In this document: positions 1-64,000 of the stretch, one piece after another
Position numbering within the stretch: the stretch's first letter is position 1
How the letters are laid out: the number at the start of each line of letters is the position of its first letter
Origin: Armatimonadota bacterium
GTDB lineage: Bacteria; Sysuimicrobiota; Sysuimicrobiia; Sysuimicrobiales; Sysuimicrobiaceae
NCBI GenBank assembly: GCA_031460175.1
Contig: JAVKGW010000007.1
Location: 1-64,000 of the forward strand
Direction of reading: 5' to 3'
Length of the DNA: 64,000 nt
Notes under the pieces: generated by a model
Seen by the model: only the letters and a program-made list of their open reading frames with translations
The model's database searches: none
Told to the model about the DNA's origin: nothing
Position numbers and translations under genes: made by a program

Positions 1-2514
1 TACTTCTGGGGCCGCCAGAAGGCGGGAAGGACGGAGTTTGCGCGCCGGTTCGTACAGGAGAGCTTCGGGTCGGTCAACTTCCACGGCCACACCACCGTCT
101 GCCAGGGGTCCCTGTACTTCGCCTGCAAAGCCATGAGCGAGCAGTACGAGTTCGACGAGAAAGACGGCAAGATGAAGTGGACGAAGGGCCGCAAGTTCTA
201 CTGGCAGGCGGACACCGAGCACAGTGAGTTCGTGGTCTTCGTGGGCGCTTCTCCCTTCGAGGGGAACTACGGACCCACCAACCGGGTGCCGCGCCTGACG
301 GAGGGGCTGGCGACCGGACGGCTGAAGTTCGCGGTCGTGGACCCGCGGCTGTCCAACACGGCGGCGAAGGCGTGGAAGTGGATTCCCGCAAGACCGGGAA
401 CCGAGGGCGCGCTGGCCCTGGCCGTGATCCGGTGGATCCTGGACCACCAGCGGTACGACGCCCGGTACCTGCGCAACGCTAACAAGGCCGCGGCGGAGGA
501 GGACGGGGAGCCCACGTGGTGCAACGCCACCTGGCTGGTGAAGCTGGAGAAGGGCAGGCCGGAAGGGTTCCTGCGGGCCTCGGACCTCGGGCTGCCGGTC
601 CAGAAGCGCAGCCAGGAGGTCAAGGGCAAGCGGGTGGAGTACGAGTTCGACCCGTTCGTGGTGCTGCGGGACGGCAGGCCGGTCCCCTTCGACCCGTACG
701 ACGAGCAGAACCCCGTGGAGGGAGACCTTCTGGTGGACACGACCCTGAACGGGATCCGGGTGAAGAGTGGGCTGCAGCTGCTGGGGGAGGAGGCACGTCG
801 GCACAGCCTGCAGGAGTGGGCGGAGATCTGCGGGGTGCGGGCGGAGGACATCGAAGAACTGGCCCGGGAGTTCACCGGCCACGGCAAGCGGGCGGCGGCA
901 GACATCCACCGCGGGGTGAGCCAGCACACCAACGGGTTATACAACGTGTGGGCGTGGATGACCCTGAACGTGCTGATCGGCAACCTGGACTGGAAGGGGG
1001 GCATGGCCTCCGCGAAGGTGTACGACCCGAGCGGCGAGAAGGAGGGGCAGCCCTTCAACCTGAAGGAGCTGCACCCGAAGCGCACCACGCCCTTCGGGGT
1101 GAGCATCATCCGGCACGAGACGAAGTACGAGGAGTCCACGTTGTTCCGGGGCTATCCTGCGAAGCGGCCCTGGTACCCCCTGTCCAGCGACGTCTACCAG
1201 GAGATCGTTCCGTCCATCGGGGACGCCTACCCCTACCCCATCAAGATCGCGTTCCTGTACATGGGGTCGCCGGCCTACTCCCTGCCCGCAGGGCACACCA
1301 CCATCGAGGTCCTGAAAGACCCGAACAAACTGCCGCTCTTCGTGGCCGTGGACATCACGGTGGGCGAGACGTCCATGTACGCGGACTACATCATCCCGGA
1401 CCTGTCGTACCTGGAGCGGTGGGAGTTCCACGGGAGCCACCCGAACATGACGGTGAAGGTGCAACCCGTGCGGCAGCCCGTGATCCCGCCCATCCCGGAG
1501 ACCGTGCGGGTGTTCGGGGAGGAGATGCCGATTTCCCTCGAGGCGTTCCTGCTGGCGTGCGCGGAGCGCTTGGGGCTGCCCGGTTTCGGCAAGGATGGGT
1601 TCGGGCCTGGGCAGGACCTCCGGCGGCCGGAGGACTTCTACCTGAAGATGGTGGCGAACGTGGCGGCGGGTGACAAACCCGGGGACGCGGTCCCGGACGC
1701 CTCCGATGAGGAGGTGCGCCTCTTCCTGCAGGCCCGCCGACACCTGCCGAAGAGCGTGTTCGATCCGGAGAAGTGGAAGCGGGCGGTGGGCCAGGCTTGG
1801 TGGCGGAAGGTCATCTACGTACTGAACCGCGGCGGCCGGTTCCAGGAGTACGAGAAGGCCTTCAAAGGGGAGCAGCTGGCGAACCAGTACGGCACCCTGG
1901 TGAGCATTTACTCGGAGAAGGTGGCGAAGACGAAGAACAGCATGACGGGTAAGGCCTTCCCCGGGCTGCCCACCTACATTCCCGCACCCCTGGACGCGCT
2001 CGGCCGACCGGTGGAGGACGAGAAGGCAGGCTACGACCTGCACCTCATCACCTACCGGGAGATCAGCCACACAAAGTCCCGGACCGGCTCCAACTACTGG
2101 CTCCTGGCCCTGCTGCCGGAGAACTTCGTCCTCGTGCACCGGCAGGACGCGGAGCGTCTGGGCCTGAAGGACGGGGACTGGGTACGGGTAACCTCCGCCA
2201 GCAACCCGGACGGCATCTGGCCGGTGCTGGACGGGCACAGCAAGCCCATGGTGGGCCGGGTCCGGGTCACGGAGGGGATCCGGCCGGGTGTGGTGGCGTT
2301 CTCCCTGGGCCACGGTCACTGGGCGTACGGGGCCGTGGACCTGGTGATCGACGGGAAGGTGCTGAAGGGCGACGCGCGGCGGGGCCAGGGGATCCACGCG
2401 AACGCCGCCATGCGGGTGGATCCGGTGTTGAAGAATGTGTGCCTGAGCGACCCTGCAGGGGCCAGCGCGGTGTTCTACGACACGCGGGTGAAGCTGGTGC
2501 GGGAGGCTTCCTGA
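1..2514 (+). CDS. Molybdopterin oxidoreductase catalytic subunit (CISM family, tetrathionate/polysulfide-type), 5' truncated
   Basis: The reading frame is open from base 1 to the TGA at 2514 (837 residues visible), so the N-terminus, including any twin-arginine signal and Fe-S motif, lies outside the window. The visible part has the layout of a DMSO-reductase-family A subunit: a HTTVCQG segment whose Cys sits where PsrA/TtrA-type enzymes place the Mo ligand, the central molybdopterin domains, and a C-terminal molydopterin-dinucleotide-binding barrel ending about residue 830. It probably reduces or oxidises an oxyanion of S, As or Se in the periplasm; the substrate cannot be read from sequence. 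It lies 170 bp upstream of a second catalytic subunit and shares the operon with B and C subunits. TtrA-like assignment is tentative; CISM membership is firm. Confidence 0.85.
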
Positions 2515-2684
2515 GGCGCGGCCGGCGCACGAGGGTATCCCGCATAGGATGACGGACGGAACCGGTCCGTCAAGTCGTTTATCCCTCGGGTCAAGAACGG
2601 ATTGAGAATCGGTTCCACGCCGGACCCCGTCCGGTCCGGCGGCTCGTAGCATGTCCTCTCAGAGACGGGACCGCGGGGTGCACG
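2515..2684. other. Intergenic region with two inverted repeats between the two molybdoenzyme subunits
   Basis: This 170-bp gap holds GACGGAC-N7-GTCCGTC at 2551-2571 and GCCGGAC-N8-GTCCGGC at 2619-2640. Just before the second repeat, ATCGGTTCC (2608-2616) resembles the half-site of the motif seen upstream of the nos and oxidase operons. No convincing -10/-35 pair or T-tract was seen. The repeats may be an operator or an mRNA-processing hairpin that uncouples expression of the two catalytic subunits. Confidence 0.35.
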
Positions 2685-5252
2685 ATGAAGGTAACGCGAC
2701 GGACGTTTCTGCGGACCTCCGCCGCTGCAGGCGGCAGCCTTCTGGCCAGCCGGCTGCTGTTCGGTGATCTGGAGACGCTTCGGGCAGCTCCGCGTGGCGT
2801 CTCCGGGGCCGTGGAGGAATGGGTTCCCACCACCTGCTGGATCGGCAAGCAGGACTGTGGGGTTCTGGCCCGGCGCATCGGCGGCAGGGTGGTGAAACTG
2901 GAGGGGAACCCCGCACACCCTCGCAACCGGGGCACCCTCTGCCCCAAAGGGGTCGCGCAGATCACCGCCCTGTACGACCCGAACCGGGTGAAGGCTCCCC
3001 TCATCCGCACGAACGAGAAGGGGGTTCCGGGCCGGTGGCGCCGGGCCACGTGGGACGAGGCGCTGCGGCTCGTGGCGGACCGGATCCGGGAGGTGCGGGC
3101 GAGGAACCCGAAGCTGGTGGTCTGGCAGAAAGGACGCGGCAAGGCCGGGGCCTTCTACGACACCGCCTTCGTGAAGGCCCTGGGTGCGACCAAGCTCGGC
3201 CACGGCGCCTTCTGCTCGGACGCGGGATACCGCGCCTGCGAGTACACGGTGGGCATCAGCGGGGTGCTGCACCCGGACTTCCGGTACGCGAGGTACATCC
3301 TGGCCTGGGGATGGAACCTCACGAACGCCGGCGGAAACCAGCTGTGCTGGATCACTTGGCCCCAGCAGCTCCTGCAGGCGCGGGAGCGGGGGTGCAAGGT
3401 GGTCCTCATCGACCCGCGGCGGAGAGGGGGAGGTCCGTTCGTGGACGAGTGGCTCCCCATCCGGCCGGGGACGGACCTCGCGCTGGCCCTCGCCCTGTGC
3501 CACGAGCTCGTTCAGCTCGGGGCGGTGGACCGGGAATACCTCGTCCGGTACACCAACGCGCCCTTCCTCGTGCAGGAGGACGGGTTCTTCCTGCGCCGGG
3601 ACGGCAAGGAGCAGGTGTGGGACCAGAAGTCCGGGGGCCCAAGAGCGTACGACGCGCCGGGGGTGGAGCCGGCCCTGGAAGGTGAGTTCACGGTGGAGGG
3701 GCGGAGGGTGAAGCCCGCCTTCCAGGTCTTCAAGGACCACGTGGCACCCTACACCCCGCAGTGGGCCGCGGAGGTGTGCGGGCTGCCGGCAGAGCAGATC
3801 CAGCGGGTGGCCCAGGAGTTGGCGGAGTACGCCCACATCGGCGCCACGGTGGTGGTGGACGGGGTCCGGGTGCCGTATCGGCCGGTGGCCATCCACGCCT
3901 ACCACATGGCGCAGCAGGAGCTGGGCTTCCAGGCGGTGCGGGCCATGACCCTGATCATGATGCTGCTGGGGGCCGTGGGGGCGGTGGGCGGGCAGCGGTT
4001 CGAGGTCGGGCCGTGGAAGCTGCACGAGAACTTTGAGAAGCTGGACCGCATCGAGATCAAAGATCCCCCTTACGACTTCACCCTGAAGGACTCGAAGTTC
4101 TTCCCCATCAACTCCGCAAGCCCCGCGGTGGTGGCGAAGGTCATGCAGAACCCCGAGAAGTACGGGGTGAAGGACCTGCCCGAGGTCTTGATCCTCCACA
4201 TGACGAACCCGCTGCGGGCGTACGGGTCTGCCCCGGACATCCGGGAGGCGTACAGGAAGTTCAAGTTCATCGTGGCCATCGACCCGTGGCTCTCATTGAC
4301 CGCGGACCTGTTTGCGGACGTGGTGCTCCCCGCGGCCACCCTGGAGAAGTACGAGGGCCCGTACTCCGCCGCGGACCAGTACGTGGACGCGGTGGCCCTC
4401 CGCGTCCCGGTGATGCCGCCTTTGTTCGAGAGCCGCGGGGAGATCGAGATCTACCTGGACCTGTGCGAGAAGCTGGGCGTCCTCTACGGCAAGGGCGGGT
4501 ACCTGGACCACCTGAACGAGGCGCTCAAGCTGAAGGATCCGTACAAGTTGCCCCTGGACCGGAAGCCCACGGTGCGGGAGATCTTCGACCGGTGGGCGAA
4601 GTCGGAGGGGATCCCGGAAGGGGTGGCCTACTTCGAGAAGCACGGGGTGCGGCCGAAGGGCGTCATCAAGGCCACCCAGCTCTACGGCTACGCCACGGAT
4701 CCGCCCTTCGGTGGGGTGCGGCACCGCTTTTACGGGGAGTCCCTGCTGCGCTACCGGAACGAGATGCGATCGAAGGGGGCGGGTGAGATCTACTGGCGGG
4801 ACTACACCCCGCTGCCCACCTGGCGGAAGCCCACCATGGAGAACTCGCCGCCCGAGTACGACCTGTACCTGGTGAGCTACAAGCTGATCGAACACAAGCA
4901 GTCCCGTTCCGCACAGCTCCCTCTTCTCTCGGAGCTCGCACGTCGGGCATGGCTGGAGATCAACCCCGCCACGGCCCGGGCGAAGGGGATCCGGGACGGG
5001 GAAGAGGTGTGGGTGGAGTCCCACAACGCGCTGACGGGCGAGACCCGGCGGGTGAAGGCGGTCGCCCGCTACCGGGAGGGGATCCGGCCCGACACCGTGG
5101 GCCTGCCACACCACTTCGGGGCGGCGGCGAAGCATCCGTGGGCGGACGGCAACGGGGCAACGGGCGCGGAACTGTACTTCACGGGGGAGGGGTACGTGGC
5201 GAACACCGCGGACCAGTCCTTCCACGTGAAGGTCCGCGTCTACAAGGCATAG
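2685..5252 (+). CDS. TAT-exported molybdopterin oxidoreductase catalytic subunit with a three-cysteine Fe-S motif
   Basis: This 855-residue protein starts with a twin-arginine signal (TRRTFLRT, residues 4-11, then a hydrophobic stretch to about 27), so it is folded in the cytoplasm and exported. The N-terminal Fe-S site reads C51-x2-G54-x3-C58-x27-C86; the usual second Cys is Gly. A Cys in HGAFCSD (about residue 180) is the likely Mo ligand. The C-terminal dinucleotide-binding domain is complete. It is followed after 15 bp by the ferredoxin subunit and then the membrane anchor, the usual A-B-C order of quinone-linked CISM enzymes. It is not a simple duplicate of the upstream subunit: motifs and length differ. 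Substrate unknown; sulfur oxyanion, polysulfide, arsenate or selenate chemistry are all possible. Confidence 0.88.
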   Translation: MKVTRRTFLRTSAAAGGSLLASRLLFGDLETLRAAPRGVSGAVEEWVPTTCWIGKQDCGVLARRIGGRVVKLEGNPAHPRNRGTLCPKGVAQITALYDPNRVKAPLIRTNEKGVPGRWRRATWDEALRLVADRIREVRARNPKLVVWQKGRGKAGAFYDTAFVKALGATKLGHGAFCSDAGYRACEYTVGISGVLHPDFRYARYILAWGWNLTNAGGNQLCWITWPQQLLQARERGCKVVLIDPRRRGGGPFVDEWLPIRPGTDLALALALCHELVQLGAVDREYLVRYTNAPFLVQEDGFFLRRDGKEQVWDQKSGGPRAYDAPGVEPALEGEFTVEGRRVKPAFQVFKDHVAPYTPQWAAEVCGLPAEQIQRVAQELAEYAHIGATVVVDGVRVPYRPVAIHAYHMAQQELGFQAVRAMTLIMMLLGAVGAVGGQRFEVGPWKLHENFEKLDRIEIKDPPYDFTLKDSKFFPINSASPAVVAKVMQNPEKYGVKDLPEVLILHMTNPLRAYGSAPDIREAYRKFKFIVAIDPWLSLTADLFADVVLPAATLEKYEGPYSAADQYVDAVALRVPVMPPLFESRGEIEIYLDLCEKLGVLYGKGGYLDHLNEALKLKDPYKLPLDRKPTVREIFDRWAKSEGIPEGVAYFEKHGVRPKGVIKATQLYGYATDPPFGGVRHRFYGESLLRYRNEMRSKGAGEIYWRDYTPLPTWRKPTMENSPPEYDLYLVSYKLIEHKQSRSAQLPLLSELARRAWLEINPATARAKGIRDGEEVWVESHNALTGETRRVKAVARYREGIRPDTVGLPHHFGAAAKHPWADGNGATGAELYFTGEGYVANTADQSFHVKVRVYKA

Positions 5253-5267
5253 GACCGGAGGTGGCGG

Positions 5268-6005
5268 ATGCCGAAGTACGCCATGGTGATCGACCTGGAC
5301 CGGTGCATGGGGTGCCGGGCGTGCATGGAGGCGTGCAAGGTGGAGAACAACACGCCCACCGCCCACTTCTGGATGTACGTGTTCCGGTTCGAGGAAGGCC
5401 ACTACCCCAACACCCACGTGTGGTTTCTGCCCCGCCCCTGCATGCACTGCGACAACGCCCCGTGCGTGAAGGTGTGCCCCGTGGGCGCCCGGTACAAGCG
5501 GGAGGACGGGTTGGTGGCCACGGACTGGGACCGGTGCATCGGGTGCCGCTACTGCGAGGTGGCCTGCCCGTACGGGGTGAACTTCTTCAACTGGAAGGAC
5601 CCGCGGAAGAACGCGTACCTGGACTGGGACGACGCGGACCTGAGGCCGCGGACGGACGGGAACAGCCCGCCCTACCGCAACCCGGACCTGGACCGGCGGT
5701 ACGGGAAGGAAGGTCGGCGCACCGCGGGCGGAGGTCGGCTGCGGGGGGTCATCGAGAAGTGCACCTTCTGCGTCCACCGGGTGGAGCGGGGGCTCAAGCC
5801 CGCGTGCGTGGCGAACTGCCCCGCCTTCGCCCTCCTGTTCGGCGACCTGGAGGATCCGGCGAGCGAGGTGTCCCAGGTGCTGAAGCGGAAGCCATCCTTC
5901 CGACTGCTGGAAGAGCTGGGCACCGAGCCGCGGGTGTACTACGTGGGCGGGCACCCGCCGCACCCGGAGTCCAAGCCCGTGGAAGAAATCGTTGCGAGGG
6001 TCTGA
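5268..6005 (+). CDS. Four-cluster [4Fe-4S] ferredoxin subunit (PsrB/TtrB/NrfC type)
   Basis: The protein has 245 residues and no signal peptide. It carries the four Cys clusters of DMSO-reductase B subunits: CMGCRACMEAC near residue 15, CMHCDNAPCVKVCP near 65, CIGCRYCEVACP near 90, and a split last cluster including CTFCVHR and CVANCP near 165-185. It should wire the molybdenum subunit to the membrane anchor, probably riding through the TAT system with the catalytic subunit. The start ATG at 5268 has a GGAGG-like site just upstream (accggaggtgg). Confidence 0.92.
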   Translation: MPKYAMVIDLDRCMGCRACMEACKVENNTPTAHFWMYVFRFEEGHYPNTHVWFLPRPCMHCDNAPCVKVCPVGARYKREDGLVATDWDRCIGCRYCEVACPYGVNFFNWKDPRKNAYLDWDDADLRPRTDGNSPPYRNPDLDRRYGKEGRRTAGGGRLRGVIEKCTFCVHRVERGLKPACVANCPAFALLFGDLEDPASEVSQVLKRKPSFRLLEELGTEPRVYYVGGHPPHPESKPVEEIVARV

Positions 6006-6008
6006 GCC

Positions 6009-7499
6009 ATGGCCACGCGGACGGAAACCCTCCCGTACGGCGTCGGACGGTTCACCGCCGGCTGGTGGCTGCTGCTGGCGGTCCTGGCGGTGCTGGTGGG
6101 TTGGGGTTTGTACGCCTACTCCCGCCAGCTCGCGGAGGGACTCGTGGTGACGGGGCTGCGGGACATCGGGAGCATGGCGGGGGCGGCGTGGGGCCTGTAC
6201 ATCGCCTTTGACATCTACTTCGTGGGGGTGAGCTTCGCAGGCATCACCATGGCGGCCCTGATCCGGCTGCTGCGCCTGGAGGAGCTCAGGCCGGTGTCGC
6301 GCATGGCCGAGCTGCTGACCATCGTGGCTTTGATCCTGGCGGCCTTCAGCGTCCTACCGGACCTAGGCCAGCCCGTGCGGGGCATCGTGAACCTGTTGCG
6401 GTACGCGCGGCCGCAGTCGCCCTTTTTCGGCACATTTACCCTGGTGATCTCCGGCTACCTGTTCGCGAGCCTGGTGTACTTCTACCTGGACGGCCGGCGC
6501 GACGCGGCCCTGCTGGCGCGGATCCCGAGCCCCCTGCAAGGCTTCTACCGCCTGTGGGCTGCGGGCTACCGGGATACCCCGGCGGAGCGTGAGCGGCACC
6601 ACCGCACCGCCTTCTGGCTCGCCATCGCCATCGTGCCTTTGCTGGTGACCGCCCACTCCACCCTGGGGTTCGTGTTCGGGATCCAGTCCGGCCGGCCTGG
6701 CTGGTTCAGCACGCTGCAGGCCCCTGCTTTCGTGGTAATGGCTGGCGTGTCGGGGATCGGGCTGCTGCTGGTGATCGCCGCGGTGTTTCGGCACGTGCTG
6801 GGCGAGCGTGAGCGGTTGCACGAGGGCATCTTCCGCTGGCTAGGGGGTCTGCTGGCGCTGCTGGTGCTCGTTTATCTCTACTTCACAGTGGCGGAGCTGC
6901 TGACCACCACCTACACGGGTCACGAGGTAGAGGTGCGGCTGACCCTGGCGCTGCTCAACGGACCGTACGCCTGGCTGTTCTGGGTCAGCATGGGGGCGCT
7001 GGTGCTGGCGCTGGCGTCGCTGGTCCTGCCCTACGTACCCTCCCTGGTGCCCGTGCGCGTGCCCTCCTTCCAGCCGGCCTTCGCGCGTGCAGCCGGTCTG
7101 GCGGCGGCGGGCGCGGGGCTGGTCCTGATGATCTACCGCCACAGCCCCCGCCTGGTCCCCGTGGCCGGAGCTGGCGGGCCCGAACCCGAATGGGTGGGGT
7201 GGGTGCTGGCGGGTCTGGCGGTGGTGTTCGTCCTGTCGTGGTTCCCTCTGTTCGCCCGGAGCGTGGTGGCCGCAGGCGTGGCGGGAGGCTTGCTGGTGAA
7301 CGTGGCCGCGGTGGGCAAGCGGCTGCTCATCGTGGTGCCCTCGCAGACGCATGGCACGCTCCTACCGTACGGACCCGGCTCGTACACGCCCACGTGGGTG
7401 GAGTACAGCGTCGTGGCCGGCCTGTTCGCGCTCGGCACGCTGCTGTACACCCTGTTCGTGAAGGTGTTCCCGATCATGGAGGTTGCGGAGGAACGGTGA
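6009..7499 (+). CDS. NrfD/PsrC-family membrane subunit of the CISM complex
   Basis: A 496-residue polytopic protein with about ten hydrophobic segments, starting 3 bp after the ferredoxin subunit. The segment with YIAFDIYFVGVSFAG near residue 65 and the C-terminal stretch ending in a Lys-Val-Phe-Pro motif are typical of the long NrfD branch (PsrC, ActC and relatives). It should exchange electrons between the ferredoxin subunit and the quinone pool; whether it also moves protons cannot be told. Gene order A-B-C supports one complex. Confidence 0.9.
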   Translation: MATRTETLPYGVGRFTAGWWLLLAVLAVLVGWGLYAYSRQLAEGLVVTGLRDIGSMAGAAWGLYIAFDIYFVGVSFAGITMAALIRLLRLEELRPVSRMAELLTIVALILAAFSVLPDLGQPVRGIVNLLRYARPQSPFFGTFTLVISGYLFASLVYFYLDGRRDAALLARIPSPLQGFYRLWAAGYRDTPAERERHHRTAFWLAIAIVPLLVTAHSTLGFVFGIQSGRPGWFSTLQAPAFVVMAGVSGIGLLLVIAAVFRHVLGERERLHEGIFRWLGGLLALLVLVYLYFTVAELLTTTYTGHEVEVRLTLALLNGPYAWLFWVSMGALVLALASLVLPYVPSLVPVRVPSFQPAFARAAGLAAAGAGLVLMIYRHSPRLVPVAGAGGPEPEWVGWVLAGLAVVFVLSWFPLFARSVVAAGVAGGLLVNVAAVGKRLLIVVPSQTHGTLLPYGPGSYTPTWVEYSVVAGLFALGTLLYTLFVKVFPIMEVAEER

Positions 7500-7714
7500 T
7501 GCGGGCGGCCTGGACGCTGCTGTTGGTGTTGGTGGGTTTTGGCCTACAGGCGGTGAGCTACTTCTTCTTAGCGGCACCCCTGGGGGTTCCCAGCAGCCCT
7601 GTGTACAGCGACCCGCGGTTGCCGTTCGCGCCGGCCCTGTTCATCCTGGGTGTCATGCTCGTGTTCTTGGCCGCGGTGGTGTACGAGCTCTTGCCGGAGC
7701 GCAGCTCCCCGTGA
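7499..7714 (+). CDS. Small two-helix membrane protein of the CISM operon
   Basis: A 71-residue protein starting at an ATG that overlaps the previous stop (TGATG). It has two hydrophobic segments, roughly residues 5-25 and 45-64, joined by a loop rich in Pro and Ser. It matches no family I recognise. Its position between the anchor and the chaperone, with overlaps on both sides, suggests an accessory subunit of the membrane complex. Confidence 0.65.
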   Translation: MRAAWTLLLVLVGFGLQAVSYFFLAAPLGVPSSPVYSDPRLPFAPALFILGVMLVFLAAVVYELLPERSSP

Positions 7715-8355
7715 AGGCCCTCGCCGCGGCCCGGCACGCCCTCTACCGGTTCTTCGGCCTGGTCTTCCTGTACCCGGATCCTGGGCGGCGGGCGCGGCTG
7801 CGCCGGCTGGCGCGGGCGCTGGGGGCGGAGAAGGCCGTGCGCGGCCTGGCCTTCTTCCCCGTTTGGCGGGCGTCCTGGGAGCGGCTCCAGCAGAACCTCG
7901 GGGAGGGGCTGGAAGAGGTGTACCTCCGGATCTTCGACCTCACGGGTCGGCGAGGAGGCTGCTCCCTCTGCGAGTCCGGCTACCGGGACGCTTCCTGGCA
8001 GGCAGCGGCGGAGTTGCAGCGGGAGTACCGGGAGGCGGGAGTCCAGCCGAAGGGTCCGGAGCCTTCGGACCACCTCTCCGTGGAGCTGGAGTACCTGGCC
8101 GTGCTCGTGGCGAGGGAGGCTAGGGAGTGGGAGGCCGGCACGGCCGGGGTGGAGGAGATCTTGCGACGGCAGCGAGACTTCCTGCGGGCACACCCGTGCG
8201 CCTGGGTGCCGGAGCTGGTGGTTCGCGTCCGGGAGCACGACCCCACGGGCGTGTACGCGGCAGCGGCGGAGGCGCTGGAGGCCTTCCTGGAGCACGAGGG
8301 GGACCTTACGGAGCTGCTCCTCCGGCAGGTGGGGAAGGTGGAGCTGGCGCGGTGA
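7711..8355 (+). CDS. TorD/DmsD-family molybdoenzyme maturation chaperone
   Basis: A 214-residue, mostly helical cytoplasmic protein. The GTG start at 7711 overlaps the preceding stop (GTGA), as is usual here. Features of the TorD family include an early RFFGLVFLYPD stretch and a central EPSDHLSVELEYLA segment near residue 115, matching the conserved E-P-x-D-H region. Such chaperones bind the twin-arginine leader of the catalytic subunit and hold it for cofactor loading; the client here is probably the 2685-5252 protein. Confidence 0.85.
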   Translation: MKALAAARHALYRFFGLVFLYPDPGRRARLRRLARALGAEKAVRGLAFFPVWRASWERLQQNLGEGLEEVYLRIFDLTGRRGGCSLCESGYRDASWQAAAELQREYREAGVQPKGPEPSDHLSVELEYLAVLVAREAREWEAGTAGVEEILRRQRDFLRAHPCAWVPELVVRVREHDPTGVYAAAAEALEAFLEHEGDLTELLLRQVGKVELAR

Positions 8356-9890
8356 TGGGGATGGGGGAGCCTGGACGGGCCCTGCTCGTGATCTGCGGAC
8401 ACCGAGGGAATCGGGGCGCGCCGTGGGCGGATCTGGGGGCGGTGGAGGAGATCCCGGGTGCGTGCGAGTTTCCGGAGCGCCTCGTCCGGTTGCTCCGCTC
8501 CCACCCCGCGGATCGCGGCGTCCTCGCCCTCTGTGGGGTCTGGGCGCTCCCGGAGGACGTCCGGGTGGCCCTGCGGGGCGCGGGGAAGGACCCGGAGGCC
8601 TTTTTCGCGCTGGATCCGTGGTCCGGGCAGGATTCCGAGGCGGGTGCAGAACGCGCGGCGCTCCTGATCCGGGCGGCCCTGGCGCGGGTGCGGGTGTGGC
8701 CTGGCACGGTCCCGGCGAACCTGGCTCCGTACCTGCCGGAGCGGCTAAGCCGCCGCACGCTCCTGCGGTTCCCACCCGTGGCGTACCGGGTGGTCCCTCG
8801 GGTGGAACGGGACCGGTGTCGGGCCGCGGACGGCTGCGCGGCGTGTGAGGGGAGCTGTCCTGTGGACGCCCTCCGGGTGGCCGAGGGCCGAGTCGTGCTC
8901 GATCGGACGAAGTGCACGGGGTGCGCGGCATGCGTGGAGGCCTGCCCGCACGAGGCGGTGGTCTTTCCGGGGTACATGGGGGAGGAAGTGGCCGCGCACG
9001 TGGAGGCCTTGCTGGATCCCACGGTGGGCCCTCCGGGGCCGAGGGGGATCGTGTACGTGTGCGCGGGCGTCCCCTGGGATCCCTCGTGGGATGCGAGGTG
9101 GCTTCCGGTTCCCGTGGCGTGCGTGAGCTCGCTACCTGTCTCGTGGATCCTCGCGCCCCTTTTACGGGGGGCGAGTTCGGTCGCGGTGGCGCCGTGCGCC
9201 TGCAAAAGAGGGGAGGGCGCCCGTGGGGTGCTGGAAGCCCGGCTGGAGTTCTGCCGGGCGTATCTCGGAGGGCTTGGGCTCGGGGAGCGGAGGATCCACG
9301 GGGCGCTGCTCTCCGTGGCGCCCCACGAGGAGCCTGCCCTGCCGCGGTGCGGGGACGGGGAAGGGACGTTGTTCGGGACAGGACCGGAGGCCGCTTCCAG
9401 GGTGCTGCGCCTATTGGCGGACGTGGCGGGTCGGGCCGCGTGGGTCGAGCACCCGGCTTCTCCCCTGGGCCTGGTGGAGATCGACGCGGGAACCTGTACC
9501 GGGTGCGGCATGTGCGCGGCGCGGTGCCCGACGGATGCCCTCAGCTTCGTGCAGGACGGGGAGGCGGTCCTGCGATGGGATCCCGCCCGATGCACGGGGT
9601 GTGGGCAGTGCACCGGGGTCTGCCCGGAGATCGAACGGGGGGCCATCCGGGCGCGCCGTGCCGTGGACGTCGCGGAGCTGCGCCGCGGCGTCCGAACCGT
9701 GTATCGGGAGGAGGTGGTGCGCTGCGTGGCCTGCGGAGCCCCCGTGGCCCCCCGCCGCATGCTGGAGCGGGTGACGGGCCTGCTGGGGGAGGACGGCCGC
9801 GCGTGGGAGGAGGTGCTCTCGTGGTACTGCTCGGAGTGCAGGGCCCTTCGAGGCCGAGGGGTCGGCCTGGAGCCGGAGGCGGGAGCGTGA
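8355..9890 (+). CDS. Polyferredoxin with a central MvhD-like (hydrogenase iron-sulfur subunit) domain
   Basis: A 511-residue protein overlapping the chaperone gene (TGATG). Two cluster-binding motifs sit near residues 155-200 (CAACEGSCP, then CTGCAACVEACP) and two more near 380-420 (CTGCGMCAARCP, CTGCGQCTGVCP). Between them lies a region resembling MvhD/FrhD: two short beta stretches with Cys residues and a CACKRGEGA segment. The tail has a Cys pair (CVACGAP) and CSEC. It lacks a signal peptide, so it is cytoplasmic. It may carry electrons between a soluble donor and the complex or help maturation. Operon context is clear, exact function is inferred. Confidence 0.75.
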   Translation: MGMGEPGRALLVICGHRGNRGAPWADLGAVEEIPGACEFPERLVRLLRSHPADRGVLALCGVWALPEDVRVALRGAGKDPEAFFALDPWSGQDSEAGAERAALLIRAALARVRVWPGTVPANLAPYLPERLSRRTLLRFPPVAYRVVPRVERDRCRAADGCAACEGSCPVDALRVAEGRVVLDRTKCTGCAACVEACPHEAVVFPGYMGEEVAAHVEALLDPTVGPPGPRGIVYVCAGVPWDPSWDARWLPVPVACVSSLPVSWILAPLLRGASSVAVAPCACKRGEGARGVLEARLEFCRAYLGGLGLGERRIHGALLSVAPHEEPALPRCGDGEGTLFGTGPEAASRVLRLLADVAGRAAWVEHPASPLGLVEIDAGTCTGCGMCAARCPTDALSFVQDGEAVLRWDPARCTGCGQCTGVCPEIERGAIRARRAVDVAELRRGVRTVYREEVVRCVACGAPVAPRRMLERVTGLLGEDGRAWEEVLSWYCSECRALRGRGVGLEPEAGA

Positions 9891-10369
9891 GGCGAGGCAG
9901 CCTTCGGAACGTACCCTGGGCGGCGTTTGCGCTGGTTCTGGCCGCGCTCCTCGGCGGGTGGTGGTCGTGGCGGCGGGCCGCATCCCCGGAGCTCCCGAGT
10001 CCGGCACGGGTGGTCGTGTACCAGAACCCGCGCTGCGGCTGCTGCGGGGTGTACGTGGGCTACCTCCGTGGGGCGGGCTACGCGGTCGAGGTGGTGAGGA
10101 CGGAGGACATGGAGGGGGTCAAGCGGCGGTACCGGGTGCCGCGCCCGCTTTGGAGCTGTCACACCGCGGTGGTGGGCCGGTACTTCGTGGAGGGGCACGT
10201 GCCGGCGGAGGCGGTGCAGGAACTGCTGCGGCGGGCCCCGGACGGGCTGGGGATCGCACTCCCCGGCATGCCCAGCGGGTCGCCCGGCATGCCCGGCCTG
10301 CGGCAGGGATCCTTTGTGGTCTATGCGGTCACCTCCGCGGGCACGTGGCGGGAGTTCGGGCGGTTCTAG
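9887..10369 (+). CDS. DUF411-family membrane-anchored metal-binding protein
   Basis: A 160-residue protein from a GTG overlapping the upstream stop. A single N-terminal hydrophobic segment (residues 9-24) would anchor or export it. The DUF411 core follows: NPRCGCCGVYVGYL near residue 45, a second conserved Cys in WSCHTAV, then VEGHVPA and a PGMPSGSPGMP stretch. DUF411 proteins are often near copper or redox genes and are thought to handle metal. It closes the plus-strand operon and is convergent with the deaminase gene 13 bp away. Confidence 0.8.
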   Translation: MRRGSLRNVPWAAFALVLAALLGGWWSWRRAASPELPSPARVVVYQNPRCGCCGVYVGYLRGAGYAVEVVRTEDMEGVKRRYRVPRPLWSCHTAVVGRYFVEGHVPAEAVQELLRRAPDGLGIALPGMPSGSPGMPGLRQGSFVVYAVTSAGTWREFGRF

Positions 10370-10382
10370 ATCGGCCGGGGGA

Positions 10383-12188
10383 TCACAGGTCCCGGAACAG
10401 GGTCTTGAAATCCACCTCCGGCCACAAGCCCACCACGCTTCCGTCCCGCACCCGCACGTATCCCCGCTCGCTGATCTTGAAATGCGGAATGGCGGCCGCG
10501 GTGAGGATGTCTACGGTGAGAGAAGGTCGGGGGCTGTGGAAGCCGAGTGCGCGCAGCGCCTCGTCCACCGCCCGCTCCCGCCGCGCCACCTCCTCCAAAG
10601 GCAGGGTGGAGACTACCCCCGCTACGGGGGCAGGGAGCTCCGCCCGGATCTCTCCTCCCGTCACCACCGCACATCCGCCCCCGAGCGCCACCACCCGTCG
10701 GATGGCGAGGGCCATGTCCTCGGGAGATCGACCCACACACAGGAGACAGTGGGCGTCCCAGGCCATGGTGGTGGCGTAGCCGCCTTGCCGCATCCCGAGT
10801 CCCTGCACGAAGCCCACAAAGGCGCGTCCGGGCTCCGAGACCCGGTCCACCGCGGCCACGAGAGCCACATCGGCCTCCGGTGGGATCCGGACCGTTCCTT
10901 CCTCCACCGGTAGCTCCACCACGGTCTCCCGGGTGACCAGGTGCGTTGCCATTTGAATCGCCCGCACCCGCACGGCCCCCTGTCTTTGCGGGGCTACAAC
11001 CCGCAGGGCTTCGGGCGGAAGGAGGCAGGCGTGGGACACGGTGCGGTAGAGCGCCTCCGGATACCGGGGAGGTCGGGACGGCACCAGGACCCTGCCGTTC
11101 TCCGCCGCCACCCGTCCGTTGGCCACCACCACCTCCGCCCGGAAGTCCTGCAAGCTCGGGGTGAGCACGAGATCCGCGTACCGGCCGGGTGCGAGCCCAC
11201 CCACCAGGTGGTCCAGCCGGAAGTGCTCCGCCACGTTCAGGGTGACGGCCTGCACCGCACGGACGGGGTCCATCCCCAACCGCACGGCCTTGCGGAGGAG
11301 ATGGTCCACATAGCCCTCCTCCAGGAGCTGCTCTGCGGCCACGCTGTCCGTCACCAGGCACAGCCGCCGCAGGTCCACCTTCCCGTCCCGCCACACGGAG
11401 GCCACCGCTCCCATCTCCTGCCGGACCTTTCCCTCCCGCACCATGGTGTGGTAGCCGAGCCGGAGCCGCTCCAGCACCTCCTCCGCGGTGATGGGCTCGT
11501 GACAGGAAGTCACCCCCGCGGCCGCATAGGCGGCCAGGCGACCTCCCCGCGCCCCTGCGCCGTGTCCCTCCACGACTTTTCCGGCTTCCAGGGTCGCGCG
11601 CACGAGATCCACCAGTCGCGGGTCCTCCCGCAGCACAAGGTTGGCCCAGTAGACCTCCCCCAGCCCCACCACTTCCGGCCGCCGCAACAGTTCCCGATAC
11701 GTCTCCGGGTCGGGAGCCACGTCCTCCATGAAAGGGGCACAAGAGGCGAGCGGCGGGAGGGTCACGAAAACCTTCACGGGCTGGTCCCGCACCGCCTCCA
11801 TCCCCGCCAGGATGCCCGCAAGACCTGCGACGGAGGCGGGCTCCGCGAGCTCGGTGATCACGGTGGTGGTGCCGGAGGCCAGGATGTACGGGATCGCCTC
11901 TTCTGGGCAGTAGCGGGCGCCCAGCAGGTGGGTGTGGCCGTCCAGGAGCCCCGGCACCGCGTACCGGCCCGCGGCCTCCAGCACGTCGGTGCGCTCTCCG
12001 ATCAATCCCTCCGTCGCCGGTCCCACGTAGGCGATCCGGTCACCGGCGGCGGCGATGACCCAATCGACGTGCAGTTCCCCCGTATACACGTCCACCACCA
12101 CCGCTCCCTGCACCACCAAGTCCGCGGGCTCCAGCCCCTGGGCCACCCGCATCCGCCGGGCGAATCCCTCCGCGGAGACGTTCTCCAT
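10383..12188 (-). CDS. ade: Adenine deaminase
   Basis: The 601-residue protein has the amidohydrolase metal motif DGHTHLLGARY near residue 83 and the family's GTTTVITELAEP continuation, then VEGHGAGARG near 208, and a C-terminal domain with GGGCAVV near 530. Length and order match bacterial Ade, which converts adenine to hypoxanthine in purine salvage. It is the last gene of the minus-strand run, 58 bp after etfB, so it may or may not share that transcript. A GGAGGTGCGGG site precedes the ATG. Confidence 0.88.
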   Translation of the reverse strand: MENVSAEGFARRMRVAQGLEPADLVVQGAVVVDVYTGELHVDWVIAAAGDRIAYVGPATEGLIGERTDVLEAAGRYAVPGLLDGHTHLLGARYCPEEAIPYILASGTTTVITELAEPASVAGLAGILAGMEAVRDQPVKVFVTLPPLASCAPFMEDVAPDPETYRELLRRPEVVGLGEVYWANLVLREDPRLVDLVRATLEAGKVVEGHGAGARGGRLAAYAAAGVTSCHEPITAEEVLERLRLGYHTMVREGKVRQEMGAVASVWRDGKVDLRRLCLVTDSVAAEQLLEEGYVDHLLRKAVRLGMDPVRAVQAVTLNVAEHFRLDHLVGGLAPGRYADLVLTPSLQDFRAEVVVANGRVAAENGRVLVPSRPPRYPEALYRTVSHACLLPPEALRVVAPQRQGAVRVRAIQMATHLVTRETVVELPVEEGTVRIPPEADVALVAAVDRVSEPGRAFVGFVQGLGMRQGGYATTMAWDAHCLLCVGRSPEDMALAIRRVVALGGGCAVVTGGEIRAELPAPVAGVVSTLPLEEVARRERAVDEALRALGFHSPRPSLTVDILTAAAIPHFKISERGYVRVRDGSVVGLWPEVDFKTLFRDL

Positions 12189-12246
12189 CCCGCACCTCCA
12201 AAAAGGCCCTCTTGGGGTATGCTACAGGCTCTCCGTGGGGGAATCG

Positions 12247-13053
12247 CTAGAGAATCTCCCGCAGGAGGTCTTGGAGACGATCCGCGAGCAGAGCGGCCTT
12301 TTCCTCGGTGGAGCCCACAAGGATCTCGCGTCTGCGCTCCCGGCGTCCCGCTTCCTGTACGCCCGCCACCATGGTGGGCGAACCTGCGGTCCCCACCAGT
12401 TCGGGGTCCACCTGCAGGTCCTTTGCGGACCAGACGGTGACGGGAGCGTCCTCGGCCCAGGCCATACGCAGGGGGTCCAGGAACCTGGGCTCGTTCGCAC
12501 CCACCCGGACGGAGACGACTGCCGGTACCGGAACCGCCACCACCTCGTACCCCGCTCCGAGCTCACGCCGGACCTTGACCTTTCGGACTTCCGGGAGGAA
12601 CTCCACCCTGGACGCGTAGGTGACGTGCGGGATCTCCAGCCACTCGCCGATCTGGGCCGGCACCTGCCCCGTGGCCCCGTCGCTGGATTCCTCCCCGCAC
12701 AGCACGAGGTCGTAGGCGCCGACCTGGGCGATGCCCCGGGCCAGGGTGTACGCGGTGGCCAGGGTGTCGGCCCCCGCGAACGCGCGGTCGCTCAAGAGGA
12801 AAGCGGCATCCGCGCCCATGGCCAGGGCGGTGCGGAGGTAGGGCTCGAAGAACGGGGGTCCCATGGAGATCACGCCCACCCAACCGTTCCACCGCTCCTT
12901 CATCTGGAGAGCCATCTCCAGAGCGTTGAGGTCCGGAGGGTTGATCTCCGAACGCGCCCGGGCCCGGTCCAAGGTCTTGGTCTCGGGGTTGATGCGAACC
13001 TCCTCGGGTTTGGGCACCACCTTCAGGCAGACGAGGATGCGGATTCCCTCCAT
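12247..13053 (-). CDS. etfB: Electron transfer flavoprotein beta subunit
   Basis: The 268-residue protein opens with ILVCLKVVPKPEE, the standard EtfB N-terminus, and has the nucleotide-binding signature LVLCGEESSDGATGQVP near residue 120. The ATG at 13053 lies inside the 3' end of etfA (31-bp overlap) behind an AGAGGTGA site. EtfB pairs with EtfA to bind flavin and pass electrons from dehydrogenases. Here the partners in the operon are an HdrD-like Fe-S protein and HdrA rather than an acyl-CoA dehydrogenase. Confidence 0.93.
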   Translation of the reverse strand: MEGIRILVCLKVVPKPEEVRINPETKTLDRARARSEINPPDLNALEMALQMKERWNGWVGVISMGPPFFEPYLRTALAMGADAAFLLSDRAFAGADTLATAYTLARGIAQVGAYDLVLCGEESSDGATGQVPAQIGEWLEIPHVTYASRVEFLPEVRKVKVRRELGAGYEVVAVPVPAVVSVRVGANEPRFLDPLRMAWAEDAPVTVWSAKDLQVDPELVGTAGSPTMVAGVQEAGRRERRREILVGSTEEKAALLADRLQDLLREIL

Positions 13054-14060
13054 GCGCTCACCTCTTCTTTCCGTCGCCGCAGCTCCTCCAGGAAGACGGG
13101 CAGGAAGGCGAAGAGGTCGTCCACGATCCCGTAATCCGCGTGCTCGAAAATGGGAGCTTCCTCGTCCAGGTTGATGGCCACCACGGTCTCCGCAGCCTCG
13201 ATCCCCACGGTAAACTGCATGGCGCCGCTCGCACCGCACACCACCGCGAGCTTCGGCCTCGTCACGCACCCCGTCTGGCCGATCTGCCACTCCCGCGGCG
13301 CCCACCCCGCGTCCACGGCCACCCGGGTGGCGCCCAGCCGGCCGCCCAGGAGGTCTGCCAGTTCCCGCAGGGGACGGAAGTCCCCACGGGTCCCCCCACC
13401 CCCGACGACCAGGATTCTTGCCGTGGTGAGATCCTCCTCCGTCCCCACGCACCGCTCCAGGACTTCGATCCGGCTCTCGCCCACGGGGACCTCCACGCGG
13501 CGGACGGTCCCCGTTCTCGGCTCCGGGGTGGGCCTGGGGAAAACTCCGGGACGCACCGTGGCCATCTGCGGCCTGTGACGGGGGCACTGGATGGTGGCCA
13601 GGATCCCTCCTCCGAACCCCGCGGTAATTCCCAGGAGGTGTCCCGTTTCGGGGTCGATCCGCAGGTCCACGCAGTCCGCCACCAGACCGGTGCGCAGCCG
13701 GGCCGCCAGACGGGCCGCCAGATCCCGGCCGTTGGGAGTGGCCCCGAGAAGCAGGATGTCGGGACGGTGGGTGGCCACGAGGTGGAAGAGGACGTCCGTG
13801 TACACGTCCGACCGGTACAGATGGAGATGAGGATGGTCCACCAGAAGCACCTCGTCCGCGCCGTAACGAACGGATTCGTGTGCCAGGGGTTCGACTCCGT
13901 CGCCGAGGACCACGCCCGTGAGCTTCACCGCACGCTCCTGCGCAAGGCTGCGGGCCTTCCCCAGGAGCTCCAGGCTCACCCCCGAAGGCCGCCCGTCGGT
14001 CTGCTCCAGGTAGACCCACAGGCCCCGGGCCTCCTCGGGGCTGTACAGCGACTTGACCAT
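13023..14060 (-). CDS. etfA: Electron transfer flavoprotein alpha subunit
   Basis: Start is placed at ATG 14060, with GGGAG about 6 bases upstream; an in-frame GTG two codons earlier is the alternative. The 345-residue protein has the N-terminal adenine-nucleotide-like domain and the C-terminal FAD domain with QIGQTG near residue 260, then a SGAMQF segment and AINLDEEAPIFEHADYGIVDD, all EtfA hallmarks. It follows the HdrD-like gene by 9 bp. Whether the ETF is of the bifurcating type cannot be settled by eye. Confidence 0.93.
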   Translation of the reverse strand: MVKSLYSPEEARGLWVYLEQTDGRPSGVSLELLGKARSLAQERAVKLTGVVLGDGVEPLAHESVRYGADEVLLVDHPHLHLYRSDVYTDVLFHLVATHRPDILLLGATPNGRDLAARLAARLRTGLVADCVDLRIDPETGHLLGITAGFGGGILATIQCPRHRPQMATVRPGVFPRPTPEPRTGTVRRVEVPVGESRIEVLERCVGTEEDLTTARILVVGGGGTRGDFRPLRELADLLGGRLGATRVAVDAGWAPREWQIGQTGCVTRPKLAVVCGASGAMQFTVGIEAAETVVAINLDEEAPIFEHADYGIVDDLFAFLPVFLEELRRRKEEVSAWRESASSSA

Positions 14061-14069
14061 CAGCACTCC

Positions 14070-15224
14070 CTACAGGGCCTGGGCCGCGAGCTCCGCCACA
14101 TCCATCACCCGCAGGCCCTTCACGTCCAGCACCTTCACGCTGTCCTCCAGGCAGATGAGGCAGTGCGGGCAGGCGGTGACGAGGATCTCCGCCCCCGTCT
14201 CGAGCGCCTGCCGGACCCGGAGGTTCGAGAACCGCTCCTCCGGAGCCGTCTCCATCCACATCCTGCCCCCGCCGCCCCCGCAGCAGAGGGCCAGCTCCCG
14301 GTTCTCACGCATCTCCGCCAGCTCCACTCCCGGGATGGCCGCCAGCAAACGCCTGGGCTCTTCGTAGACGCCGTGCCGCCGTCCCAGGTAACAGGGGTCG
14401 TGGTAGGTTACGCGGGCCCGCACTTCCCGGGTGAACCGCAGGCGACCCTGTTCCAGGAGGCCGGCCAGGTACTCGGTGTAGTGCAGGGGCTGGAAGCCCC
14501 CCGCGAGGTCCGGGTAGAAGCGCTTGAACATGTCGTAGCAGTGCGGGGAGGTCGTGAGGAGGGCACGGACGCCAGCCTCCGCCAGAAACCTCGCATGCTG
14601 TTCCACGTACCGCCGGAGATAGGCGTCGTGGCCCAGGACGTGGATGCTCTCCCCGCAGCAACGCTCCTGCTCGCCCAAGATGCCGAAAGACACGCCCGCC
14701 TGTCGCAGCACCTGCACCAGGCTGCGGGCCACCCGCTGGATGCGGCGGTCGTACGAAGGGGTGCAGCCCACGTAGTAAAGCACTTCGTGGTCCGGACAGA
14801 ACTGCGGGAGCTGCAGGTCCTTGGCCCACAAGTGCCTGTGGGAGGGCGGCCGGCGGTAGGGGTTGCCGTCCCAGTGCACGGCCCACAGGATCCTGTGCAG
14901 GTTCCGGGGGACGCCACCTGCGCGCCAGGCGTGGGAGCGGAGCCGCACGATGCCCTCCGGGATGTCCACCCCCCGCGGGCAGCCGGCCACGCACGCGGCG
15001 CACATGGTGCACCGCCAGAGGGTGTCCGCGGTGTCCGGGTCCAGCCCCAGCTGGACCCTGCGGACCACCTCCCGAATGCTCAGCCTGCCGCCGACGAGGC
15101 CCCAGGGGCATGCCGCGGTGCATGCCCCGCAGCTGAAGCAGGGGCTGAAAGCTCCTCCCGTGACCCGGAAGAGGCGTTCCCAGGCCGCGTCGTCGAAGGT
15201 GACTTCCCGCACCGACGCCGTCAT
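14070..15224 (-). CDS. Soluble HdrD-like iron-sulfur oxidoreductase (two [4Fe-4S] motifs, two CCG domains)
   Basis: Start is ATG 15224, overlapping the HdrA stop (ATGA); 384 residues. Near residue 28 is CFSCGACTAACP and near 73 CTMCAACVAGCP, two [4Fe-4S] sites. Two cysteine-rich CCG domains follow, with ERCCGESI near 190 and LALCCGGGGG near 305, as in HdrB/HdrD and GlcF. There is no membrane domain, unlike the DUF224/EMO proteins that link ETF to menaquinone. Its place between hdrA and etfAB suggests it is the electron bridge between them. Confidence 0.88.
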   Translation of the reverse strand: MTASVREVTFDDAAWERLFRVTGGAFSPCFSCGACTAACPWGLVGGRLSIREVVRRVQLGLDPDTADTLWRCTMCAACVAGCPRGVDIPEGIVRLRSHAWRAGGVPRNLHRILWAVHWDGNPYRRPPSHRHLWAKDLQLPQFCPDHEVLYYVGCTPSYDRRIQRVARSLVQVLRQAGVSFGILGEQERCCGESIHVLGHDAYLRRYVEQHARFLAEAGVRALLTTSPHCYDMFKRFYPDLAGGFQPLHYTEYLAGLLEQGRLRFTREVRARVTYHDPCYLGRRHGVYEEPRRLLAAIPGVELAEMRENRELALCCGGGGGRMWMETAPEERFSNLRVRQALETGAEILVTACPHCLICLEDSVKVLDVKGLRVMDVAELAAQAL

Positions 15225-18200
15225 GACCCGCTCCCCGACGGGACCCCGAGCTTCTGGCAGTACTCCTGCACCACCCGGTGCATCTCCGCCATCTTGCTGG
15301 CGAACAGCTTGCCCTCCGAGGCGGAGATCCACTGGAGCTGGAACCGCTCGGGAGCGATGCCCTGCCGTACGAACCGCTTCTTCCACAGCTCGTAGCGTTT
15401 GGCGGTGTAGCGGTTCGCGTAGTTGTAGTGGCAGTCAGACCCCTGATCCGTCAGGCGGCAGCCCGTGATCAGCACGGCGCCGGCCCCCTTCTCGAAGGCC
15501 CGGGTCACGAAGTCGTGCTCGACCCGAGCGGAACACATGGTGCGGATGATGCGGGCGGAAGGCGGGTACTGGAGCTTCTCGATCCCCGCCTGGTCTGCCC
15601 CCGCGTAAGAGCACCAGTTGCAGGCGAACACCAGCACCTTCTCCTGAGGCCGCTCCGCGAGCGCGGCGTCGATCTGGGCCAGGATCTGCTCCTTGGTGAA
15701 GTAGGGCATCTCGATGGCGTCGTAGTTGCACGTGGCCGCGCAGTTCCCACAGCCCTGGCAGACGGCCTCGATGATCCGGACCTTGCCCTCTTTGACCCGC
15801 CCCAGCATCTCGATGGCGCCGAACGGGCAGGCGGGAACGCAGAGCATGCACCCGATGCACCGGTCGGGATCCACCACCGCGGTCAAGGGCTCCTTCCCGA
15901 TGGCCCCCCGGGACAGAAGGCCGCTGGCCTTGGCCGCGGCCGCCAGGGCCTGGGAGACGGACTCCCGGACGTCCTTGGGCGCCTGGGCGGTTCCACCGAG
16001 GTAGACGCCCTGGATCGCGGTCTCCGCGGGGCCGAGCTTGGGGTGCAGCTCCAGGAAGAACCCGTCCTCGCTGTGCGCCAGCTTTAGCTGCGCCGTGAGG
16101 TTTTCGGCCCGTGGCCGCAGGCCCACCACCAGGACCAGGAGATCCGTGGGAAGGCTCACGAGAGTCCCGGAGAGCTCGTCCCGCACCGTCACCACGCCGT
16201 CCTCGTAGCGGATGGCCTCCTGCGGAGGAAGGTCGGTCGCGTAGCGCAGGAAGACCACGCCCTCCCGCATGGCCTGTTCGTACAGCTCCTCTGCCTGCCG
16301 GCTGTAGGTGCGGATGTCCTTGGAGAGAATGCGGACGTGCTTGCCGCGGCGACGCAGCTGCAGGGCCTGGCCGATCATGGAGGCGCAGCAGTACCGGGAA
16401 CAGCCCATCGGGCCCTGCCGGGAGCCCACGCAGGAGACGAAGGTGATCCGCTGGGCGTCCACCCGGTCGAGGACCTGCTCCAGCTCAAGATTGGTGATGA
16501 CCCGGGGGTCCTGGCCGTACCGGAACTCTGTGGGGACGTAGGGCTCCGCACCCGTGGCGAGGACCACCGCCCCGACCGTGAGCTCCTCGCCGTCCGTGAG
16601 GCGCGCGGAGAAGTTGCCCACATACCCGCTGATGACCTCCACCTCCGTCCCCAGGTGGACGCGCACCCCGGCCCGCCGCAGTTCCTCCTCCGCCTCCCGG
16701 AGGACCTCGCGGGCGGGGACCCCCGAGGGCCACAGGGTGTCGAGATGTCGCAGGGTGCCTCCCAGCTCTGGCTCCCGCTCCACCAGGTGCGTCTCGAAGC
16801 CCTGGCGGGCCAGGTTGGCAGCGGCGGTCATGCCCGCGATGCCGCCTCCGATCACCAGGGCCCGCTGCACCACAGGCTGGGTGCGGGGTTCGAGGGGTTG
16901 GAGCCGCCGTGCCTTCTCCACCCCCATGCGCACCATGTCCTTCGCCTTCTCCGTGGCCTCGTCCCGGAAGTCCTTGTGCACCCAGGAGTCCTGGTTTCGG
17001 AGGTTGACCATCTCCAGCAGATAGGGGTTGAGGCCCGCGCGCACAAGGACTCCCCGGAAGGTCCCCTCGTGGGTCTTGGGGGAGCAGGCGGCCACCACCA
17101 CCCGGTTGATGCCCTTCTCGCGGATGGCCTGAACGATTTCCTGCTGGGGGACACCGGCGCAGCTGAACATCTGGTCCTGGGCCCAGACCACGTCCGGTAG
17201 GCTCCGGGCGAAGTCCACCACCTGCTGGACGTTCACCACCCCCGCGATGTTGCTGCCGCAGTGGCAGACGAACACGCCCACCCGGGGCCGGTCCAACTCC
17301 ACCGTGGGCTCCACCCGCGGCTCCTCGGGCCAGCTGCGTTCCGTGAGATGCACGAGGCTCACCGCGGCCGCGGCGCCCGCTTCCGCTACGCTGTCCGGGA
17401 TGTCCTTGGGCCCCGCGGCACAGCCCGCCACGTAGATCCCGGGCCGGGTGGTGAGCAAGACCCCACCTCGCTGCGCCTGCACCTTGAGGAACCCATCCCC
17501 ATCCAGCTCCACCCCCAGGATCCGGGCCAGCTCTGCGAGCCCTTCCGGCGGACGCACCGCGGGCGCCAGGACCACCATGTCGTAGTCCTGTTCGCGGACT
17601 TCCCCCGCGAGCGTGTCCTCGTACCGCACCCGGAGACCGCGTCCGTTCGGGCGGACGAAGGCGGGGCGCCCCCGGACGAACTTGGCTCCCTCCTCGCGTG
17701 CGCGCCGCCAGAACGCATCGAAGCCCTTGCCGTAGGCCCGCACGTCCATGTAGAGCACGGTCACGTCCTTGACCCCGTGGTCGAGAGCCTGGAAGGCATG
17801 CTTGATGGAGTACATGCAGCAGAACCGGGAACAGTACGGGTAGAAGCGGCGGTCCCTCGACCCTACGCAGAGGACGAACAGGAGGCTGTGGGGGGGCTGA
17901 CCGTCCGAGGGGCGGAGGATCTCCCCGCCCGTGGGGCCCGCGGAGGTCAGGAGGCGCTCGAACTCGAGGGAGGTGAGAATGTCCGGATGGGTCCCGTACC
18001 CGTAAGCCCGGAGCGCGCTGGGATCGAACAGGTCGTAGCCCGTGGCCACGAGGATGGCACCCACTTCCCGCACCACCGGCTGGCTGCGCGGCATGAGGAA
18101 ATCGATGCACTTGGGGCCGCAGACCTCCACGCACCGCTGGCAGGGCAGGTAGTTGGGCGGGTCGTTGAGGCAGTTCTCGATGTCCACGATGTAGGCGCCG

Positions 18201-18622
18201 GGGACGGCTTGGGGGATGGGGGTGTAGATGGCGCGGCGGACCTCCATGGAGGCGGTGAACTCGTTGGGCAGGACCACGGGGCACGCCTGGGTGCACAGGT
18301 CACACCGGGTGCACTCGTCGGTTACGAACCGGGCCCGCTGGCGGATGGTTACCCGGAAGGCCCCGGCCTCGCCTTCCACCCGCTCCACCTCCGCGGGTGC
18401 CAGGACCTCGATGTTGGGGTGTTGCTCCACCTCCGACATCTTCGGCGCCTCGATGCAGATGGAGCAGTCCAGGGTGGGGAAGTTCTTGTCCAGCACGGAC
18501 ATCTTGCCCCCGATGGTCAGGGCGCGCTCCACCAGGGTGACGCGCGCGCCGGCCCGCGCCAGGTCCAGGGCCGCCTGGATCCCCGCGATCCCGCCCCCGA
18601 TGATCAGAACCCGGTCGCTCAT
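15221..18622 (-). CDS. hdrA: Giant HdrA-HdrA-MvhD fusion flavoprotein
   Basis: The 1133-residue protein has a first FAD module (IIGGGIAGIQAAL at residue 6) with Fe-S motifs CTRCDLCTQACP near 105 and LPCQRCVEVCGPKC near 165. A second complete HdrA module follows: the VCHCGSNIAGVV domain near 455, FAD fold VIGGGIAGMTAA near 590, and ferredoxin motifs CIGCMLCVPACP and CQGCGNCAATC near 920-965. It ends in an MvhD domain (FACNWCSYAGAD, ITGCR, GSDCHYN). HdrA flavins perform electron bifurcation in methanogens and many bacteria. ATGA overlaps tie it to korC upstream and the HdrD-like gene downstream. Confidence 0.93.
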   Translation of the reverse strand: MSDRVLIIGGGIAGIQAALDLARAGARVTLVERALTIGGKMSVLDKNFPTLDCSICIEAPKMSEVEQHPNIEVLAPAEVERVEGEAGAFRVTIRQRARFVTDECTRCDLCTQACPVVLPNEFTASMEVRRAIYTPIPQAVPGAYIVDIENCLNDPPNYLPCQRCVEVCGPKCIDFLMPRSQPVVREVGAILVATGYDLFDPSALRAYGYGTHPDILTSLEFERLLTSAGPTGGEILRPSDGQPPHSLLFVLCVGSRDRRFYPYCSRFCCMYSIKHAFQALDHGVKDVTVLYMDVRAYGKGFDAFWRRAREEGAKFVRGRPAFVRPNGRGLRVRYEDTLAGEVREQDYDMVVLAPAVRPPEGLAELARILGVELDGDGFLKVQAQRGGVLLTTRPGIYVAGCAAGPKDIPDSVAEAGAAAAVSLVHLTERSWPEEPRVEPTVELDRPRVGVFVCHCGSNIAGVVNVQQVVDFARSLPDVVWAQDQMFSCAGVPQQEIVQAIREKGINRVVVAACSPKTHEGTFRGVLVRAGLNPYLLEMVNLRNQDSWVHKDFRDEATEKAKDMVRMGVEKARRLQPLEPRTQPVVQRALVIGGGIAGMTAAANLARQGFETHLVEREPELGGTLRHLDTLWPSGVPAREVLREAEEELRRAGVRVHLGTEVEVISGYVGNFSARLTDGEELTVGAVVLATGAEPYVPTEFRYGQDPRVITNLELEQVLDRVDAQRITFVSCVGSRQGPMGCSRYCCASMIGQALQLRRRGKHVRILSKDIRTYSRQAEELYEQAMREGVVFLRYATDLPPQEAIRYEDGVVTVRDELSGTLVSLPTDLLVLVVGLRPRAENLTAQLKLAHSEDGFFLELHPKLGPAETAIQGVYLGGTAQAPKDVRESVSQALAAAAKASGLLSRGAIGKEPLTAVVDPDRCIGCMLCVPACPFGAIEMLGRVKEGKVRIIEAVCQGCGNCAATCNYDAIEMPYFTKEQILAQIDAALAERPQEKVLVFACNWCSYAGADQAGIEKLQYPPSARIIRTMCSARVEHDFVTRAFEKGAGAVLITGCRLTDQGSDCHYNYANRYTAKRYELWKKRFVRQGIAPERFQLQWISASEGKLFASKMAEMHRVVQEYCQKLGVPSGSGS

Positions 18623-19152
18623 GCCGTCCGCTCCCGCACGTACCGGTAACCCGTCTCCAGTGCCCGCAGGTTCAGCTCCACGGTCCTGGGCCGGACGGAG
18701 GTCCGCACCGCCTCCTCCAGGCTCCCCTTGCGCACGATGTCGGTGGCCGCGGCGAGGGCCCCCAGCATCACCATGTTGGCCACGATGCGGCGGCCCAGGG
18801 ATTCCGCCAGCCGTGTGGCCGGCACCTTCACGGCCCGGTCTTCGGCCTGCAGGGGGACCAGGTCCTCGTCCACCAGCAGGATCCCCTGGGGCCGCAGGGT
18901 GTGCCGGTAGGTGTGGTAAGCTTCCGCGGACATGAGCACGAGGACGTCGGGGTACTCGATGTGAGGGTACTCGATGGGTTCGTCCGAGATCACCACCTCC
19001 GCGCTGGCGGCACCGCCCCGGGCTTCCGGCCCGTAGGACTGGACCAGGGTGGCCTCCTTGTCCTCGTACACCGCCGCGGCTTTCCCCAAGATGTAGCCCG
19101 CGAGGACGATCCCCTGGCCGCCAAACCCGCTGATCCGGATCTCACGCCTCAT
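18619..19152 (-). CDS. korC: 2-oxoacid:ferredoxin oxidoreductase gamma subunit
   Basis: A 177-residue protein starting with the family signature ISGFGGQGIVLAGYIL and containing SYGPEARGG near residue 45. It overlaps korB by 11 bp upstream and hdrA by 4 bp downstream. It completes the Kor/Oor complex that oxidises a 2-oxoacid to an acyl-CoA with reduction of ferredoxin. 2-Oxoglutarate is the likeliest substrate given the separate-subunit KorABCD layout. Confidence 0.92.
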   Translation of the reverse strand: MRREIRISGFGGQGIVLAGYILGKAAAVYEDKEATLVQSYGPEARGGAASAEVVISDEPIEYPHIEYPDVLVLMSAEAYHTYRHTLRPQGILLVDEDLVPLQAEDRAVKVPATRLAESLGRRIVANMVMLGALAAATDIVRKGSLEEAVRTSVRPRTVELNLRALETGYRYVRERTA

Positions 19153-20005
19153 GCGGGCCGCCTCCCTGCACCTTGCGGAGCACGTGCTCCCGGTAACGGT
19201 CCATGTAGGTGGGGCGTTCGGTGTCCACGAAGACGCCGCAGAGGATCTTGGAGTCCTTGCGCATGCTGAGCGCCAGCATCTCGAGAGCTGCTCGCGGGTC
19301 GTAGTCCGCCTGCCGCCGGTAGAACCACATCTCGTCTATCCCTTCGCCGAGGTCGTTGGGACGTCCGAACCCCACGGGGCAGGGGGCCAGGACCTCGATG
19401 AACCGGAACCCGCGCTTCCGGAGGGCCCGGAGCATGGTCGCCTCCAGCTGGCGCACGTGCAGGCAGGTCCAGCGGGCCACGAACACCGCCCCGCAGGCGG
19501 CGAGGAGGCGGGGGAGGTTGAAGGGGTCCTCGTGGAAGCCGTAGGGGGAGGTGGTGGTGATGGCCCCCTGGGGCGTGGTGGGGCCCAGCTGTCCGCCGGT
19601 CATGCCGTAGTTGAAGTTGTTGACGCAGATCACGTTGAGGTCCACGTTGCGTCGGGCCGCGTGGATGAGGTGGTTCCCGCCGATGGCCACGAGGTCCCCG
19701 TCGCCGCTGAAGACCGTCACCACCAACTCGGGATTCGCGATCACCAGACCGGTGGCGAAGGGGATGGCCCGGCCGTGGGTGGTGTGAAACCCGTCCACGT
19801 TCAGATAGCCCGCGGCCCGCCCCGTGCACCCGATCCCGGAGACCACCACCTGTCGATCCAGGGGAATCCCGGAGGCCAGCATGGCCCGGGCGAAGCACCC
19901 GAGCACGGTCCCCAGGCCGCACCCCGGACACCAGATGTGCGGCAGGCGGTCCGACCGCAGGACCTCATCCAACGGATGCGTGTCGGCGACGGCTTCCCTG
20001 GGCAC
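19142..20005 (-). CDS. korB: 2-oxoacid:ferredoxin oxidoreductase beta subunit (TPP-binding)
   Basis: The 287-residue protein has WCPGCGLG near residue 24 and the thiamine-diphosphate motif GDGDLVAIGGNHL near 95, then NNFNYGMTGGQ, all characteristic of KorB. The start overlaps the 3' end of korA by 41 bp; a later in-frame start would shorten the overlap but remove part of the conserved N-terminus. It forms the catalytic core with KorA. Confidence 0.93.
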   Translation of the reverse strand: MPREAVADTHPLDEVLRSDRLPHIWCPGCGLGTVLGCFARAMLASGIPLDRQVVVSGIGCTGRAAGYLNVDGFHTTHGRAIPFATGLVIANPELVVTVFSGDGDLVAIGGNHLIHAARRNVDLNVICVNNFNYGMTGGQLGPTTPQGAITTTSPYGFHEDPFNLPRLLAACGAVFVARWTCLHVRQLEATMLRALRKRGFRFIEVLAPCPVGFGRPNDLGEGIDEMWFYRRQADYDPRAALEMLALSMRKDSKILCGVFVDTERPTYMDRYREHVLRKVQGGGPHEA

Positions 20006-21152
20006 TCCGGTACGCCTCCTCGATGCGGAGCAGGATGAGCTGTGGGGGCATCATCATCCCGCCGGCATGGTGGGCGCCGTAAACAGGCCGGTCCGTGAAC
20101 CGCTCCACCTCCCGGGCCACCTGGCCCAGGTTGAGCTCCGCCACCACGAAGGCCCGGACACGGGGCGAGAGTTGCTCCACCACATGGCCGGGGAACGGCC
20201 ACAGGGTAATCGGCCGCAGGAGCCCCACCCGCATCCCTTCCTTCCGGGCCAGGCGGATCGCTTGCCGCGCGGAGCGGGCGGTGGACCCGTAGGCGACCAC
20301 CACCACCTCCGCGTCCTCCACCTCCAAAAGCTCGTACTCCACGATCTGGGAGTAGGCGCGGCGGATTTTCTCGTTCAGCCGCCGGACCAGCTGGTCGTGA
20401 ACCTCCGGACGCATCACGGGGTATCCCCGCTCGTCGTGGGTGAGGCTCTCCACGTACACCCGGTAGCCCTCTCCCGCCCGGGGCATGGGGGGAACGAGAT
20501 CCTCGTCTGGGGCGAAGGGGAACAGGAGCTCGCCGGGAGGCACCTTCGGACGGGGCCGCTCCCACCGTTCGATCGCCTCTTCCGGGGGGATCACCACCCG
20601 CTCGGTCATGTGCCCCACCACCTCGTCCGCCAGGATCACCACGGGGTTGCGGAACCGCTCGGCCACGTTGAAGGCCCGCACGGTGAGGTCGAACATCTCC
20701 TGGCAGGTGGACGGGGCGTAGGCGACGATCTCGTAGTCCCCGTGGGAACCCCACTTGGCCTGCATCACGTCGCCCTGGCCCGCGAGGGTCGGCAGCCCGG
20801 TGGAGGGGCTTCCGCGCTGGACGTCCACCACCACGCAGGGCGCCTCCATCATGACCGCGAGGCCCAGGTTCTCCATCATGAGGCTGAAGCCGGGGCCGGA
20901 GGTGGCGGTCATGGCCTTGGCGCCGGCCCAGGAGGCGCCGATGATGGCCGCCATGCTGGCCAGTTCATCCTCCATCTGGATGTAGTGGCCGCCCACCTCC
21001 GGAAGGCGGAGCGCCAGGCGCTCCGCGATCTCCGTGGAGGGCGTGATGGGGTACCCCGCGAAGAAGGTGCAGCCCGCGGCGAGGGCCCCTTCCGCACAGG
21101 CCACGTCGCCCAGCAGGAAGTGTCGGCCGGTGAGAACCCGCCTCCCCTTCAC
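19965..21152 (-). CDS. korA: 2-oxoacid:ferredoxin oxidoreductase alpha subunit
   Basis: The 395-residue protein has the early segment GDVACAEGALAAGCTFFAGY (from residue 15) followed by PITPSTEIAE, the standard KorA pyrimidine-binding region. A SGPGFSLM motif lies near 85, and the C-terminal domain has YGSTARSAR near 300. It overlaps korD by ATGA. With KorB, KorC and KorD it makes a four-subunit oxygen-sensitive enzyme feeding low-potential electrons to ferredoxin. Confidence 0.93.
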   Translation of the reverse strand: MKGRRVLTGRHFLLGDVACAEGALAAGCTFFAGYPITPSTEIAERLALRLPEVGGHYIQMEDELASMAAIIGASWAGAKAMTATSGPGFSLMMENLGLAVMMEAPCVVVDVQRGSPSTGLPTLAGQGDVMQAKWGSHGDYEIVAYAPSTCQEMFDLTVRAFNVAERFRNPVVILADEVVGHMTERVVIPPEEAIERWERPRPKVPPGELLFPFAPDEDLVPPMPRAGEGYRVYVESLTHDERGYPVMRPEVHDQLVRRLNEKIRRAYSQIVEYELLEVEDAEVVVVAYGSTARSARQAIRLARKEGMRVGLLRPITLWPFPGHVVEQLSPRVRAFVVAELNLGQVAREVERFTDRPVYGAHHAGGMMMPPQLILLRIEEAYRSAQGSRRRHASVG

Positions 21153-21427
21153 CCGGTGACCTCCACGGTGTAGATGGCGAACTCCGGGCAGATCACGGTG
21201 CAGAACCCGCAGTGCACGCAGTCCTCTTCTTTGCCCGGCCGGACCACCGGGTAGTGGTACCCCTTGGAGTTCATGGAGGAGGACTCCATGAGGACCTCCC
21301 TGGGGCAGAAGTCGATGCAGAACCGGCAGCCCTTGCAGCGGTCCGGCAGGATGAACACCTGACCCCTCGGGATCCGGACCCTGCCGACGTTCAGAGGAGT
21401 GCGGAGGAGGGAGGACGGACTCGCCAT
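21149..21427 (-). CDS. korD: 2-oxoacid:ferredoxin oxidoreductase delta (2x[4Fe-4S]) subunit
   Basis: A ferredoxin with CKGCRFCIDFCP and CVHCGFCTVICP, 92 residues from ATG 21427. An upstream in-frame ATG at 21451 would add eight residues, but no ribosome site precedes it, whereas AGGTG lies just before 21427. It is the first kor gene and overlaps korA by ATGA. It would receive electrons from KorAB. Confidence 0.9.
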   Translation of the reverse strand: MASPSSLLRTPLNVGRVRIPRGQVFILPDRCKGCRFCIDFCPREVLMESSSMNSKGYHYPVVRPGKEEDCVHCGFCTVICPEFAIYTVEVTG

Positions 21428-21540
21428 AGCACCTACGTCCTCAAATTTCATTTACGTTCGGCCCGCATCCGTGGGGAATGCTCCAGACGGCCCATATTTT
21501 CTCGCGCATCGGGTTGATGCCCGGGATCTCCACGCCCATC
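21428..21540. promoter_or_regulatory. Likely promoter/leader region of the kor-hdr-etf operon (minus strand)
   Basis: The spacer between the CBS gene and korD is the most AT-rich stretch nearby (AAAATAT on the minus strand near 21493-21499). It also contains ATCGGGTTGATGCCCGGGAT (21508-21527), with the 5-bp inverted repeat GCATC/GATGC at 21507-21521. The half-site ATCGGGT recalls the motif upstream of the nos and oxidase operons. No clear -35 was found. Confidence 0.35.
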
Positions 21541-22200
21541 TCAGCGGGATTTGCTGGGCACCCGGAACCGGAGATGGAAGGGTTGTAGCCCGGCGGCGGC
21601 CAGGTGTTCGGCCAGGACCAGGGGCGGGACGTTGGTGGCGCACAGGTCCGCCCGCTTGATCACCCCGTCCAGGCGCACGGAGAGCACGAGTCCCCAACGG
21701 TCCGGCTCCAGGGTCCGCAGGGCATGGACCAAACGGCTGAGATCCTCCAGTCCTGCGGGGAGGGCCACGGAGAGCCGCACGCCCTCCAGGTCTCCGCCCC
21801 GGAGGTAGACCAGGGCGTCGAAGAGATCGCTCTTCGTGACGATCCCCACCAGCTGCTCCCGGTCCAGGACGGGAAGGCAACCGATCCGGTGCCGGCGCAT
21901 CAGGGTGGCGGCCTCTTCCACCGTGGCTCCCGGAGAGACGGTGATCACCTCGCGGGTCATCACGTCGGCAACCGTGAGATCCTGTGGGAGGGCAGGAGGA
22001 CGGCTCAGCTCCGCGGACACCAGGGGAGGCAGGGCCGCCCGGAGGAGGTCCGTCCACGTCACCACGCCCACCAGCCGGTTCTCCTGCACCACGGGCAGAT
22101 GGCGAACCCGGAGGCTCTGCATCTGCTCCAGGGCCTCCTGCAGGGGTGCCTGGGGGGAAACGGTCACCGGGTTCGCGGTCATCACGTCCTGGACGAGCAT
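21541..22200 (-). CDS. CBS-domain-pair protein (AcuB-like)
   Basis: Start is ATG 22200 with GGAGG 7 bases upstream; 219 residues. Two CBS domains occupy about residues 5-60 and 78-135 (repeated DVMT...V.V.P..., VGVVTWTDLL, VGIVTKSDLF). The C-terminal 75 residues resemble an ACT-like fold (VRLSVALPAG, then LVLSVRLDG). Such proteins sense adenine nucleotides and modulate neighbours. It reads in the same direction as the kor operon, 113 bp ahead of korD. Confidence 0.85.
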   Translation of the reverse strand: MLVQDVMTANPVTVSPQAPLQEALEQMQSLRVRHLPVVQENRLVGVVTWTDLLRAALPPLVSAELSRPPALPQDLTVADVMTREVITVSPGATVEEAATLMRRHRIGCLPVLDREQLVGIVTKSDLFDALVYLRGGDLEGVRLSVALPAGLEDLSRLVHALRTLEPDRWGLVLSVRLDGVIKRADLCATNVPPLVLAEHLAAAGLQPFHLRFRVPSKSR

Positions 22201-22287
22201 ACATCCCTCCGGCAAGCACGTTAGCCCGCGCCCCCCTTCAGGCGCGGGCTCATGTACCACATTTCCCATGGGCTCCGGATCTGGGGC

Positions 22288-22305
22288 ATCCGGTGCGGAC
22301 CCGAT
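22288..22305. promoter_or_regulatory. Putative operator, copy 1 (ATCCGGTGCGGACCCGAT)
   Basis: It matches the perfect palindrome at 29679-29696 at 16 of 18 positions. Both lie in intergenic DNA ahead of respiratory operons. Confidence 0.45.
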
Positions 22306-22398
22306 TTTCCCCTCGGTCGGACGATGGATCCGTCCCCCTCGCCCCCCCGCCCGGGGAGGACGTACGGTCCGTGCAAGCGTCCAGGAGGTCGGCCCCCC

Positions 22399-22440
22399 AT
22401 CGGGTCCCCGTTCGAGCGGGAAATCGGTTCCCCGTTGGAT
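22399..22440. promoter_or_regulatory. Putative operators, copies 2 and 3
   Basis: Two copies of an ATCGGKTCCCCGTT-type half-conserved motif start 24 bp apart (22399 and 22423), about 105-145 bp before the regulator start. Their left arms agree with the palindrome at 29679; their right arms are degenerate. Confidence 0.4.
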
Positions 22441-22544
22441 GGCGGGGGAGCCGGATGGCCAGTACCGTGACATCGGATCCAAGAGATCCGCCGGACCTGC
22501 GGCCACGGCAGGCCTCGGCGGGTGGAACCTTTTTGGAGCGCACC

Positions 22545-23033
22545 GTGCGACTGACGCGGGAGACGGAGTATGCGTTGCGGGCCCTGAGATATCTCGCGGG
22601 GCTTTCGGGAGGAGAAACAGCCCCGGCCTCCCGGGTGGCGGAGGCGTGCGGGCTTCCCCGGGAGTTCTTAAGCAAGACCCTGCGGCGGCTCGTACGGGCA
22701 GGGTTGCTGCGCTCCTCCCGAGGCCGCAGCCGCGGGTACGCCCTCACCCGCTCTCCCCGGGAGATCAGCGTCCGGGAGGTCCTGGAGGCGGTAGAGGGTC
22801 CGGACTACTTCCGGCGATGCGTGTTCTGGGACAGCCGCTGCTCCGAGGACCGTCCATGCGTGCTGCACGGGGTGTGGGCGGATGTGCGGCCGCGGCTCAT
22901 GGAGGCCCTGGGTTGGCTTACCCTGGACGCCCTCCGCGATCCCGGGTGGGCCCGGGATCCCCCGGAGCCAAGGCTCCCCTCTGACTTTCGGGCTCCCGGC
23001 CCCAAAAACTCTAGGGGAGGTGAAGGGAAATGA
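22545..23033 (+). CDS. Rrf2-family transcriptional regulator (NsrR/IscR-like)
   Basis: The GTG at 22545 (GGAG about 9 bases upstream) begins a 162-residue protein with the Rrf2 winged helix: TRETEYALRALRYLA at residues 4-18 and the recognition region around 35-60. Three cysteines, C92, C99 and C105 (C-x6-C-x5-C), stand where Rrf2 sensors ligate an Fe-S cluster. The gene overlaps nosZ (ATGA), so it is probably co-transcribed with the genes it controls. NO or Fe-S sensing is inferred from family and context. Confidence 0.88.
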   Translation: MRLTRETEYALRALRYLAGLSGGETAPASRVAEACGLPREFLSKTLRRLVRAGLLRSSRGRSRGYALTRSPREISVREVLEAVEGPDYFRRCVFWDSRCSEDRPCVLHGVWADVRPRLMEALGWLTLDALRDPGWARDPPEPRLPSDFRAPGPKNSRGGEGK

Positions 23034-25003
23034 AGCAACGCGGGATCCTGATGGGACTGGCGGTGGTGGCCGCGGCGGTGTTGGCCGTATCCCTGGCAGG
23101 GCAGGCCCAGCGGGCGGGGACGTTGCCCGCGGACGTCCAGAGCCTCATCGAGGCCAAGGGCCTCACCCCGGACCAGGTGCGGGCCGCCATCCAGACGTAC
23201 GTGCCGCCCGGCAAGTACGACGAGTACCTGATGTTCTCGTCCGCCGGGCAGGGCGGGCAGGTGCTGGTGTTCGGCATCCCGTCCATGCGGCTGCTGCGGG
23301 TGATCGGGGTGTTCGCCCCAGAGCCCTGGCAGGGCTACGGGGTCGGGTCCGAGGAGACGGAGACGGTTCTGGGCTGGCGGAGCAAGGACCCGCGGCTCGC
23401 GTGGGGGGACACCCACCACCCGGCCCTCAGCGAGACGAACGGCGAGTACGACGGCAAGTGGCTGTTCATCAACGACAAGGCGGGAAGCCGCATCGCGGTC
23501 ATCGACCTCCGGGACTTCGCCACCAAGCAGATCGTGCAGAACCCCAACGCGGTGAGCAACCACGGCGCGGTGGTCAGCCCCAACACGGAGTACGTGCTGG
23601 AGGTCACCCAGTACGCGGGCCCCTTCCCGTTCCGGTACGTGCCCCTCACCCAGGAGAACTACAACCGGCACTTCCGGGGCCTGGCCACCTTCTGGAAGTT
23701 CGACCGGGGCAAGGGGCGCATCGACGTGAGCAAGTCCTTCCAGATCGAGCTCCCGCCGTACTGGCAGGACCTGGCGGACTTCGGGAAGCTGGAAAGCCAC
23801 GGCTGGGCCTTCTGGAACTCCTTCAACAGCGAGCGGGCCATCGGCGGGACCCTGGAGAAGAAGCCGCCCGTGGAGATCGGCGCGTCCGCCCGCGACATGG
23901 ACTACCTGCACATCGTGAACTGGAAGCGGGCGGAGGAGCTGGTGGCGCAGGGGAAGTACCAGGTGGTGAACGGGATGAAGGTGATCCGCCTCAAGGACGC
24001 GGTGGAGGCGGGGATCCTGTACCTGGCCCCGGAGCCCAAGAGCCCGCACGGCCTGGACGTGGCCCCACGGGGCGACTACATCGTGGTGGGCGGCAAGCTG
24101 GACCCGAACGCCACCGTGTACAGCTTCCGTAAGATCCAGGAGGCCATCCGCAACAAGGCCTTCAGCGGCCGGGACGACTACGGGGTGCCCATCCTGAAGT
24201 TCGACGCGGTGGTGGCCGCCCAGGTCAAGCTCGGACTCGGGCCCTTGCACACCATGTTCGACGACAAGGGGAACGCGTACACGAGCCTGTTCCTGGACAG
24301 CGCGGTGGCCAAGTGGACCCTGGGGCCGCCCTACAACCCGCCGGACCGGGCGTGGAAGCTCGTGCAGAAGCTGCCGGTGCAGTACAACATCGGGCACCTC
24401 ACCGCGGTGGAGGGCGACACCGTGAAGCCGGGCGGCAAGTACCTGGTGGCCCTCAACAAGTGGTCCGTGGACCAGTACCGGAACGTGGGGCCGCTGCTGC
24501 CGCAGAACTTCCAGCTCATCGACATCAGCGGGGAAGAGATGAAGCTGCTGAGCAACACGCCCATCGGCATCGGGGAGCCGCACCTGGCCCAGATCATCCG
24601 GATGGACCGGGTGAAGAGCTGGGAGACGTACCCCGTGGGCACCAACCCCCTCACCATGCGGCCGGACCCGAACGCCACCAAGCCCGGGCAGCAGCGGATC
24701 GTGCGGCAGGGCCGGACCGTGCACGTGTACATGACGGCCATGCGGAGCCACTACGTGCCGGACCGGGTGCGGGTGAAGCGGGGTGACACGGTCGTGTTCC
24801 ACATCACGAACATCGAGCGGACCAAGGACGCCATCCACGGGTTCGCCATCGACCGGCACAACGTGAACCTGAGCCTGGAGCCCGGGAAGACGGAGACCGT
24901 GGTGCTGCGGGCGGAACGCCCGGGCGTGTACCCCTTCTACTGCACGGAGTTCTGCAGCGCCCTGCACCTGGAGATGATGGGCTACCTGGAGATCGAGCCG
25001 TAG
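23030..25003 (+). CDS. nosZ: Nitrous-oxide reductase, Sec-type (clade II-like)
   Basis: 657 residues; the ATG overlaps the regulator's stop and is preceded by a near-perfect GGAGGTGA site. A Sec-type signal (residues 1-28), rather than a twin-arginine leader, places it in the atypical clade II. The beta-propeller has HHPALSETNGEYDG near 140 and an HG-LD motif near 340 among the CuZ ligands. The C-terminal cupredoxin ends with CTEFCSALHLEM, the CuA motif C-x3-C-x3-H-x2-M. It reduces N2O to N2 in the periplasm. No nosR gene is nearby, as expected for clade II. Confidence 0.96.
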   Translation: MKQRGILMGLAVVAAAVLAVSLAGQAQRAGTLPADVQSLIEAKGLTPDQVRAAIQTYVPPGKYDEYLMFSSAGQGGQVLVFGIPSMRLLRVIGVFAPEPWQGYGVGSEETETVLGWRSKDPRLAWGDTHHPALSETNGEYDGKWLFINDKAGSRIAVIDLRDFATKQIVQNPNAVSNHGAVVSPNTEYVLEVTQYAGPFPFRYVPLTQENYNRHFRGLATFWKFDRGKGRIDVSKSFQIELPPYWQDLADFGKLESHGWAFWNSFNSERAIGGTLEKKPPVEIGASARDMDYLHIVNWKRAEELVAQGKYQVVNGMKVIRLKDAVEAGILYLAPEPKSPHGLDVAPRGDYIVVGGKLDPNATVYSFRKIQEAIRNKAFSGRDDYGVPILKFDAVVAAQVKLGLGPLHTMFDDKGNAYTSLFLDSAVAKWTLGPPYNPPDRAWKLVQKLPVQYNIGHLTAVEGDTVKPGGKYLVALNKWSVDQYRNVGPLLPQNFQLIDISGEEMKLLSNTPIGIGEPHLAQIIRMDRVKSWETYPVGTNPLTMRPDPNATKPGQQRIVRQGRTVHVYMTAMRSHYVPDRVRVKRGDTVVFHITNIERTKDAIHGFAIDRHNVNLSLEPGKTETVVLRAERPGVYPFYCTEFCSALHLEMMGYLEIEP

Positions 25004-25011
25004 GCGGAGGC

Positions 25012-25044
25012 GGGGGAGCGGGCCTCGGCCCGCTCCCCCGGTTT
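25012..25044 (+). terminator. Strong hairpin with short T-run after nosZ (terminator or attenuator)
   Basis: Perfect 13-bp arms, GGGGGAGCGGGCC (25012-25024) and GGCCCGCTCCCCC (25027-25039), are followed by GGTTTT. The next gene's ribosome site (GGAGG, 25046-25050) follows directly, so read-through is probably intended. This would raise nosZ transcript over the accessory genes or stabilise its 3' end. Confidence 0.75.
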
Positions 25045-25057
25045 TGGAGGTGCGGTC

Positions 25058-25678
25058 GTGAAAGCGAAGACGCGGGGAGGGCTGCGACAGGTGGGGCTGG
25101 TCCTCGGGGCGGCGGCCCTGCTGGCCGCCTCCCTGGCGGTCCCCTACTGGCAGCTGACCCTGTACGCGCCCCAGTACCCGGGAGGTCTGAGGGCGCTCGT
25201 GTACCTTACCCACGTGGCCGGGGACGCGCAGGAGATCTCCAACCTCAACCACTACATCGGCATGAAGGCGCTGGACGAGGCCGCGCCCGTGGAGCGGGCT
25301 CTGGCGATCCCCCTGGTGCTGCTGTTCGGCGCCCTCGCGGTGGTTTCAGGGAGCCGGCGGGGGCCGTGGCGCTGGCTGCTGCGGCTGCCGCTGGTGCTGT
25401 TCCCCCTGGGGTTCTTCGCGGACCTGAGCGCGTGGCTGTGGTACTACGGGCACTCCATGGACCCCACAGCGCCCATCCGCCTGGAGCCGTTCATGCCCGT
25501 GGTGCTGGGCCGTGGGGTGATCGCCCAGTTCAGGACCGTGGCCCAGTTCCACGTGGGCTTCTACCTGGCGCTCGGGGCGAGCCTGCTGGCCCTGTACGAC
25601 CTGCGGCGCAAAGAGCCGCGGGCCGCGCAGGTCCGTGCGGAGAGCGTTGCACGCCCCGCGGAGGTGGCGGCCCGGTGA
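25058..25678 (+). CDS. nos-cluster integral membrane protein (NosB-like candidate)
   Basis: A GTG start with GGAGG 7 bases upstream; 206 residues with four hydrophobic segments (about 10-32, 85-101, 107-132, 160-181). A conserved-looking periplasmic loop with NLNHYIGMKALDE lies after the first helix. Four-helix proteins in this position follow nosZ in clade II clusters and have been called NosB or left unnamed; a role in electron delivery or Cu-site assembly is suspected. It overlaps nosD by 4 bp (GTGA). Confidence 0.7.
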   Translation: MKAKTRGGLRQVGLVLGAAALLAASLAVPYWQLTLYAPQYPGGLRALVYLTHVAGDAQEISNLNHYIGMKALDEAAPVERALAIPLVLLFGALAVVSGSRRGPWRWLLRLPLVLFPLGFFADLSAWLWYYGHSMDPTAPIRLEPFMPVVLGRGVIAQFRTVAQFHVGFYLALGASLLALYDLRRKEPRAAQVRAESVARPAEVAAR

Positions 25679-27009
25679 GGGGGCTTCTGGCCGCCGCCGT
25701 GGTGGCCTGGGCGATCTTCCCCGCGGCGGCCGGCCCACCGAGCCTGCAGGCGGTGGTCGACGCGGCACCCGCGGGTGGCGAGGTGGTGGTGCGGGGCGTG
25801 GTGCTGGGCCCCGTGGTGGTCCGCAAGCCGCTGCGGATCCTGGGCGAGCCCGGCGCCGTGGTGGACGGGGGCGGGCAGGGGACCGTGGTGCGGGTGGAAG
25901 CACCGGGGGTGTACCTGGGGCGGCTGGTGATCCGGAACAGCGGCTCGGAGCTCAACACCGAGGACGCGGGCGTGTTCGTGGGGGCTCCCGGCGCGGTGCT
26001 GGAGGACCTGGTGCTGGAGGACGTCCTGTTCGGGCTGAACCTCAAGCAGGCGGACGGGGCCGTGGTCCGCCGCGTGCGGATCTCCGGCAAGCCCCTGCCC
26101 CTGAACCGGCGCGGGGACGCGATCCGGCTGTGGTACAGCCAGCGGGTGACCCTGACGGACGTGCGGGTGGAGCGGATGCGGGACGTCCTCCTGTGGTTCA
26201 CGGAGGGGTCGGTGCTGCACCGCCTGCAGGTGCGCGGGTCCCGGTACGGGGTCCACTACATGTACGCGCACCGCACGCCGCTGCTGGACAGCAGCCTGGA
26301 AGGAAACGCGGTCGGCGCGTACATCATGTACAGCACGGGCGTGCGGGTGGAGGGCAACCGGTTCCTCCACAACCGCGACCTCCCTGGGGTGGGACTCGCC
26401 TTCAAGGAGTCCGACGCGGTGGTGGTCCGGCGCAACCTGCTGGTCGGGAACGCCACGGGGGTCTACCTGGATGCCACGCCCATGGGCGGGGAAGGCCGGG
26501 GCCGGTTCGAGGACAACGTGGTGGCCGGAAACGGGGTGGGGCTGGTGCTGTTGAGCAACGTGGTGGGCAACACCTTCACCGGCAATACCTTTGCGGCGAA
26601 CCGGGAGACGGTGCGCACGGAGGGCGGGGCGAACGCCCGCAACCGGTGGGCGGGAAACTACTGGGGGGAGTATGCGGGGGTGGACCTGGACGGGGACGGG
26701 GTGGGAGAGCTTCCCCATCGGCTGCGGCGGTGGTTCGAGTCCGTCTCGGAGAACGTCCCCGCGGCGGCCCTGCTGCACGGGAGCGTGGGGCTGAGCGCCC
26801 TGGAGTTCGCAGCCCGGGCCTTCCCCCTGTTTGCGCCCCAGGAGGTACTGGTGGATCCGAGGCCGCTCGTGCACCCGGTGGTCCCTGAGGAATTCGTACG
26901 GCTGGAGCGCTCCGCGCCGTTTGCCGCGGTCAGCCTTGGGCTGGCGACCTTGGGGATGGGGGTGGCATGGCAGGCATTGAGGCCGCGGAAATGGGAGGGG
27001 CCCCCGTGA
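25675..27009 (+). CDS. nosD: NosD-like periplasmic beta-helix copper maturation protein
   Basis: GTG start overlapping the previous stop; 444 residues. After a short signal peptide (1-18) come stacked right-handed beta-helix repeats, with many V-x-N-x-F/L and GNATGVYL-type rungs from about 60 to 330. A hydrophobic segment near 415-435 may anchor it. NosD works with NosF and NosY in making the copper sites of NosZ. Gene order nosD-F-Y is canonical. Confidence 0.93.
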   Translation: MRGLLAAAVVAWAIFPAAAGPPSLQAVVDAAPAGGEVVVRGVVLGPVVVRKPLRILGEPGAVVDGGGQGTVVRVEAPGVYLGRLVIRNSGSELNTEDAGVFVGAPGAVLEDLVLEDVLFGLNLKQADGAVVRRVRISGKPLPLNRRGDAIRLWYSQRVTLTDVRVERMRDVLLWFTEGSVLHRLQVRGSRYGVHYMYAHRTPLLDSSLEGNAVGAYIMYSTGVRVEGNRFLHNRDLPGVGLAFKESDAVVVRRNLLVGNATGVYLDATPMGGEGRGRFEDNVVAGNGVGLVLLSNVVGNTFTGNTFAANRETVRTEGGANARNRWAGNYWGEYAGVDLDGDGVGELPHRLRRWFESVSENVPAAALLHGSVGLSALEFAARAFPLFAPQEVLVDPRPLVHPVVPEEFVRLERSAPFAAVSLGLATLGMGVAWQALRPRKWEGPP

Positions 27010-27848
27010 TCCGCTGGCAGGGCGTCACGGTGCGGTTTGGGGACCGACTGGTGCTGCGGGGCGTGACCCTGGAGGTCTCTGCGGGTCAGCGGGTGGCGGT
27101 GGTGGGCCCGAACGGGGCCGGGAAGACCACGTTGCTGCGGTGCATGCTGGACCTGGTCCCCTACGAGGGCACGGTGACGGTGGGCGGCTTTGAAGCCAGA
27201 CGGGAGGGTACCCGGGCGCGGGCCCTGGTGGGCTATGTGCCCCAGCTCCCCGCTTTCCCCCCACATCTCACCGCTGCGGAGGTGGTGGCCCTGGTGCAGG
27301 AGCTGCGGGGCGAGACACCGGATCCCTGGTCCCTCCTGGAACAGGTGGGCCTCCGGGAGCACGGTCGCAAGCCCGCGGGTCAGCTCTCGGGCGGCATGCT
27401 CCGGAGGCTGGGGCTCGCCGTGGCCCTGGTCGGAGATCCCCCGGTGCTCGTGTTGGACGAGCCCACGAGCTACCTGGACCGGGAGGGGGAAGCGTGGCTT
27501 GCGGGATGGCTGCGGGAAGCCACGGGGAAGACCGTGGTGGTGGCGAGCCACCAGCTACGGCGCCTGGAGCGGCTCGTGGATCGGGTGGTGGCGCTGGAGG
27601 CGGGGGAGGTGGTGGCGGACGTGACCGCGGAGACCCTGCAGCGCCTGCACTGGGTGGAGGTGGTGGTACAAGGGCCGCACCCGGTTCCCCTGCCGGCCGG
27701 GGTGGAGGTCCTCGCAAGCCGCAACGGCGCCGTGCACCTCCGGGTGCCCGATGCGCTGCTTCTGGAACTCCTGAAAGCCCTGGAAGGTCGGCCCTTCCGG
27801 GTGCACGAGCCGGAGGTAGAAGACCTGCTGCGGGGGGTGCGGGGATGA
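27006..27848 (+). CDS. nosF: NosF-like ABC transporter ATPase
   Basis: Start is taken as GTG 27006, overlapping the nosD stop and preceded by GGGAGGGG; ATGs at 26967 and 26991 are alternatives. The 280-residue protein has Walker A GPNGAGKTT near residue 35, signature LSGGMLRRLGLA near 132, and Walker B VLVLDEPTSYLD near 150. It drives the NosDFY system. Its C-terminal 60 residues form an extra small domain. Confidence 0.92.
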   Translation: MIRWQGVTVRFGDRLVLRGVTLEVSAGQRVAVVGPNGAGKTTLLRCMLDLVPYEGTVTVGGFEARREGTRARALVGYVPQLPAFPPHLTAAEVVALVQELRGETPDPWSLLEQVGLREHGRKPAGQLSGGMLRRLGLAVALVGDPPVLVLDEPTSYLDREGEAWLAGWLREATGKTVVVASHQLRRLERLVDRVVALEAGEVVADVTAETLQRLHWVEVVVQGPHPVPLPAGVEVLASRNGAVHLRVPDALLLELLKALEGRPFRVHEPEVEDLLRGVRG

Positions 27849-28669
27849 CGGCCCTGGTCCTGGCCCGGTGGGACGCCCGCGCGAGCCTGCGGGACCGGTG
27901 GTTCCTCACCCTCGCCGCCGCCTTCGGTGTGCTCACCCTGGCCGCGGCGGCCACCTCCCTCGCGGGCCTCAAGGTAATCGGGCTTTCCTCCTTCGATCGG
28001 GCCGCGGCGGCCCTGGTCTCCCTCGCGCAGCTGTTCATCCCCCTCCTAGGGCTCACCCTGGGGGCGGTGTGGCTGGCAGGGGACCGGGAGACCGGAGCCC
28101 TCGCGTTCCTCCTCGCCCAGCCCGTCTCCCGGGGGACCCTCTACGCGGGGCGGTACGTGGGCGTGGGAGCTCCGGTGCTGGGCGCTGTCTGGCTCGGCTA
28201 CGGGGCCGCGGGGGTGGTGATGGCCTGGGGCGCGGGCACGGACCGGCTCGGACTCTTCCTCACCCTGGTGGGACTCTCGAGCCTGCTCGCTCTGGCGATG
28301 CTCTCCGTGGGGTTCCTGATCTCCGCCTTCGCGCCGACCCGAGGGAGGGCCCTGGGGGCAAGCCTATTTGCCTGGCTCGGGTTCGTGGTCCTGGGGGACC
28401 TCGGGGTGCTCACAGCCGCGGTGGGATTGCGGCTTCCGGCCCTGGGGCTCCTGCTCCTGGCCGCGATGAACCCGGTCTGTGCGTTCCGCATGGCGAGCCT
28501 GCTTGGGATTCCCCACAGCCCGGAGTTGCTCGGTCCCCTGGGTCTACTGGCCGTGGATCGGTTCGGGCAACTGGGTGCCGCCCTAGCCCTCGTAGGAGTG
28601 CTCCTGGCCTGGACCCTGGGGGCCTTCGTCGCGGGATTCCTCCGGTTCACGCGGATGCCTCAGCCGTGA
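27845..28669 (+). CDS. nosY: NosY-like ABC transporter permease
   Basis: ATG overlapping the nosF stop (ATGA); 274 residues with six hydrophobic segments. GDRETGALAFLLAQPVSR near residue 80 is the conserved cytoplasmic coupling region of the NosY/ABC-2 type. It forms the membrane part of NosDFY. Confidence 0.92.
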   Translation: MTALVLARWDARASLRDRWFLTLAAAFGVLTLAAAATSLAGLKVIGLSSFDRAAAALVSLAQLFIPLLGLTLGAVWLAGDRETGALAFLLAQPVSRGTLYAGRYVGVGAPVLGAVWLGYGAAGVVMAWGAGTDRLGLFLTLVGLSSLLALAMLSVGFLISAFAPTRGRALGASLFAWLGFVVLGDLGVLTAAVGLRLPALGLLLLAAMNPVCAFRMASLLGIPHSPELLGPLGLLAVDRFGQLGAALALVGVLLAWTLGAFVAGFLRFTRMPQP

Positions 28670-29043
28670 GAGGCGTGGCTCTCCTGTGCGCCCTGGCACT
28701 TGCCGCCTGCGCCTCCGTCTCCGCGGCCGAGGTTTCCGGAGAGGGGTGGAAGGCCCGGTTGGAGTGGTCACCGGCCTCACCCCGGGCCCTGCGGACCACG
28801 GCCTTGCGGCTTCGGATCGAGGACGGCTCGGGAAAGCCCCTGGGACTCTCGAAGCTACGCGCGGTGGCTTCCATGCCCGAGATGGTCCACGGGCCCGAGG
28901 AGATCCTCTTCCGGGAGGTGGCCCCAGGCCGCTACGAGGCCCAGCACGTCTTCTCCATGGACGGGCGGTGGGAGATCCGGGTAACGGGAGAATCAGGAGG
29001 CGTCCAGGTGCTAGCCTCCTTCAACCTGTCCGTGGGCCCCTAG
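28666..29043 (+). CDS. FixH/YtkA-like small lipoprotein of the nos cluster
   Basis: GTG overlapping the nosY stop; 125 residues. The N-terminal LAAC (Cys15) is a good lipobox, so it is probably anchored outside the inner membrane. The remaining domain has the YtkA/FixH pattern of beta strands with a Met/His-rich MPEMVHGPEE near 68 and MDGRWEIRV near 100. It occupies the slot where many clusters carry the copper lipoprotein NosL, which I do not see here. Copper handling is an inference. Confidence 0.75.
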   Translation: MRGVALLCALALAACASVSAAEVSGEGWKARLEWSPASPRALRTTALRLRIEDGSGKPLGLSKLRAVASMPEMVHGPEEILFREVAPGRYEAQHVFSMDGRWEIRVTGESGGVQVLASFNLSVGP

Positions 29044-29518
29044 CCGCCCGTGCGGGGGGCTGGGGATCGCGTACCCGCTCGACCCCCAGCATGTTCACCA
29101 CACCCCGGACTCCGGGGATCGCCTGCACGAGCTGTTCCACCCGCTCCCGATCCTCTCCGGAGGGCACCGTGCCCGTGAGGGTAACCCACCCGCACTCCAC
29201 CGCGGACCGCACCCGCTGGTGGGCCGGGAGGTGACGCCGCAGGATCCGCCGGACGGCCCGCACCAGCTCCAGGTCGCTCTCCGGGGCGGGGTGGGATCCC
29301 TGCGTGCTCAGGTGGTTCACCACGTCCAGAACCCCCGGGACCCGGTGGGCGGCCTCCTGGGCCGCGTACTTCTCCACCGCGCCGCTCACACGTCCCGTGA
29401 GGATGGCGATTCCGTTTTCCACGTGCGCCTGCACGCGCTCGGGATCCACCCGGCTGTCCACCTGGAACTCCTGCACCATCCGGCGATGCCTTCTCGTGTC
29501 CGCGGGCCGACCGGCCAT
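29021..29518 (-). CDS. BON-domain protein (two BON domains)
   Basis: ATG 29518 with a strong GGGAGGTGA site; 165 residues. Two BON repeats lie at about 10-75 and 82-150 (VENGIAILTGRVSG and VECGWVTLTGTVPSG are equivalent strands, then PGV..VVN). BON proteins bind membranes or stress-related partners. There is no signal peptide. It is convergent with the lipoprotein gene, overlapping it by 23 bp. Confidence 0.88.
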   Translation of the reverse strand: MAGRPADTRRHRRMVQEFQVDSRVDPERVQAHVENGIAILTGRVSGAVEKYAAQEAAHRVPGVLDVVNHLSTQGSHPAPESDLELVRAVRRILRRHLPAHQRVRSAVECGWVTLTGTVPSGEDRERVEQLVQAIPGVRGVVNMLGVERVRDPQPPARAARGPRTG

Positions 29519-29678
29519 GCTCTCACCTCCCGCCCACCACGAGGATAGGGAGGTCGCGGGTGCAGGGTGCATCGGCTGGGGAGGGGATCCGCGCGACCCT
29601 GGAAGTACCCGTGGGGTTCGCCCTCCTCCCTCCGAACTCCTCCCGCGGCCGCCTCGGAACGCGGGGATTCCCTCCCGC

Positions 29679-29696
29679 ATCGGGTCCGGACCCGAT
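29679..29696. promoter_or_regulatory. Perfect 18-bp palindrome, putative operator
   Basis: ATCGGGTCCGGACCCGAT is its own reverse complement. Best of the five copies in the two intergenic regions. Confidence 0.55.
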
Positions 29697-29712
29697 CCTT
29701 CTTCCCCCAAAA

Positions 29713-29730
29713 ATCGGGTCCCCATCCGAT
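29713..29730. promoter_or_regulatory. Second putative operator copy upstream of coxB
   Basis: ATCGGGTCCCCATCCGAT, an imperfect palindrome. With its flanks (29710-29735) it matches the reverse complement of the region around 22283-22308. Confidence 0.5.
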
Positions 29731-29789
29731 GCCCCACGTGAACCCCCTGTGTTCACTTGGAGTCAACCAAACCCCCTGGAGCGGGAAGG

Positions 29790-30569
29790 ATGCGTGCGGG
29801 AGCCCTGGTGGCCCTGTGGGTGGTGCTCAGTGCGTGGTTCCTGGGGATGGCGTCCCGGTTCGGCGCCTTCCCCCTGAGCGCGGCCCGGGAGGCGCAGGTG
29901 GCGGACCACGCCTTCCGCCTCCTCATGTTGCTCGCGAGCCCCGTGTTCGCCGCGGTGGTGAGCGTGCTGGTGTACGCGCTCGTGGCCCGCAGAGGCCGGG
30001 GCGATCCCCCGGAGGCCCCGGCACACGTCCCGGAGCACCCCCTCGTGCCCCGCCTCTGGTTCTTGATCACCGCAGTCCTGTGCGCCTACGTGGTCTACAA
30101 CCCGGGTCTCGTGGGGCTTGCGGAGATCCGCGGCGTTCCCATCGGGCGTCTGGTGGCCCACGGTCGGTACGCGGCGGTGGGGCTCCCGGAGCTCCCTCCG
30201 GGCGGGGAATTGGTGGTGCGGGTCCGGGCAAGCCGGTGGATCTGGCAGTTCGAATATCCGGAGCACGGGGTAACGAGCCGGGAGTTGGTGCTGCCCGTGG
30301 GGCAGCGGGTGCGGTTCGAGATCACCTCCACGGACATCGTGCACAGTTTCTGGATCCCCGCCTTCCGCACCAAGATCGACGCGGTGCCCAACCTGACCAC
30401 CTACCTGCACGTCACCCCCACCCGGACCGGATCCTTCGAGCAGAGCGTGGATTTGCGGGTGCAGTGCGCGGAGCTGTGCGGGGTGGGGCACGCCCTGATG
30501 GCTTCTCCGGTGCGGGTGGTGGAGCCTGAGGCCTTCGAGACCTGGGTCGCACAGCAGGCGCGGAGGTAG
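29790..30569 (+). CDS. coxB: Cytochrome c oxidase subunit II (CuA)
   Basis: Start is taken as ATG 29790; an upstream in-frame TTG at 29757 would add 11 residues. The 259-residue protein has two hydrophobic segments (about 5-25 and 40-63), plus a further one near 90, then a cupredoxin domain with VHSFW near 190 and CAELCGVGHALM near 226. These hold the CuA ligands C-x-E-x-C-x3-H-x2-M. No heme c motif is present, so it is not a caa3 fusion. Confidence 0.93.
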   Translation: MRAGALVALWVVLSAWFLGMASRFGAFPLSAAREAQVADHAFRLLMLLASPVFAAVVSVLVYALVARRGRGDPPEAPAHVPEHPLVPRLWFLITAVLCAYVVYNPGLVGLAEIRGVPIGRLVAHGRYAAVGLPELPPGGELVVRVRASRWIWQFEYPEHGVTSRELVLPVGQRVRFEITSTDIVHSFWIPAFRTKIDAVPNLTTYLHVTPTRTGSFEQSVDLRVQCAELCGVGHALMASPVRVVEPEAFETWVAQQARR

Positions 30570-30573
30570 GCCC

Positions 30574-32403
30574 ATGCGGGTTCTTGCGCCCATCCTGAAA
30601 GGCATCCTCTACGGAGCCGTGGGGTACGTCCTGGGCGGCCCTGCCTTGGCCACACCGGTGCGGGCCCTGGGGGGGAGTTTCCCCTTCGATCTGGAGCTGG
30701 CCACGGGTTCCCTGTTGGGCACCGTGGGGTGGCTCGCGGGCGTGGGCATGTGGGAGGTGTGGGCCCGGGGATGGTTCGGACTCCCGCTCCGGCCGTGGCC
30801 GGAGGAAGACGGGATCGCCCGCTACTTTCGGTTCACCACGGACCACAAGGTGATCGGCATCCAGTACCTGGTGACCTTCCTGGGCCTGTTCTTCCTGGGC
30901 GGGGCGCTGGCCATGCTCATGCGGTGGGAGCTGCTGCGCCCGGGCCAGCAGCTGCTGACGTTGAACGGCTTCAACCAGGTGATGAGCCTGCACGGCATCA
31001 TCATGATCGCGGTGGCCGTGGCCATCTTCCTGGGGGGGCTGGGCAACTACTGCGTGCCCTTGATGATCGGTGCCCGCGACATGGCCTTCCCCCGGATCAA
31101 CGCCCTCAGCTACTGGCTCACCCCGCCCGTGGCCGTGATGCTGCTGGCAAGCCTGCTGGTGGGCGGATGGGACTCCGGGTGGACCGCCTACCCGCCCCTC
31201 AGCGAGGTGAACGCCCCGGGGCAGGTGCTCATGATCGTGGCGGTGGTCCTCTTCGGCCTCTCCTCCATCCTGGGCGGCATCAACTTCCTCGTGACCATCG
31301 CCCGCCTGCGGGCCCCGGGCCTTACGTGGAGCCGACTCCCCATCTTTGCCTGGTCCGTGTTCGCGGCGTCGCTTCTGAGCTTCATCTTCACCCAGTACCT
31401 GGCCGCAAGCCTGCTCATGGTGCTGCTGGACCGGGTGGCGGGGATGAGCTCCTTCCACTTCGCCCGGGGCGGGACGCCCGTGGTGTACCAGCAGCTCTTC
31501 TGGTTCTACTCCCATCCTGCGGTGTACATCATGATCCTGCCCGCCTTCGGCGCGGCCCTGGAGGTGATCACCCACTTCGCCCGCACGCCCCTGTACGCCT
31601 ACCGCTGGGTGGTGGGGGGATTCCTGGGCATCGTGGGCCTGAGCGGCATCGTGTGGGCCCACCACAACTTCACGAGCGGCATGCCCGACTGGATGCACGC
31701 GCCCATGATGGCCACCACGGAGGCCATCTCCGTGCCCACAGGCCTCGTGTTCCTCGGCGCCCTGGGAACGCTCATCCGGGGGAGGCTGTGGCTGCGGACC
31801 CCCATGCTGTTTGCCCTGGGCTGGGTGTGGAACTTCCTCATCGGCGGGATCACGGGGATCTTCAACGCGGACGTGGCCACAGACCTGCACCTGCACGACA
31901 CCTACTTCGTGGTGGGCCACTTCCACTACACCATCATGGGCGGGGAGATCTTCGCGTTGCTGGCTGCCCTGTACTACTGGTACCCGAAGATCACGGGCCG
32001 CATGTACGATGAGCGATTGGGCCGGCTGCACTTCTGGTGGACGTTCCTGGCCTTCAACGCCACGTTTTTGCCCATGTTCTGGGCAGGGCTGCACGGGATG
32101 AACCGCCGCATCGCGGACTATCCGGCTGCCCTGGCGGGGGTGAACTTCTGGACCAGCATCGCGGCCTTCCTCCTGGGTGCGGGTTTCCTCGTGTTCCTGT
32201 ACAACTTCGTGGCCAGCTGGGTGCGGGGCCCGCGGGCGGAGGCGAACCCCTGGCACGCCTCCACCCTGGAGTGGCAGGTGCCGAGCCCTCCGCCCGTGGA
32301 GAACTTCCCCGTCCCCCCCGCGGTGGTGGGCCCGCCCTACGTGTACGGCATCCCCGGAGTCCGGCATGCGGTGCTCGGCGTGGCAGGAGGGAGCCAGGAA
32401 TGA
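30574..32403 (+). CDS. coxA: Heme-copper oxidase subunit I (A2-like, YSHP motif)
   Basis: 609 residues. An extra N-terminal region with two hydrophobic stretches (to about 70) precedes the usual core starting at FRFTTDHKVIG. Heme and CuB ligands are present: MSLHG, YSHPAVY with the cross-link Tyr, WAHHNF, and HDTYFVVGHFHY. The D-channel Asp in GARDMAFPR is kept. The Glu of HPEVY is Ala with a Tyr-Ser pair before it, the A2 pattern. The K-channel Lys expected after VPTG is not there (VPTGLVFLG). It reduces O2 at the membrane; see findings. Confidence 0.93.
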   Translation: MRVLAPILKGILYGAVGYVLGGPALATPVRALGGSFPFDLELATGSLLGTVGWLAGVGMWEVWARGWFGLPLRPWPEEDGIARYFRFTTDHKVIGIQYLVTFLGLFFLGGALAMLMRWELLRPGQQLLTLNGFNQVMSLHGIIMIAVAVAIFLGGLGNYCVPLMIGARDMAFPRINALSYWLTPPVAVMLLASLLVGGWDSGWTAYPPLSEVNAPGQVLMIVAVVLFGLSSILGGINFLVTIARLRAPGLTWSRLPIFAWSVFAASLLSFIFTQYLAASLLMVLLDRVAGMSSFHFARGGTPVVYQQLFWFYSHPAVYIMILPAFGAALEVITHFARTPLYAYRWVVGGFLGIVGLSGIVWAHHNFTSGMPDWMHAPMMATTEAISVPTGLVFLGALGTLIRGRLWLRTPMLFALGWVWNFLIGGITGIFNADVATDLHLHDTYFVVGHFHYTIMGGEIFALLAALYYWYPKITGRMYDERLGRLHFWWTFLAFNATFLPMFWAGLHGMNRRIADYPAALAGVNFWTSIAAFLLGAGFLVFLYNFVASWVRGPRAEANPWHASTLEWQVPSPPPVENFPVPPAVVGPPYVYGIPGVRHAVLGVAGGSQE

Positions 32404-32594
32404 GCCGGTTGGCGCACAAGCTCCGGTTGGGCACACGGGTGTTCGGGACGCTCGCCGCCCTCACCGTTGTGGAGTGGTTCGCGGCCCGGTGGCCCGGATC
32501 GCTCCTGTGGCTGGGACTCATCGCCCTGGCCAAGACCGCCCTCATCGCGGAGTACTTCATGCACTACTCGCAGCTGGTACGGGGGGAGGAATAG
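32400..32594 (+). CDS. Small cytochrome c oxidase subunit IV-like membrane protein
   Basis: 64 residues from an ATG overlapping the coxA stop (ATGA). Two short hydrophobic stretches (about 14-28 and 34-50) end in AEYFMHYSQL, typical of the small subunit IV family that lies between subunits I and III in bacterial oxidases. Confidence 0.78.
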   Translation: MSRLAHKLRLGTRVFGTLAALTVVEWFAARWPGSLLWLGLIALAKTALIAEYFMHYSQLVRGEE

Positions 32595-32595
32595 C

Positions 32596-33156
32596 ATGCA
32601 CCGGGAAGCCGCCCGCCTGGGCCGGGAGGAGCTGCAGAACGCGCGGTTGGGCCTGTGGCTGTTTATCGTCTCGGAGGCGGCCCTCTTCAGCGCCTTCGTG
32701 GCGGCCCGCTACCTCAACCTCGGGACTGCCCGTCCTGCGGAGCTGAACCAGGCTTTGGGGCTGGCCATCACCGGGGTGCTGCTGTTCAGCAGCCTCACCG
32801 CGTACCGGGCGGAGACCTGCATCGCCCACGGGGATCGCCCGGGGTTTCTCCGCAACACGCTGTGGACCGTGCTGCTGGCCTCGGTGTTCCTGGTGGGCGT
32901 GGTGGTGGAGTGGGTAGAGGGCTTCCACTACTTCCCGCCCTCCACCCGGTACGGCACCAGCTTCTTCTCCCTCACGGGACTGCACGGGCTCCACGTGCTG
33001 AGCGGGGCGGTGCTGCTGTTGGGCGTCTACCTCCACGGCCGGCGGGGCCGCTACGGCCCCGGAGACTACTGGCCCGTGGAGGGGGTGGTGAAGTACTGGC
33101 ACTTCGTAGACGTGGCGTGGGTGTTCATCTATCCCACGCTTTACCTGGTGGGGTGA
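32596..33156 (+). CDS. coxC: Cytochrome c oxidase subunit III
   Basis: 186 residues from ATG 32596, one base after the previous stop. Five hydrophobic segments, with the conserved FSLTGLHGLHVLSG near 128 and YWHFVDVAWVFIYPTLYL at the end, match the short five-helix subunit III. It completes the coxB-A-small-C set. Confidence 0.93.
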   Translation: MHREAARLGREELQNARLGLWLFIVSEAALFSAFVAARYLNLGTARPAELNQALGLAITGVLLFSSLTAYRAETCIAHGDRPGFLRNTLWTVLLASVFLVGVVVEWVEGFHYFPPSTRYGTSFFSLTGLHGLHVLSGAVLLLGVYLHGRRGRYGPGDYWPVEGVVKYWHFVDVAWVFIYPTLYLVG

Positions 33157-33160
33157 GACC

Positions 33161-33883
33161 ATGACGGAACCCGTGGTGGCCCTCTCGCAACTCCTGGATG
33201 CCTTGAGCGAGGAGGCGGGTTGTCCGCTCCTCGTGGCCGCCCCGGACGGCACGCCCTTGGCGGCGCCCCGGCAGCACGTCATCCCGTGCCTGCAGGCGCC
33301 GAAGTGGGAGGGGGTGTGTCAGGGGGCCCGGGCGTTCCTCGCAGGTGGCCCTCCCGGGGCGGCGGGCGTGCGGACGTGCCCGAAGAACGCCCAACCACAC
33401 CTAGTGGTGCCCGTGGTCAACGGATCGCGGCAGGCGGTGGTGATGGCGGAGCTGTGGCTGGCCCGGAACCCCAGGACCATCCGGGCTCGGGCGGAGCGGA
33501 TGGCCCGGGTGGCCGCGGACCTGGTCCAGAAGGCCCTTCCCACCGGTCCACCGGAGGCGCGGGTCCCGGTGGGGGAGGTGCCTTCCCGGGTGGTGCGTCA
33601 AGCCCTGGCGGACGGCCGCCTCACCCCGGAGGGCCTGCGGCGTCTAAGAACCCGTTATCGCCTCTCGTGGCGGGAGGTAGAGGTGCTGGTCCTGTACTAC
33701 CTCACCGCCCACGGGCCGGACCAGCGGGTGCGGACCACGGTGGGCCAGGCCTTGGGCCTCACGGAGGGCTCCGTCCGGGAGTACGTGCGCCGGGTGCGAC
33801 GCAAGCTCGGGGTGCGGTTCCGGCGATCCCCGGAGGTGTGGGTGTGGGCCCGGGAGCAGGGGCTCACGCAGGAGGGGCGGTAG
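33161..33883 (+). CDS. Putative PocR-like sensory-domain transcriptional regulator
   Basis: 240 residues, 4 bp after coxC. The N-terminal 120 residues resemble a PocR-type ligand or metal sensor, with cysteines at 21, 43, 53 and 71 (EAGCP, IPCLQ, GVCQG, RTCPK). The C-terminal third has a helix-turn-helix of the sigma-region-4/LuxR type (LSWREVEVLVLYYL, LGLTEGSVREYVRRVRRKLG). Family assignment is by pattern only. Position suggests redox- or metal-responsive control of the oxidase genes. Confidence 0.6.
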   Translation: MTEPVVALSQLLDALSEEAGCPLLVAAPDGTPLAAPRQHVIPCLQAPKWEGVCQGARAFLAGGPPGAAGVRTCPKNAQPHLVVPVVNGSRQAVVMAELWLARNPRTIRARAERMARVAADLVQKALPTGPPEARVPVGEVPSRVVRQALADGRLTPEGLRRLRTRYRLSWREVEVLVLYYLTAHGPDQRVRTTVGQALGLTEGSVREYVRRVRRKLGVRFRRSPEVWVWAREQGLTQEGR

Positions 33884-34965
33884 TGGCCGCCGCGGCACCG
33901 ATCCTCGAGAGACGGTACGTGTACAGCCGGGCCCCACTCCTCATTTACTGGGAGCTGACCCGGGCGTGCGACCTGGCCTGCCGGCACTGCCGGGCGGAGG
34001 CCGTTCCGGACCGCCATCCCCGCGAGCTCTCCACCCTCGAAGGGCGCCGCATGCTCCGGGAGGCCTTGGCCTTCGGGCCGTCCCTCCCCCACTGGGTGTT
34101 CACGGGCGGAGACCCCTTCAAGCGGCCGGATCTCCCGGATCTGGTGGAGGAAGCGCGGGCACTGGGGTTCGGAGTCTCCCTGGCTCCCAGCGCCACTCCC
34201 CTGGTGACGGACGCGGCCATCCGGCGCCTGGCCCGGGCCGGCGTACAGGCCATCTCCCTCAGCCTGGACGGCTCAACCCCGGAGCGACACGACGCCCTGC
34301 GGGGCATCCCCGGGTGCTTCGACCTCACCCTCCGGCTCGCGCACCGGATCCGGGAGGAGGGGATTCAACTTCAGATCAACACCCTGATCACCGCCTCCAC
34401 CGTGGAGGATCTCCCGGCCATCTACGACCTGGTCCGGGGACTGGACATCGTCCGCTGGAGCCTCTTCTTCCTGATCCGGGTGGGGCGGGGGCAGGTGCTG
34501 GAGGAGGTGACGCCCCAGCAGGCGGAGCGGCTGTGCCACTGGCTGCTGGACCTGAGCGCGCGCGCGCCGTTCGCCATCAAGACCACGGAGGCCCCGCATT
34601 ACCGCCGGGTGGCGTTCCTGCGCATGCGCCACCGGGGTCTCAGCGAGGACGCCATCGCCTCCACCCCCGTGGGTCGGGGGTTCGGGGTGCGGGACGGAAA
34701 CGGCATTGTGTTCGTCTCTCACACGGGCGAGGTGTACCCTTCGGGGTTCCTGCCCCTCCGGGCGGGAAACGTGCGGGAGCGGAGCCTGGTGGAGCTGTAC
34801 CGGCACGCGGACCTCCTGGTGCGGATCCGGGATACGGGCCTCCTGCGGGGCAAGTGCGGCCGGTGCCCCTTCCGGGAGATCTGCGGGGGCTCCCGGGCCC
34901 GTGCCTACGCGCACACGGGCGATCCCCTGGAGAGCGACCCCCTCTGCCCGTACCAGCCTCCATAG
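33883..34965 (+). CDS. Radical SAM/SPASM protein (NirJ/AhbD-like, TIGR04053-type)
   Basis: GTG start sharing one base with the preceding stop and preceded by GGAGGGG; 360 residues. The radical SAM motif is TRACDLACRHC (C-x3-C-x2-C, about 27-37). Near 80 is HWVFTGGDPF, and the C-terminal SPASM region has CGRCPFREICGG. Relatives act in heme or heme d1 synthesis or peptide modification. Following an oxidase operon, a heme-related role is plausible but unproven. Confidence 0.8.
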   Translation: MAAAAPILERRYVYSRAPLLIYWELTRACDLACRHCRAEAVPDRHPRELSTLEGRRMLREALAFGPSLPHWVFTGGDPFKRPDLPDLVEEARALGFGVSLAPSATPLVTDAAIRRLARAGVQAISLSLDGSTPERHDALRGIPGCFDLTLRLAHRIREEGIQLQINTLITASTVEDLPAIYDLVRGLDIVRWSLFFLIRVGRGQVLEEVTPQQAERLCHWLLDLSARAPFAIKTTEAPHYRRVAFLRMRHRGLSEDAIASTPVGRGFGVRDGNGIVFVSHTGEVYPSGFLPLRAGNVRERSLVELYRHADLLVRIRDTGLLRGKCGRCPFREICGGSRARAYAHTGDPLESDPLCPYQPP

Positions 34966-35051
34966 GACGGAGATCCGGGGGCGAAATCCTGTCTCCGCCC
35001 GATGCGGGGCAGAGGGCAGCAGGGGAAACTCGTCTGCGGGAGGGAGCGGAC
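34966..35051. other. Short leader with hairpin before the cupredoxin gene
   Basis: CGGAGA (34968-34973) pairs with TCTCCG (34992-34997) and GCAGA/TCTGC arms follow. No T-run and no recognised riboswitch. Confidence 0.25.
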
Positions 35052-35414
35052 ATGCGGTGGAGGATGGTGGTGCTGGGAGGGTTGGGGATCCTGGCTCTGG
35101 TGGCGGGGAGCTGGGTCGGCCTCCACGCGGGCGCGGCCCCCCAGAAGGTCAAGGTGGAGGCGAAGGAGTTCAGCTACACCCCCAACCGGATCACGGTGAA
35201 ATCGGGCCAGCCGGTCGAGCTCCTCATGGAGAACAAGGGCGTCATCGAACACGACTTCGTGCTGGAGAAATTCAAGGTGAAGATGGGGCTCCTCAAGCCC
35301 GGACAGTCCGGAAAGGTGACCTTCACGCCCGCCGCGAAGGGCACCTTCCCCTTTTATTGCAGCGTGCCAGGGCACAAAGAAGCCGGGATGACGGGGACCC
35401 TGGTGGTGCAGTAG
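35052..35414 (+). CDS. Small blue-copper (cupredoxin/plastocyanin-like) protein
   Basis: 120 residues: a signal peptide or anchor (about 5-28), then a single cupredoxin domain. Copper ligands are His in IEHDF near 77 and CSVPGHKEAGM near 104 (C-x4-H-x4-M), a type-1 site. It is likely a periplasmic electron carrier, perhaps to the oxidase or NosZ. GGAGGGAGCGG precedes the ATG. Confidence 0.87.
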   Translation: MRWRMVVLGGLGILALVAGSWVGLHAGAAPQKVKVEAKEFSYTPNRITVKSGQPVELLMENKGVIEHDFVLEKFKVKMGLLKPGQSGKVTFTPAAKGTFPFYCSVPGHKEAGMTGTLVVQ

Positions 35415-35570
35415 GGATCCCTCCGGCGCAAGGCTGGAACCTCTACCCGGAGCAATGCCCGCCCCTGTGGGGACCTGACGGTGCTTCGGGGATGAGGCCG
35501 CTTTGCGCGTCGCGGTCCCGGTCCCCTATAATGGTCGCGCCTTCGGCCTTTCGGAGGGAGGGGGTGCGCC
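35415..35570. promoter_or_regulatory. Promoter region of the GYD gene
   Basis: It contains the best sigma-70-like promoter of the window: TTGCGC (35503-35508), 18-bp spacer, TATAAT (35527-35532). GGAGGGAGGG follows before the ATG at 35571. Confidence 0.65.
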
Positions 35571-35855
35571 ATGCCGACATACATCATGTTGAGCCGGCTC
35601 ACGGAATCCGGGGCGGAGACCATCCGTCAGAACCCCGGCCGCATCCAGGAGGTGAACCGGGAGCTGGAGGCCATGGGGGTTCGCGTGCTCCAGCAGTACG
35701 CGGTCCTGGGGCCCTACGACTTCGTGAACATCGTGGAGGCCCCGGATGTGGGAACCGTGATGCGGGCCTCCGTGGAGCTCAGCTCCCGGGGAAGCGTGCG
35801 CATCGAGACCCTGGCTGCGGTCCCCATGGACGAGTTCGTCCGCCTGTTCCGGTAG
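35571..35855 (+). CDS. GYD-domain protein
   Basis: 94 residues, covering the whole GYD family: YIMLSRLTESG at the start, AVLGPYDFVNIVEAPD near 44, and ETLAAVPMDEF at the end. These small dimeric proteins have no settled function. It has its own promoter and precedes the M16 genes by 72 bp. Confidence 0.88.
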   Translation: MPTYIMLSRLTESGAETIRQNPGRIQEVNRELEAMGVRVLQQYAVLGPYDFVNIVEAPDVGTVMRASVELSSRGSVRIETLAAVPMDEFVRLFR

Positions 35856-35927
35856 GAACGGACAGATCCCGGGGAGCAGGGCACGGACCGCCCACCGGGA
35901 ACGTGTGGGCCGGGGAAGGGGATTCCC

Positions 35928-37202
35928 ATGGAAGTGGTCCGATCCGCGCTTCCGAACGGGCTGCGGGTGGTGGTGCTGCCCGATCGCTCCGCGCCCGTGG
36001 TGAGCTTCTGGATCTGGTACCGGGTGGGCGCGCGGGACGAGCGTCCCGGACAGACCGGGATCTCCCACTGGGTGGAGCACATGCTTTTTAAGGGCACCCC
36101 GCGGCTCGGCCGGGGCGGGCTGGACCGGCTGTTCGCCCGCCTGGGCGCCCGCTGGAACGGGTTCACCACCTCGGACTTCACCGTCTACCTGGAGACCCTC
36201 CCGCAGTCCACCTGGCAGGTGGCCGCGGAGGTGGAAGCGGATCGCATGCGCAACACGGTGTTCGACCCGGAGGAGGTGGAGCGGGAGCGCACGGTGATCC
36301 TCTCGGAGCGGGGGATGTACGAGAACGACCCCAGCAGTGTTCTGCACGAGGAGGTGGCGGCCCTGGCCTTCCAGGTCCACCCCTACCGCCAGCCCGTGAT
36401 CGGCTGGCGGACGGACCTGCAGCGGATCACCCGGGAAGAACTCCTAGCCCACTACCACGCCTACTACCGGCCCAACAACGCCACCGTGGTCCTGGTGGGT
36501 GCGGTCTCCCCCGAGGAGGCCCTGCGCGCCGTGGAGGCGCACTTCGGTGGGATCGAACCCGGGGAACGGCCTCCGGAGGTACGGATCGAGGAACCGCCGC
36601 AGGGGGGCGAGCGCCGGGTGGTGGTGGAGCGGCCGGGCGGAGCCGTCCCCCTCGTGCAGATGGCCTATCGGGTTCCCGCGGGCACGCATCCGGATACGGT
36701 GCCGCTCCTCGTGCTGGACGCGGTGCTGTCGGGCGGAAAGCCCCTCAGCTGGGGAAGCGCAGGAGGGATGGGCCGCTCCTCGCGCCTCTATCGGGCCCTG
36801 GTGCGCACCCGGCTCGCGGCCGCGGCCAGCAGCGGCTTCACGCCCTCCCTGGACCCCGGGTTGCTCTGGATTTCCGTCACCGCCCAGCCCGGGGTGAAGC
36901 CGGAGTCCCTGGAGTCCGCGGTGGAAGAGGAGCTCGCCCGGGTGCGGGAGGAGCTCGTGCCGGAGGAGGAGCTGCGGAGGGCCACCAAGCAGCTGCGGGC
37001 CCAGCTGGCGTACGGCGCGGACGACGCCTCCGGCCGGGCCCTGTGGCTGGGGTTTGTGGAGATGCTGGGGCTCCGTTCGTGGTTTTCGGAGCTCCCACGA
37101 CAGCTGGAGCGGGTCACGCCGGAAGAGGTCCGGCGGGTGGCCCGGACCTACCTTCAGAGGAAGACCCGCACCGTGGGCTGGTACCTCCCGGAGGCCGCCT
37201 GA
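35928..37202 (+). CDS. M16-family zinc metallopeptidase, catalytic partner
   Basis: 424 residues with the inverted zinc motif HWVEHMLF (HxxEH, about 46-50) and the downstream Glu region EEVERERTVILSE near 120. Family-typical length for a processing-protease-like subunit. It is cytoplasmic or periplasmic without an obvious signal. It overlaps the next M16 gene by one base. Confidence 0.92.
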   Translation: MEVVRSALPNGLRVVVLPDRSAPVVSFWIWYRVGARDERPGQTGISHWVEHMLFKGTPRLGRGGLDRLFARLGARWNGFTTSDFTVYLETLPQSTWQVAAEVEADRMRNTVFDPEEVERERTVILSERGMYENDPSSVLHEEVAALAFQVHPYRQPVIGWRTDLQRITREELLAHYHAYYRPNNATVVLVGAVSPEEALRAVEAHFGGIEPGERPPEVRIEEPPQGGERRVVVERPGGAVPLVQMAYRVPAGTHPDTVPLLVLDAVLSGGKPLSWGSAGGMGRSSRLYRALVRTRLAAAASSGFTPSLDPGLLWISVTAQPGVKPESLESAVEEELARVREELVPEEELRRATKQLRAQLAYGADDASGRALWLGFVEMLGLRSWFSELPRQLERVTPEEVRRVARTYLQRKTRTVGWYLPEAA

Positions 37203-38476
37203 TGGAGATCCCCATCCGGCCTGATACGGTCCTCCGGAAGGCGCTTCCGAACGGAGGCGTGGTCCTGGCGCTGCGTGACGCCTCTTCCCCCACGGTCTCC
37301 CTGCGGGTTCTGTTGCCGTACGCGGGTGCCGTGGCGGATGGAGAGGCCGGGGCGGGCACCGCGCGGTTCGTGGCCGCCCTGCTCGTCCGGGGGACCGGGC
37401 GGTACGATGCGGAGGCCCTGGCGGAACTGCTGGACGGCATGGGGGCTTCCGTGCAGGTCACGGCAGGGCGAGAGGCCACGGAGCTCACCGCCCGGGCTCT
37501 GGCGGAGGACGCGGGGCGGCTCGTGGCGGTGTGTGCGGAGATCCTGCGCAACCCCACGTTCCCCGAGGAGGAGATCGAACGGGTACGGGGCGAGCTCATC
37601 ACCTCCCTGCGGGTGCTCGCCAAGGATCCCCGGACCGTGGCCCAGTGGACCCTGTGCCGGCTGCTCTACCCACGGCCTCACCCCTTCGGGCTCCCCGCGG
37701 AGGGGACGGAGGAGGCGATCGGTCGCCTGACCCGGGAGGAACTGGTGGCGTTCTGGCGCGAGCACTACGGACCGAAGGACGCGATCTTCGTCCTGGTGGG
37801 AGACCTGGACCCGATGCATGCCGTGGACCTGATCGGCGGGGCTTTTGAGGACTGGCGGGTGGAGGTGAAGCCCCTCGCGGAACCACAGGACCCCGCACCC
37901 CCCGCGGGGGTGGAACGGGAGGTGGTGACCATCGAGGGGAAAGTGCAGGCGGATGTGGCCTTGGGGGTTCCGGGGGTTCGGAGGGCGGATCCCGACTACC
38001 TGCCCCTGCGGCTGGGAAACCTCATCCTGGGGGAGATGGGGCTCATGGGACGGATCGGGGACGTGGTGCGGGAGCAGAAGGGACTCGCGTACTACGCCCT
38101 GAGTCACCTCACCGCGGGGAAGTGGGGTGGGCCGTGGTACGCCATCGCGGGCGTCCCACCCGAGAAGGCCCGGGAGGCCACGGAGGCCATGGCGGGCGAG
38201 TTCGCCCGGATGCGGGAGGAGGGGCCCACCGAGCAGGAGCTCGCGGACGCGGTCCAGAACCGGGTGGGGTGGCTCCAGGTCTCCCTCTCCGGTGCACCCG
38301 CCAAGGCGCAGCTACTGGCTTACACGGAGTTCCACGGCCTGGATCTGGACTACTGGGTGCGGTTTGCGGACCTGGTCCGGCAGGTCCGTCGGGAGGACAT
38401 CGTGGAAGCCTTCCGGCGCCGCTTCCCCGGCGGCTACGCCCTGGCGGTGGCGGGCCCGGAAGGGGTGGTTCTCTGA
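37202..38476 (+). CDS. M16-family peptidase-like protein, non-catalytic partner
   Basis: 424 residues, ATG sharing a base with the upstream TGA. It has the M16 fold but the zinc motif is lost (the equivalent segment reads TARFVAALL), while KGLAYYALSHL near 305 keeps the substrate-binding Arg/Tyr region in altered form. Paired active and inactive subunits are common in bacterial M16B enzymes. Confidence 0.9.
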   Translation: MEIPIRPDTVLRKALPNGGVVLALRDASSPTVSLRVLLPYAGAVADGEAGAGTARFVAALLVRGTGRYDAEALAELLDGMGASVQVTAGREATELTARALAEDAGRLVAVCAEILRNPTFPEEEIERVRGELITSLRVLAKDPRTVAQWTLCRLLYPRPHPFGLPAEGTEEAIGRLTREELVAFWREHYGPKDAIFVLVGDLDPMHAVDLIGGAFEDWRVEVKPLAEPQDPAPPAGVEREVVTIEGKVQADVALGVPGVRRADPDYLPLRLGNLILGEMGLMGRIGDVVREQKGLAYYALSHLTAGKWGGPWYAIAGVPPEKAREATEAMAGEFARMREEGPTEQELADAVQNRVGWLQVSLSGAPAKAQLLAYTEFHGLDLDYWVRFADLVRQVRREDIVEAFRRRFPGGYALAVAGPEGVVL

Positions 38477-38484
38477 GGTGAGCT

Positions 38485-38949
38485 TTAGGGCACGAGCTCC
38501 GGCGGCAGGATCCAGCGCACGGACCACCGGCCGGTCGGGTCGTCCCGCTCGAGACAGACCACCCCGGCCATGCGGAACGTCACGAGTTGGCGCTCCGGCT
38601 CCCCGCAGAGGAGGAGGTCCGCAAGCCGGCGCAGGTGCGGGAGATGGCCCACGAGGAGGAGGTCTTCCGTGGCGTCCCGGAGCCGGTCGGCCCATCGGGC
38701 GGGGTCGTCGTTGGGATCAAGACCATCCGCTTCCTCCACCCGGGCCTCAGGCAGCAGTTGGCCCCACACCTCTGCGGTCTGCCGGGCCCTCAGCTTACCG
38801 CTGTGCACGATCCGGAGGACGCGGACCCCGTGCTGGACCGCGAACCGCGCAACTCGTTCCGCCTCCCGCCGGCCCTGCTCCGTGAGGGGGCGGGCAGGGT
38901 CCTCGGATTCGGGCTTCGCCTCCCCGTGCTGGACGAGATAGAGCCGCAT
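38485..38949 (-). CDS. sixA: SixA-like phosphohistidine phosphatase
   Basis: 154 residues from ATG 38949. The first strand YLVQHGEA holds the histidine-phosphatase His with Gln in place of the usual Arg, and LVGHLPHL near 102 holds the second His. The QHGEA variant is common in this branch. It is convergent with the M16 gene. Confidence 0.82.
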   Translation of the reverse strand: MRLYLVQHGEAKPESEDPARPLTEQGRREAERVARFAVQHGVRVLRIVHSGKLRARQTAEVWGQLLPEARVEEADGLDPNDDPARWADRLRDATEDLLLVGHLPHLRRLADLLLCGEPERQLVTFRMAGVVCLERDDPTGRWSVRWILPPELVP

Positions 38950-38977
38950 CCCCGGATATCCTACCATCGGATCGGAG

Positions 38978-39132
38978 ATGGGAGATCTCCTGCCCATCCC
39001 TGGACATCCTGGGGTCGGCAAGACCACGCTCCTCCAGGCCTCGCACGGGAGCTCCGGGACCGTGCGGGCGGGTTCTACACGGAGGAGATTCGGGAGCGCG
39101 GTGGCCGCGTGGGCTTCCGGCTCGTAACCCTA
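38978..39132 (+). pseudogene. Frameshifted, truncated remnant of a THEP1-type NTPase
   Basis: From ATG 38978 the frame reads a P-loop (PGHPGVGKTTLL) to about 39040. One base out of frame, the next stretch reads LARELRDRAGGFYTEEIRE and then VGFRLVTL, exactly how THEP1/NTPase family proteins continue. A single missing base near 39040 would restore the frame. Nothing after 39132 matches the family, so about two thirds of the gene is missing and the endonuclease V-like gene begins there. Confidence 0.75.
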
Positions 39133-39158
39133 CGCGCCCTCCAGTGGATCCACGAGCG

Positions 39159-39860
39159 ATGCCCGCTCCGTGGCCCCTGACACCGGAGGAGTTGATCGCG
39201 CAGCAGCTGGCGCTCGCACGCCTGGTACCGGAGCCGTGGCGGTTTTCGGGAGGACTGTGCTCCGTGGCCGGATGCTTCGTGTGCTTCCCCCGGGGGCGCA
39301 CGGGGCCCGGGACCGCGGGAGATGTGGGGTGGGCCGCGGCGGTGTTGATGGAGGGGGAGAGACTCGTGGCCACGGCCACCGTGCGGGGAAAGGCGGCATG
39401 GCCGTATGAGCCGGGGCTGCTGGCCCTGCGGGAGGGGCCGCTTTTGGAGGCCGCGGTTCGCGCCCTTCCGGAGCGCCCGGAACTCCTGGTGGTGAACGCC
39501 ACGGGCCGAGACCACCCGCGCCGGGCCGGGCTCGCGGTGCACCTCGGGTTCCGGCTCGGAATCCCCACCGTCGGCGTGACCCAGCGCCCCCTGGTGGCCC
39601 GGGGAGATCCCCCGCACGCGTCCCGGGGATCCGTGAGCCCGCTCTGGCTTGACGGAGAGGTGGTGGCCTACTGGGTCCGCACCAAGGAGGGCACCGCACC
39701 GCTCGTGGCCCACGCGGGCTGGCGCACGGATCCCCAGACCGCGGCGGAGGTGTTGCGATCCCTCACGGGGAGGTGGCGGACCCCGGAACCCCTTCGGCAG
39801 GCCCGGGCCGCGGCCCGGGCCGCCCGGGCGGCCTCACCGCCTCTTGGGGAACACGAATAG
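39159..39860 (+). CDS. Endonuclease V-like protein with altered catalytic residues
   Basis: 233 residues from ATG 39159 (ATG 39144 is an alternative; neither has a clear ribosome site). The EndoV pattern is visible: VAGCFVCFPRG, WPYEPGLLALREGP near 81, then LVVNATGRDHPRRAGLAVHLG and PTVGV. Known EndoV enzymes have Asp where this has Phe40 and Asn113, while Tyr83, Glu92 and His119 are kept. It may be inactive or have a different substrate. It follows a decayed gene. Confidence 0.8.
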   Translation: MPAPWPLTPEELIAQQLALARLVPEPWRFSGGLCSVAGCFVCFPRGRTGPGTAGDVGWAAAVLMEGERLVATATVRGKAAWPYEPGLLALREGPLLEAAVRALPERPELLVVNATGRDHPRRAGLAVHLGFRLGIPTVGVTQRPLVARGDPPHASRGSVSPLWLDGEVVAYWVRTKEGTAPLVAHAGWRTDPQTAAEVLRSLTGRWRTPEPLRQARAAARAARAASPPLGEHE

Positions 39861-40484
39861 GTACACGGGGTTGCGGGCCCACGGAGCGGTGCTGCTCCCG
39901 CCGTCGAGCAAAAAGGCATGCGTGTAGCCCGTCCGGTGCATGATGGCCCGCACGCCCGCCAGGGTCTGTACCCCTTCCAGCAGTGCGAACCGGGTTCCAC
40001 CTTCCACCCACAGCACCGCGCGTCGCTGGGTCCGGGCCCACAACACACGTCGGTCGTAGATGCGCCCCACCATGTGACGGCCCACGAGGAGCGGCCCGCC
40101 CCGCAGCTCCCACGCGGCCCGCGGATCCGGCCTCCGGCTGGCCCGCAGGCGACCGTCGCGCCACGTGAGGTACGGCCAGTCCGGGTGCACGCTCTGTGCC
40201 GGGATCACCCAGCTTCCGATGCGTACCCGCTCGATGGGCTCTCCCCGCCAGTGATACGGCCCCGTGGTCAGGTAGAGGGCTCCGGGAGTACGGATCCGGG
40301 CGGTGCGTCTGGTGACCCCACCCGGCCAGTACCGGGGCCACAGGATGTGGCATCGGAAGTCGAAGACCACAAGCCACGTGCGGGAATCTACCCGCACCCG
40401 CCGGGGGGAGCACGAGGAGGCCGTGGCCGCCGCAGGGAGCAGCAGGGAGAGCGTTACGAGGAGCAGGCTCCGTGGAACGCGCAT
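39834..40484 (-). CDS. Secreted phosphodiester glycosidase-family (NAGPA-like) protein
   Basis: 216 residues with a signal peptide (1-22, RSLLLVTLSLLLPAAATAS). The C-terminal AFLLDGGSSTAP matches the DGGGSS motif of the NAGPA/phosphodiester glycosidase domain. Start is ATG 40484 with AAGGA upstream. It overlaps the EndoV-like gene tail-to-tail by 27 bp. Confidence 0.75.
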   Translation of the reverse strand: MRVPRSLLLVTLSLLLPAAATASSCSPRRVRVDSRTWLVVFDFRCHILWPRYWPGGVTRRTARIRTPGALYLTTGPYHWRGEPIERVRIGSWVIPAQSVHPDWPYLTWRDGRLRASRRPDPRAAWELRGGPLLVGRHMVGRIYDRRVLWARTQRRAVLWVEGGTRFALLEGVQTLAGVRAIMHRTGYTHAFLLDGGSSTAPWARNPVYLFVFPKRR

Positions 40485-40555
40485 GGTGTCCTTCTTTCTA
40501 TTCCAGGTGTGTTTCGAGGGTATGAAAGGAGTATCCTGAGAGGGCGGGAGGGGGT
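40485..40555. promoter_or_regulatory. Divergent promoter region
   Basis: 71 bp between two divergent starts, with TATCCT (40532-40537) as a weak -10 for the plus gene. No good -35 was seen. Confidence 0.3.
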
Positions 40556-40966
40556 ATGCGTCTACGCAAGCGGTTGCTGCGGTTTCTGGAGCGGGAGCGG
40601 ATCTGCCGGGTGGCCACCTGTGATGAGGAGGGGATGCCCCACGTGGTGCCCGTGTGCCACGTGGTCCACCAGGGCCGGATTTACTTCGCTTCGGATGCCC
40701 ACTCCCGGAAGATCCACAACCTGCGCCAGAACCCGCACGCCGCAATAACCGTGGACCTCTACACGGAGGACTGGAGTCGGCTCGCGGGGATCCTGGTCCA
40801 GGGAACGACCCGGATCATCGAGCGGGGTCCAGAGTTCCGCTCGATCCGCAAGTTGCTGTACGGGAAGTACCCGCAGTATCCGGAAGAGGCGGCCCTGGAA
40901 GAGGGGGAGTCCGTGATCGTGGAACTCACGCCCACGCACGTGACCTCTTGGGGGCTGGAGGGATAA
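40556..40966 (+). CDS. Pyridoxamine 5'-phosphate oxidase-family flavin/F420-binding protein
   Basis: 136 residues spanning one split-barrel domain: ERERICRVATCDEEGMPHVVPV at the start, then GRIYFASDAHSRKIHNLRQNP, typical of the small PPOX family. Substrate is unknown. GGGAGGGGGT precedes the ATG. It is 10 bp ahead of the flavoprotein gene. Confidence 0.85.
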   Translation: MRLRKRLLRFLERERICRVATCDEEGMPHVVPVCHVVHQGRIYFASDAHSRKIHNLRQNPHAAITVDLYTEDWSRLAGILVQGTTRIIERGPEFRSIRKLLYGKYPQYPEEAALEEGESVIVELTPTHVTSWGLEG

Positions 40967-40976
40967 GGGGAGAACG

Positions 40977-42149
40977 ATGGCGCGCTACCGCTATCTCATC
41001 GTGGGCGGGGGGATGACCGCGGACGCCGCGGTGCGGGGGATCCGGGAGCTGGATCCGGATGGAAGCGTGGGGATCGTGAGCCGGGAACCCCATCCGCCGT
41101 ACAACCGTCCACCCCTCTCCAAGGGGCTGTGGAAAGGCGGGTCTCTGGACCGCATCTGGCGCCGTACGGAGGAGCTGGGCGTGGCCCTGCACCTGGGCCG
41201 CACCCTCCGGAGGTTGGATCCTGCGGCCAAGCAGGCCACGGACGACGCGGGTGAGGTGTACACCTTCGAGAAGCTGCTGCTGGCCACGGGTGGGGATCCC
41301 CGGCGGCTGCGCACGGACGGGATCGTGTACTTCCGGACCCTCGACGACTACCTCACCCTGCGCCGGCTCGCTGGGGAGCGAGACCGGTTCGTGGTGATCG
41401 GCGGCGGGTTCATCGGGTCGGAGATCGCCGCGGCCCTGGCGATGAACGGCAAACGGGTCACCGTGACCTTCCTGGAGGAAGGGATCGGTGGCCGGTTGTT
41501 CCCGCCCGGGCTTGCACGCTTCCTGAACGACTACTACCGGGAACGCGGGGTGGAAGTGATCCCGGGGCAGGGGGTGGCGGCCGTGGAGCGGATCGGGGAG
41601 CGATCGGTGGTGCACACGGACGGCGGCCACCGGGTGGAGGCGGATGGGGTGATCGCAGGACTCGGGATCCGGCCCAATACGGAGCTCGCGGAAGATGCGG
41701 GCCTTCCCGTGGAAGACGGGATTCTCGTGGACGAGCGGCTCCGGGCGGGCCACCCGGATGTGTACGCGGCGGGAGACGTGGCCCGCTTTTACAACCCGGC
41801 CCTGGGGACACGGATCCGGGTGGAGCACGAGGACAACGCCAACACCCAGGGACTCCTCGCGGGCCGCAACATGGCCGGAGCCGGGGAAGCTTACACCCAC
41901 CTCCCCTTCTTCTACTCGGACCTCTTTGACCTCGGCTACGAGGCCGTGGGCGAGCTGGATCCGCGGCGGGAGGTCGTGGAGGACTGGAAGGAGCCGTACC
42001 GGGAAGGCGTGGTGTACTACCTGGACCGGGGCCGGGTGCGCGGGGTGCTCCTGTGGAACGTGTGGGGGCAGGTGGAAGCCGCCCGGGCCCTCATCGCGGA
42101 ACCAGGACCCCATTCCCCGCGAACCCTCAAGGGGCGGTTGCCGAGCTGA
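40977..42149 (+). CDS. FAD-dependent NAD(P)H:acceptor oxidoreductase (ferredoxin-reductase-like)
   Basis: 390 residues with an N-terminal FAD Rossmann motif (LIVGGGMTADAA), PPYNRPPLSK near 40, NAD(P) motif VVIGGGFIGSEIA near 141, and FAD motif YAAGDVARF near 262. This is the layout of putidaredoxin reductase-like and AIF-like proteins. No ferredoxin gene is adjacent, so the partner is unknown. Confidence 0.9.
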   Translation: MARYRYLIVGGGMTADAAVRGIRELDPDGSVGIVSREPHPPYNRPPLSKGLWKGGSLDRIWRRTEELGVALHLGRTLRRLDPAAKQATDDAGEVYTFEKLLLATGGDPRRLRTDGIVYFRTLDDYLTLRRLAGERDRFVVIGGGFIGSEIAAALAMNGKRVTVTFLEEGIGGRLFPPGLARFLNDYYRERGVEVIPGQGVAAVERIGERSVVHTDGGHRVEADGVIAGLGIRPNTELAEDAGLPVEDGILVDERLRAGHPDVYAAGDVARFYNPALGTRIRVEHEDNANTQGLLAGRNMAGAGEAYTHLPFFYSDLFDLGYEAVGELDPRREVVEDWKEPYREGVVYYLDRGRVRGVLLWNVWGQVEAARALIAEPGPHSPRTLKGRLPS

Positions 42150-42161
42150 GGAGGACCAAAG

Positions 42162-43151
42162 ATGGCCACGCTCGTGGTGGGGATGGAGGACGCGGTCCTG
42201 CTCGTGCGGGCGCGCCGGGACGGCTGGCAGGCGGAAGAACGCCTGCGGGGCAAGCGGATCACGTGCGTAGCGGGCGATCCGGAGCGATCCGGGCTCGTCC
42301 TGTGCGGGACCTTCGGCGAGGGGCTGTGGCGCAGCACGGATGGGGGAGAGACGTGGGAGCGGGTGGGCGAGGGCGTGGTGGGCGGGCAGGTGACCGCGGT
42401 GGCCCTGCACGCGGGCGTGGTCTATGCGGGGACCGAGCCCAGCGCGGTGTTTCGGTCCGAGGACGGCGGCACGACTTGGCGGCCGCTACCGGGCCTCCTT
42501 GCGCTTCCTTCCCACACCACCTGGAGCTTTCCCCCGCGGCCGCACACGCACCACGTGCGGTGGATCGCGCCGGATCCGCACGCCCCCGACTTCCTCCTCG
42601 TGGCCATCGAGGCCGGGGCGCTCGTGCGCAGCCCTGACGGCGGTCGCACGTGGCTCGATCGGGTTCCGGGCGGGCCCTACGATGCCCACACCGTCCTCCT
42701 GCATCCCCGGGACCCCGGGCGGATCTACGTGGCCGCGGGGGACGGGTACTTCGAGAGCCGGGATGGCGGGGAGACCTGGACCCAACCGGAGCAAGGGCTT
42801 CGATACCTCTACCTGTGGGGCCTTGCGGTGCACCCGGAGGACCCGGATGCCGTCCTCGTGTCCGCGGGGCCCGGCCCGTATGCCGCGCACAACGCGAGAG
42901 ACGGGGAGTCGGTCGTGTACCGCAGGGCGGGAGGGGCTCCCTGGCGGTCCGTGGCCCAGGGTCTACCGGACCCGAAGGGAACCACGGTGAGCACCCTCCT
43001 CGCGGATCCCCGCCGGCCCGGCGTGGTCTACGCGGCCAACAACCGCGGGGTGTACCGGTCGGAAGACTTCGGCGCGCACTGGGAGCGGCTTCCGATTCCC
43101 TGGGAGGCCCGGTACGGAGCCCAGCGCGTGGAAGGCCTCGCGGAGGTGTAA
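42162..43151 (+). CDS. BNR/Asp-box repeat beta-propeller protein
   Basis: 329 residues with four clear Asp-boxes (STDGGETW, SEDGGTTW, SPDGGRTW, SRDGGETW at about 60, 100, 160 and 205) and a degenerate fifth. No signal peptide was seen, unlike sialidases. It is probably a propeller scaffold, not an enzyme. Confidence 0.82.
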   Translation: MATLVVGMEDAVLLVRARRDGWQAEERLRGKRITCVAGDPERSGLVLCGTFGEGLWRSTDGGETWERVGEGVVGGQVTAVALHAGVVYAGTEPSAVFRSEDGGTTWRPLPGLLALPSHTTWSFPPRPHTHHVRWIAPDPHAPDFLLVAIEAGALVRSPDGGRTWLDRVPGGPYDAHTVLLHPRDPGRIYVAAGDGYFESRDGGETWTQPEQGLRYLYLWGLAVHPEDPDAVLVSAGPGPYAAHNARDGESVVYRRAGGAPWRSVAQGLPDPKGTTVSTLLADPRRPGVVYAANNRGVYRSEDFGAHWERLPIPWEARYGAQRVEGLAEV

Positions 43152-43154
43152 CCC

Positions 43155-43796
43155 GTGTACGGACGTGCGCTCCCCGGGGACTGCCCCGTCACTTGGACGG
43201 TCATCCTCTTAAACCTCCTCACCTTCTTCCTCGACTTTCTGGGTCTGGCTGTCCCCTTCGCCCTCGCCTTCGACACCCTCTCCCCCCTAGCCCGTCCGTG
43301 GACTCTCCTCACGTATCCCCTGTTCGGCGGGGGGTCCATCGTGGGGGTGCTCCTGAGCGCCTATGTGTTCTGGCTGCTGGGGGGGAGCCTCGAGCGCGCG
43401 TGGGGAACCCGGGACTACCTCCTCTTCCTGGGGCTCACCACCCTCGCCACGGCCCTGGGGGTGTGGGTCGGTGCGGTCCTCCTCAGACGGGTGGCGGTGC
43501 TCGCGGGCCTGTGGATGCCCGTGGCCGCGACCACGGTGGCGTGGGCGGCCCTGAACCCCTACGAGCGGCTCCTGGTGTACTTCGCCGTTCCGGTGGAGGG
43601 GCGGTGGCTGGGCCTTCTGGCGGCGGTCCTGGTCTTCTTCTCCTTCCGGTTCCCCCTGGGGATCTTTGCCCTCGCAGGGTGCGGGGCCGCGTGGTGGTAT
43701 GCCCGGAGCGGCCGGTATGCCACGAACCCCCTCGCGGCCTACCGCCGGTGGCGCCGCCGGCGGGAGTTCCGGCGACTGTGGGACGAGGACCGATAA
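43155..43796 (+). CDS. Rhomboid-like membrane protein without the catalytic serine motif
   Basis: 213 residues from GTG 43155, with five or six hydrophobic segments. YVFWLLGGSLERAWGTRDYL near 73 resembles the rhomboid/DUF1751 loop, but no GxSG is present where it would be expected. It is probably a pseudo-rhomboid (Derlin-like) protein. Confidence 0.65.
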   Translation: MYGRALPGDCPVTWTVILLNLLTFFLDFLGLAVPFALAFDTLSPLARPWTLLTYPLFGGGSIVGVLLSAYVFWLLGGSLERAWGTRDYLLFLGLTTLATALGVWVGAVLLRRVAVLAGLWMPVAATTVAWAALNPYERLLVYFAVPVEGRWLGLLAAVLVFFSFRFPLGIFALAGCGAAWWYARSGRYATNPLAAYRRWRRRREFRRLWDEDR

Positions 43797-43801
43797 AGGG
43801 C

Positions 43802-43817
43802 TTCACCGGATCTTCAC
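43802..43817 (+). promoter_or_regulatory. TTCAC-N6-TTCAC direct repeat (putative response-regulator box 1)
   Basis: Repeats at 43802-43806 and 43813-43817, 11-bp period, 35 bp before the DUF6152 start. They are followed by an A-rich GAAAAATAGG stretch that could supply a -10. Confidence 0.6.
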
Positions 43818-43851
43818 AAGCGGGGGGGAGGAAAAATAGGGGGTGTGTCTT

Positions 43852-44205
43852 ATGCGAATCGGAAGGGGACGGTGGGCCCTACTGGCCGTACTGCTCCTGA
43901 GTCAGGGGGCGTACGCGCACCACGGGTGGAGCCAGTATGATCCAGAACGGTTCCTGGAGCTCACCGGCACGGTGCGGGAAGCGAGCTTCGAGCATCCGCA
44001 CGCCGTCGTGCGGCTGGAGATGCGGCAGAAGGTGTGGGCGGTGGTGCTCCCGCCACCCACCCGCGCGGAACGGCTGGGGCTGACCCCGCAGACCCTGCGG
44101 CCGGGCACGAGGGTCACGGTGGTCGGCCACCCGCACCGGACCCACCCGGACGAGGTGCGGGCCCTGCGGATCGTCCTGGAGGGGCGGACGATCCCCCTGC
44201 GATGA
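43852..44205 (+). CDS. DUF6152-family exported protein
   Basis: 117 residues from ATG 43852 (GTG 43843 is an alternative). Signal peptide to about 22, then AHHGWSQYDPERFLELTGTV and ASFEHPHAVV, the conserved pattern of this family. It overlaps the next gene (ATGA) and leads the two-component operon. Confidence 0.83.
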   Translation: MRIGRGRWALLAVLLLSQGAYAHHGWSQYDPERFLELTGTVREASFEHPHAVVRLEMRQKVWAVVLPPPTRAERLGLTPQTLRPGTRVTVVGHPHRTHPDEVRALRIVLEGRTIPLR

Positions 44206-44693
44206 CCCATCCCGGTTCCGGATGGGCTGCGGTCCTGGAGCGGAGTGCCCTCGGGACATGGATGCGGCAGGCCCTGTGGGCGTATCCGGCCGCGGAGATC
44301 CTCCATCTTGTGGGGATCGCGCTTGTGGTGGGCTCCGTGGCCCTGTTCGATCTGCGGCTTCTGGGCCTCTCCCCACAGATTCCCGTCTCCGCCCTGAGCC
44401 GCCACCTCCTCCCCTGGGCGTGGCGGGGATTCGCCCTGGTGGTGGTCAGTGGGCTATTGATGTTCGCGGCGCATGCGTCCGCGTGGTGGGCCAACCCCGT
44501 ATTCCCGGTGAAGATGGGGCTCCTCGCCGCTGCGGGACTCAACCGCACGGTGTTCCACCGCGGCGTCTACCGGACCGTGAATGCCTGGGACCAGGGGGTG
44601 CCCCCTCCCCGGGCCGCGAAGGTGAGCGGAGCGCTCTCCCTCGTGTTGTGGGGTGGGGTACTGGCCTGCGGCCGGCTGCTGGCCTACCTCTGA
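44202..44693 (+). CDS. DUF6644-like integral membrane protein
   Basis: 163 residues with four hydrophobic segments (about 30-52, 70-90, 100-118, 140-160). The AEILHLVGIALVVGSVALFDLRLLG stretch followed by LPWAWRGFALVVVSGLL is typical. It often accompanies DUF6152 genes; function unknown. It precedes the response regulator by 67 bp. Confidence 0.78.
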   Translation: MTHPGSGWAAVLERSALGTWMRQALWAYPAAEILHLVGIALVVGSVALFDLRLLGLSPQIPVSALSRHLLPWAWRGFALVVVSGLLMFAAHASAWWANPVFPVKMGLLAAAGLNRTVFHRGVYRTVNAWDQGVPPPRAAKVSGALSLVLWGGVLACGRLLAYL

Positions 44694-44760
44694 GGTTGAC
44701 CCGGTGGACGGATCCGTGGGAGGCTGCTAGGGGACGGTGTCGGCACGGAAAGGTCCGGGG

Positions 44761-45447
44761 ATGTTGAAGATTTTGGTGGTGGAGGACGAGCCGGAGATCG
44801 CCCGGCTCCTGCGGTCGTACCTGGAGCGGGAGGGATATACGGTGGTCCTGGCCCGGGATGGGGAGGCGGCCCTGCGGGCCTTCGAGGAAGTGAGCCCGGA
44901 TCTCGTGGTGCTGGATTTGATGCTTCCACGTCTCGACGGGTGGCAGGTGATGCGGGGCATCCGGGAGGCCTCCCGGGTTCCCGTGATCATGCTCACGGCC
45001 CGGGATGGGGTGGAGGACAAGGTGACGGGGCTGGAGCTGGGGGCGGACGACTACGTCACCAAGCCCTTCAGTCCCCGGGAAGTGGTGGCCCGGGTTCGGG
45101 CAGTGTTGCGCCGCAACCGGTGGGGCGGGCGGGAGGAGGCCCGCTTCGGCGATCTCCACATCAACTACCTCACCCGGGAGGTCCGCTGGAAGGATCGAAC
45201 GATTTGCCTCACGCCCACGGAGTGGCGGCTCCTGGAAGTTCTGAGCACGCATCCCGGCCAGGTGTTCACCCGCTTGCAGCTCATCGAGCGGATCTACGGG
45301 TATTCGTACGAAGGGCTGGAGCGCACCGTCGACGCCCACATCAAGAACCTGCGGCAGAAGATCGAGCCGGATCCCCGGGAGCCCCGGTACGTGCTCACCG
45401 TGTACGGGGTGGGATACAAGTTCGCGAGGCATCCGGATGGCGGATGA
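44761..45447 (+). CDS. OmpR/PhoB-family response regulator
   Basis: 228 residues from ATG 44761. The receiver has the acidic pair EDE (9-11), phospho-acceptor Asp in LVVLDLMLPRLDGW near 51, and switch Lys in DYVTKPFSP near 101. The C-terminal winged helix covers about 130-225. It overlaps the histidine kinase gene by 11 bp. This subfamily binds 11-bp direct repeats, and such repeats occur at 43802, 48930 and 51601. Confidence 0.93.
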   Translation: MLKILVVEDEPEIARLLRSYLEREGYTVVLARDGEAALRAFEEVSPDLVVLDLMLPRLDGWQVMRGIREASRVPVIMLTARDGVEDKVTGLELGADDYVTKPFSPREVVARVRAVLRRNRWGGREEARFGDLHINYLTREVRWKDRTICLTPTEWRLLEVLSTHPGQVFTRLQLIERIYGYSYEGLERTVDAHIKNLRQKIEPDPREPRYVLTVYGVGYKFARHPDGG

Positions 45448-46612
45448 CGGGCAGATCCGCAGGCGGGGGTGGACACTGCGGGCGCAGCTCAGCCTGGCCT
45501 TCGTGCTGGTCGCCGTCGCCTCCGTGGCGCTGGTGGGGCTGTGGGCCCAGTACATCATGGACCGGCAATTCACCCGTTTCCTGGAGCGGGTGCGCCGGGG
45601 CGAGGTGACCTGGATCACGGAGCAGCCCCCGCAGGTCCGGGAGCTCTTCTACAGCACCGTGCAGCCCGGCTGGACCCGCAGGCTCTTCTACGCCTCCCGA
45701 CGGAAGTTCCTGCGGGCCTTCAACGCGTCCCTGTGGCTGGGAGGCGCCACGGCCGCGGCGGTCGCCATCCTGGCAGGCGTGTGGCTCGCGCACCGGATCA
45801 CGCGGCCACTCATGGAGCTGCGATACGCCGCGGGCCGCATCGCGGCAGGGGACCTGGGGCAGCACGTGCGGCCCGGGCCCGGGGAGATCGGGGACCTCGC
45901 CCAGGCCTTCAACGCCATGGCCGCCCGTCTCGCGGCCAACGAGCGACTGCGGCGGGAGTTCCTGGCCGCGGTGGCCCACGAGCTGCGCACCCCCCTCTCC
46001 GTTGTCCAGGCGAACCTGGAATCCTTCCTGGACGGCGTGGCAGAGCCGACCCCGGAGCGCATCGCAGCCCTGCACACGCAGTGCGCGCTCCTCAACCGCC
46101 TCATCGGCGACCTCCGGGATCTCAGCCTGGCGGAGGCCGGGCAGCTTCCCCTCCACCGGGTCCCGACGGATCTCGGAGCCCTGTGCGCCTCCTGCGTGGA
46201 GGGCCTGCAGCCCTGGGCCGAGGAGCGGGGAGTCCGGGTGGAGCTGGAGGCTCCCGCGGGCCTGGTGGCGGAGGTGGATCCCGACCGCATCCGGCAGGTG
46301 GTGCAGAACCTCCTGCACAACGCCATCCGGTTTACCCGTGAGGGAGGTACCGTGCGGGTTCGGGTGTCCCGGACGGCCGCGCACCGCGTGCGGATCACGC
46401 TCGAGGACGAAGGGCCGGGAATCCCTCCCGATGAGCTTCCCTATATCTTCGAGCCCTTCTACCGGGCAGAGCGGTCCAGGTCCCGGGAGACGGGGGGGAG
46501 CGGGTTGGGGCTCGCGGTGGTGCGGAGGCTCGTGGAAGCCCACGGGGGGGAGGTGCGGGCGGAGAACCGGGACCCCGTAGGCGCCCGGTTCGTGGTGGAA
46601 CTCCCGTCCTGA
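45437..46612 (+). CDS. Sensor histidine kinase with HAMP domain
   Basis: 391 residues: helix 1 (about 15-36), an extracytoplasmic loop of about 60 residues, helix 2 (about 95-117), HAMP to 170, dimerisation domain with VAHELRTPL near 180, and ATPase domain with NLLHNAIRF, DEGPGIP and GGSGLGLAV. The short sensor loop carries no known domain. Confidence 0.93.
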   Translation: MADDGQIRRRGWTLRAQLSLAFVLVAVASVALVGLWAQYIMDRQFTRFLERVRRGEVTWITEQPPQVRELFYSTVQPGWTRRLFYASRRKFLRAFNASLWLGGATAAAVAILAGVWLAHRITRPLMELRYAAGRIAAGDLGQHVRPGPGEIGDLAQAFNAMAARLAANERLRREFLAAVAHELRTPLSVVQANLESFLDGVAEPTPERIAALHTQCALLNRLIGDLRDLSLAEAGQLPLHRVPTDLGALCASCVEGLQPWAEERGVRVELEAPAGLVAEVDPDRIRQVVQNLLHNAIRFTREGGTVRVRVSRTAAHRVRITLEDEGPGIPPDELPYIFEPFYRAERSRSRETGGSGLGLAVVRRLVEAHGGEVRAENRDPVGARFVVELPS

Positions 46613-46621
46613 GGGGGAGGA

Positions 46622-47605
46622 ATGCGGTTTCTGTGGCCTGAGGCCCTGTGGGGCCTGCTCCTCGTGTCTCTGGGAGGTGTGGGATACCTCCGGGCGGTGC
46701 GCGCTCGGTCCACCCGCGCCACCGCCCTCTCCTCCTTCCCCTACCTCCGGGCCACTCCAGGGCTCCGCGGGAGCGCCCACCTCCCCGCGGGCCTGTACCT
46801 CCTTGCCCTCCTCGTGGTGATCCTGGCCCTTGCCCGACCTCAACTTCCCTGGCCGGTTCCTGCTCGCTGGCCCGTGGTCCTCATCCTGGACGTGAGCCGC
46901 AGCATGGAGGAGACGGACATCCGGCCCAGCCGTCTCGAGGCGGCCAAGCGGGCGGCCCAGGATTTCGTTCGGGCCCTGCCCGGAGGCGTGCAGGTGGCCG
47001 TGGTCACCTTCGGCAACTACGCCAGCGTGGTGGTCCCCCTCACCCCGGATCGGGGACGCGTCCTGGAGGGGATCGCGGGGATCTCCACGCAGCTGCGGAC
47101 GCAGCTGGGCAATGGCCTCGTGGAGGGTGTCCGGGCCGTGACTCCGGAGGGCGATCCCCCGCTTCGGCCGGATCCGCCTCGGGCCATCGCCATCCTCCTC
47201 TCGGACGGCCGGGCCAGCGACGGGATCCCACCCCTAGAGGCGGCCCGGTTCGCGCGGGAGCGGGGGGTACGGGTGTACACGGTCGGGATCGCCACCCGGG
47301 CGGATGCCTCGCAGTTGCGCAGCGGGTACTGGGGGGTGCTGGACGAGGAGACGCTCCGGGCCATTGCCGCACAGACGGGCGGGCGCTACTACCACACCAC
47401 CTCCGCCCGGGAACTCCGGGCCGCCTACCGAGACCTCGCCCGGACCGTCGGGTGGACCCGCCGGATGGAGGAAGTGACCGGCTTGGGGACCCTGCTCGCC
47501 GGCCTCTTCCTCCTCCTCGCGATGCTCCTCCACGTGCGCCGCGCTCCGCTGGAGGGCCTTCCGTTCACCCCTCGGCCGCGGAGGCCCGGCGCAACCGGTC
47601 CATGA
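46622..47605 (+). CDS. BatA-like von Willebrand A membrane protein, copy 1
   Basis: 327 residues with hydrophobic segments near 8-24 and 58-78 and a C-terminal one near 288-307. The VWA domain has the MIDAS DVSRSMEETD near 87 and LSDGRASD near 197. Its paralogue is at 50634. It is 9 bp after the kinase, so probably in the same operon, and overlaps the convergent Sua5 gene by 41 bp. Confidence 0.87.
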   Translation: MRFLWPEALWGLLLVSLGGVGYLRAVRARSTRATALSSFPYLRATPGLRGSAHLPAGLYLLALLVVILALARPQLPWPVPARWPVVLILDVSRSMEETDIRPSRLEAAKRAAQDFVRALPGGVQVAVVTFGNYASVVVPLTPDRGRVLEGIAGISTQLRTQLGNGLVEGVRAVTPEGDPPLRPDPPRAIAILLSDGRASDGIPPLEAARFARERGVRVYTVGIATRADASQLRSGYWGVLDEETLRAIAAQTGGRYYHTTSARELRAAYRDLARTVGWTRRMEEVTGLGTLLAGLFLLLAMLLHVRRAPLEGLPFTPRPRRPGATGP

Positions 47606-48530
47606 TGGCCCGGCCTAGACCCGTCTCCGGAACGGGCTCCGCGTAGATCCGTTCCAGTCCCAGGCCGTCCAGCTCGTGGAGCAGGTCGAACAGGCGCGCG
47701 GCCGCCTCCCGCAGATCCCCCCGAGGGGAGAGCACCCGGACCGCGGCGAAACCGTCCTCCGGGGGCCGTTGGAAGGCGAGGTAGGCGCTCCGGGGGCGGG
47801 CGGAAACGGGGACCTCCTCCGCCCGGGCGACAGAGAGGTGCGTGCGCGGGGCGTAATGGGAAGGGAGCTGGCCCGGTGCCTGAGGTCGGCGGGCCGAGGT
47901 GGCCACCTCCACGGGTCCCAGCACCGCCTCCAGTTCCTCCACGGGGACCGCGCCCACCCGCAGAACCTGAGGAGTCTCCCCCAGGACGGAGACGATGGTG
48001 GACTCAATCCCGTGGGGAGTGGGGCCCGCGTCGAGGATGAGATCCACCTCTTCCCCCAGGTGCCTCGCCACGTGCTCCGCCCGCGTGGGGCTCAGCCGGC
48101 CGAAGGGGTTGGCGCTGGGAGCGGCTACGGGGGTTTCGGCGCACCGGATGAGTTCCAGGGCCACGGGATGGGAGGGTTCGCGCACCGCCACGGTGTCGAG
48201 GCCCGCCGTCACGATCCCGGGGAGCTTAGGCCGTCGGCGCAGCACGAGGGTGAGGGGGCCGGGCCAGAACCGGCGGATCAGGACCTGGGCGAGGGGCGGG
48301 ATCTCCAGGACCACCTCCTCCAGCATGGTCCGATCGCACACGTGCACGATCAGGGGATCGAAGGCGGGGCGCCGCTTTACCTCGAAGACGCGGGCCACGG
48401 CCACGGGATCCAGGGCGTTGGCCCCGAGCCCGTACACCGTCTCCGTGGGGAACGCCACGAGCCCCCCGCGCCGCAGGATCCGGGCGGCCTCCCCGATGGT
48501 TTCCGGGGTTGCGGGAACCACGCGCGCCAT
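47565..48530 (-). CDS. sua5: Threonylcarbamoyl-AMP synthase (YrdC/Sua5)
   Basis: 321 residues: the YrdC domain has GGLVAFPTETVYGLG near 22 and PAFDPLIVHV near 54, plus AAPSANPFGRLSPT near 135. A C-terminal Sua5 domain covers about 215-321. It makes the threonylcarbamoyl-AMP used for tRNA t6A at A37. It is the only housekeeping translation gene in the window. Confidence 0.95.
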   Translation of the reverse strand: MARVVPATPETIGEAARILRRGGLVAFPTETVYGLGANALDPVAVARVFEVKRRPAFDPLIVHVCDRTMLEEVVLEIPPLAQVLIRRFWPGPLTLVLRRRPKLPGIVTAGLDTVAVREPSHPVALELIRCAETPVAAPSANPFGRLSPTRAEHVARHLGEEVDLILDAGPTPHGIESTIVSVLGETPQVLRVGAVPVEELEAVLGPVEVATSARRPQAPGQLPSHYAPRTHLSVARAEEVPVSARPRSAYLAFQRPPEDGFAAVRVLSPRGDLREAAARLFDLLHELDGLGLERIYAEPVPETGLGRAIMDRLRRASAAEG

Positions 48531-48565
48531 CCCGCCTTACTTTACAATGGGGGCGGAGGGACGGG

Positions 48566-48913
48566 ATGGCGCTCGTGTTGAGCTTCCAGTGCGGCCGGTG
48601 CGGCCAGGAGTACGCGGTGTACTATCCGAAGGCCGTCGTGTATCCCCTCTACGGCCACGGGACCCGGGAGCAGGGAGCCCGGGAGGACGAGGAGGAGGCC
48701 CGCAGCGGAGCCCTGGATGCCCTGCGGAACCGGGCGGAGTCCCAGGGGAAGGTGTGGGTGAACGCGGGGGAGACCCAGCGGATCACGTGTCGCTGCGGCA
48801 AGGACCTGAACCTGGACCTCTCCCTCCACCCCCGCATCCCGCAGCGCAAGCCTTCCGGCCCCCGCCAGGTAGGCCTCATTCCCCTCCATCCGAGCCCTCC
48901 CAAGAGGGAGTGA
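48566..48913 (+). CDS. Small zinc-ribbon-like protein, unknown function
   Basis: 115 residues from ATG 48566, with CGRCG near 9 and CRCG near 79, a possible split zinc ribbon. The middle is charged. A TACAAT (-10-like) lies 18 bp upstream. Divergent from sua5. No family recognised. Confidence 0.6.
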   Translation: MALVLSFQCGRCGQEYAVYYPKAVVYPLYGHGTREQGAREDEEEARSGALDALRNRAESQGKVWVNAGETQRITCRCGKDLNLDLSLHPRIPQRKPSGPRQVGLIPLHPSPPKRE

Positions 48914-48929
48914 GCGGATCCGCCCGAGC

Positions 48930-48945
48930 TTCATCGCTTCTTCAC
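48930..48945 (+). promoter_or_regulatory. TTCAT-N6-TTCAC direct repeat (putative response-regulator box 2)
   Basis: Repeats at 48930-48934 and 48941-48945, 11-bp period, 49 bp before the YceI start. TAGGCT (48955-48960) could be the -10. Confidence 0.6.
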
Positions 48946-48993
48946 ACCCGCGGGTAGGCTGGGAACCGGAGATCGTTGCCCAGGAGGGTGTGC

Positions 48994-49623
48994 ATGCCGC
49001 GCATCTTCGCCTGTTCCCTGCTTCTCGCGACGCTCGCGTTCGCGGCGTGGCCGAGGGTTCTGGCAGCGCCCGCCTCCGGAGTGGAGCGGTACGTGGTGGT
49101 CTCCTCGGAGTCGGAGGCCCGCTACCGGGTTGGGGAGACGTTCCTGGGCGATAACCGGTTCAACGAGGCCGTGGGCCGGACCCGGGAGGTCCGGGGGGAG
49201 ATCTGGGTGAATCGCCAGAACCCCGCGGCAAGCCGCGTGGGCCCCATCGAGGTGGACATCAGCACCCTGCAGTCCGATAGCCCTCGCCGGGACAACGCCA
49301 TCCGCCAGCGGTGGCTCCAGTCCGCCCGGTATCCCAAGGCGCGGTTCGTCTCCACGGAGATCCGGGACGCTCCGGCCACGTACCGGGAAGGGCAGTGGGT
49401 GAGCGTGCGGGTTGTGGGGAACCTCACCGTCCGGGAAGTGACCCGGCCGGTGACGTGGGAGGCCAGGGTGCGCCTGCTCGGGACGGAGCTGCGCGCGGAG
49501 GCCACCACCACCATCCGCATGACGGACTTCGGGTTCCAGCCGCCCACCATCCTGGGGTTCGTGCGGGCGGAGAACGAGGCGAAGCTGGAGCTGGACCTGG
49601 TGGCGCGGCGGGAGGGCCGGTAG
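48994..49623 (+). CDS. YceI-family periplasmic protein
   Basis: 209 residues from ATG 48994 with AGGAGG 7 bases upstream. Signal peptide to about 25; then the YceI lipocalin-like barrel with SRVGPIEVDISTLQSDSPRRD near 78 and NAIRQRWLQ. These proteins bind isoprenoid or amphiphilic ligands. 4 bp before htrA. Confidence 0.9.
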   Translation: MPRIFACSLLLATLAFAAWPRVLAAPASGVERYVVVSSESEARYRVGETFLGDNRFNEAVGRTREVRGEIWVNRQNPAASRVGPIEVDISTLQSDSPRRDNAIRQRWLQSARYPKARFVSTEIRDAPATYREGQWVSVRVVGNLTVREVTRPVTWEARVRLLGTELRAEATTTIRMTDFGFQPPTILGFVRAENEAKLELDLVARREGR

Positions 49624-49627
49624 GGCC

Positions 49628-50614
49628 ATGCACCGAATAGGGGCACTCCGGAAGGCGCTCCTCGCCCTCGTCTGCCTCGGGGCCCTCTCCGGGGTCTCGC
49701 GCGCCCAGCCCGTTGACCGGTACGCGCTCTTCGAGCGGGTGCGGCCCGCGGTGGCCATCGTGCGGACCTTCTCCGAGGGCCGCCGCTCCACGGGTACGGC
49801 GTTCTTCATCCAGCCCCACGTGGCCCTCACCGCTTCCCACGTGGTGCGGGGTCGGGAGCGCATCGTGCTGGAGAGTCGGTCCGCGGGAGAGCGGGAGGCT
49901 CACCTCGTGGGCTACGACGCCCGCCGGGACGTGGCGGTCCTGCGGGTGGAGGACGCCTCGCCGCTTCCCTTCCTCGAGCTCGCGGACTCCGCAACCGTAC
50001 GGCCCGGGGACTTCGTGGCGGTGGTCGGATCTCCCCGGGGCGGCCCCGTGGGGCTGACCGCGGGCCACGTGCTCGCCACGGGCTCCACGCTTCCCGGACT
50101 CGTACCGGGCATCCTCATCCGCACCAGCGTTGCCGTGGTCCCGGGCCACTCCGGGAGCCCGATGGTGAACCTGCACGGGCAGGTGGTGGGGCTCGTCATC
50201 GCCGTCTCCACCCGTCCCGGGGAGGAGGGAGGACTCGCGGTGGCGAGCGCGGTGATCCGCCAGATCCTCCCGGAGCTCCTGGCCGGGACCCGGCGAGAGC
50301 GGGCGTGGATCGGGATCGTGGGGATGACCCTGGATCCGGAACTGGCCCGGCGGAGGGGATTCCCCGTGCGCCGCGGCGTGCTGGTCCTGGACGTGGTCCC
50401 CAACAGCCCTGCGGAGGCCGTGGGGCTGCGGGCGGACCGGCCAGAGGGGCCCATGGGGGACGTGATCGTCGCCGCGGACGGCCGCGAGATCACCCAGTGG
50501 GAAGACCTGCTCCTGGTCCTGGGAGAGCGCGAGCCGGGACAGAGGCTGCGGCTCGGGGTGGTGCGGGGCGGGGAGCGGGTGGTGGTGGAGATGGTGCTGG
50601 CCGCACGCCCCTAG
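49628..50614 (+). CDS. HtrA/DegP-like serine protease with one PDZ domain
   Basis: 328 residues: signal peptide to about 26, trypsin-like domain with the triad His (TASHVV near 74), Asp (RRDVAVLRV near 100) and Ser (GHSGSPMV near 176). One PDZ domain follows (about 225-325, MGDVIVAADGREI). It acts on misfolded envelope proteins. Its operon with YceI and VWA genes suggests envelope quality control. Confidence 0.92.
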   Translation: MHRIGALRKALLALVCLGALSGVSRAQPVDRYALFERVRPAVAIVRTFSEGRRSTGTAFFIQPHVALTASHVVRGRERIVLESRSAGEREAHLVGYDARRDVAVLRVEDASPLPFLELADSATVRPGDFVAVVGSPRGGPVGLTAGHVLATGSTLPGLVPGILIRTSVAVVPGHSGSPMVNLHGQVVGLVIAVSTRPGEEGGLAVASAVIRQILPELLAGTRRERAWIGIVGMTLDPELARRRGFPVRRGVLVLDVVPNSPAEAVGLRADRPEGPMGDVIVAADGREITQWEDLLLVLGEREPGQRLRLGVVRGGERVVVEMVLAARP

Positions 50615-50633
50615 TGGTACCCTGGTACCAACC

Positions 50634-51596
50634 GTGAGGTTCCTGTGGCCCGCGCTTCTGTGGGGAATGCTCCTGGTTCCGCTGGGAGGCTGGGTGTACC
50701 TGCGGGCCAGCCGGAGACGTGCTCCACGGGCTATCGCCCACCCCCTCCTCGAGTTGGCCGCGTCTGCGGAGAGGAGAGGAAAAGCCCGCCATCTCCCCGC
50801 GGGCCTGTACCTCGCGGCCCTGGCAGGTTCCCTCCTCGCCCTCGGCCGGCCCGTGGTCCCCCTCCCGGTCCCCGCGGACCGCTCGGCCGTCGTGCTCAGC
50901 ATGGACGTGAGCGGAAGCATGCGCTCCCAAGACATCCTCCCCTCCCGGCTCGAGGCCGCCAAGGAGGCGGCGAAGTCCTTCGTGCGGAGCCTTCCCCCGC
51001 GGATCCCCGTGGGGCTCGTGGCCTTCGGCGGCTACGCCCTGTTGCTCGTCCGACCCACCACGGATCGGGAGGAGCTGGTGGAGAGCATTGACCGGCTCGA
51101 GTTCCTGCCCCGTACCGCCATCGGGGAGGGGTTGCTGGAGGCCGTAGCAGCCCTCCCAGGCAGGGGTCGGCCGGATCGGACCGGATCCGTGCCCCGGAGG
51201 CCTCCTGGAGGTTGGCCGCCCGGGGTGGTGGTGCTCCTCTCGGACGGCCGCAGCAACACGGGGATCGATCCGTTGGAGGCCGCCCGCCTGGCCCGGGCTC
51301 AGGGGGTGACCGTGTACACCGTGGGGGTGGGCCAGCCCTTTACCGGCTCCGACGCCTGGACCATCGGCGGTCCCCTGGACGAGGAGACCTTGAAAGAGAT
51401 CGCCCGGATCACGGGCGGCACCTACCACCACGCCTCCAGTGCCCGGGCCCTGCGGGAGATCTACCGGAGGCTCGCCCGGGTCGTCGGGTGGGAGCAGCGA
51501 CCCACGGAGGTCACGGGACTCGTTGCCCTGGTGGGCACGGTCCTGTTGGCGGCCGCCGTGGCCACGTCCGCCCGGGTCTGGCGCCTGGAGCGCTAG
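50634..51596 (+). CDS. BatA-like von Willebrand A membrane protein, copy 2
   Basis: 320 residues from GTG 50634, 19 bp after htrA. Same design as the 46622 protein: N-terminal helix, second helix after HLPAGLY, MIDAS DVSGSMRSQD near 91, LSDGRSNTG near 201, and a C-terminal helix. The first 60 residues are nearly alike in the two copies. The pair must be a recent enough duplication to be seen by eye. Confidence 0.87.
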   Translation: MRFLWPALLWGMLLVPLGGWVYLRASRRRAPRAIAHPLLELAASAERRGKARHLPAGLYLAALAGSLLALGRPVVPLPVPADRSAVVLSMDVSGSMRSQDILPSRLEAAKEAAKSFVRSLPPRIPVGLVAFGGYALLLVRPTTDREELVESIDRLEFLPRTAIGEGLLEAVAALPGRGRPDRTGSVPRRPPGGWPPGVVVLLSDGRSNTGIDPLEAARLARAQGVTVYTVGVGQPFTGSDAWTIGGPLDEETLKEIARITGGTYHHASSARALREIYRRLARVVGWEQRPTEVTGLVALVGTVLLAAAVATSARVWRLER

Positions 51597-51600
51597 GGGC

Positions 51601-51616
51601 TTCACACGGAGCTCAC
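51601..51616 (+). promoter_or_regulatory. TTCAC-N6-CTCAC direct repeat (putative response-regulator box 3)
   Basis: Repeats at 51601-51605 and 51612-51616, 11-bp period, 45 bp before the RND adaptor start. Confidence 0.6.
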
Positions 51617-51660
51617 ACGCCCGGAGCAGGATGGCTTCCGGAGGGGGATAGGAGGTTCCG

Positions 51661-53121
51661 GTGCGCAGGGTGGCTCTGGTTTTGCTGCTCGCGGGCTTGG
51701 CGGGCCTCGGGGCATGGCGGGCCCTGGGGGCCTTGCAGCCCCGGCAAGGGGCGCAGGCCCCGGCTCCTCGATTGCCCTCAGCTGGCTCCCGGGTCGTGGT
51801 GGTGCGGACGGAGCCCGCCCGCCTCCACCCCGTGGTGGTTCGGGCCACGTACGTGGGGGAAGTCCAGGCCTCCGGGACCGCGGACGTGTACCCCCGAATC
51901 TCGGGCGTGATCCAAGAGGTGCGGGTCCGGGAAGGGGACGTGGTGCGGGCCGGCCAGGTCCTGGCGGTGCTGGACCCCCGGGAGCTGCGCTACCAAGTAG
52001 AGCAGGCCCGGGCCGCGGTGCGAACCCAGGAGGTGGCGGTTCGGCAGGCGGAGGCCGCGGTCCAGACCCAACGCATGCAGGTGGAGCAGGCCCGCGCGAG
52101 CCTCCAGGCCCAGCGGGCCCGGCTCGCGCAGCTGCTGGCGGGGGCTGCACCCGAGCAGATCCGGCAGGCGGAAGAGCAGGTACGGCAGGCCCAGGCCGCG
52201 GTGGAGTACAGCCGCGCGCAGCTTCGGCGCGTGGAGGAGCTGTACCAGCAGGGGTTCGTGGCGCAGCAGGCGGTGGACGCGGCCCGCACGGATCTTGCGG
52301 TCCAGGAAGCCCGGCTGCGGGCCGCCGAGGAACAGCTGAAGCTGCTGCGGCGCGGGCCTTCCGCGGAGGAGGTGGAGGTGGCCCGCTCCCAGGTGCGGCA
52401 GGCGGAGGCGGCGGTGCGCCAGGCGGAGGCCCAGCTGCGGCAAGCCGGGGTGGCGTTGCAGCACGCGCAAAGCACCCTCGTCCAGGTCCGCACGAACCTC
52501 CGGCAGGCGGAAAGCCTCCTCGAGGAGCGCCTCATCCGGGCTCCGGTGAGCGGGGTGGCGGCCTCCCTCGCGGTGGACCCCGGGGACAGCATCACCCCCG
52601 CCACCCGCCTCGTGCAGCTGCTGCGGGTCTCTCCCGCGGAGATCACCCTCTCCGTCCCGGAGCAGGAGCTCGGGCGGATCCGCCCGGGCATGGAGGCGGC
52701 GGTGCGGGTGGACGCCTTTCCCGGGCGCACCTTCTCCGGCCGGGTTTCCCGCACGGGACCGGTGCTGAGTCCGGAGACCCGGACGGCCACGGTCCGGGTG
52801 GAATTGCCGAACGCGGACTTCTCCCTGCGGCCCGGAATGACCGCCCGGGTGGAGCTGGTGTTGGCCCGGCGGGAACGGGCGGTCACCGTCCCGGTCCACG
52901 CGGTGGTGGAGGAAGGGGGCGCGCGGGTGGTGTTCGTGGTGGAGGGAGGAGTCGCCCGGGCCCGGGCCGTGGCGCTGGGGATCTCGGACGGGGAGCGGGT
53001 GGAGGTGGTGCGGGGCGTGCGGGTGGGGGAGGCCGTGGTGGTGGCCGGTCAGGAAGTGCTGCGGGACGGGATGCCCGTGCGGCCCGCGGATCAACCCGTG
53101 CGGGAACGGAGGCGGCCATGA
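51661..53121 (+). CDS. RND-type membrane fusion (adaptor) protein
   Basis: 486 residues from GTG 51661 (GGAGG upstream). An N-terminal hydrophobic anchor (3-22), a lipoyl half-motif near 70-100, then a very long coiled coil (about 110-290) rich in Gln-Ala-Glu repeats, and the beta-barrel domain. It links the pump to the outer-membrane channel. ATGA overlap with the pump gene. Confidence 0.9.
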   Translation: MRRVALVLLLAGLAGLGAWRALGALQPRQGAQAPAPRLPSAGSRVVVVRTEPARLHPVVVRATYVGEVQASGTADVYPRISGVIQEVRVREGDVVRAGQVLAVLDPRELRYQVEQARAAVRTQEVAVRQAEAAVQTQRMQVEQARASLQAQRARLAQLLAGAAPEQIRQAEEQVRQAQAAVEYSRAQLRRVEELYQQGFVAQQAVDAARTDLAVQEARLRAAEEQLKLLRRGPSAEEVEVARSQVRQAEAAVRQAEAQLRQAGVALQHAQSTLVQVRTNLRQAESLLEERLIRAPVSGVAASLAVDPGDSITPATRLVQLLRVSPAEITLSVPEQELGRIRPGMEAAVRVDAFPGRTFSGRVSRTGPVLSPETRTATVRVELPNADFSLRPGMTARVELVLARRERAVTVPVHAVVEEGGARVVFVVEGGVARARAVALGISDGERVEVVRGVRVGEAVVVAGQEVLRDGMPVRPADQPVRERRRP

Positions 53122-56100
53122 GGCTTCCCGCTCTCGCCATCGCACGCCCCGTCGGTACCTGTGTGGTCTTCGGGGCCGTCATCCTGGTGGGACTTGCGTC
53201 GCTCGCGGGACTCCCCATCGACCTCCTCCCGGACGTGAGCTTTCCCCGGCTCACCATCGCCGCGGACTACCCGGGGGCCGGTCCCGAGGAGGTGGAAAAC
53301 CTCGTCACCCGGATTCTGGAGGAGGCCGCGAGCACGGTGCCCAAAGTCCAGGACATCCTCTCCACTTCGGCTCAAGGGACCTCCCGGGTCACCGTGGTCT
53401 TCCCCTACGGCACGGACCTGGACGCGGCCGCAAGCGACCTCCGGGCCGCCATCGAGCGGGTGCGACGCCGGCTCCCGGAGGACGCCACCACCCCCGTGGT
53501 GTTCAAGTTCGATCCCTCGCAGTTCCCCATCCTGCAGGTCGGGTTGCTGAGCGCCCGCGGGGCCCGGATGGATCCCGTGGAGCTCCGGCGGATGGCGGAG
53601 GAGCAGGTGCTGTTTCGCCTGGAGCGGGTCCCCGGGGTGGCGGTGGCCGAGGTGGTGGGCGGGGTCCAGCGGGAGATCCGGGTGGAGCTGGACCGCGGCC
53701 GCATGCAGGCCCTGCGGATCTCGGAGCAGGACGTGGCCAACGCCCTCCAGGCCACCAACCTCTCCCAGCCCGTGGGCACGGTGCGGGAAGGGCCCAAGGA
53801 GCTGGGGTTGCGGGTCCTGAGCCGGTACACGGATCTCGAGCAGATCCGCAATACCCCGGTAGCGGTACGGGACGGCCGGGTGGTGTACGTGCGGGACGTG
53901 GCCCGGGTGGTGCGCATGGCCGGAGACGAGACGGGAAGGGTGCGGATCAACGGCGAACCCGGAGTCCTGCTCGTGGTGCGGCGCCAGCCCGGGGTGAACA
54001 CCGTGGCGGTCTCCGAAGGGGTGCGGCGGGAGCTGTTGGAGCTCGGGCGGTTGCTGCCCGAGGTGCGGTTCGTGGTGGTGGGCGACAGCGCGGAACTCAT
54101 CCGCCGGTCCATCCGGTCCGTCCGGGACGCGCTCCTGGTGGGCGCGGCCCTGGCGGTCGGGGTGTTGCTGTTGTTCCTGCGGGATCCCCGCAGCGTGCTC
54201 GTCATCGGCACCGCCATCCCCACCTCCCTCGTGGCCACCTTCGCCCTCATGTACCTCTCCGGCTACTCCCTCAACCTCATGACCCTGGGCGCCCTTGCCT
54301 TAGGCGTGGGGATGCTGGTGGACAGCTCCATCGTGGTGCTGGAGAACATCTTCCGGCTCCGGGAGCAAGGGGCGAGCGGGACCGAGGCGGCCCGGAGCGG
54401 GGCCCAGCAGGTGGCAGGTGCCGTGACCGCCTCCACCCTCACCACCGTGGTGGTGTTCCTGCCCGTGGTGGTGCTGCGCACGGGGGCGGTGACCACCCAG
54501 ATGTTCGTGCAGTTCAGCTACGTGGTGATCTTCGCCCTCCTGTGCTCCCTCCTGACTTCCCTCGCCCTCACCCCCGTGCTCGGCTCCTGGCTTCCCGCCA
54601 TGCGATCCTCGGGCGGTGGATGGTTCGGCCCCGTGCGGGAAGGCTACCGTCGCCTGCTCGCGCTCCTGCTGCACCGCCGATGGTTGGTGTGGGCGGGGTG
54701 CGCGGCCGCGGCGGCGGTGGGGATCGGGTCGTTCCGGCTCTTGGGGTCGGAGCTGATCCCTCAGGTGGACGAGGGGGAGATCTTCGTCTCCATCCAGTTC
54801 CCGCAGGGCACTTCGCTCGAGGCCATGGACCGGCAGCTGCGGGCCCTGGAGCAGACGGTGCGGCGGGTGGCTCCAGAGGTGGAGCTCCTGACCGTCACTT
54901 CGGGGACCGCGGCCTTCGGCCCGGGAGGGGCCAGCCGCGGCTCCCTGCGGCTGCGGCTGCGGCCTAGATCCGAGCGGCCGCGCACCACGGAGGAGGTGGC
55001 CAGCGCCCTGCGCCGGACCCTCGCGGTTCCGGGCGGCCGGGTCGTGGTGCGCACGAGTGCCGGGGCCTTCAACATCTTTCGGTTCGGGTCCACGGATCCC
55101 ATCGCGGTGGAGATCCGGGGGTACGACCTGCGGGAGGGGATGCGGCTGGGAGAACAGGTGCGGAGCCTCCTGGAACGGATTCCCGGCATCACGGACGCCA
55201 CCATCGCCCGGGAGGAGCAGGCTCCGGAGCTCGCCCTCCGGGTGGATCTCGAAAAGGCCGCGTCCCTGGGGCTCTCCGCGGCCCGGATCGCAAGCGCCCT
55301 AGAGGCCGCGGTGGGAGGAAAAACCGCCACCCTGTTCCGGGAGGCGGGAAGCGAGATCGGGGTGGTGGTGCGGATGCGGGAGCCGGACCGCCGCCTCGCC
55401 CGGGACGTCCTCGCCCTTCCCATCACGACCCCCACCGGCCGGCAGGTGCAGCTGGGGCAGGTGGTCACCTTGATCCGGGACGTGGGCCCCGCGCAGATCA
55501 CCCGCCGCGGGCGGCAGCGGGTGGTCACGGTGACGGCAGGGCTTGCGGGCCGGGACTTCGGGGGCGCGGCGGAGGAGGTGCGGGCCCACCTGGCCCGGTT
55601 GCGGCTCCCGCCTGGGTTCGCGGTGGCCCTCAGCGAGGAGTACGAGGAGCAGCAGCGGGCCTACCGGCAGCTCGCCTGGGGCTTTGCCCTCGCGGTGCTG
55701 CTGGTGTACGCGGTGATGGCGGTGCAGTTCGAGCGGTTGCTGGAGCCGCTGCTGATCATGGCCTCCGTGCCCTTCGCGGTGGCGGGCTCCTTCCTCCTCC
55801 TCGCCCTCACCGGCACCACCCTCAACATTCAGTCCCTCATCGGCCTCATCGTGCTGGCGGGGGTGGTGGTCAACAACGCCATCGTGCTCATGGACTTCAT
55901 CCTGCAGCTGCACCGGGACGGAGGGATGCCCCTGTACCGGGCGGTGGTGGAGGCCGCAGGAGCTCGGCTCCGGCCCGTGCTCATGACCACCCTCACCACG
56001 GTGCTGGCCCTCATCCCTTCGGCCCTGGGCCTTGGGGAGGGCGCGGAGCTGCAGGCGCCGCTCGCCCGCAGCGTGATCGGGGGGATGGTGCTCTCCACGC

Positions 56101-56249
56101 TCGTGACCCTGTTCCTCATCCCGAGCCTGTACGTGGCCGTGGAAGAGGCCCGAGTTCGACGCCGGGCCGCCATCCCCGTCCCCCAACCCGCGGCGGTGGC
56201 GGGCGGGAGCGACCCTCCGGACGAACCCGGTGTGCCGCCTGCGCCGTAA
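53118..56249 (+). CDS. RND-family inner-membrane efflux transporter (AcrB/HAE-like)
   Basis: 1043 residues, the family's usual length, with 12 helices: helix 1 (about 14-32), the cluster 325-500, and 840-1010. Helix 4 reads LGVGMLVDSSIVVLEN, keeping the first Asp of the proton relay; the second is Ser. Two large periplasmic loops are present. Proton-driven export of hydrophobic compounds is likely; the substrate is not evident. Confidence 0.94.
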   Translation: MRLPALAIARPVGTCVVFGAVILVGLASLAGLPIDLLPDVSFPRLTIAADYPGAGPEEVENLVTRILEEAASTVPKVQDILSTSAQGTSRVTVVFPYGTDLDAAASDLRAAIERVRRRLPEDATTPVVFKFDPSQFPILQVGLLSARGARMDPVELRRMAEEQVLFRLERVPGVAVAEVVGGVQREIRVELDRGRMQALRISEQDVANALQATNLSQPVGTVREGPKELGLRVLSRYTDLEQIRNTPVAVRDGRVVYVRDVARVVRMAGDETGRVRINGEPGVLLVVRRQPGVNTVAVSEGVRRELLELGRLLPEVRFVVVGDSAELIRRSIRSVRDALLVGAALAVGVLLLFLRDPRSVLVIGTAIPTSLVATFALMYLSGYSLNLMTLGALALGVGMLVDSSIVVLENIFRLREQGASGTEAARSGAQQVAGAVTASTLTTVVVFLPVVVLRTGAVTTQMFVQFSYVVIFALLCSLLTSLALTPVLGSWLPAMRSSGGGWFGPVREGYRRLLALLLHRRWLVWAGCAAAAAVGIGSFRLLGSELIPQVDEGEIFVSIQFPQGTSLEAMDRQLRALEQTVRRVAPEVELLTVTSGTAAFGPGGASRGSLRLRLRPRSERPRTTEEVASALRRTLAVPGGRVVVRTSAGAFNIFRFGSTDPIAVEIRGYDLREGMRLGEQVRSLLERIPGITDATIAREEQAPELALRVDLEKAASLGLSAARIASALEAAVGGKTATLFREAGSEIGVVVRMREPDRRLARDVLALPITTPTGRQVQLGQVVTLIRDVGPAQITRRGRQRVVTVTAGLAGRDFGGAAEEVRAHLARLRLPPGFAVALSEEYEEQQRAYRQLAWGFALAVLLVYAVMAVQFERLLEPLLIMASVPFAVAGSFLLLALTGTTLNIQSLIGLIVLAGVVVNNAIVLMDFILQLHRDGGMPLYRAVVEAAGARLRPVLMTTLTTVLALIPSALGLGEGAELQAPLARSVIGGMVLSTLVTLFLIPSLYVAVEEARVRRRAAIPVPQPAAVAGGSDPPDEPGVPPAP

Positions 56250-56276
56250 CAGATCTGTCGTGGAGGAAGAGAGAGC

Positions 56277-57521
56277 ATGCGCGCCCGTCTCAGCATCGTC
56301 CTCGCGCTCTTGCTGGCCCTCGGTTTCCCCCTGCGTGCCCAGGCCCCCGCTCCGTACACCTTGGACCAGGCCGTGGCGCTGGCCCAGGAGCAGAGCCCGC
56401 AGGTGCGGGCCGCGCGGGAGGCCCTACGGGCCGCGGAAGCCCAGCTCGCCGCGGCCCGGGCCGCGCTCCAGCCCTCGGTGGGGGTGGGGATCTCCGGAGG
56501 CCTCGGCCCTTCGGGCGGGTCCGCCCAGGTGAACCTGGGGGTGAGCTACCTGCTGTACGACGGAGGGCTGCGCCAGGCCCAGATCCGGCAGCTGGAGGCC
56601 CGGGTGCAGAGCGCCCGGGAAAACCTCGCGGCCCTCCAGGCCCAGGTGGCCCTGAGCGCGGTGCAGGCCTACATGAACGCGGTGCTCGCGGATCAGGTGG
56701 TGGCCCTCCGGCAACAGGTGGTGGCCCAGGCCCGGACGCAGTTGGAGGGCGCCCAGGCCCGGGTCCGCGCGGGAACCGCGCCTCAGGCGGACGTGGTGAG
56801 CGCCCAGGCGCAGCTGGCAAGCGCGGAGGTGAGCTTGCTGGAAGCCCAGGCAAACGCGCAAGTCAGCCGCGCGCAGCTGGCTTCCCTGCTGGGGCTCGAT
56901 CCCGGCGCGCCCATCGCGGTGGTCGCACCCGGTGTCCCCCCTCCGTTCGAGCTCTCCGAGGAGGAGGTGCGCTCCCGGGCCTTGCAGCGACCGGAGGTGC
57001 GCAAGGCCCAGGCGGAGGTGGCGGCCGCGGAGGCGGCCCTGGTGGTGGCACAGCTGCAGGGCGGGACGACCGTGAGCCTGGACGGCCGGTATGGGCTCCT
57101 GACTGTGGGAACTCCCGGGGGTGCGGGCACGTGGTCTATTGGGGCCTCCGTGTCCGTGCCCCTCTACGACGGGGGCCAGCGCTCGGCCGCCGTCGAGGCG
57201 GCCCGGGCCAACCTCGAGGCCGCCCGGGCCACGCTGGAGCAGGCCCGGCTGGAGGCGCAGCGGGAGGCGGTGCAGGCCTGGCTCGCATGGCAGTCGGCCC
57301 TCGCGCGGGAGGAGGCGGCCCGTCGGGCTCAGGAGGCGGCCCAGGAGGCGTTGCGGGTGGCGGAAGGACGGTACGCGGCGGGGGTGGGGAGCCTCCTGGA
57401 GGTGGCCCAGGCGCGGGCGCAGCTCGCTTCGGTGCAGGAGTCCCTGGCCCAGGCCACCGCCACCCGGTGGACCGCCCTCGCCTCCCTCCGGCGGGCGGTG
57501 GGGATGCGCGTGCTGCCTTAG
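56277..57521 (+). CDS. TolC-type outer-membrane efflux protein
   Basis: 414 residues: signal peptide (1-21), then the duplicated OEP structure with two helix-rich halves (YTLDQAVALAQEQSP at 25; LLYDGG near 95, and VPLYDGGQRSA near 295 as equivalent beta strands). It supplies the outer channel for both the RND and the ABC pump of this operon. Confidence 0.92.
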   Translation: MRARLSIVLALLLALGFPLRAQAPAPYTLDQAVALAQEQSPQVRAAREALRAAEAQLAAARAALQPSVGVGISGGLGPSGGSAQVNLGVSYLLYDGGLRQAQIRQLEARVQSARENLAALQAQVALSAVQAYMNAVLADQVVALRQQVVAQARTQLEGAQARVRAGTAPQADVVSAQAQLASAEVSLLEAQANAQVSRAQLASLLGLDPGAPIAVVAPGVPPPFELSEEEVRSRALQRPEVRKAQAEVAAAEAALVVAQLQGGTTVSLDGRYGLLTVGTPGGAGTWSIGASVSVPLYDGGQRSAAVEAARANLEAARATLEQARLEAQREAVQAWLAWQSALAREEAARRAQEAAQEALRVAEGRYAAGVGSLLEVAQARAQLASVQESLAQATATRWTALASLRRAVGMRVLP

Positions 57522-57530
57522 AGGTGCGGG

Positions 57531-59189
57531 ATGAGGCGTTGGTGGTGGATCCCGGTTTTGGTCCTGGCGGTGGGAGGCGGAGTCTACGCAGCGATGTGGT
57601 CCCGGAACAACACCGCTCAGACACCCCGGTGGCGCACGGCCCCGGTGGTCCGGGGAGAGCTCCTGGTCACCGTGAGTGCCTCTGGTTCCGTCCGGCCCTA
57701 CTCCGAGGTAGAGGTGAAGTCCAGGGCCACGGGGATCGTACGCCGGGTGCTCGTGCGGGAAGGGGATCGGGTCCAGGCAGGGCAGGTTCTGGTTGAGATC
57801 GACGATCCGGATGCCCTGAGCGCTTTGCGCTCCGCGCAGGCCGGCTACGATGCCGCGGTGGCACGCCTCCAGCAGCTGCAGGCCCAGCACCGGGCCCAGC
57901 GGGCCCAGGAGCGGGAGCTCGTGGCAGGGGCGGAGGCGGCCTGGAGAGCCGCCCGGGCCCGATTGCAGCAGTTGCTCGCGGAGCACGCCCAGCGGGAGGC
58001 CCAGCAGCAGGCCCAGATCGCCCAGGCCCGGGCATCGGTGGAAGCCGCCCGGGCCCGGCTCCAGCAGCTCCTCGGCGGTACCCGGCCCGAGGAGGTCACC
58101 CAGGCGGAGCAGGCCCTGGCCGCCGCCCAGGCAGATCTCCGGCTTGCCGAACAGAACTACACGCGGGTCGAGCAACTCGTGCGACAGGGGTTCGTGGCGC
58201 GTCAGGAGCTGGACACCGCGGCCGCGCGGCTGGCGAGCGCCCGGGCCCAGGTCGAGTCCGCCTCCTCCCGCCTCCAGGAGCTCCGCTCTGGCCCCACCCG
58301 GGAGCAGATCGAGGAGGCCCGGGCCGCGGTGCGGCAGGCGGAAGCCCAGTTGCAGCAGGTCCTCGCGGCTTCCCAGGACGAGGCGGTGCGCCGGCAGGAG
58401 CTCCTGGCGGCCCAGGCCGCGGTGCGCCAGGCCGAGGCGCAGCTGCGGCAGGCCCGGCAGAGTGCCCTCCAGGAGCCCGCCCGGGCCGCGGAGCTCCTGG
58501 CGGCCCAGGCCGCGGTGCGCCAGGCCGAGGCGCAGCTGCGGAACGCCCAGGATCGCGTCCGCGAGACCCTCATCCGGGCGCCCGTGGGCGGGTTCATCTC
58601 CGCCCTCTCCGTGCAGGTGGGGCAGTCCGTGATCGGCAGCACTCAGGGTGGGACCCCGGTGATGCGGATCGCGGTGGTGGAGCCCGTGCTGGCGAAGGTT
58701 CTGGTGGACGAGGTGGACATCCCGAGGATCCAGCCGGGGATGCGGGCCACGGTCCGGGCAGATGCCCTCCCGGACCAGACCTTCCCCGCCACGGTGCTCT
58801 CCGTCTCCCCCAACGCCCAGATCAACAACAACGTGGTGCAGTACGAGGTCACCCTCCAAGTGACGGATCCCGGACACCGGCTGCGACTCGGCATGACCGT
58901 GCAGGCGGAGTTCACCCTCCTCCACCGGTCCGGGGTCCTCCTTATCCCCCGGGAGGCGGTTCGCGGGCAGGGAGTGCTGGTGGTGGTCAACGGGGAACTG
59001 CATCCCCGCCGCGTGGAACTGGGGCAGACGGACGGCCGGATGGTGGAGGTGCGAAGCGGCCTACGGGAAGGGGAGACGGTGTTCCTGGGGGTGGAGCGGG
59101 GCCCGGAGGTCCAGGCGCCCCGGAACCCGTTCCTGCCCCAGTTCCCACGCCGTTCCCCCACCCCTCCAGGCCTGCGGAGGGTCCCATGA
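57531..59189 (+). CDS. MacA/HlyD-like membrane fusion protein with duplicated coiled-coil unit
   Basis: 552 residues: N-terminal helix (about 5-22), lipoyl half near 45-85, a long alpha-helical hairpin (about 95-345), the other lipoyl half (GQSVIGST), and a beta-barrel. Within the hairpin a 31-residue unit is repeated: a 51-bp stretch at 58398-58448 is identical to 58491-58541. It partners the MacB-like genes that follow with an ATGA overlap. Confidence 0.9.
58398..58541 (+). repeat. 51-bp perfect direct repeat, 93-bp period, inside the MacA-like gene
   Basis: Copies at 58398-58448 and 58491-58541, both in frame, starting GAGCTCCTGG and ending CAGCTGCGG. The period of 93 bp adds 31 residues to the coiled coil without breaking it. 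Confidence 0.92.
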
Positions 59190-59887
59190 GGCTCCTCGAG
59201 CTCGAGGAGGTGAGCAAGGTTTACCGGATGGACGGGGTGGAGGTGTGGGCCCTACGGGGCGTTAGCCTGGAGATCGATGCCGGAGAGTTCGTGGCCATCA
59301 TGGGACCTTCGGGTTCCGGGAAGTCCACGTGCATGAACATCCTGGGCCTGCTGGACCGGCCCACCTCGGGCGTGTACCGGTTCGAGGGCCGGGACGTATC
59401 GGGCCTGGGGGAGGTGGAGCGGGCCCGGTTGCGTAACCGGCGCATCGGGTTCGTGTTCCAGGCCTACAACCTCCTCCCGCGCACCACGGCCCTGGAGAAC
59501 GTGGAACTCCCCCTGATCTACGCGGGGATCCGGGATCGGGCCCGGGCCCGGGAGGCCCTGCGGTGGGTGGGTCTGGAGCACCGCGCCCATCACCTCCCCA
59601 CGCAGCTCTCGGGCGGGGAGCAGCAGCGGGTGGCCATCGCCCGGGCCCTGGTGATGGAACCCGCCCTGGTGCTGGCGGACGAACCCACGGGCAACCTCGA
59701 CACCCAGACAAGCTTGGAGATCATGGGGATCTTGCAGCGGCTGAACGAGCGGGGGGTCACCGTGGTGATGGTGACCCACGAGCCGGACATCGCGGCCTTC
59801 GCCCGCCGCATCGTGCAGTTTCGGGACGGCCGCATCGTGCAGGACCGTCCCAACCGACCCCGCCGGGTCTTGGAGGTGCAGACGTGA
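59186..59887 (+). CDS. MacB-like ABC transporter ATPase
   Basis: 233 residues with Walker [10 protein letters not shown] near 40, Q-loop FQAYNLLPR near 92, signature [15 protein letters not shown] near 141 and Walker [12 protein letters not shown] near 165, the LolD/MacB type. It is separate from, not fused to, the permease, with which it overlaps (GTGA). Confidence 0.94.
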
Positions 59888-61101
59888 CCCTGCTCGCGAG
59901 CCTCCGCATCGCGCTCCGGGCCTTGGCCGCGAACCCTCTCCGCTCGCTCCTGACCACCCTGGGCGTGATCATCGGGGTGGGGGCCGTGGTGACCACGGTG
60001 GGGATCGGGTCCGGGGCCCGCCGCAGCGTGGAGGAGCAGCTCACGGCGCTGGGCACCAACCTCCTCACCGTGCTCCCGGGCCGGGCCGCGGGTCCCGGTG
60101 GGATCGGATTCGGGCTCGGTACGGTGCAGACCCTCACATGGGACGACGCGGAGGCCATTCAGTCCTCCCTCCCGGACGTGGAGGCGGTGGCCGCGGAATT
60201 CAGCCGGCCGGCCCAGGTGGTGGCAGGTCCCTACAACGACACCACGAACATCAGCGGGGTCACGCCCTCCTTCCCGGAGGTGCGCAACTGGCACCCCGTG
60301 GAGGGGACCTTCTTCGGGGAGATGGAGATGCGGACCCGGGCCCGGGTGGCGGTGATCGGGCAGACGGTGCGGGAAACCCTCTTCCCGGACCGGGATCCCC
60401 TGGGACAGCCCATCCGCATCAACCGGGTCCTCTTCACCGTGATCGGGGTGATGGAGCGCAAGGGCTCCACGGGGTTCGGAGACCGGGACGACGTGGTGTT
60501 CGTGCCCCTCTCCACGGCCCAGAAGCGCCTGTTCGGGGTGGACCACGTGCGGGCCGTGTACGTGAAGGTGCGGGACGCCTCGCGCATGGACGCGGTAGCC
60601 GCCCAGGTGGAGTCGTTGATCCGGACCCGCCACCGGATCCGGGAGGACCAGGAGTCCGATTTCGTGGTGCGCAACCAGGCAGAGGTGGTGCAGGCCTTCA
60701 CCGGCGTCACCCAGACCATCACCCTCCTGTTGGGAGCCATCGCCGCGGTGTCGCTCGTGGTGGGCGGGATCGGGATCATGAACATCATGCTGGTCTCCGT
60801 CACCGAGCGCACCCGGGAGATCGGGATCCGCAAGGCCGTGGGAGCCACCCCGCGGGACATCCTCCTGCAGTTCCTGGTGGAATCCGTGCTGCTGAGCGTG
60901 GGCGGGGGACTCCTCGGGATCGGCGTGGCCCTGCTGGCGACCCGGGCGATCTCGGGATTCGCGGGCTGGATGACCGTGGTGACCCCGCAGGCGGTGGTGC
61001 TGGCCTTCGGGTTCGCGGTGGCCGTGGGGCTGTTCTTCGGCCTGTATCCCGCGTACCGGGCGGCCCGTCTGGATCCCATCGCGGCCCTGCGGTACGAGTA
61101 G
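59884..61101 (+). CDS. MacB-like ABC transporter permease (FtsX domain)
   Basis: 405 residues from GTG 59884. One N-terminal helix (about 22-42), a periplasmic domain, and three C-terminal helices with the FtsX segment [20 protein letters not shown] near 295. With the ATPase, the MacA-like adaptor and the TolC it forms a tripartite mechanotransmission pump. Confidence 0.93.
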
Positions 61102-61116
61102 GCGAGGAGGGAGCGG

Positions 61117-61533
61117 ATGCGGAATCTCACTGCCATCGCGCTTGCGGCCGTGCTTTTGGGGGGATGCGCCCAGGGCCGGGCGGCGCCCCGCGGGGACCCC
61201 GCCTTCCGCGTAGCGGCCGCGGTGCTGGCCCTGGAGCGGAGCGGAAGGGGCCTCACCCCGCAGCAGGCAAAAGAGGTGCTCCCCCTGCTGGACGTCCTGC
61301 GGAACCTGCGACCCGAGGAACAGGACGTGGCCCAAAGGCTCCTGGCCCGGTTCGATGCCCTCCTCACCCCCACGCAGAAGGAGGCCCTGCGGACCGCGCG
61401 CGAGCGCCTGCAGGAACGGATTCGTTCCGCCCCCCGACCCGGCCCTGTGGATCCGGAGCGGGCCGCGGAGTTCCGGAGGCGGCTCGTGGGGCAGGCCATG
61501 CAGCTGTTGGAGCGGCGGGCCCGGGGCCGTTGA
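61117..61533 (+). CDS. Small lipoprotein, Spy/CpxP-like candidate
   Basis: 138 residues, 15 bp after the permease. Lipobox LGGC (Cys17). The body is helical and charged (LTPQQAKEVLPLLD and LTPTQKEALRTAR). The repeated L-T-P-x-Q resembles Spy-type periplasmic chaperones, but the match is weak. It ends the efflux operon. Confidence 0.65.
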   Translation: MRNLTAIALAAVLLGGCAQGRAAPRGDPAFRVAAAVLALERSGRGLTPQQAKEVLPLLDVLRNLRPEEQDVAQRLLARFDALLTPTQKEALRTARERLQERIRSAPRPGPVDPERAAEFRRRLVGQAMQLLERRARGR

Positions 61534-61549
61534 GCCGGCCCGCCGCTCC
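61509..61549 (+). terminator. 13-bp hairpin at the end of the efflux operon
   Basis: Perfect arms GGAGCGGCGGGCC (61509-61521) and GGCCCGCCGCTCC (61537-61549) with a 15-nt loop containing the stop codon. No T-run follows, so it may act as a Rho-dependent or mRNA-stability element. Confidence 0.5.
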
Positions 61550-61627
61550 TGAGTGGAGGAGGACCTCCCCCGGAGACAGAACAAAAATATACGCGCCAAG
61601 GGATTCTGACCGAGGGGGGAGATCGGG

Positions 61628-62602
61628 ATGAAGCGGCGGGCGATCTGGATCCTCCTCATGGGGGTGCTCTTCGCCTTCCCGCTGTACGGGCAGCCGAGGG
61701 CGAACTGGCCCCGGAGCATCACCATCGGGAGCGCCTCCATCGGTGGGGTGTACTACGTGGTGGCCGGGGGCTATGCCAAGGTGATCCAGGAGAAGATGGG
61801 GATCCCGGCCAGCAACCGGGTGACGGGAGGTCCCGTTCAGAACATCCAGCTGGTGCACGCCAGGCAGATCGAGCTCGGCCTCACCACCATGGGACCCGCC
61901 CACGAGGCTCTACGGGGCATCGGGTGGGCCCAGGGCACCCGGTATGACACCATCCGGTTCACCTGGCCCATGTACACCTCCTTCGCCCACTGGATCACCC
62001 GGGCGGATAGCCCCATCCGGTCCATCACGGATCTCAACGGGAAGGTGGTGGATCTGGGTCCGAGAGGCGGGTCGGCGGAGTTCGTAGGGCACAAGGTCTT
62101 CTCCCTCTTCGGCATCCGCCCGGCTCGCATCGTGAACCTGTCCTTTGCGGAGGGTGCGAACGCCTTGCGGGACGGACTCGTGGACGCCAACTTCGGGGTA
62201 ATCGGGGTTCCGGTCCCTGCCTGGCTGGAGCTGTCCATCACGCGGCCCGTGCGGTTCTTCGGGTTCACGCCGGACCAGATCCAACGGCTCACCGCCGCGT
62301 ACCCGTACCTGGCGTCCGCAGCCATCCGCGCCAATGTGTACCGGGGACAGGACTACGTGATCCGCACGGTCCAGATGTGGAACGCGGCCTTCGTGCACCG
62401 GGACATGCCGGAGGACTTCGTGTACGAGCTCACCAAGACCATCTTCGATAACCAGGAGCTGCTGGAGCAGGTGCATCCCACTGCCGCGGAGACCCGGCCT
62501 GTGAACATCTACTACATCGCGGGCCCGCTCCATCCTGGCGCCCTCCGGTACTACCGGGAGCGGGGCGTGCGGCTGCGGACCGAGCACCAGCCTCCGCGCT
62601 AG
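61628..62602 (+). CDS. TAXI-family TRAP transporter substrate-binding protein
   Basis: 324 residues with a signal peptide (1-22). TIGSASIGGVYYVVAGGYAKV near 33 and DLGPRGGSAEF near 140 are the TAXI family pattern. Periplasmic binding protein for a small dicarboxylate- or amino-acid-like solute. The TRAP permease follows 18 bp downstream. Confidence 0.92.
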   Translation: MKRRAIWILLMGVLFAFPLYGQPRANWPRSITIGSASIGGVYYVVAGGYAKVIQEKMGIPASNRVTGGPVQNIQLVHARQIELGLTTMGPAHEALRGIGWAQGTRYDTIRFTWPMYTSFAHWITRADSPIRSITDLNGKVVDLGPRGGSAEFVGHKVFSLFGIRPARIVNLSFAEGANALRDGLVDANFGVIGVPVPAWLELSITRPVRFFGFTPDQIQRLTAAYPYLASAAIRANVYRGQDYVIRTVQMWNAAFVHRDMPEDFVYELTKTIFDNQELLEQVHPTAAETRPVNIYYIAGPLHPGALRYYRERGVRLRTEHQPPR

Positions 62603-62620
62603 CCCGTTGGGAAGGCTGGC

Positions 62621-64000
62621 GTGAAGCAGGCAACGGAGGACGAACAGGAACCCCGGGGGGAGATCCCCTCCCTCGTGACGGAGGTCGGTCCCGCGGAAGA
62701 GCTACGGGGCCGGGAATTGCGGGGCGGGTGGTGGGTCCTCGCGCGTCTCGTCGGGGTGGCCATGGCCACCTACCACATCGTGGTGCTGGGCTTCTACTCC
62801 ACCGATCCCCAGAAGATGTACGCCCTCCACCTGATGTTCGCCTCGCTCCTGGTGTTCCTGCTCCTGCCCGCCCGCCGGAACGGTTCCCCTGTCCCCACCC
62901 TCTGGGATCTCCTGCTGTGTCTTGCGAGCGTGGCGGTGGTCGTCTACCAGCTCCTGACCTTCTCCGCGCTCACCGCGCGGGCGGGGGTGATGCCCACCCC
63001 TACGGACGTGGCCGTGGGGGTGTTGCTCCTGGCCGTGGTGATCGAGATGAGCCGCCGAACCTCCGGGTGGGCGGTGCCGGCGCTGGGACTGGCGTTCGTG
63101 GTCTATGCCTTCGTGGGGCCGTACCTGCCGGGGCTCTTCCGACACGGTGGTTTCCCCGTGGCCACGGTCGTCTCCTTCCTGTTCAGCGACAATGGGATCT
63201 ACAGCGCCCCCATCGCGGCTTCAGCCCGCTACGTGTACCTGTTCATCCTGTTCGGTGCGGTGCTGGAGGCCTCTGGCATCGGGAAGTTTATCGTGGAGAT
63301 GGGCCTGAGCCTCGCGGGCCACCGCCGGGGCGGTCCCGCCAAGGTCTCGATCTTTACGAGCGCCCTTTTCGGCACCGCCTCCGGGTCCTCCGCAGCCAAC
63401 GTGATGGTGGACGGGGTGATCAACGTGCCTCTCATGAAGGCCACGGGCTTCCGGCCCAGCGTGGCGGGCGCCGTCGAGGCCATGAACTCCACGGGCGGGC
63501 AACTCATGCCGCCTGTGATGGGGGCTGCCGCTTTCCTGATGGCGGACATCCTGGGGGTTCCGTACTCCCACATCGCCCTAAGCGCCCTCATCCCCGCTCT
63601 TCTCTACTACGTGGCCGCGTACTGGATCATCGACCTCTACGCGGCCAAAAACCGGCTGCACGGCCTTCCCAGGACGCAGCTCCCACCCCTCGGCGCGGTC
63701 CTGCGCCGCCGCGGCTACCTTCTCGGTCCGCTCGTCTTGATCCTTCTACTCATCATGGGCTTCGACTACTCCCCCTTTCGGGCGGCCCTGTGGGGGCTGG
63801 CGGCCGCGGTGGTGGCCTCCTGGATGAGCCGAGAGGAGCGGGTAGCCCATCCATGGATCCTGCTGGGCGTTGTGGCATACCTCCTCGCTCGCCGTCTGGA
63901 CTTGCCGGTGCTCTGGAGCCTCGGAGTGGGGTGCGGGGTGGTGGCGGGCGTGTACGCGGCGCGACCCGAGAGCCGGGAGGGCATCCGCCGGATGCTGGAT
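62621..64000 (+). CDS. TRAP transporter fused DctQM-type permease, 3' truncated
   Basis: The GTG at 62621 opens a frame of 460 codons that continues past the window end. After a charged cytoplasmic stretch of about 40 residues come about 12 hydrophobic segments up to the edge. Near residue 285 is AMNSTGGQLMPPVMGAAAF (at 63480), the DctM signature of TAXI-type fused permeases. It imports solute with a cation gradient. The C-terminus is outside the window. Confidence 0.9.
   Translation, partial: MKQATEDEQEPRGEIPSLVTEVGPAEELRGRELRGGWWVLARLVGVAMATYHIVVLGFYSTDPQKMYALHLMFASLLVFLLLPARRNGSPVPTLWDLLLCLASVAVVVYQLLTFSALTARAGVMPTPTDVAVGVLLLAVVIEMSRRTSGWAVPALGLAFVVYAFVGPYLPGLFRHGGFPVATVVSFLFSDNGIYSAPIAASARYVYLFILFGAVLEASGIGKFIVEMGLSLAGHRRGGPAKVSIFTSALFGTASGSSAANVMVDGVINVPLMKATGFRPSVAGAVEAMNSTGGQLMPPVMGAAAFLMADILGVPYSHIALSALIPALLYYVAAYWIIDLYAAKNRLHGLPRTQLPPLGAVLRRRGYLLGPLVLILLLIMGFDYSPFRAALWGLAAAVVASWMSREERVAHPWILLGVVAYLLARRLDLPVLWSLGVGCGVVAGVYAARPESREGIRRMLD

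Follow-up and report, generated by a model that had tools for sequence, protein, structure and literature searches.

A conserved glycine in the FS0 cluster motif defines a broad clade of molybdo-bisPGD enzymes

In enzymes of the MopB/DMSO reductase (CISM) superfamily, the iron-sulfur cluster FS0 comes directly after molybdenum as the first stop for electrons. The window, the whole 64,000-nucleotide stretch of DNA that was analysed, encodes a catalytic subunit in which one of the four FS0 cysteines is replaced by glycine. This raises the questions of whether the replacement belongs to one enzyme or to a family, what kind of cluster the site may hold and which substrate the enzyme may use. We refer to the protein encoded at 2685-5252 as MopG; the gene and its relevant residues are the following.

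2685-5252, + strand: MopG, catalytic molybdo-bisPGD (MopB/CISM) subunit, 855 aa (open reading frame, Pfam, fold)
2835-2942, + strand: altered FS0 motif C51-x2-G54-x3-C58-x27-C86 (codons, translation)
2844-2846, + strand: Gly54 codon GGC, replacing the second cluster cysteine (aligned with the Cys of PsrA, 2vpw, and ArrA, 6cz7)
3135-3143, + strand: Arg151-x-Lys153, clade-specific invariant (alignment; Arg151 lies opposite the Arg of ArrA "GRYSH")
3213-3215, + strand: Cys177, predicted Mo ligand (lies opposite the region of the Mo-ligand Cys in PsrA and ArrA; invariant)
3345-3347, + strand: Cys221, clade-specific invariant, candidate outside ligand or active-site residue (76/76; predicted secondary structure)

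The motif reads C51-W-I-G54-K-Q-D-C58-x27-C86, with C51 encoded by TGC (2835-2837), C58 by TGT (2856-2858) and C86 by TGC (2940-2942). The cysteine/glycine pattern and the clear TGC..GGC..TGT reading described in a first-pass annotation are thus confirmed at the level of codons. The Pfam families Molybdopterin, Molydop_binding and Molybdop_Fe4S4 all match MopG above cut-off, the last at residues 45-92 with an E value of 3.5e-9, and the predicted fold (mean pLDDT 90.5) agrees with membership in the superfamily. MopG carries a Tat signal peptide, in which R5-R6 are invariant.

To determine how widely the glycine is conserved, relatives were collected in two ways. A first scan of genome contigs returned 80 relatives, but CWIGKQDC was one of the six search patterns and conservation in this set is therefore biased, so the search was repeated with MopG residues 95-855 only. 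This motif-blind search covered 294 genomes from the class of a SAR202-type Chloroflexota, 43 genomes of the window's phylum, 296 genomes from the class of an acidimicrobial group and 292 of the haloarchaeal class. The results were bimodal. All strong matches with a readable motif have glycine, in the form CW[IVL]GK[QM]DC; this holds for bacterial matches above about 475 bits and for all haloarchaeal matches. Weaker bacterial matches (up to 342 bits) show C-x2-C-x3-C or other arrangements, and canonical C-x2-C was found only below 345 bits.

When 106 sequences were aligned jointly, 76 of 76 clade members showed Gly54, and none of these has the canonical C-x2-C-x3-C-x27-C motif; the clade motif is C-W-[IVL]-G-K-[QM]-x-C as opposed to C-x2-C-x3-C. 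Outside the clade, 25 rows carry a residue in this column; 24 of them show cysteine, and the lone glycine comes from the misread frame of a broken copy. A maximum-likelihood tree, built with a quick method and midpoint-rooted, separates the 77 Gly rows from all others by a single branch (SH-aLRT 99). Bacterial members of the clade belong to Chloroflexota, Thermomicrobiota, Actinomycetota, Bacillota, Rokubacteria, Methylomirabilota, Nitrospinota, Armatimonadota, Schekmanbacteria and Tectomicrobia, and archaeal members to Bathyarchaeota, Geothermarchaeota, Thermoproteota, Nitrososphaeria and haloarchaea (organism names are those of the record titles, and some records are MAGs). No plasmid-borne members were detected at E 1e-60. 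A sequencing error or lone mutation is ruled out by the universal presence of the glycine in the clade.

Taken together, the Gly54 variant is conserved and defines a broad CISM clade of single origin. The first-pass annotation had treated Gly54 as the oddity of a single enzyme, which it is not; its suggestion that a glycine conserved among homologues would speak for a subfamily with a distinct cluster fits these data well, with no clade member carrying Cys54. The clade is apparently undescribed and uncharacterised: the motif string was not found in a literature search, and the passages found in two family surveys contain nothing on it (PMC10100899, PMC7331816). For the ArrA, Unk and PsrA/PhsA clades the canonical four-cysteine motif has been stated (PMC2500031).

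Three divergent clade members (L071, L072 and L079, 43-47% identity; for L079 only the matched part was seen) have GRRGNDCGG instead of GHGAFCSD around the Mo ligand, and they may possibly represent a second substrate class. A broken MopG copy, 83-88% identical, was found in a genome of the same genus (L113, G001:C11, about 6646-9167). Two Trp codons near the motif (position 45 or 46, and position 52) are replaced by TGA stops, and the frame shifts near residue 245-258; the copy may be a pseudogene, or the assembly may be at fault.

In a 51-sequence alignment spanning bacteria and archaea, C51, C58, C86, K88, G89 and the predicted Mo ligand Cys177 are invariant. About 25 residues are clade signatures, and the clade-specific invariants include W52, G54, K55, Q56 (Met in some haloarchaeal copies), R151, K153, H407 and Cys221. 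Asp57 is a weak candidate for a replacement ligand, since this position varies (Glu in L017, Gly in L073).

The gene is followed by genes for the partners of a respiratory complex, and preceded by the end of another catalytic subunit gene.

1-2514, + strand: TtrA-like catalytic subunit, 3' part, cut by the contig end (profile, homologue comparison)
5268-6005, + strand: four-cluster [4Fe-4S] electron-transfer subunit, all 16 Cys present (profile matches, Cys count)
6009-7499, + strand: NrfD/PsrC-type membrane quinone-interacting subunit (PF03916, E 4.8e-24)
7499-7714, + strand: small putative membrane protein of 71 aa between NrfD and chaperone (translation)
7711-8355, + strand: TorD/NarJ-type (DMSO reductase family type II) maturation chaperone (PF02613, E 4.1e-19; TIGR03482, E 8.3e-22; start codon inferred)
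8355-9890, + strand: polyferredoxin with multiple Fer4 matches and a weak FlpD match (profile matches, neighbourhood)

The order MopG-FeS-NrfD-TorD is kept in most relatives, and each of the 16 cysteines of the four-cluster subunit is conserved in 62-64 of 64 relatives. The 71-aa reading frame at 7499-7714 overlaps the NrfD gene at its stop codon and the chaperone gene at its start. A polyferredoxin of about 550 aa lies downstream of the chaperone in 39 loci, and in 37 of the 53 relatives with enough flank. The translation of the window's copy has no visible signal, so that the protein is probably cytoplasmic. NapF, which has four labile clusters, aids NapA maturation (PMC10609526), and by analogy the polyferredoxin may be a NapF-like, possibly dedicated cluster-maturation factor. 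Downstream of it (9891-10369), a frame inspected by eye seems to encode a small CGCC-motif protein resembling metal-binding proteins of the DUF411 type.

With a four-cluster subunit and NrfD in the operon, a Tat signal and a cysteine as Mo ligand, the MopG complex is of the PsrABC/ArrABC type. PsrABC likewise combines a Tat-exported MopB subunit having a Cys Mo ligand with a four-cluster B and an NrfD-type C subunit, and PsrA (2vpw) is the best PDB sequence match to MopG (E 5.7e-70, covering parts only). PsrA, which belongs to a polysulfide/thiosulfate reductase, differs in having C-x2-C-x3-C, where MopG has glycine at the second cysteine. ArrA (6cz7), from the respiratory arsenate reductase ArrAB, is the best Foldseek match (TM 0.71), with PsrA also among the best folds in the PDB, yet ArrA carries the canonical cluster motif, and MopG has Tyr182 opposite a Lys of ArrA. 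MopG stays far below the curated cut-offs of both families, with 245.6 against 694 bits for PhsA/PsrA (thiosulfate reductase, NCBIfam PRK15488) and 122.7 against 1600 bits for ArrA (NF041714).

Other family members also have a non-standard FS0. The arsenite oxidase AioA, in which the fourth ligand (Ser) and not the second is lost, differs from MopG in its gene partners and gave only a weak, short match (E about 2e-7, residues 256-292, about 37 residues). According to the passages found in a family survey, AioA and the iodate reductase IdrA are natural molybdo-bisPGD enzymes with an N-terminal [3Fe-4S] FS0 (PMC10100899). DMSO reductase subfamily II (NarG, EbdA, PcrA) resembles MopG in its fold and in non-standard FS0 ligation, but there His replaces the first FS0 cysteine (PMC8840923), whereas all MopG clade members have Cys51.

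What, then, may the altered site hold? In ferredoxins, in FS4 of NarH and in fumarate reductase, [3Fe-4S] clusters occur where the second Cys of C-x2-C-x2-C is replaced, and the potential of such clusters tends to be higher. Judging from the sequences, only the first cluster of the MopG complex is altered and FS0 is probably still present, because the other three cysteines and Lys88 are invariant and a lost site would drift. By analogy, its likeliest form is a [3Fe-4S] cluster of raised potential held by Cys51, Cys58 and Cys86, because the same middle cysteine of C-x2-C is lost as in other [3Fe-4S] proteins. We place this form somewhat ahead of a [4Fe-4S] cluster with an outside ligand, and the absence of a cluster far behind both.

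The [4Fe-4S] alternative, a serious contender that we nevertheless consider the less probable choice, combines the three N-terminal cysteines with a fourth ligand contributed from outside the motif; Cys221 is the most plausible candidate and would have arisen together with Gly54. Cys221 is the sole signature cysteine of the clade, kept in 76 of 76 members including the haloarchaeal copies and without counterpart in true outgroups, and ligand swaps are tolerated at FS0, as the His-ligated cluster of DMSO reductase subfamily II illustrates (PMC8840923). With about 25 clade-signature residues, however, the co-occurrence of Cys221 and Gly54 is weak on its own. In the predicted fold, Cys221 moreover lies in a distant loop of the cofactor-binding domain, between strand 204-208 and helix 224-234, and may serve cofactor binding or catalysis instead. 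That FS0 is absent or a structural relic bypassed by the electrons, as reported for some family members of the DorA/TorA types in the passages found in a survey (PMC10100899), is very improbable given the invariance of C51, C58, C86, K88 and G89 in bacteria and archaea, and since the Mo cofactor enters NarG and DmsA only once FS0 has been inserted (PMC10609526, PMC5123574).

Of the three options named in the first-pass annotation, an absent cluster has thus become unlikely, with the other cysteines and Lys88 invariant, while a [3Fe-4S] cluster and a non-Cys ligand both stay plausible. Cys221, as a possible filler of the site, had not been pointed out in that annotation. A change in electron exit, also proposed there, probably amounts to a tuned rather than an abolished path, as the four-cluster partner subunit is intact. 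The window's genome contains five heme-copper oxidase (COX1-type) genes over cut-off. Together with the potential expected of a [3Fe-4S] cluster, these oxidase genes make a high-potential aerobic role of the MopG complex plausible.

Clues to the substrate come from the neighbourhoods of related operons. In 16 related loci, a PhnD-like periplasmic binding protein is encoded, nearly always beside a histidine kinase and usually with a LuxR-type regulator. The loci with this ArrX/AioX-like protein include L008, L015, L022, L023, L027, L029, L037, L043, L045, L055, L058, L066, L067, L074 and L075. The best solved match of the protein is ArrX (E 1e-57), followed by AioX. In AioX, the roles of the pocket residues have been described, with Cys106 binding arsenite (PMC5908839). 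The counterparts of Tyr88, Cys106, Tyr131, Ser161, His192 and Asp210 are conserved in 15-16 of the 16 proteins and site 163 is Ser or Thr, which places the neighbour protein in the AioX/ArrX sensor subfamily. The XSR sensor systems (ArrX/AioX) have the same pocket and the same kinase and regulator partners, but here they adjoin the MopG operon and not genes of the arr, arx or aio type. Since relatives of the Arr- and Aio/Arx-type sensors exist for phosphonate and for tetrathionate, the substrate may be a different oxyanion.

Genes for the arsenite exporter ACR3 were found over the curated cut-off near MopG in a haloarchaeon, a member of Chloroflexota and an acidimicrobial MAG, and just under it in a fourth locus. 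With a baseline of about 4 over cut-off in 50 Mb of 16 other genomes, the expectation for the 0.84 Mb of flanks is about 0.07. This link emerged post hoc from a survey of many neighbour families and is supporting evidence, not proof; besides ACR3, the tally of neighbour families consists mainly of molybdenum cofactor genes and acyl-CoA dehydrogenases. At the haloarchaeal locus, a gene for an ApbC/Mrp-like iron-sulfur cluster carrier (L078:13639-14895) lies between the enzyme genes and ACR3.

Within MopG itself, Arg151, His173 and Cys177 align with the Arg, His and Mo-ligand Cys of ArrA. We take the ArrA partners of the first two to be R165 and H189 (full-length numbering, by count) and to function in arsenate binding. 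The window's own genome contains no ACR3 and no ArrX-like protein, only weak PF12974 matches, and the region upstream of the operon is cut by the contig end; the arsenic link thus derives from the relatives. Arsenic or a similar oxyanion is the best lead for the substrate of the clade, drawn from the neighbours of these relatives.

An ordinary sulfur-compound reductase (for thiosulfate, polysulfide or tetrathionate), in which the cluster change has little functional meaning, appears rather unlikely. In its favour, no solved structure is closer in sequence than PsrA, and a TtrA-like operon lies directly upstream of MopG in the window's organism and in L009. The upstream TtrA is a separate unit, though, and just one of the loci has it next to MopG; moreover, MopG matches no NCBIfam equivalog at cut-off, as the PhsA score illustrates. 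The neighbouring sensors, furthermore, retain an arsenic-type pocket. In L009, the near-identical TtrA-like homologue carries the canonical CLMCNTGC motif and is part of a separate FeS-NrfD-TtrA cluster. A complex with both TtrA and MopG as catalytic subunits was rejected, since only the closest relative has the two side by side and TtrA comes with partner genes of its own.

The best explanation as a whole, to which we give an even chance, is a PsrABC/ArrAB-type complex of a distinct clade with a [3Fe-4S] FS0 and arsenic or a similar oxyanion as probable substrate. MopG, accompanied by a TorD-like chaperone, would be exported by the Tat system and face the periplasm in a complex with the four-[4Fe-4S] subunit and the NrfD membrane subunit. 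The [3Fe-4S] FS0 would sit between Mo-bisPGD and clusters FS1-FS4, and electrons would pass between the oxyanion, most likely arsenic or similar, and the quinone pool via NrfD. A bolder and in our view doubtful proposal is that the clade adds an undescribed lineage to the respiratory arsenic oxidoreductases Aio and Arx/Arr. This lineage would be common in Chloroflexota, Actinomycetota and archaea, and a three-cysteine [3Fe-4S] FS0 would allow its PsrABC-like complex to operate at high potential in aerobes.

A deep clade that spans two domains and has a fixed three-cysteine FS0 offers a natural experiment on how cluster type tunes the direction and potential of such enzymes. If the links to the sensor and to ACR3 hold, MopG would also join the enzymes of arsenic cycling, as one so far overlooked in marine and thermal lineages that are abundant.
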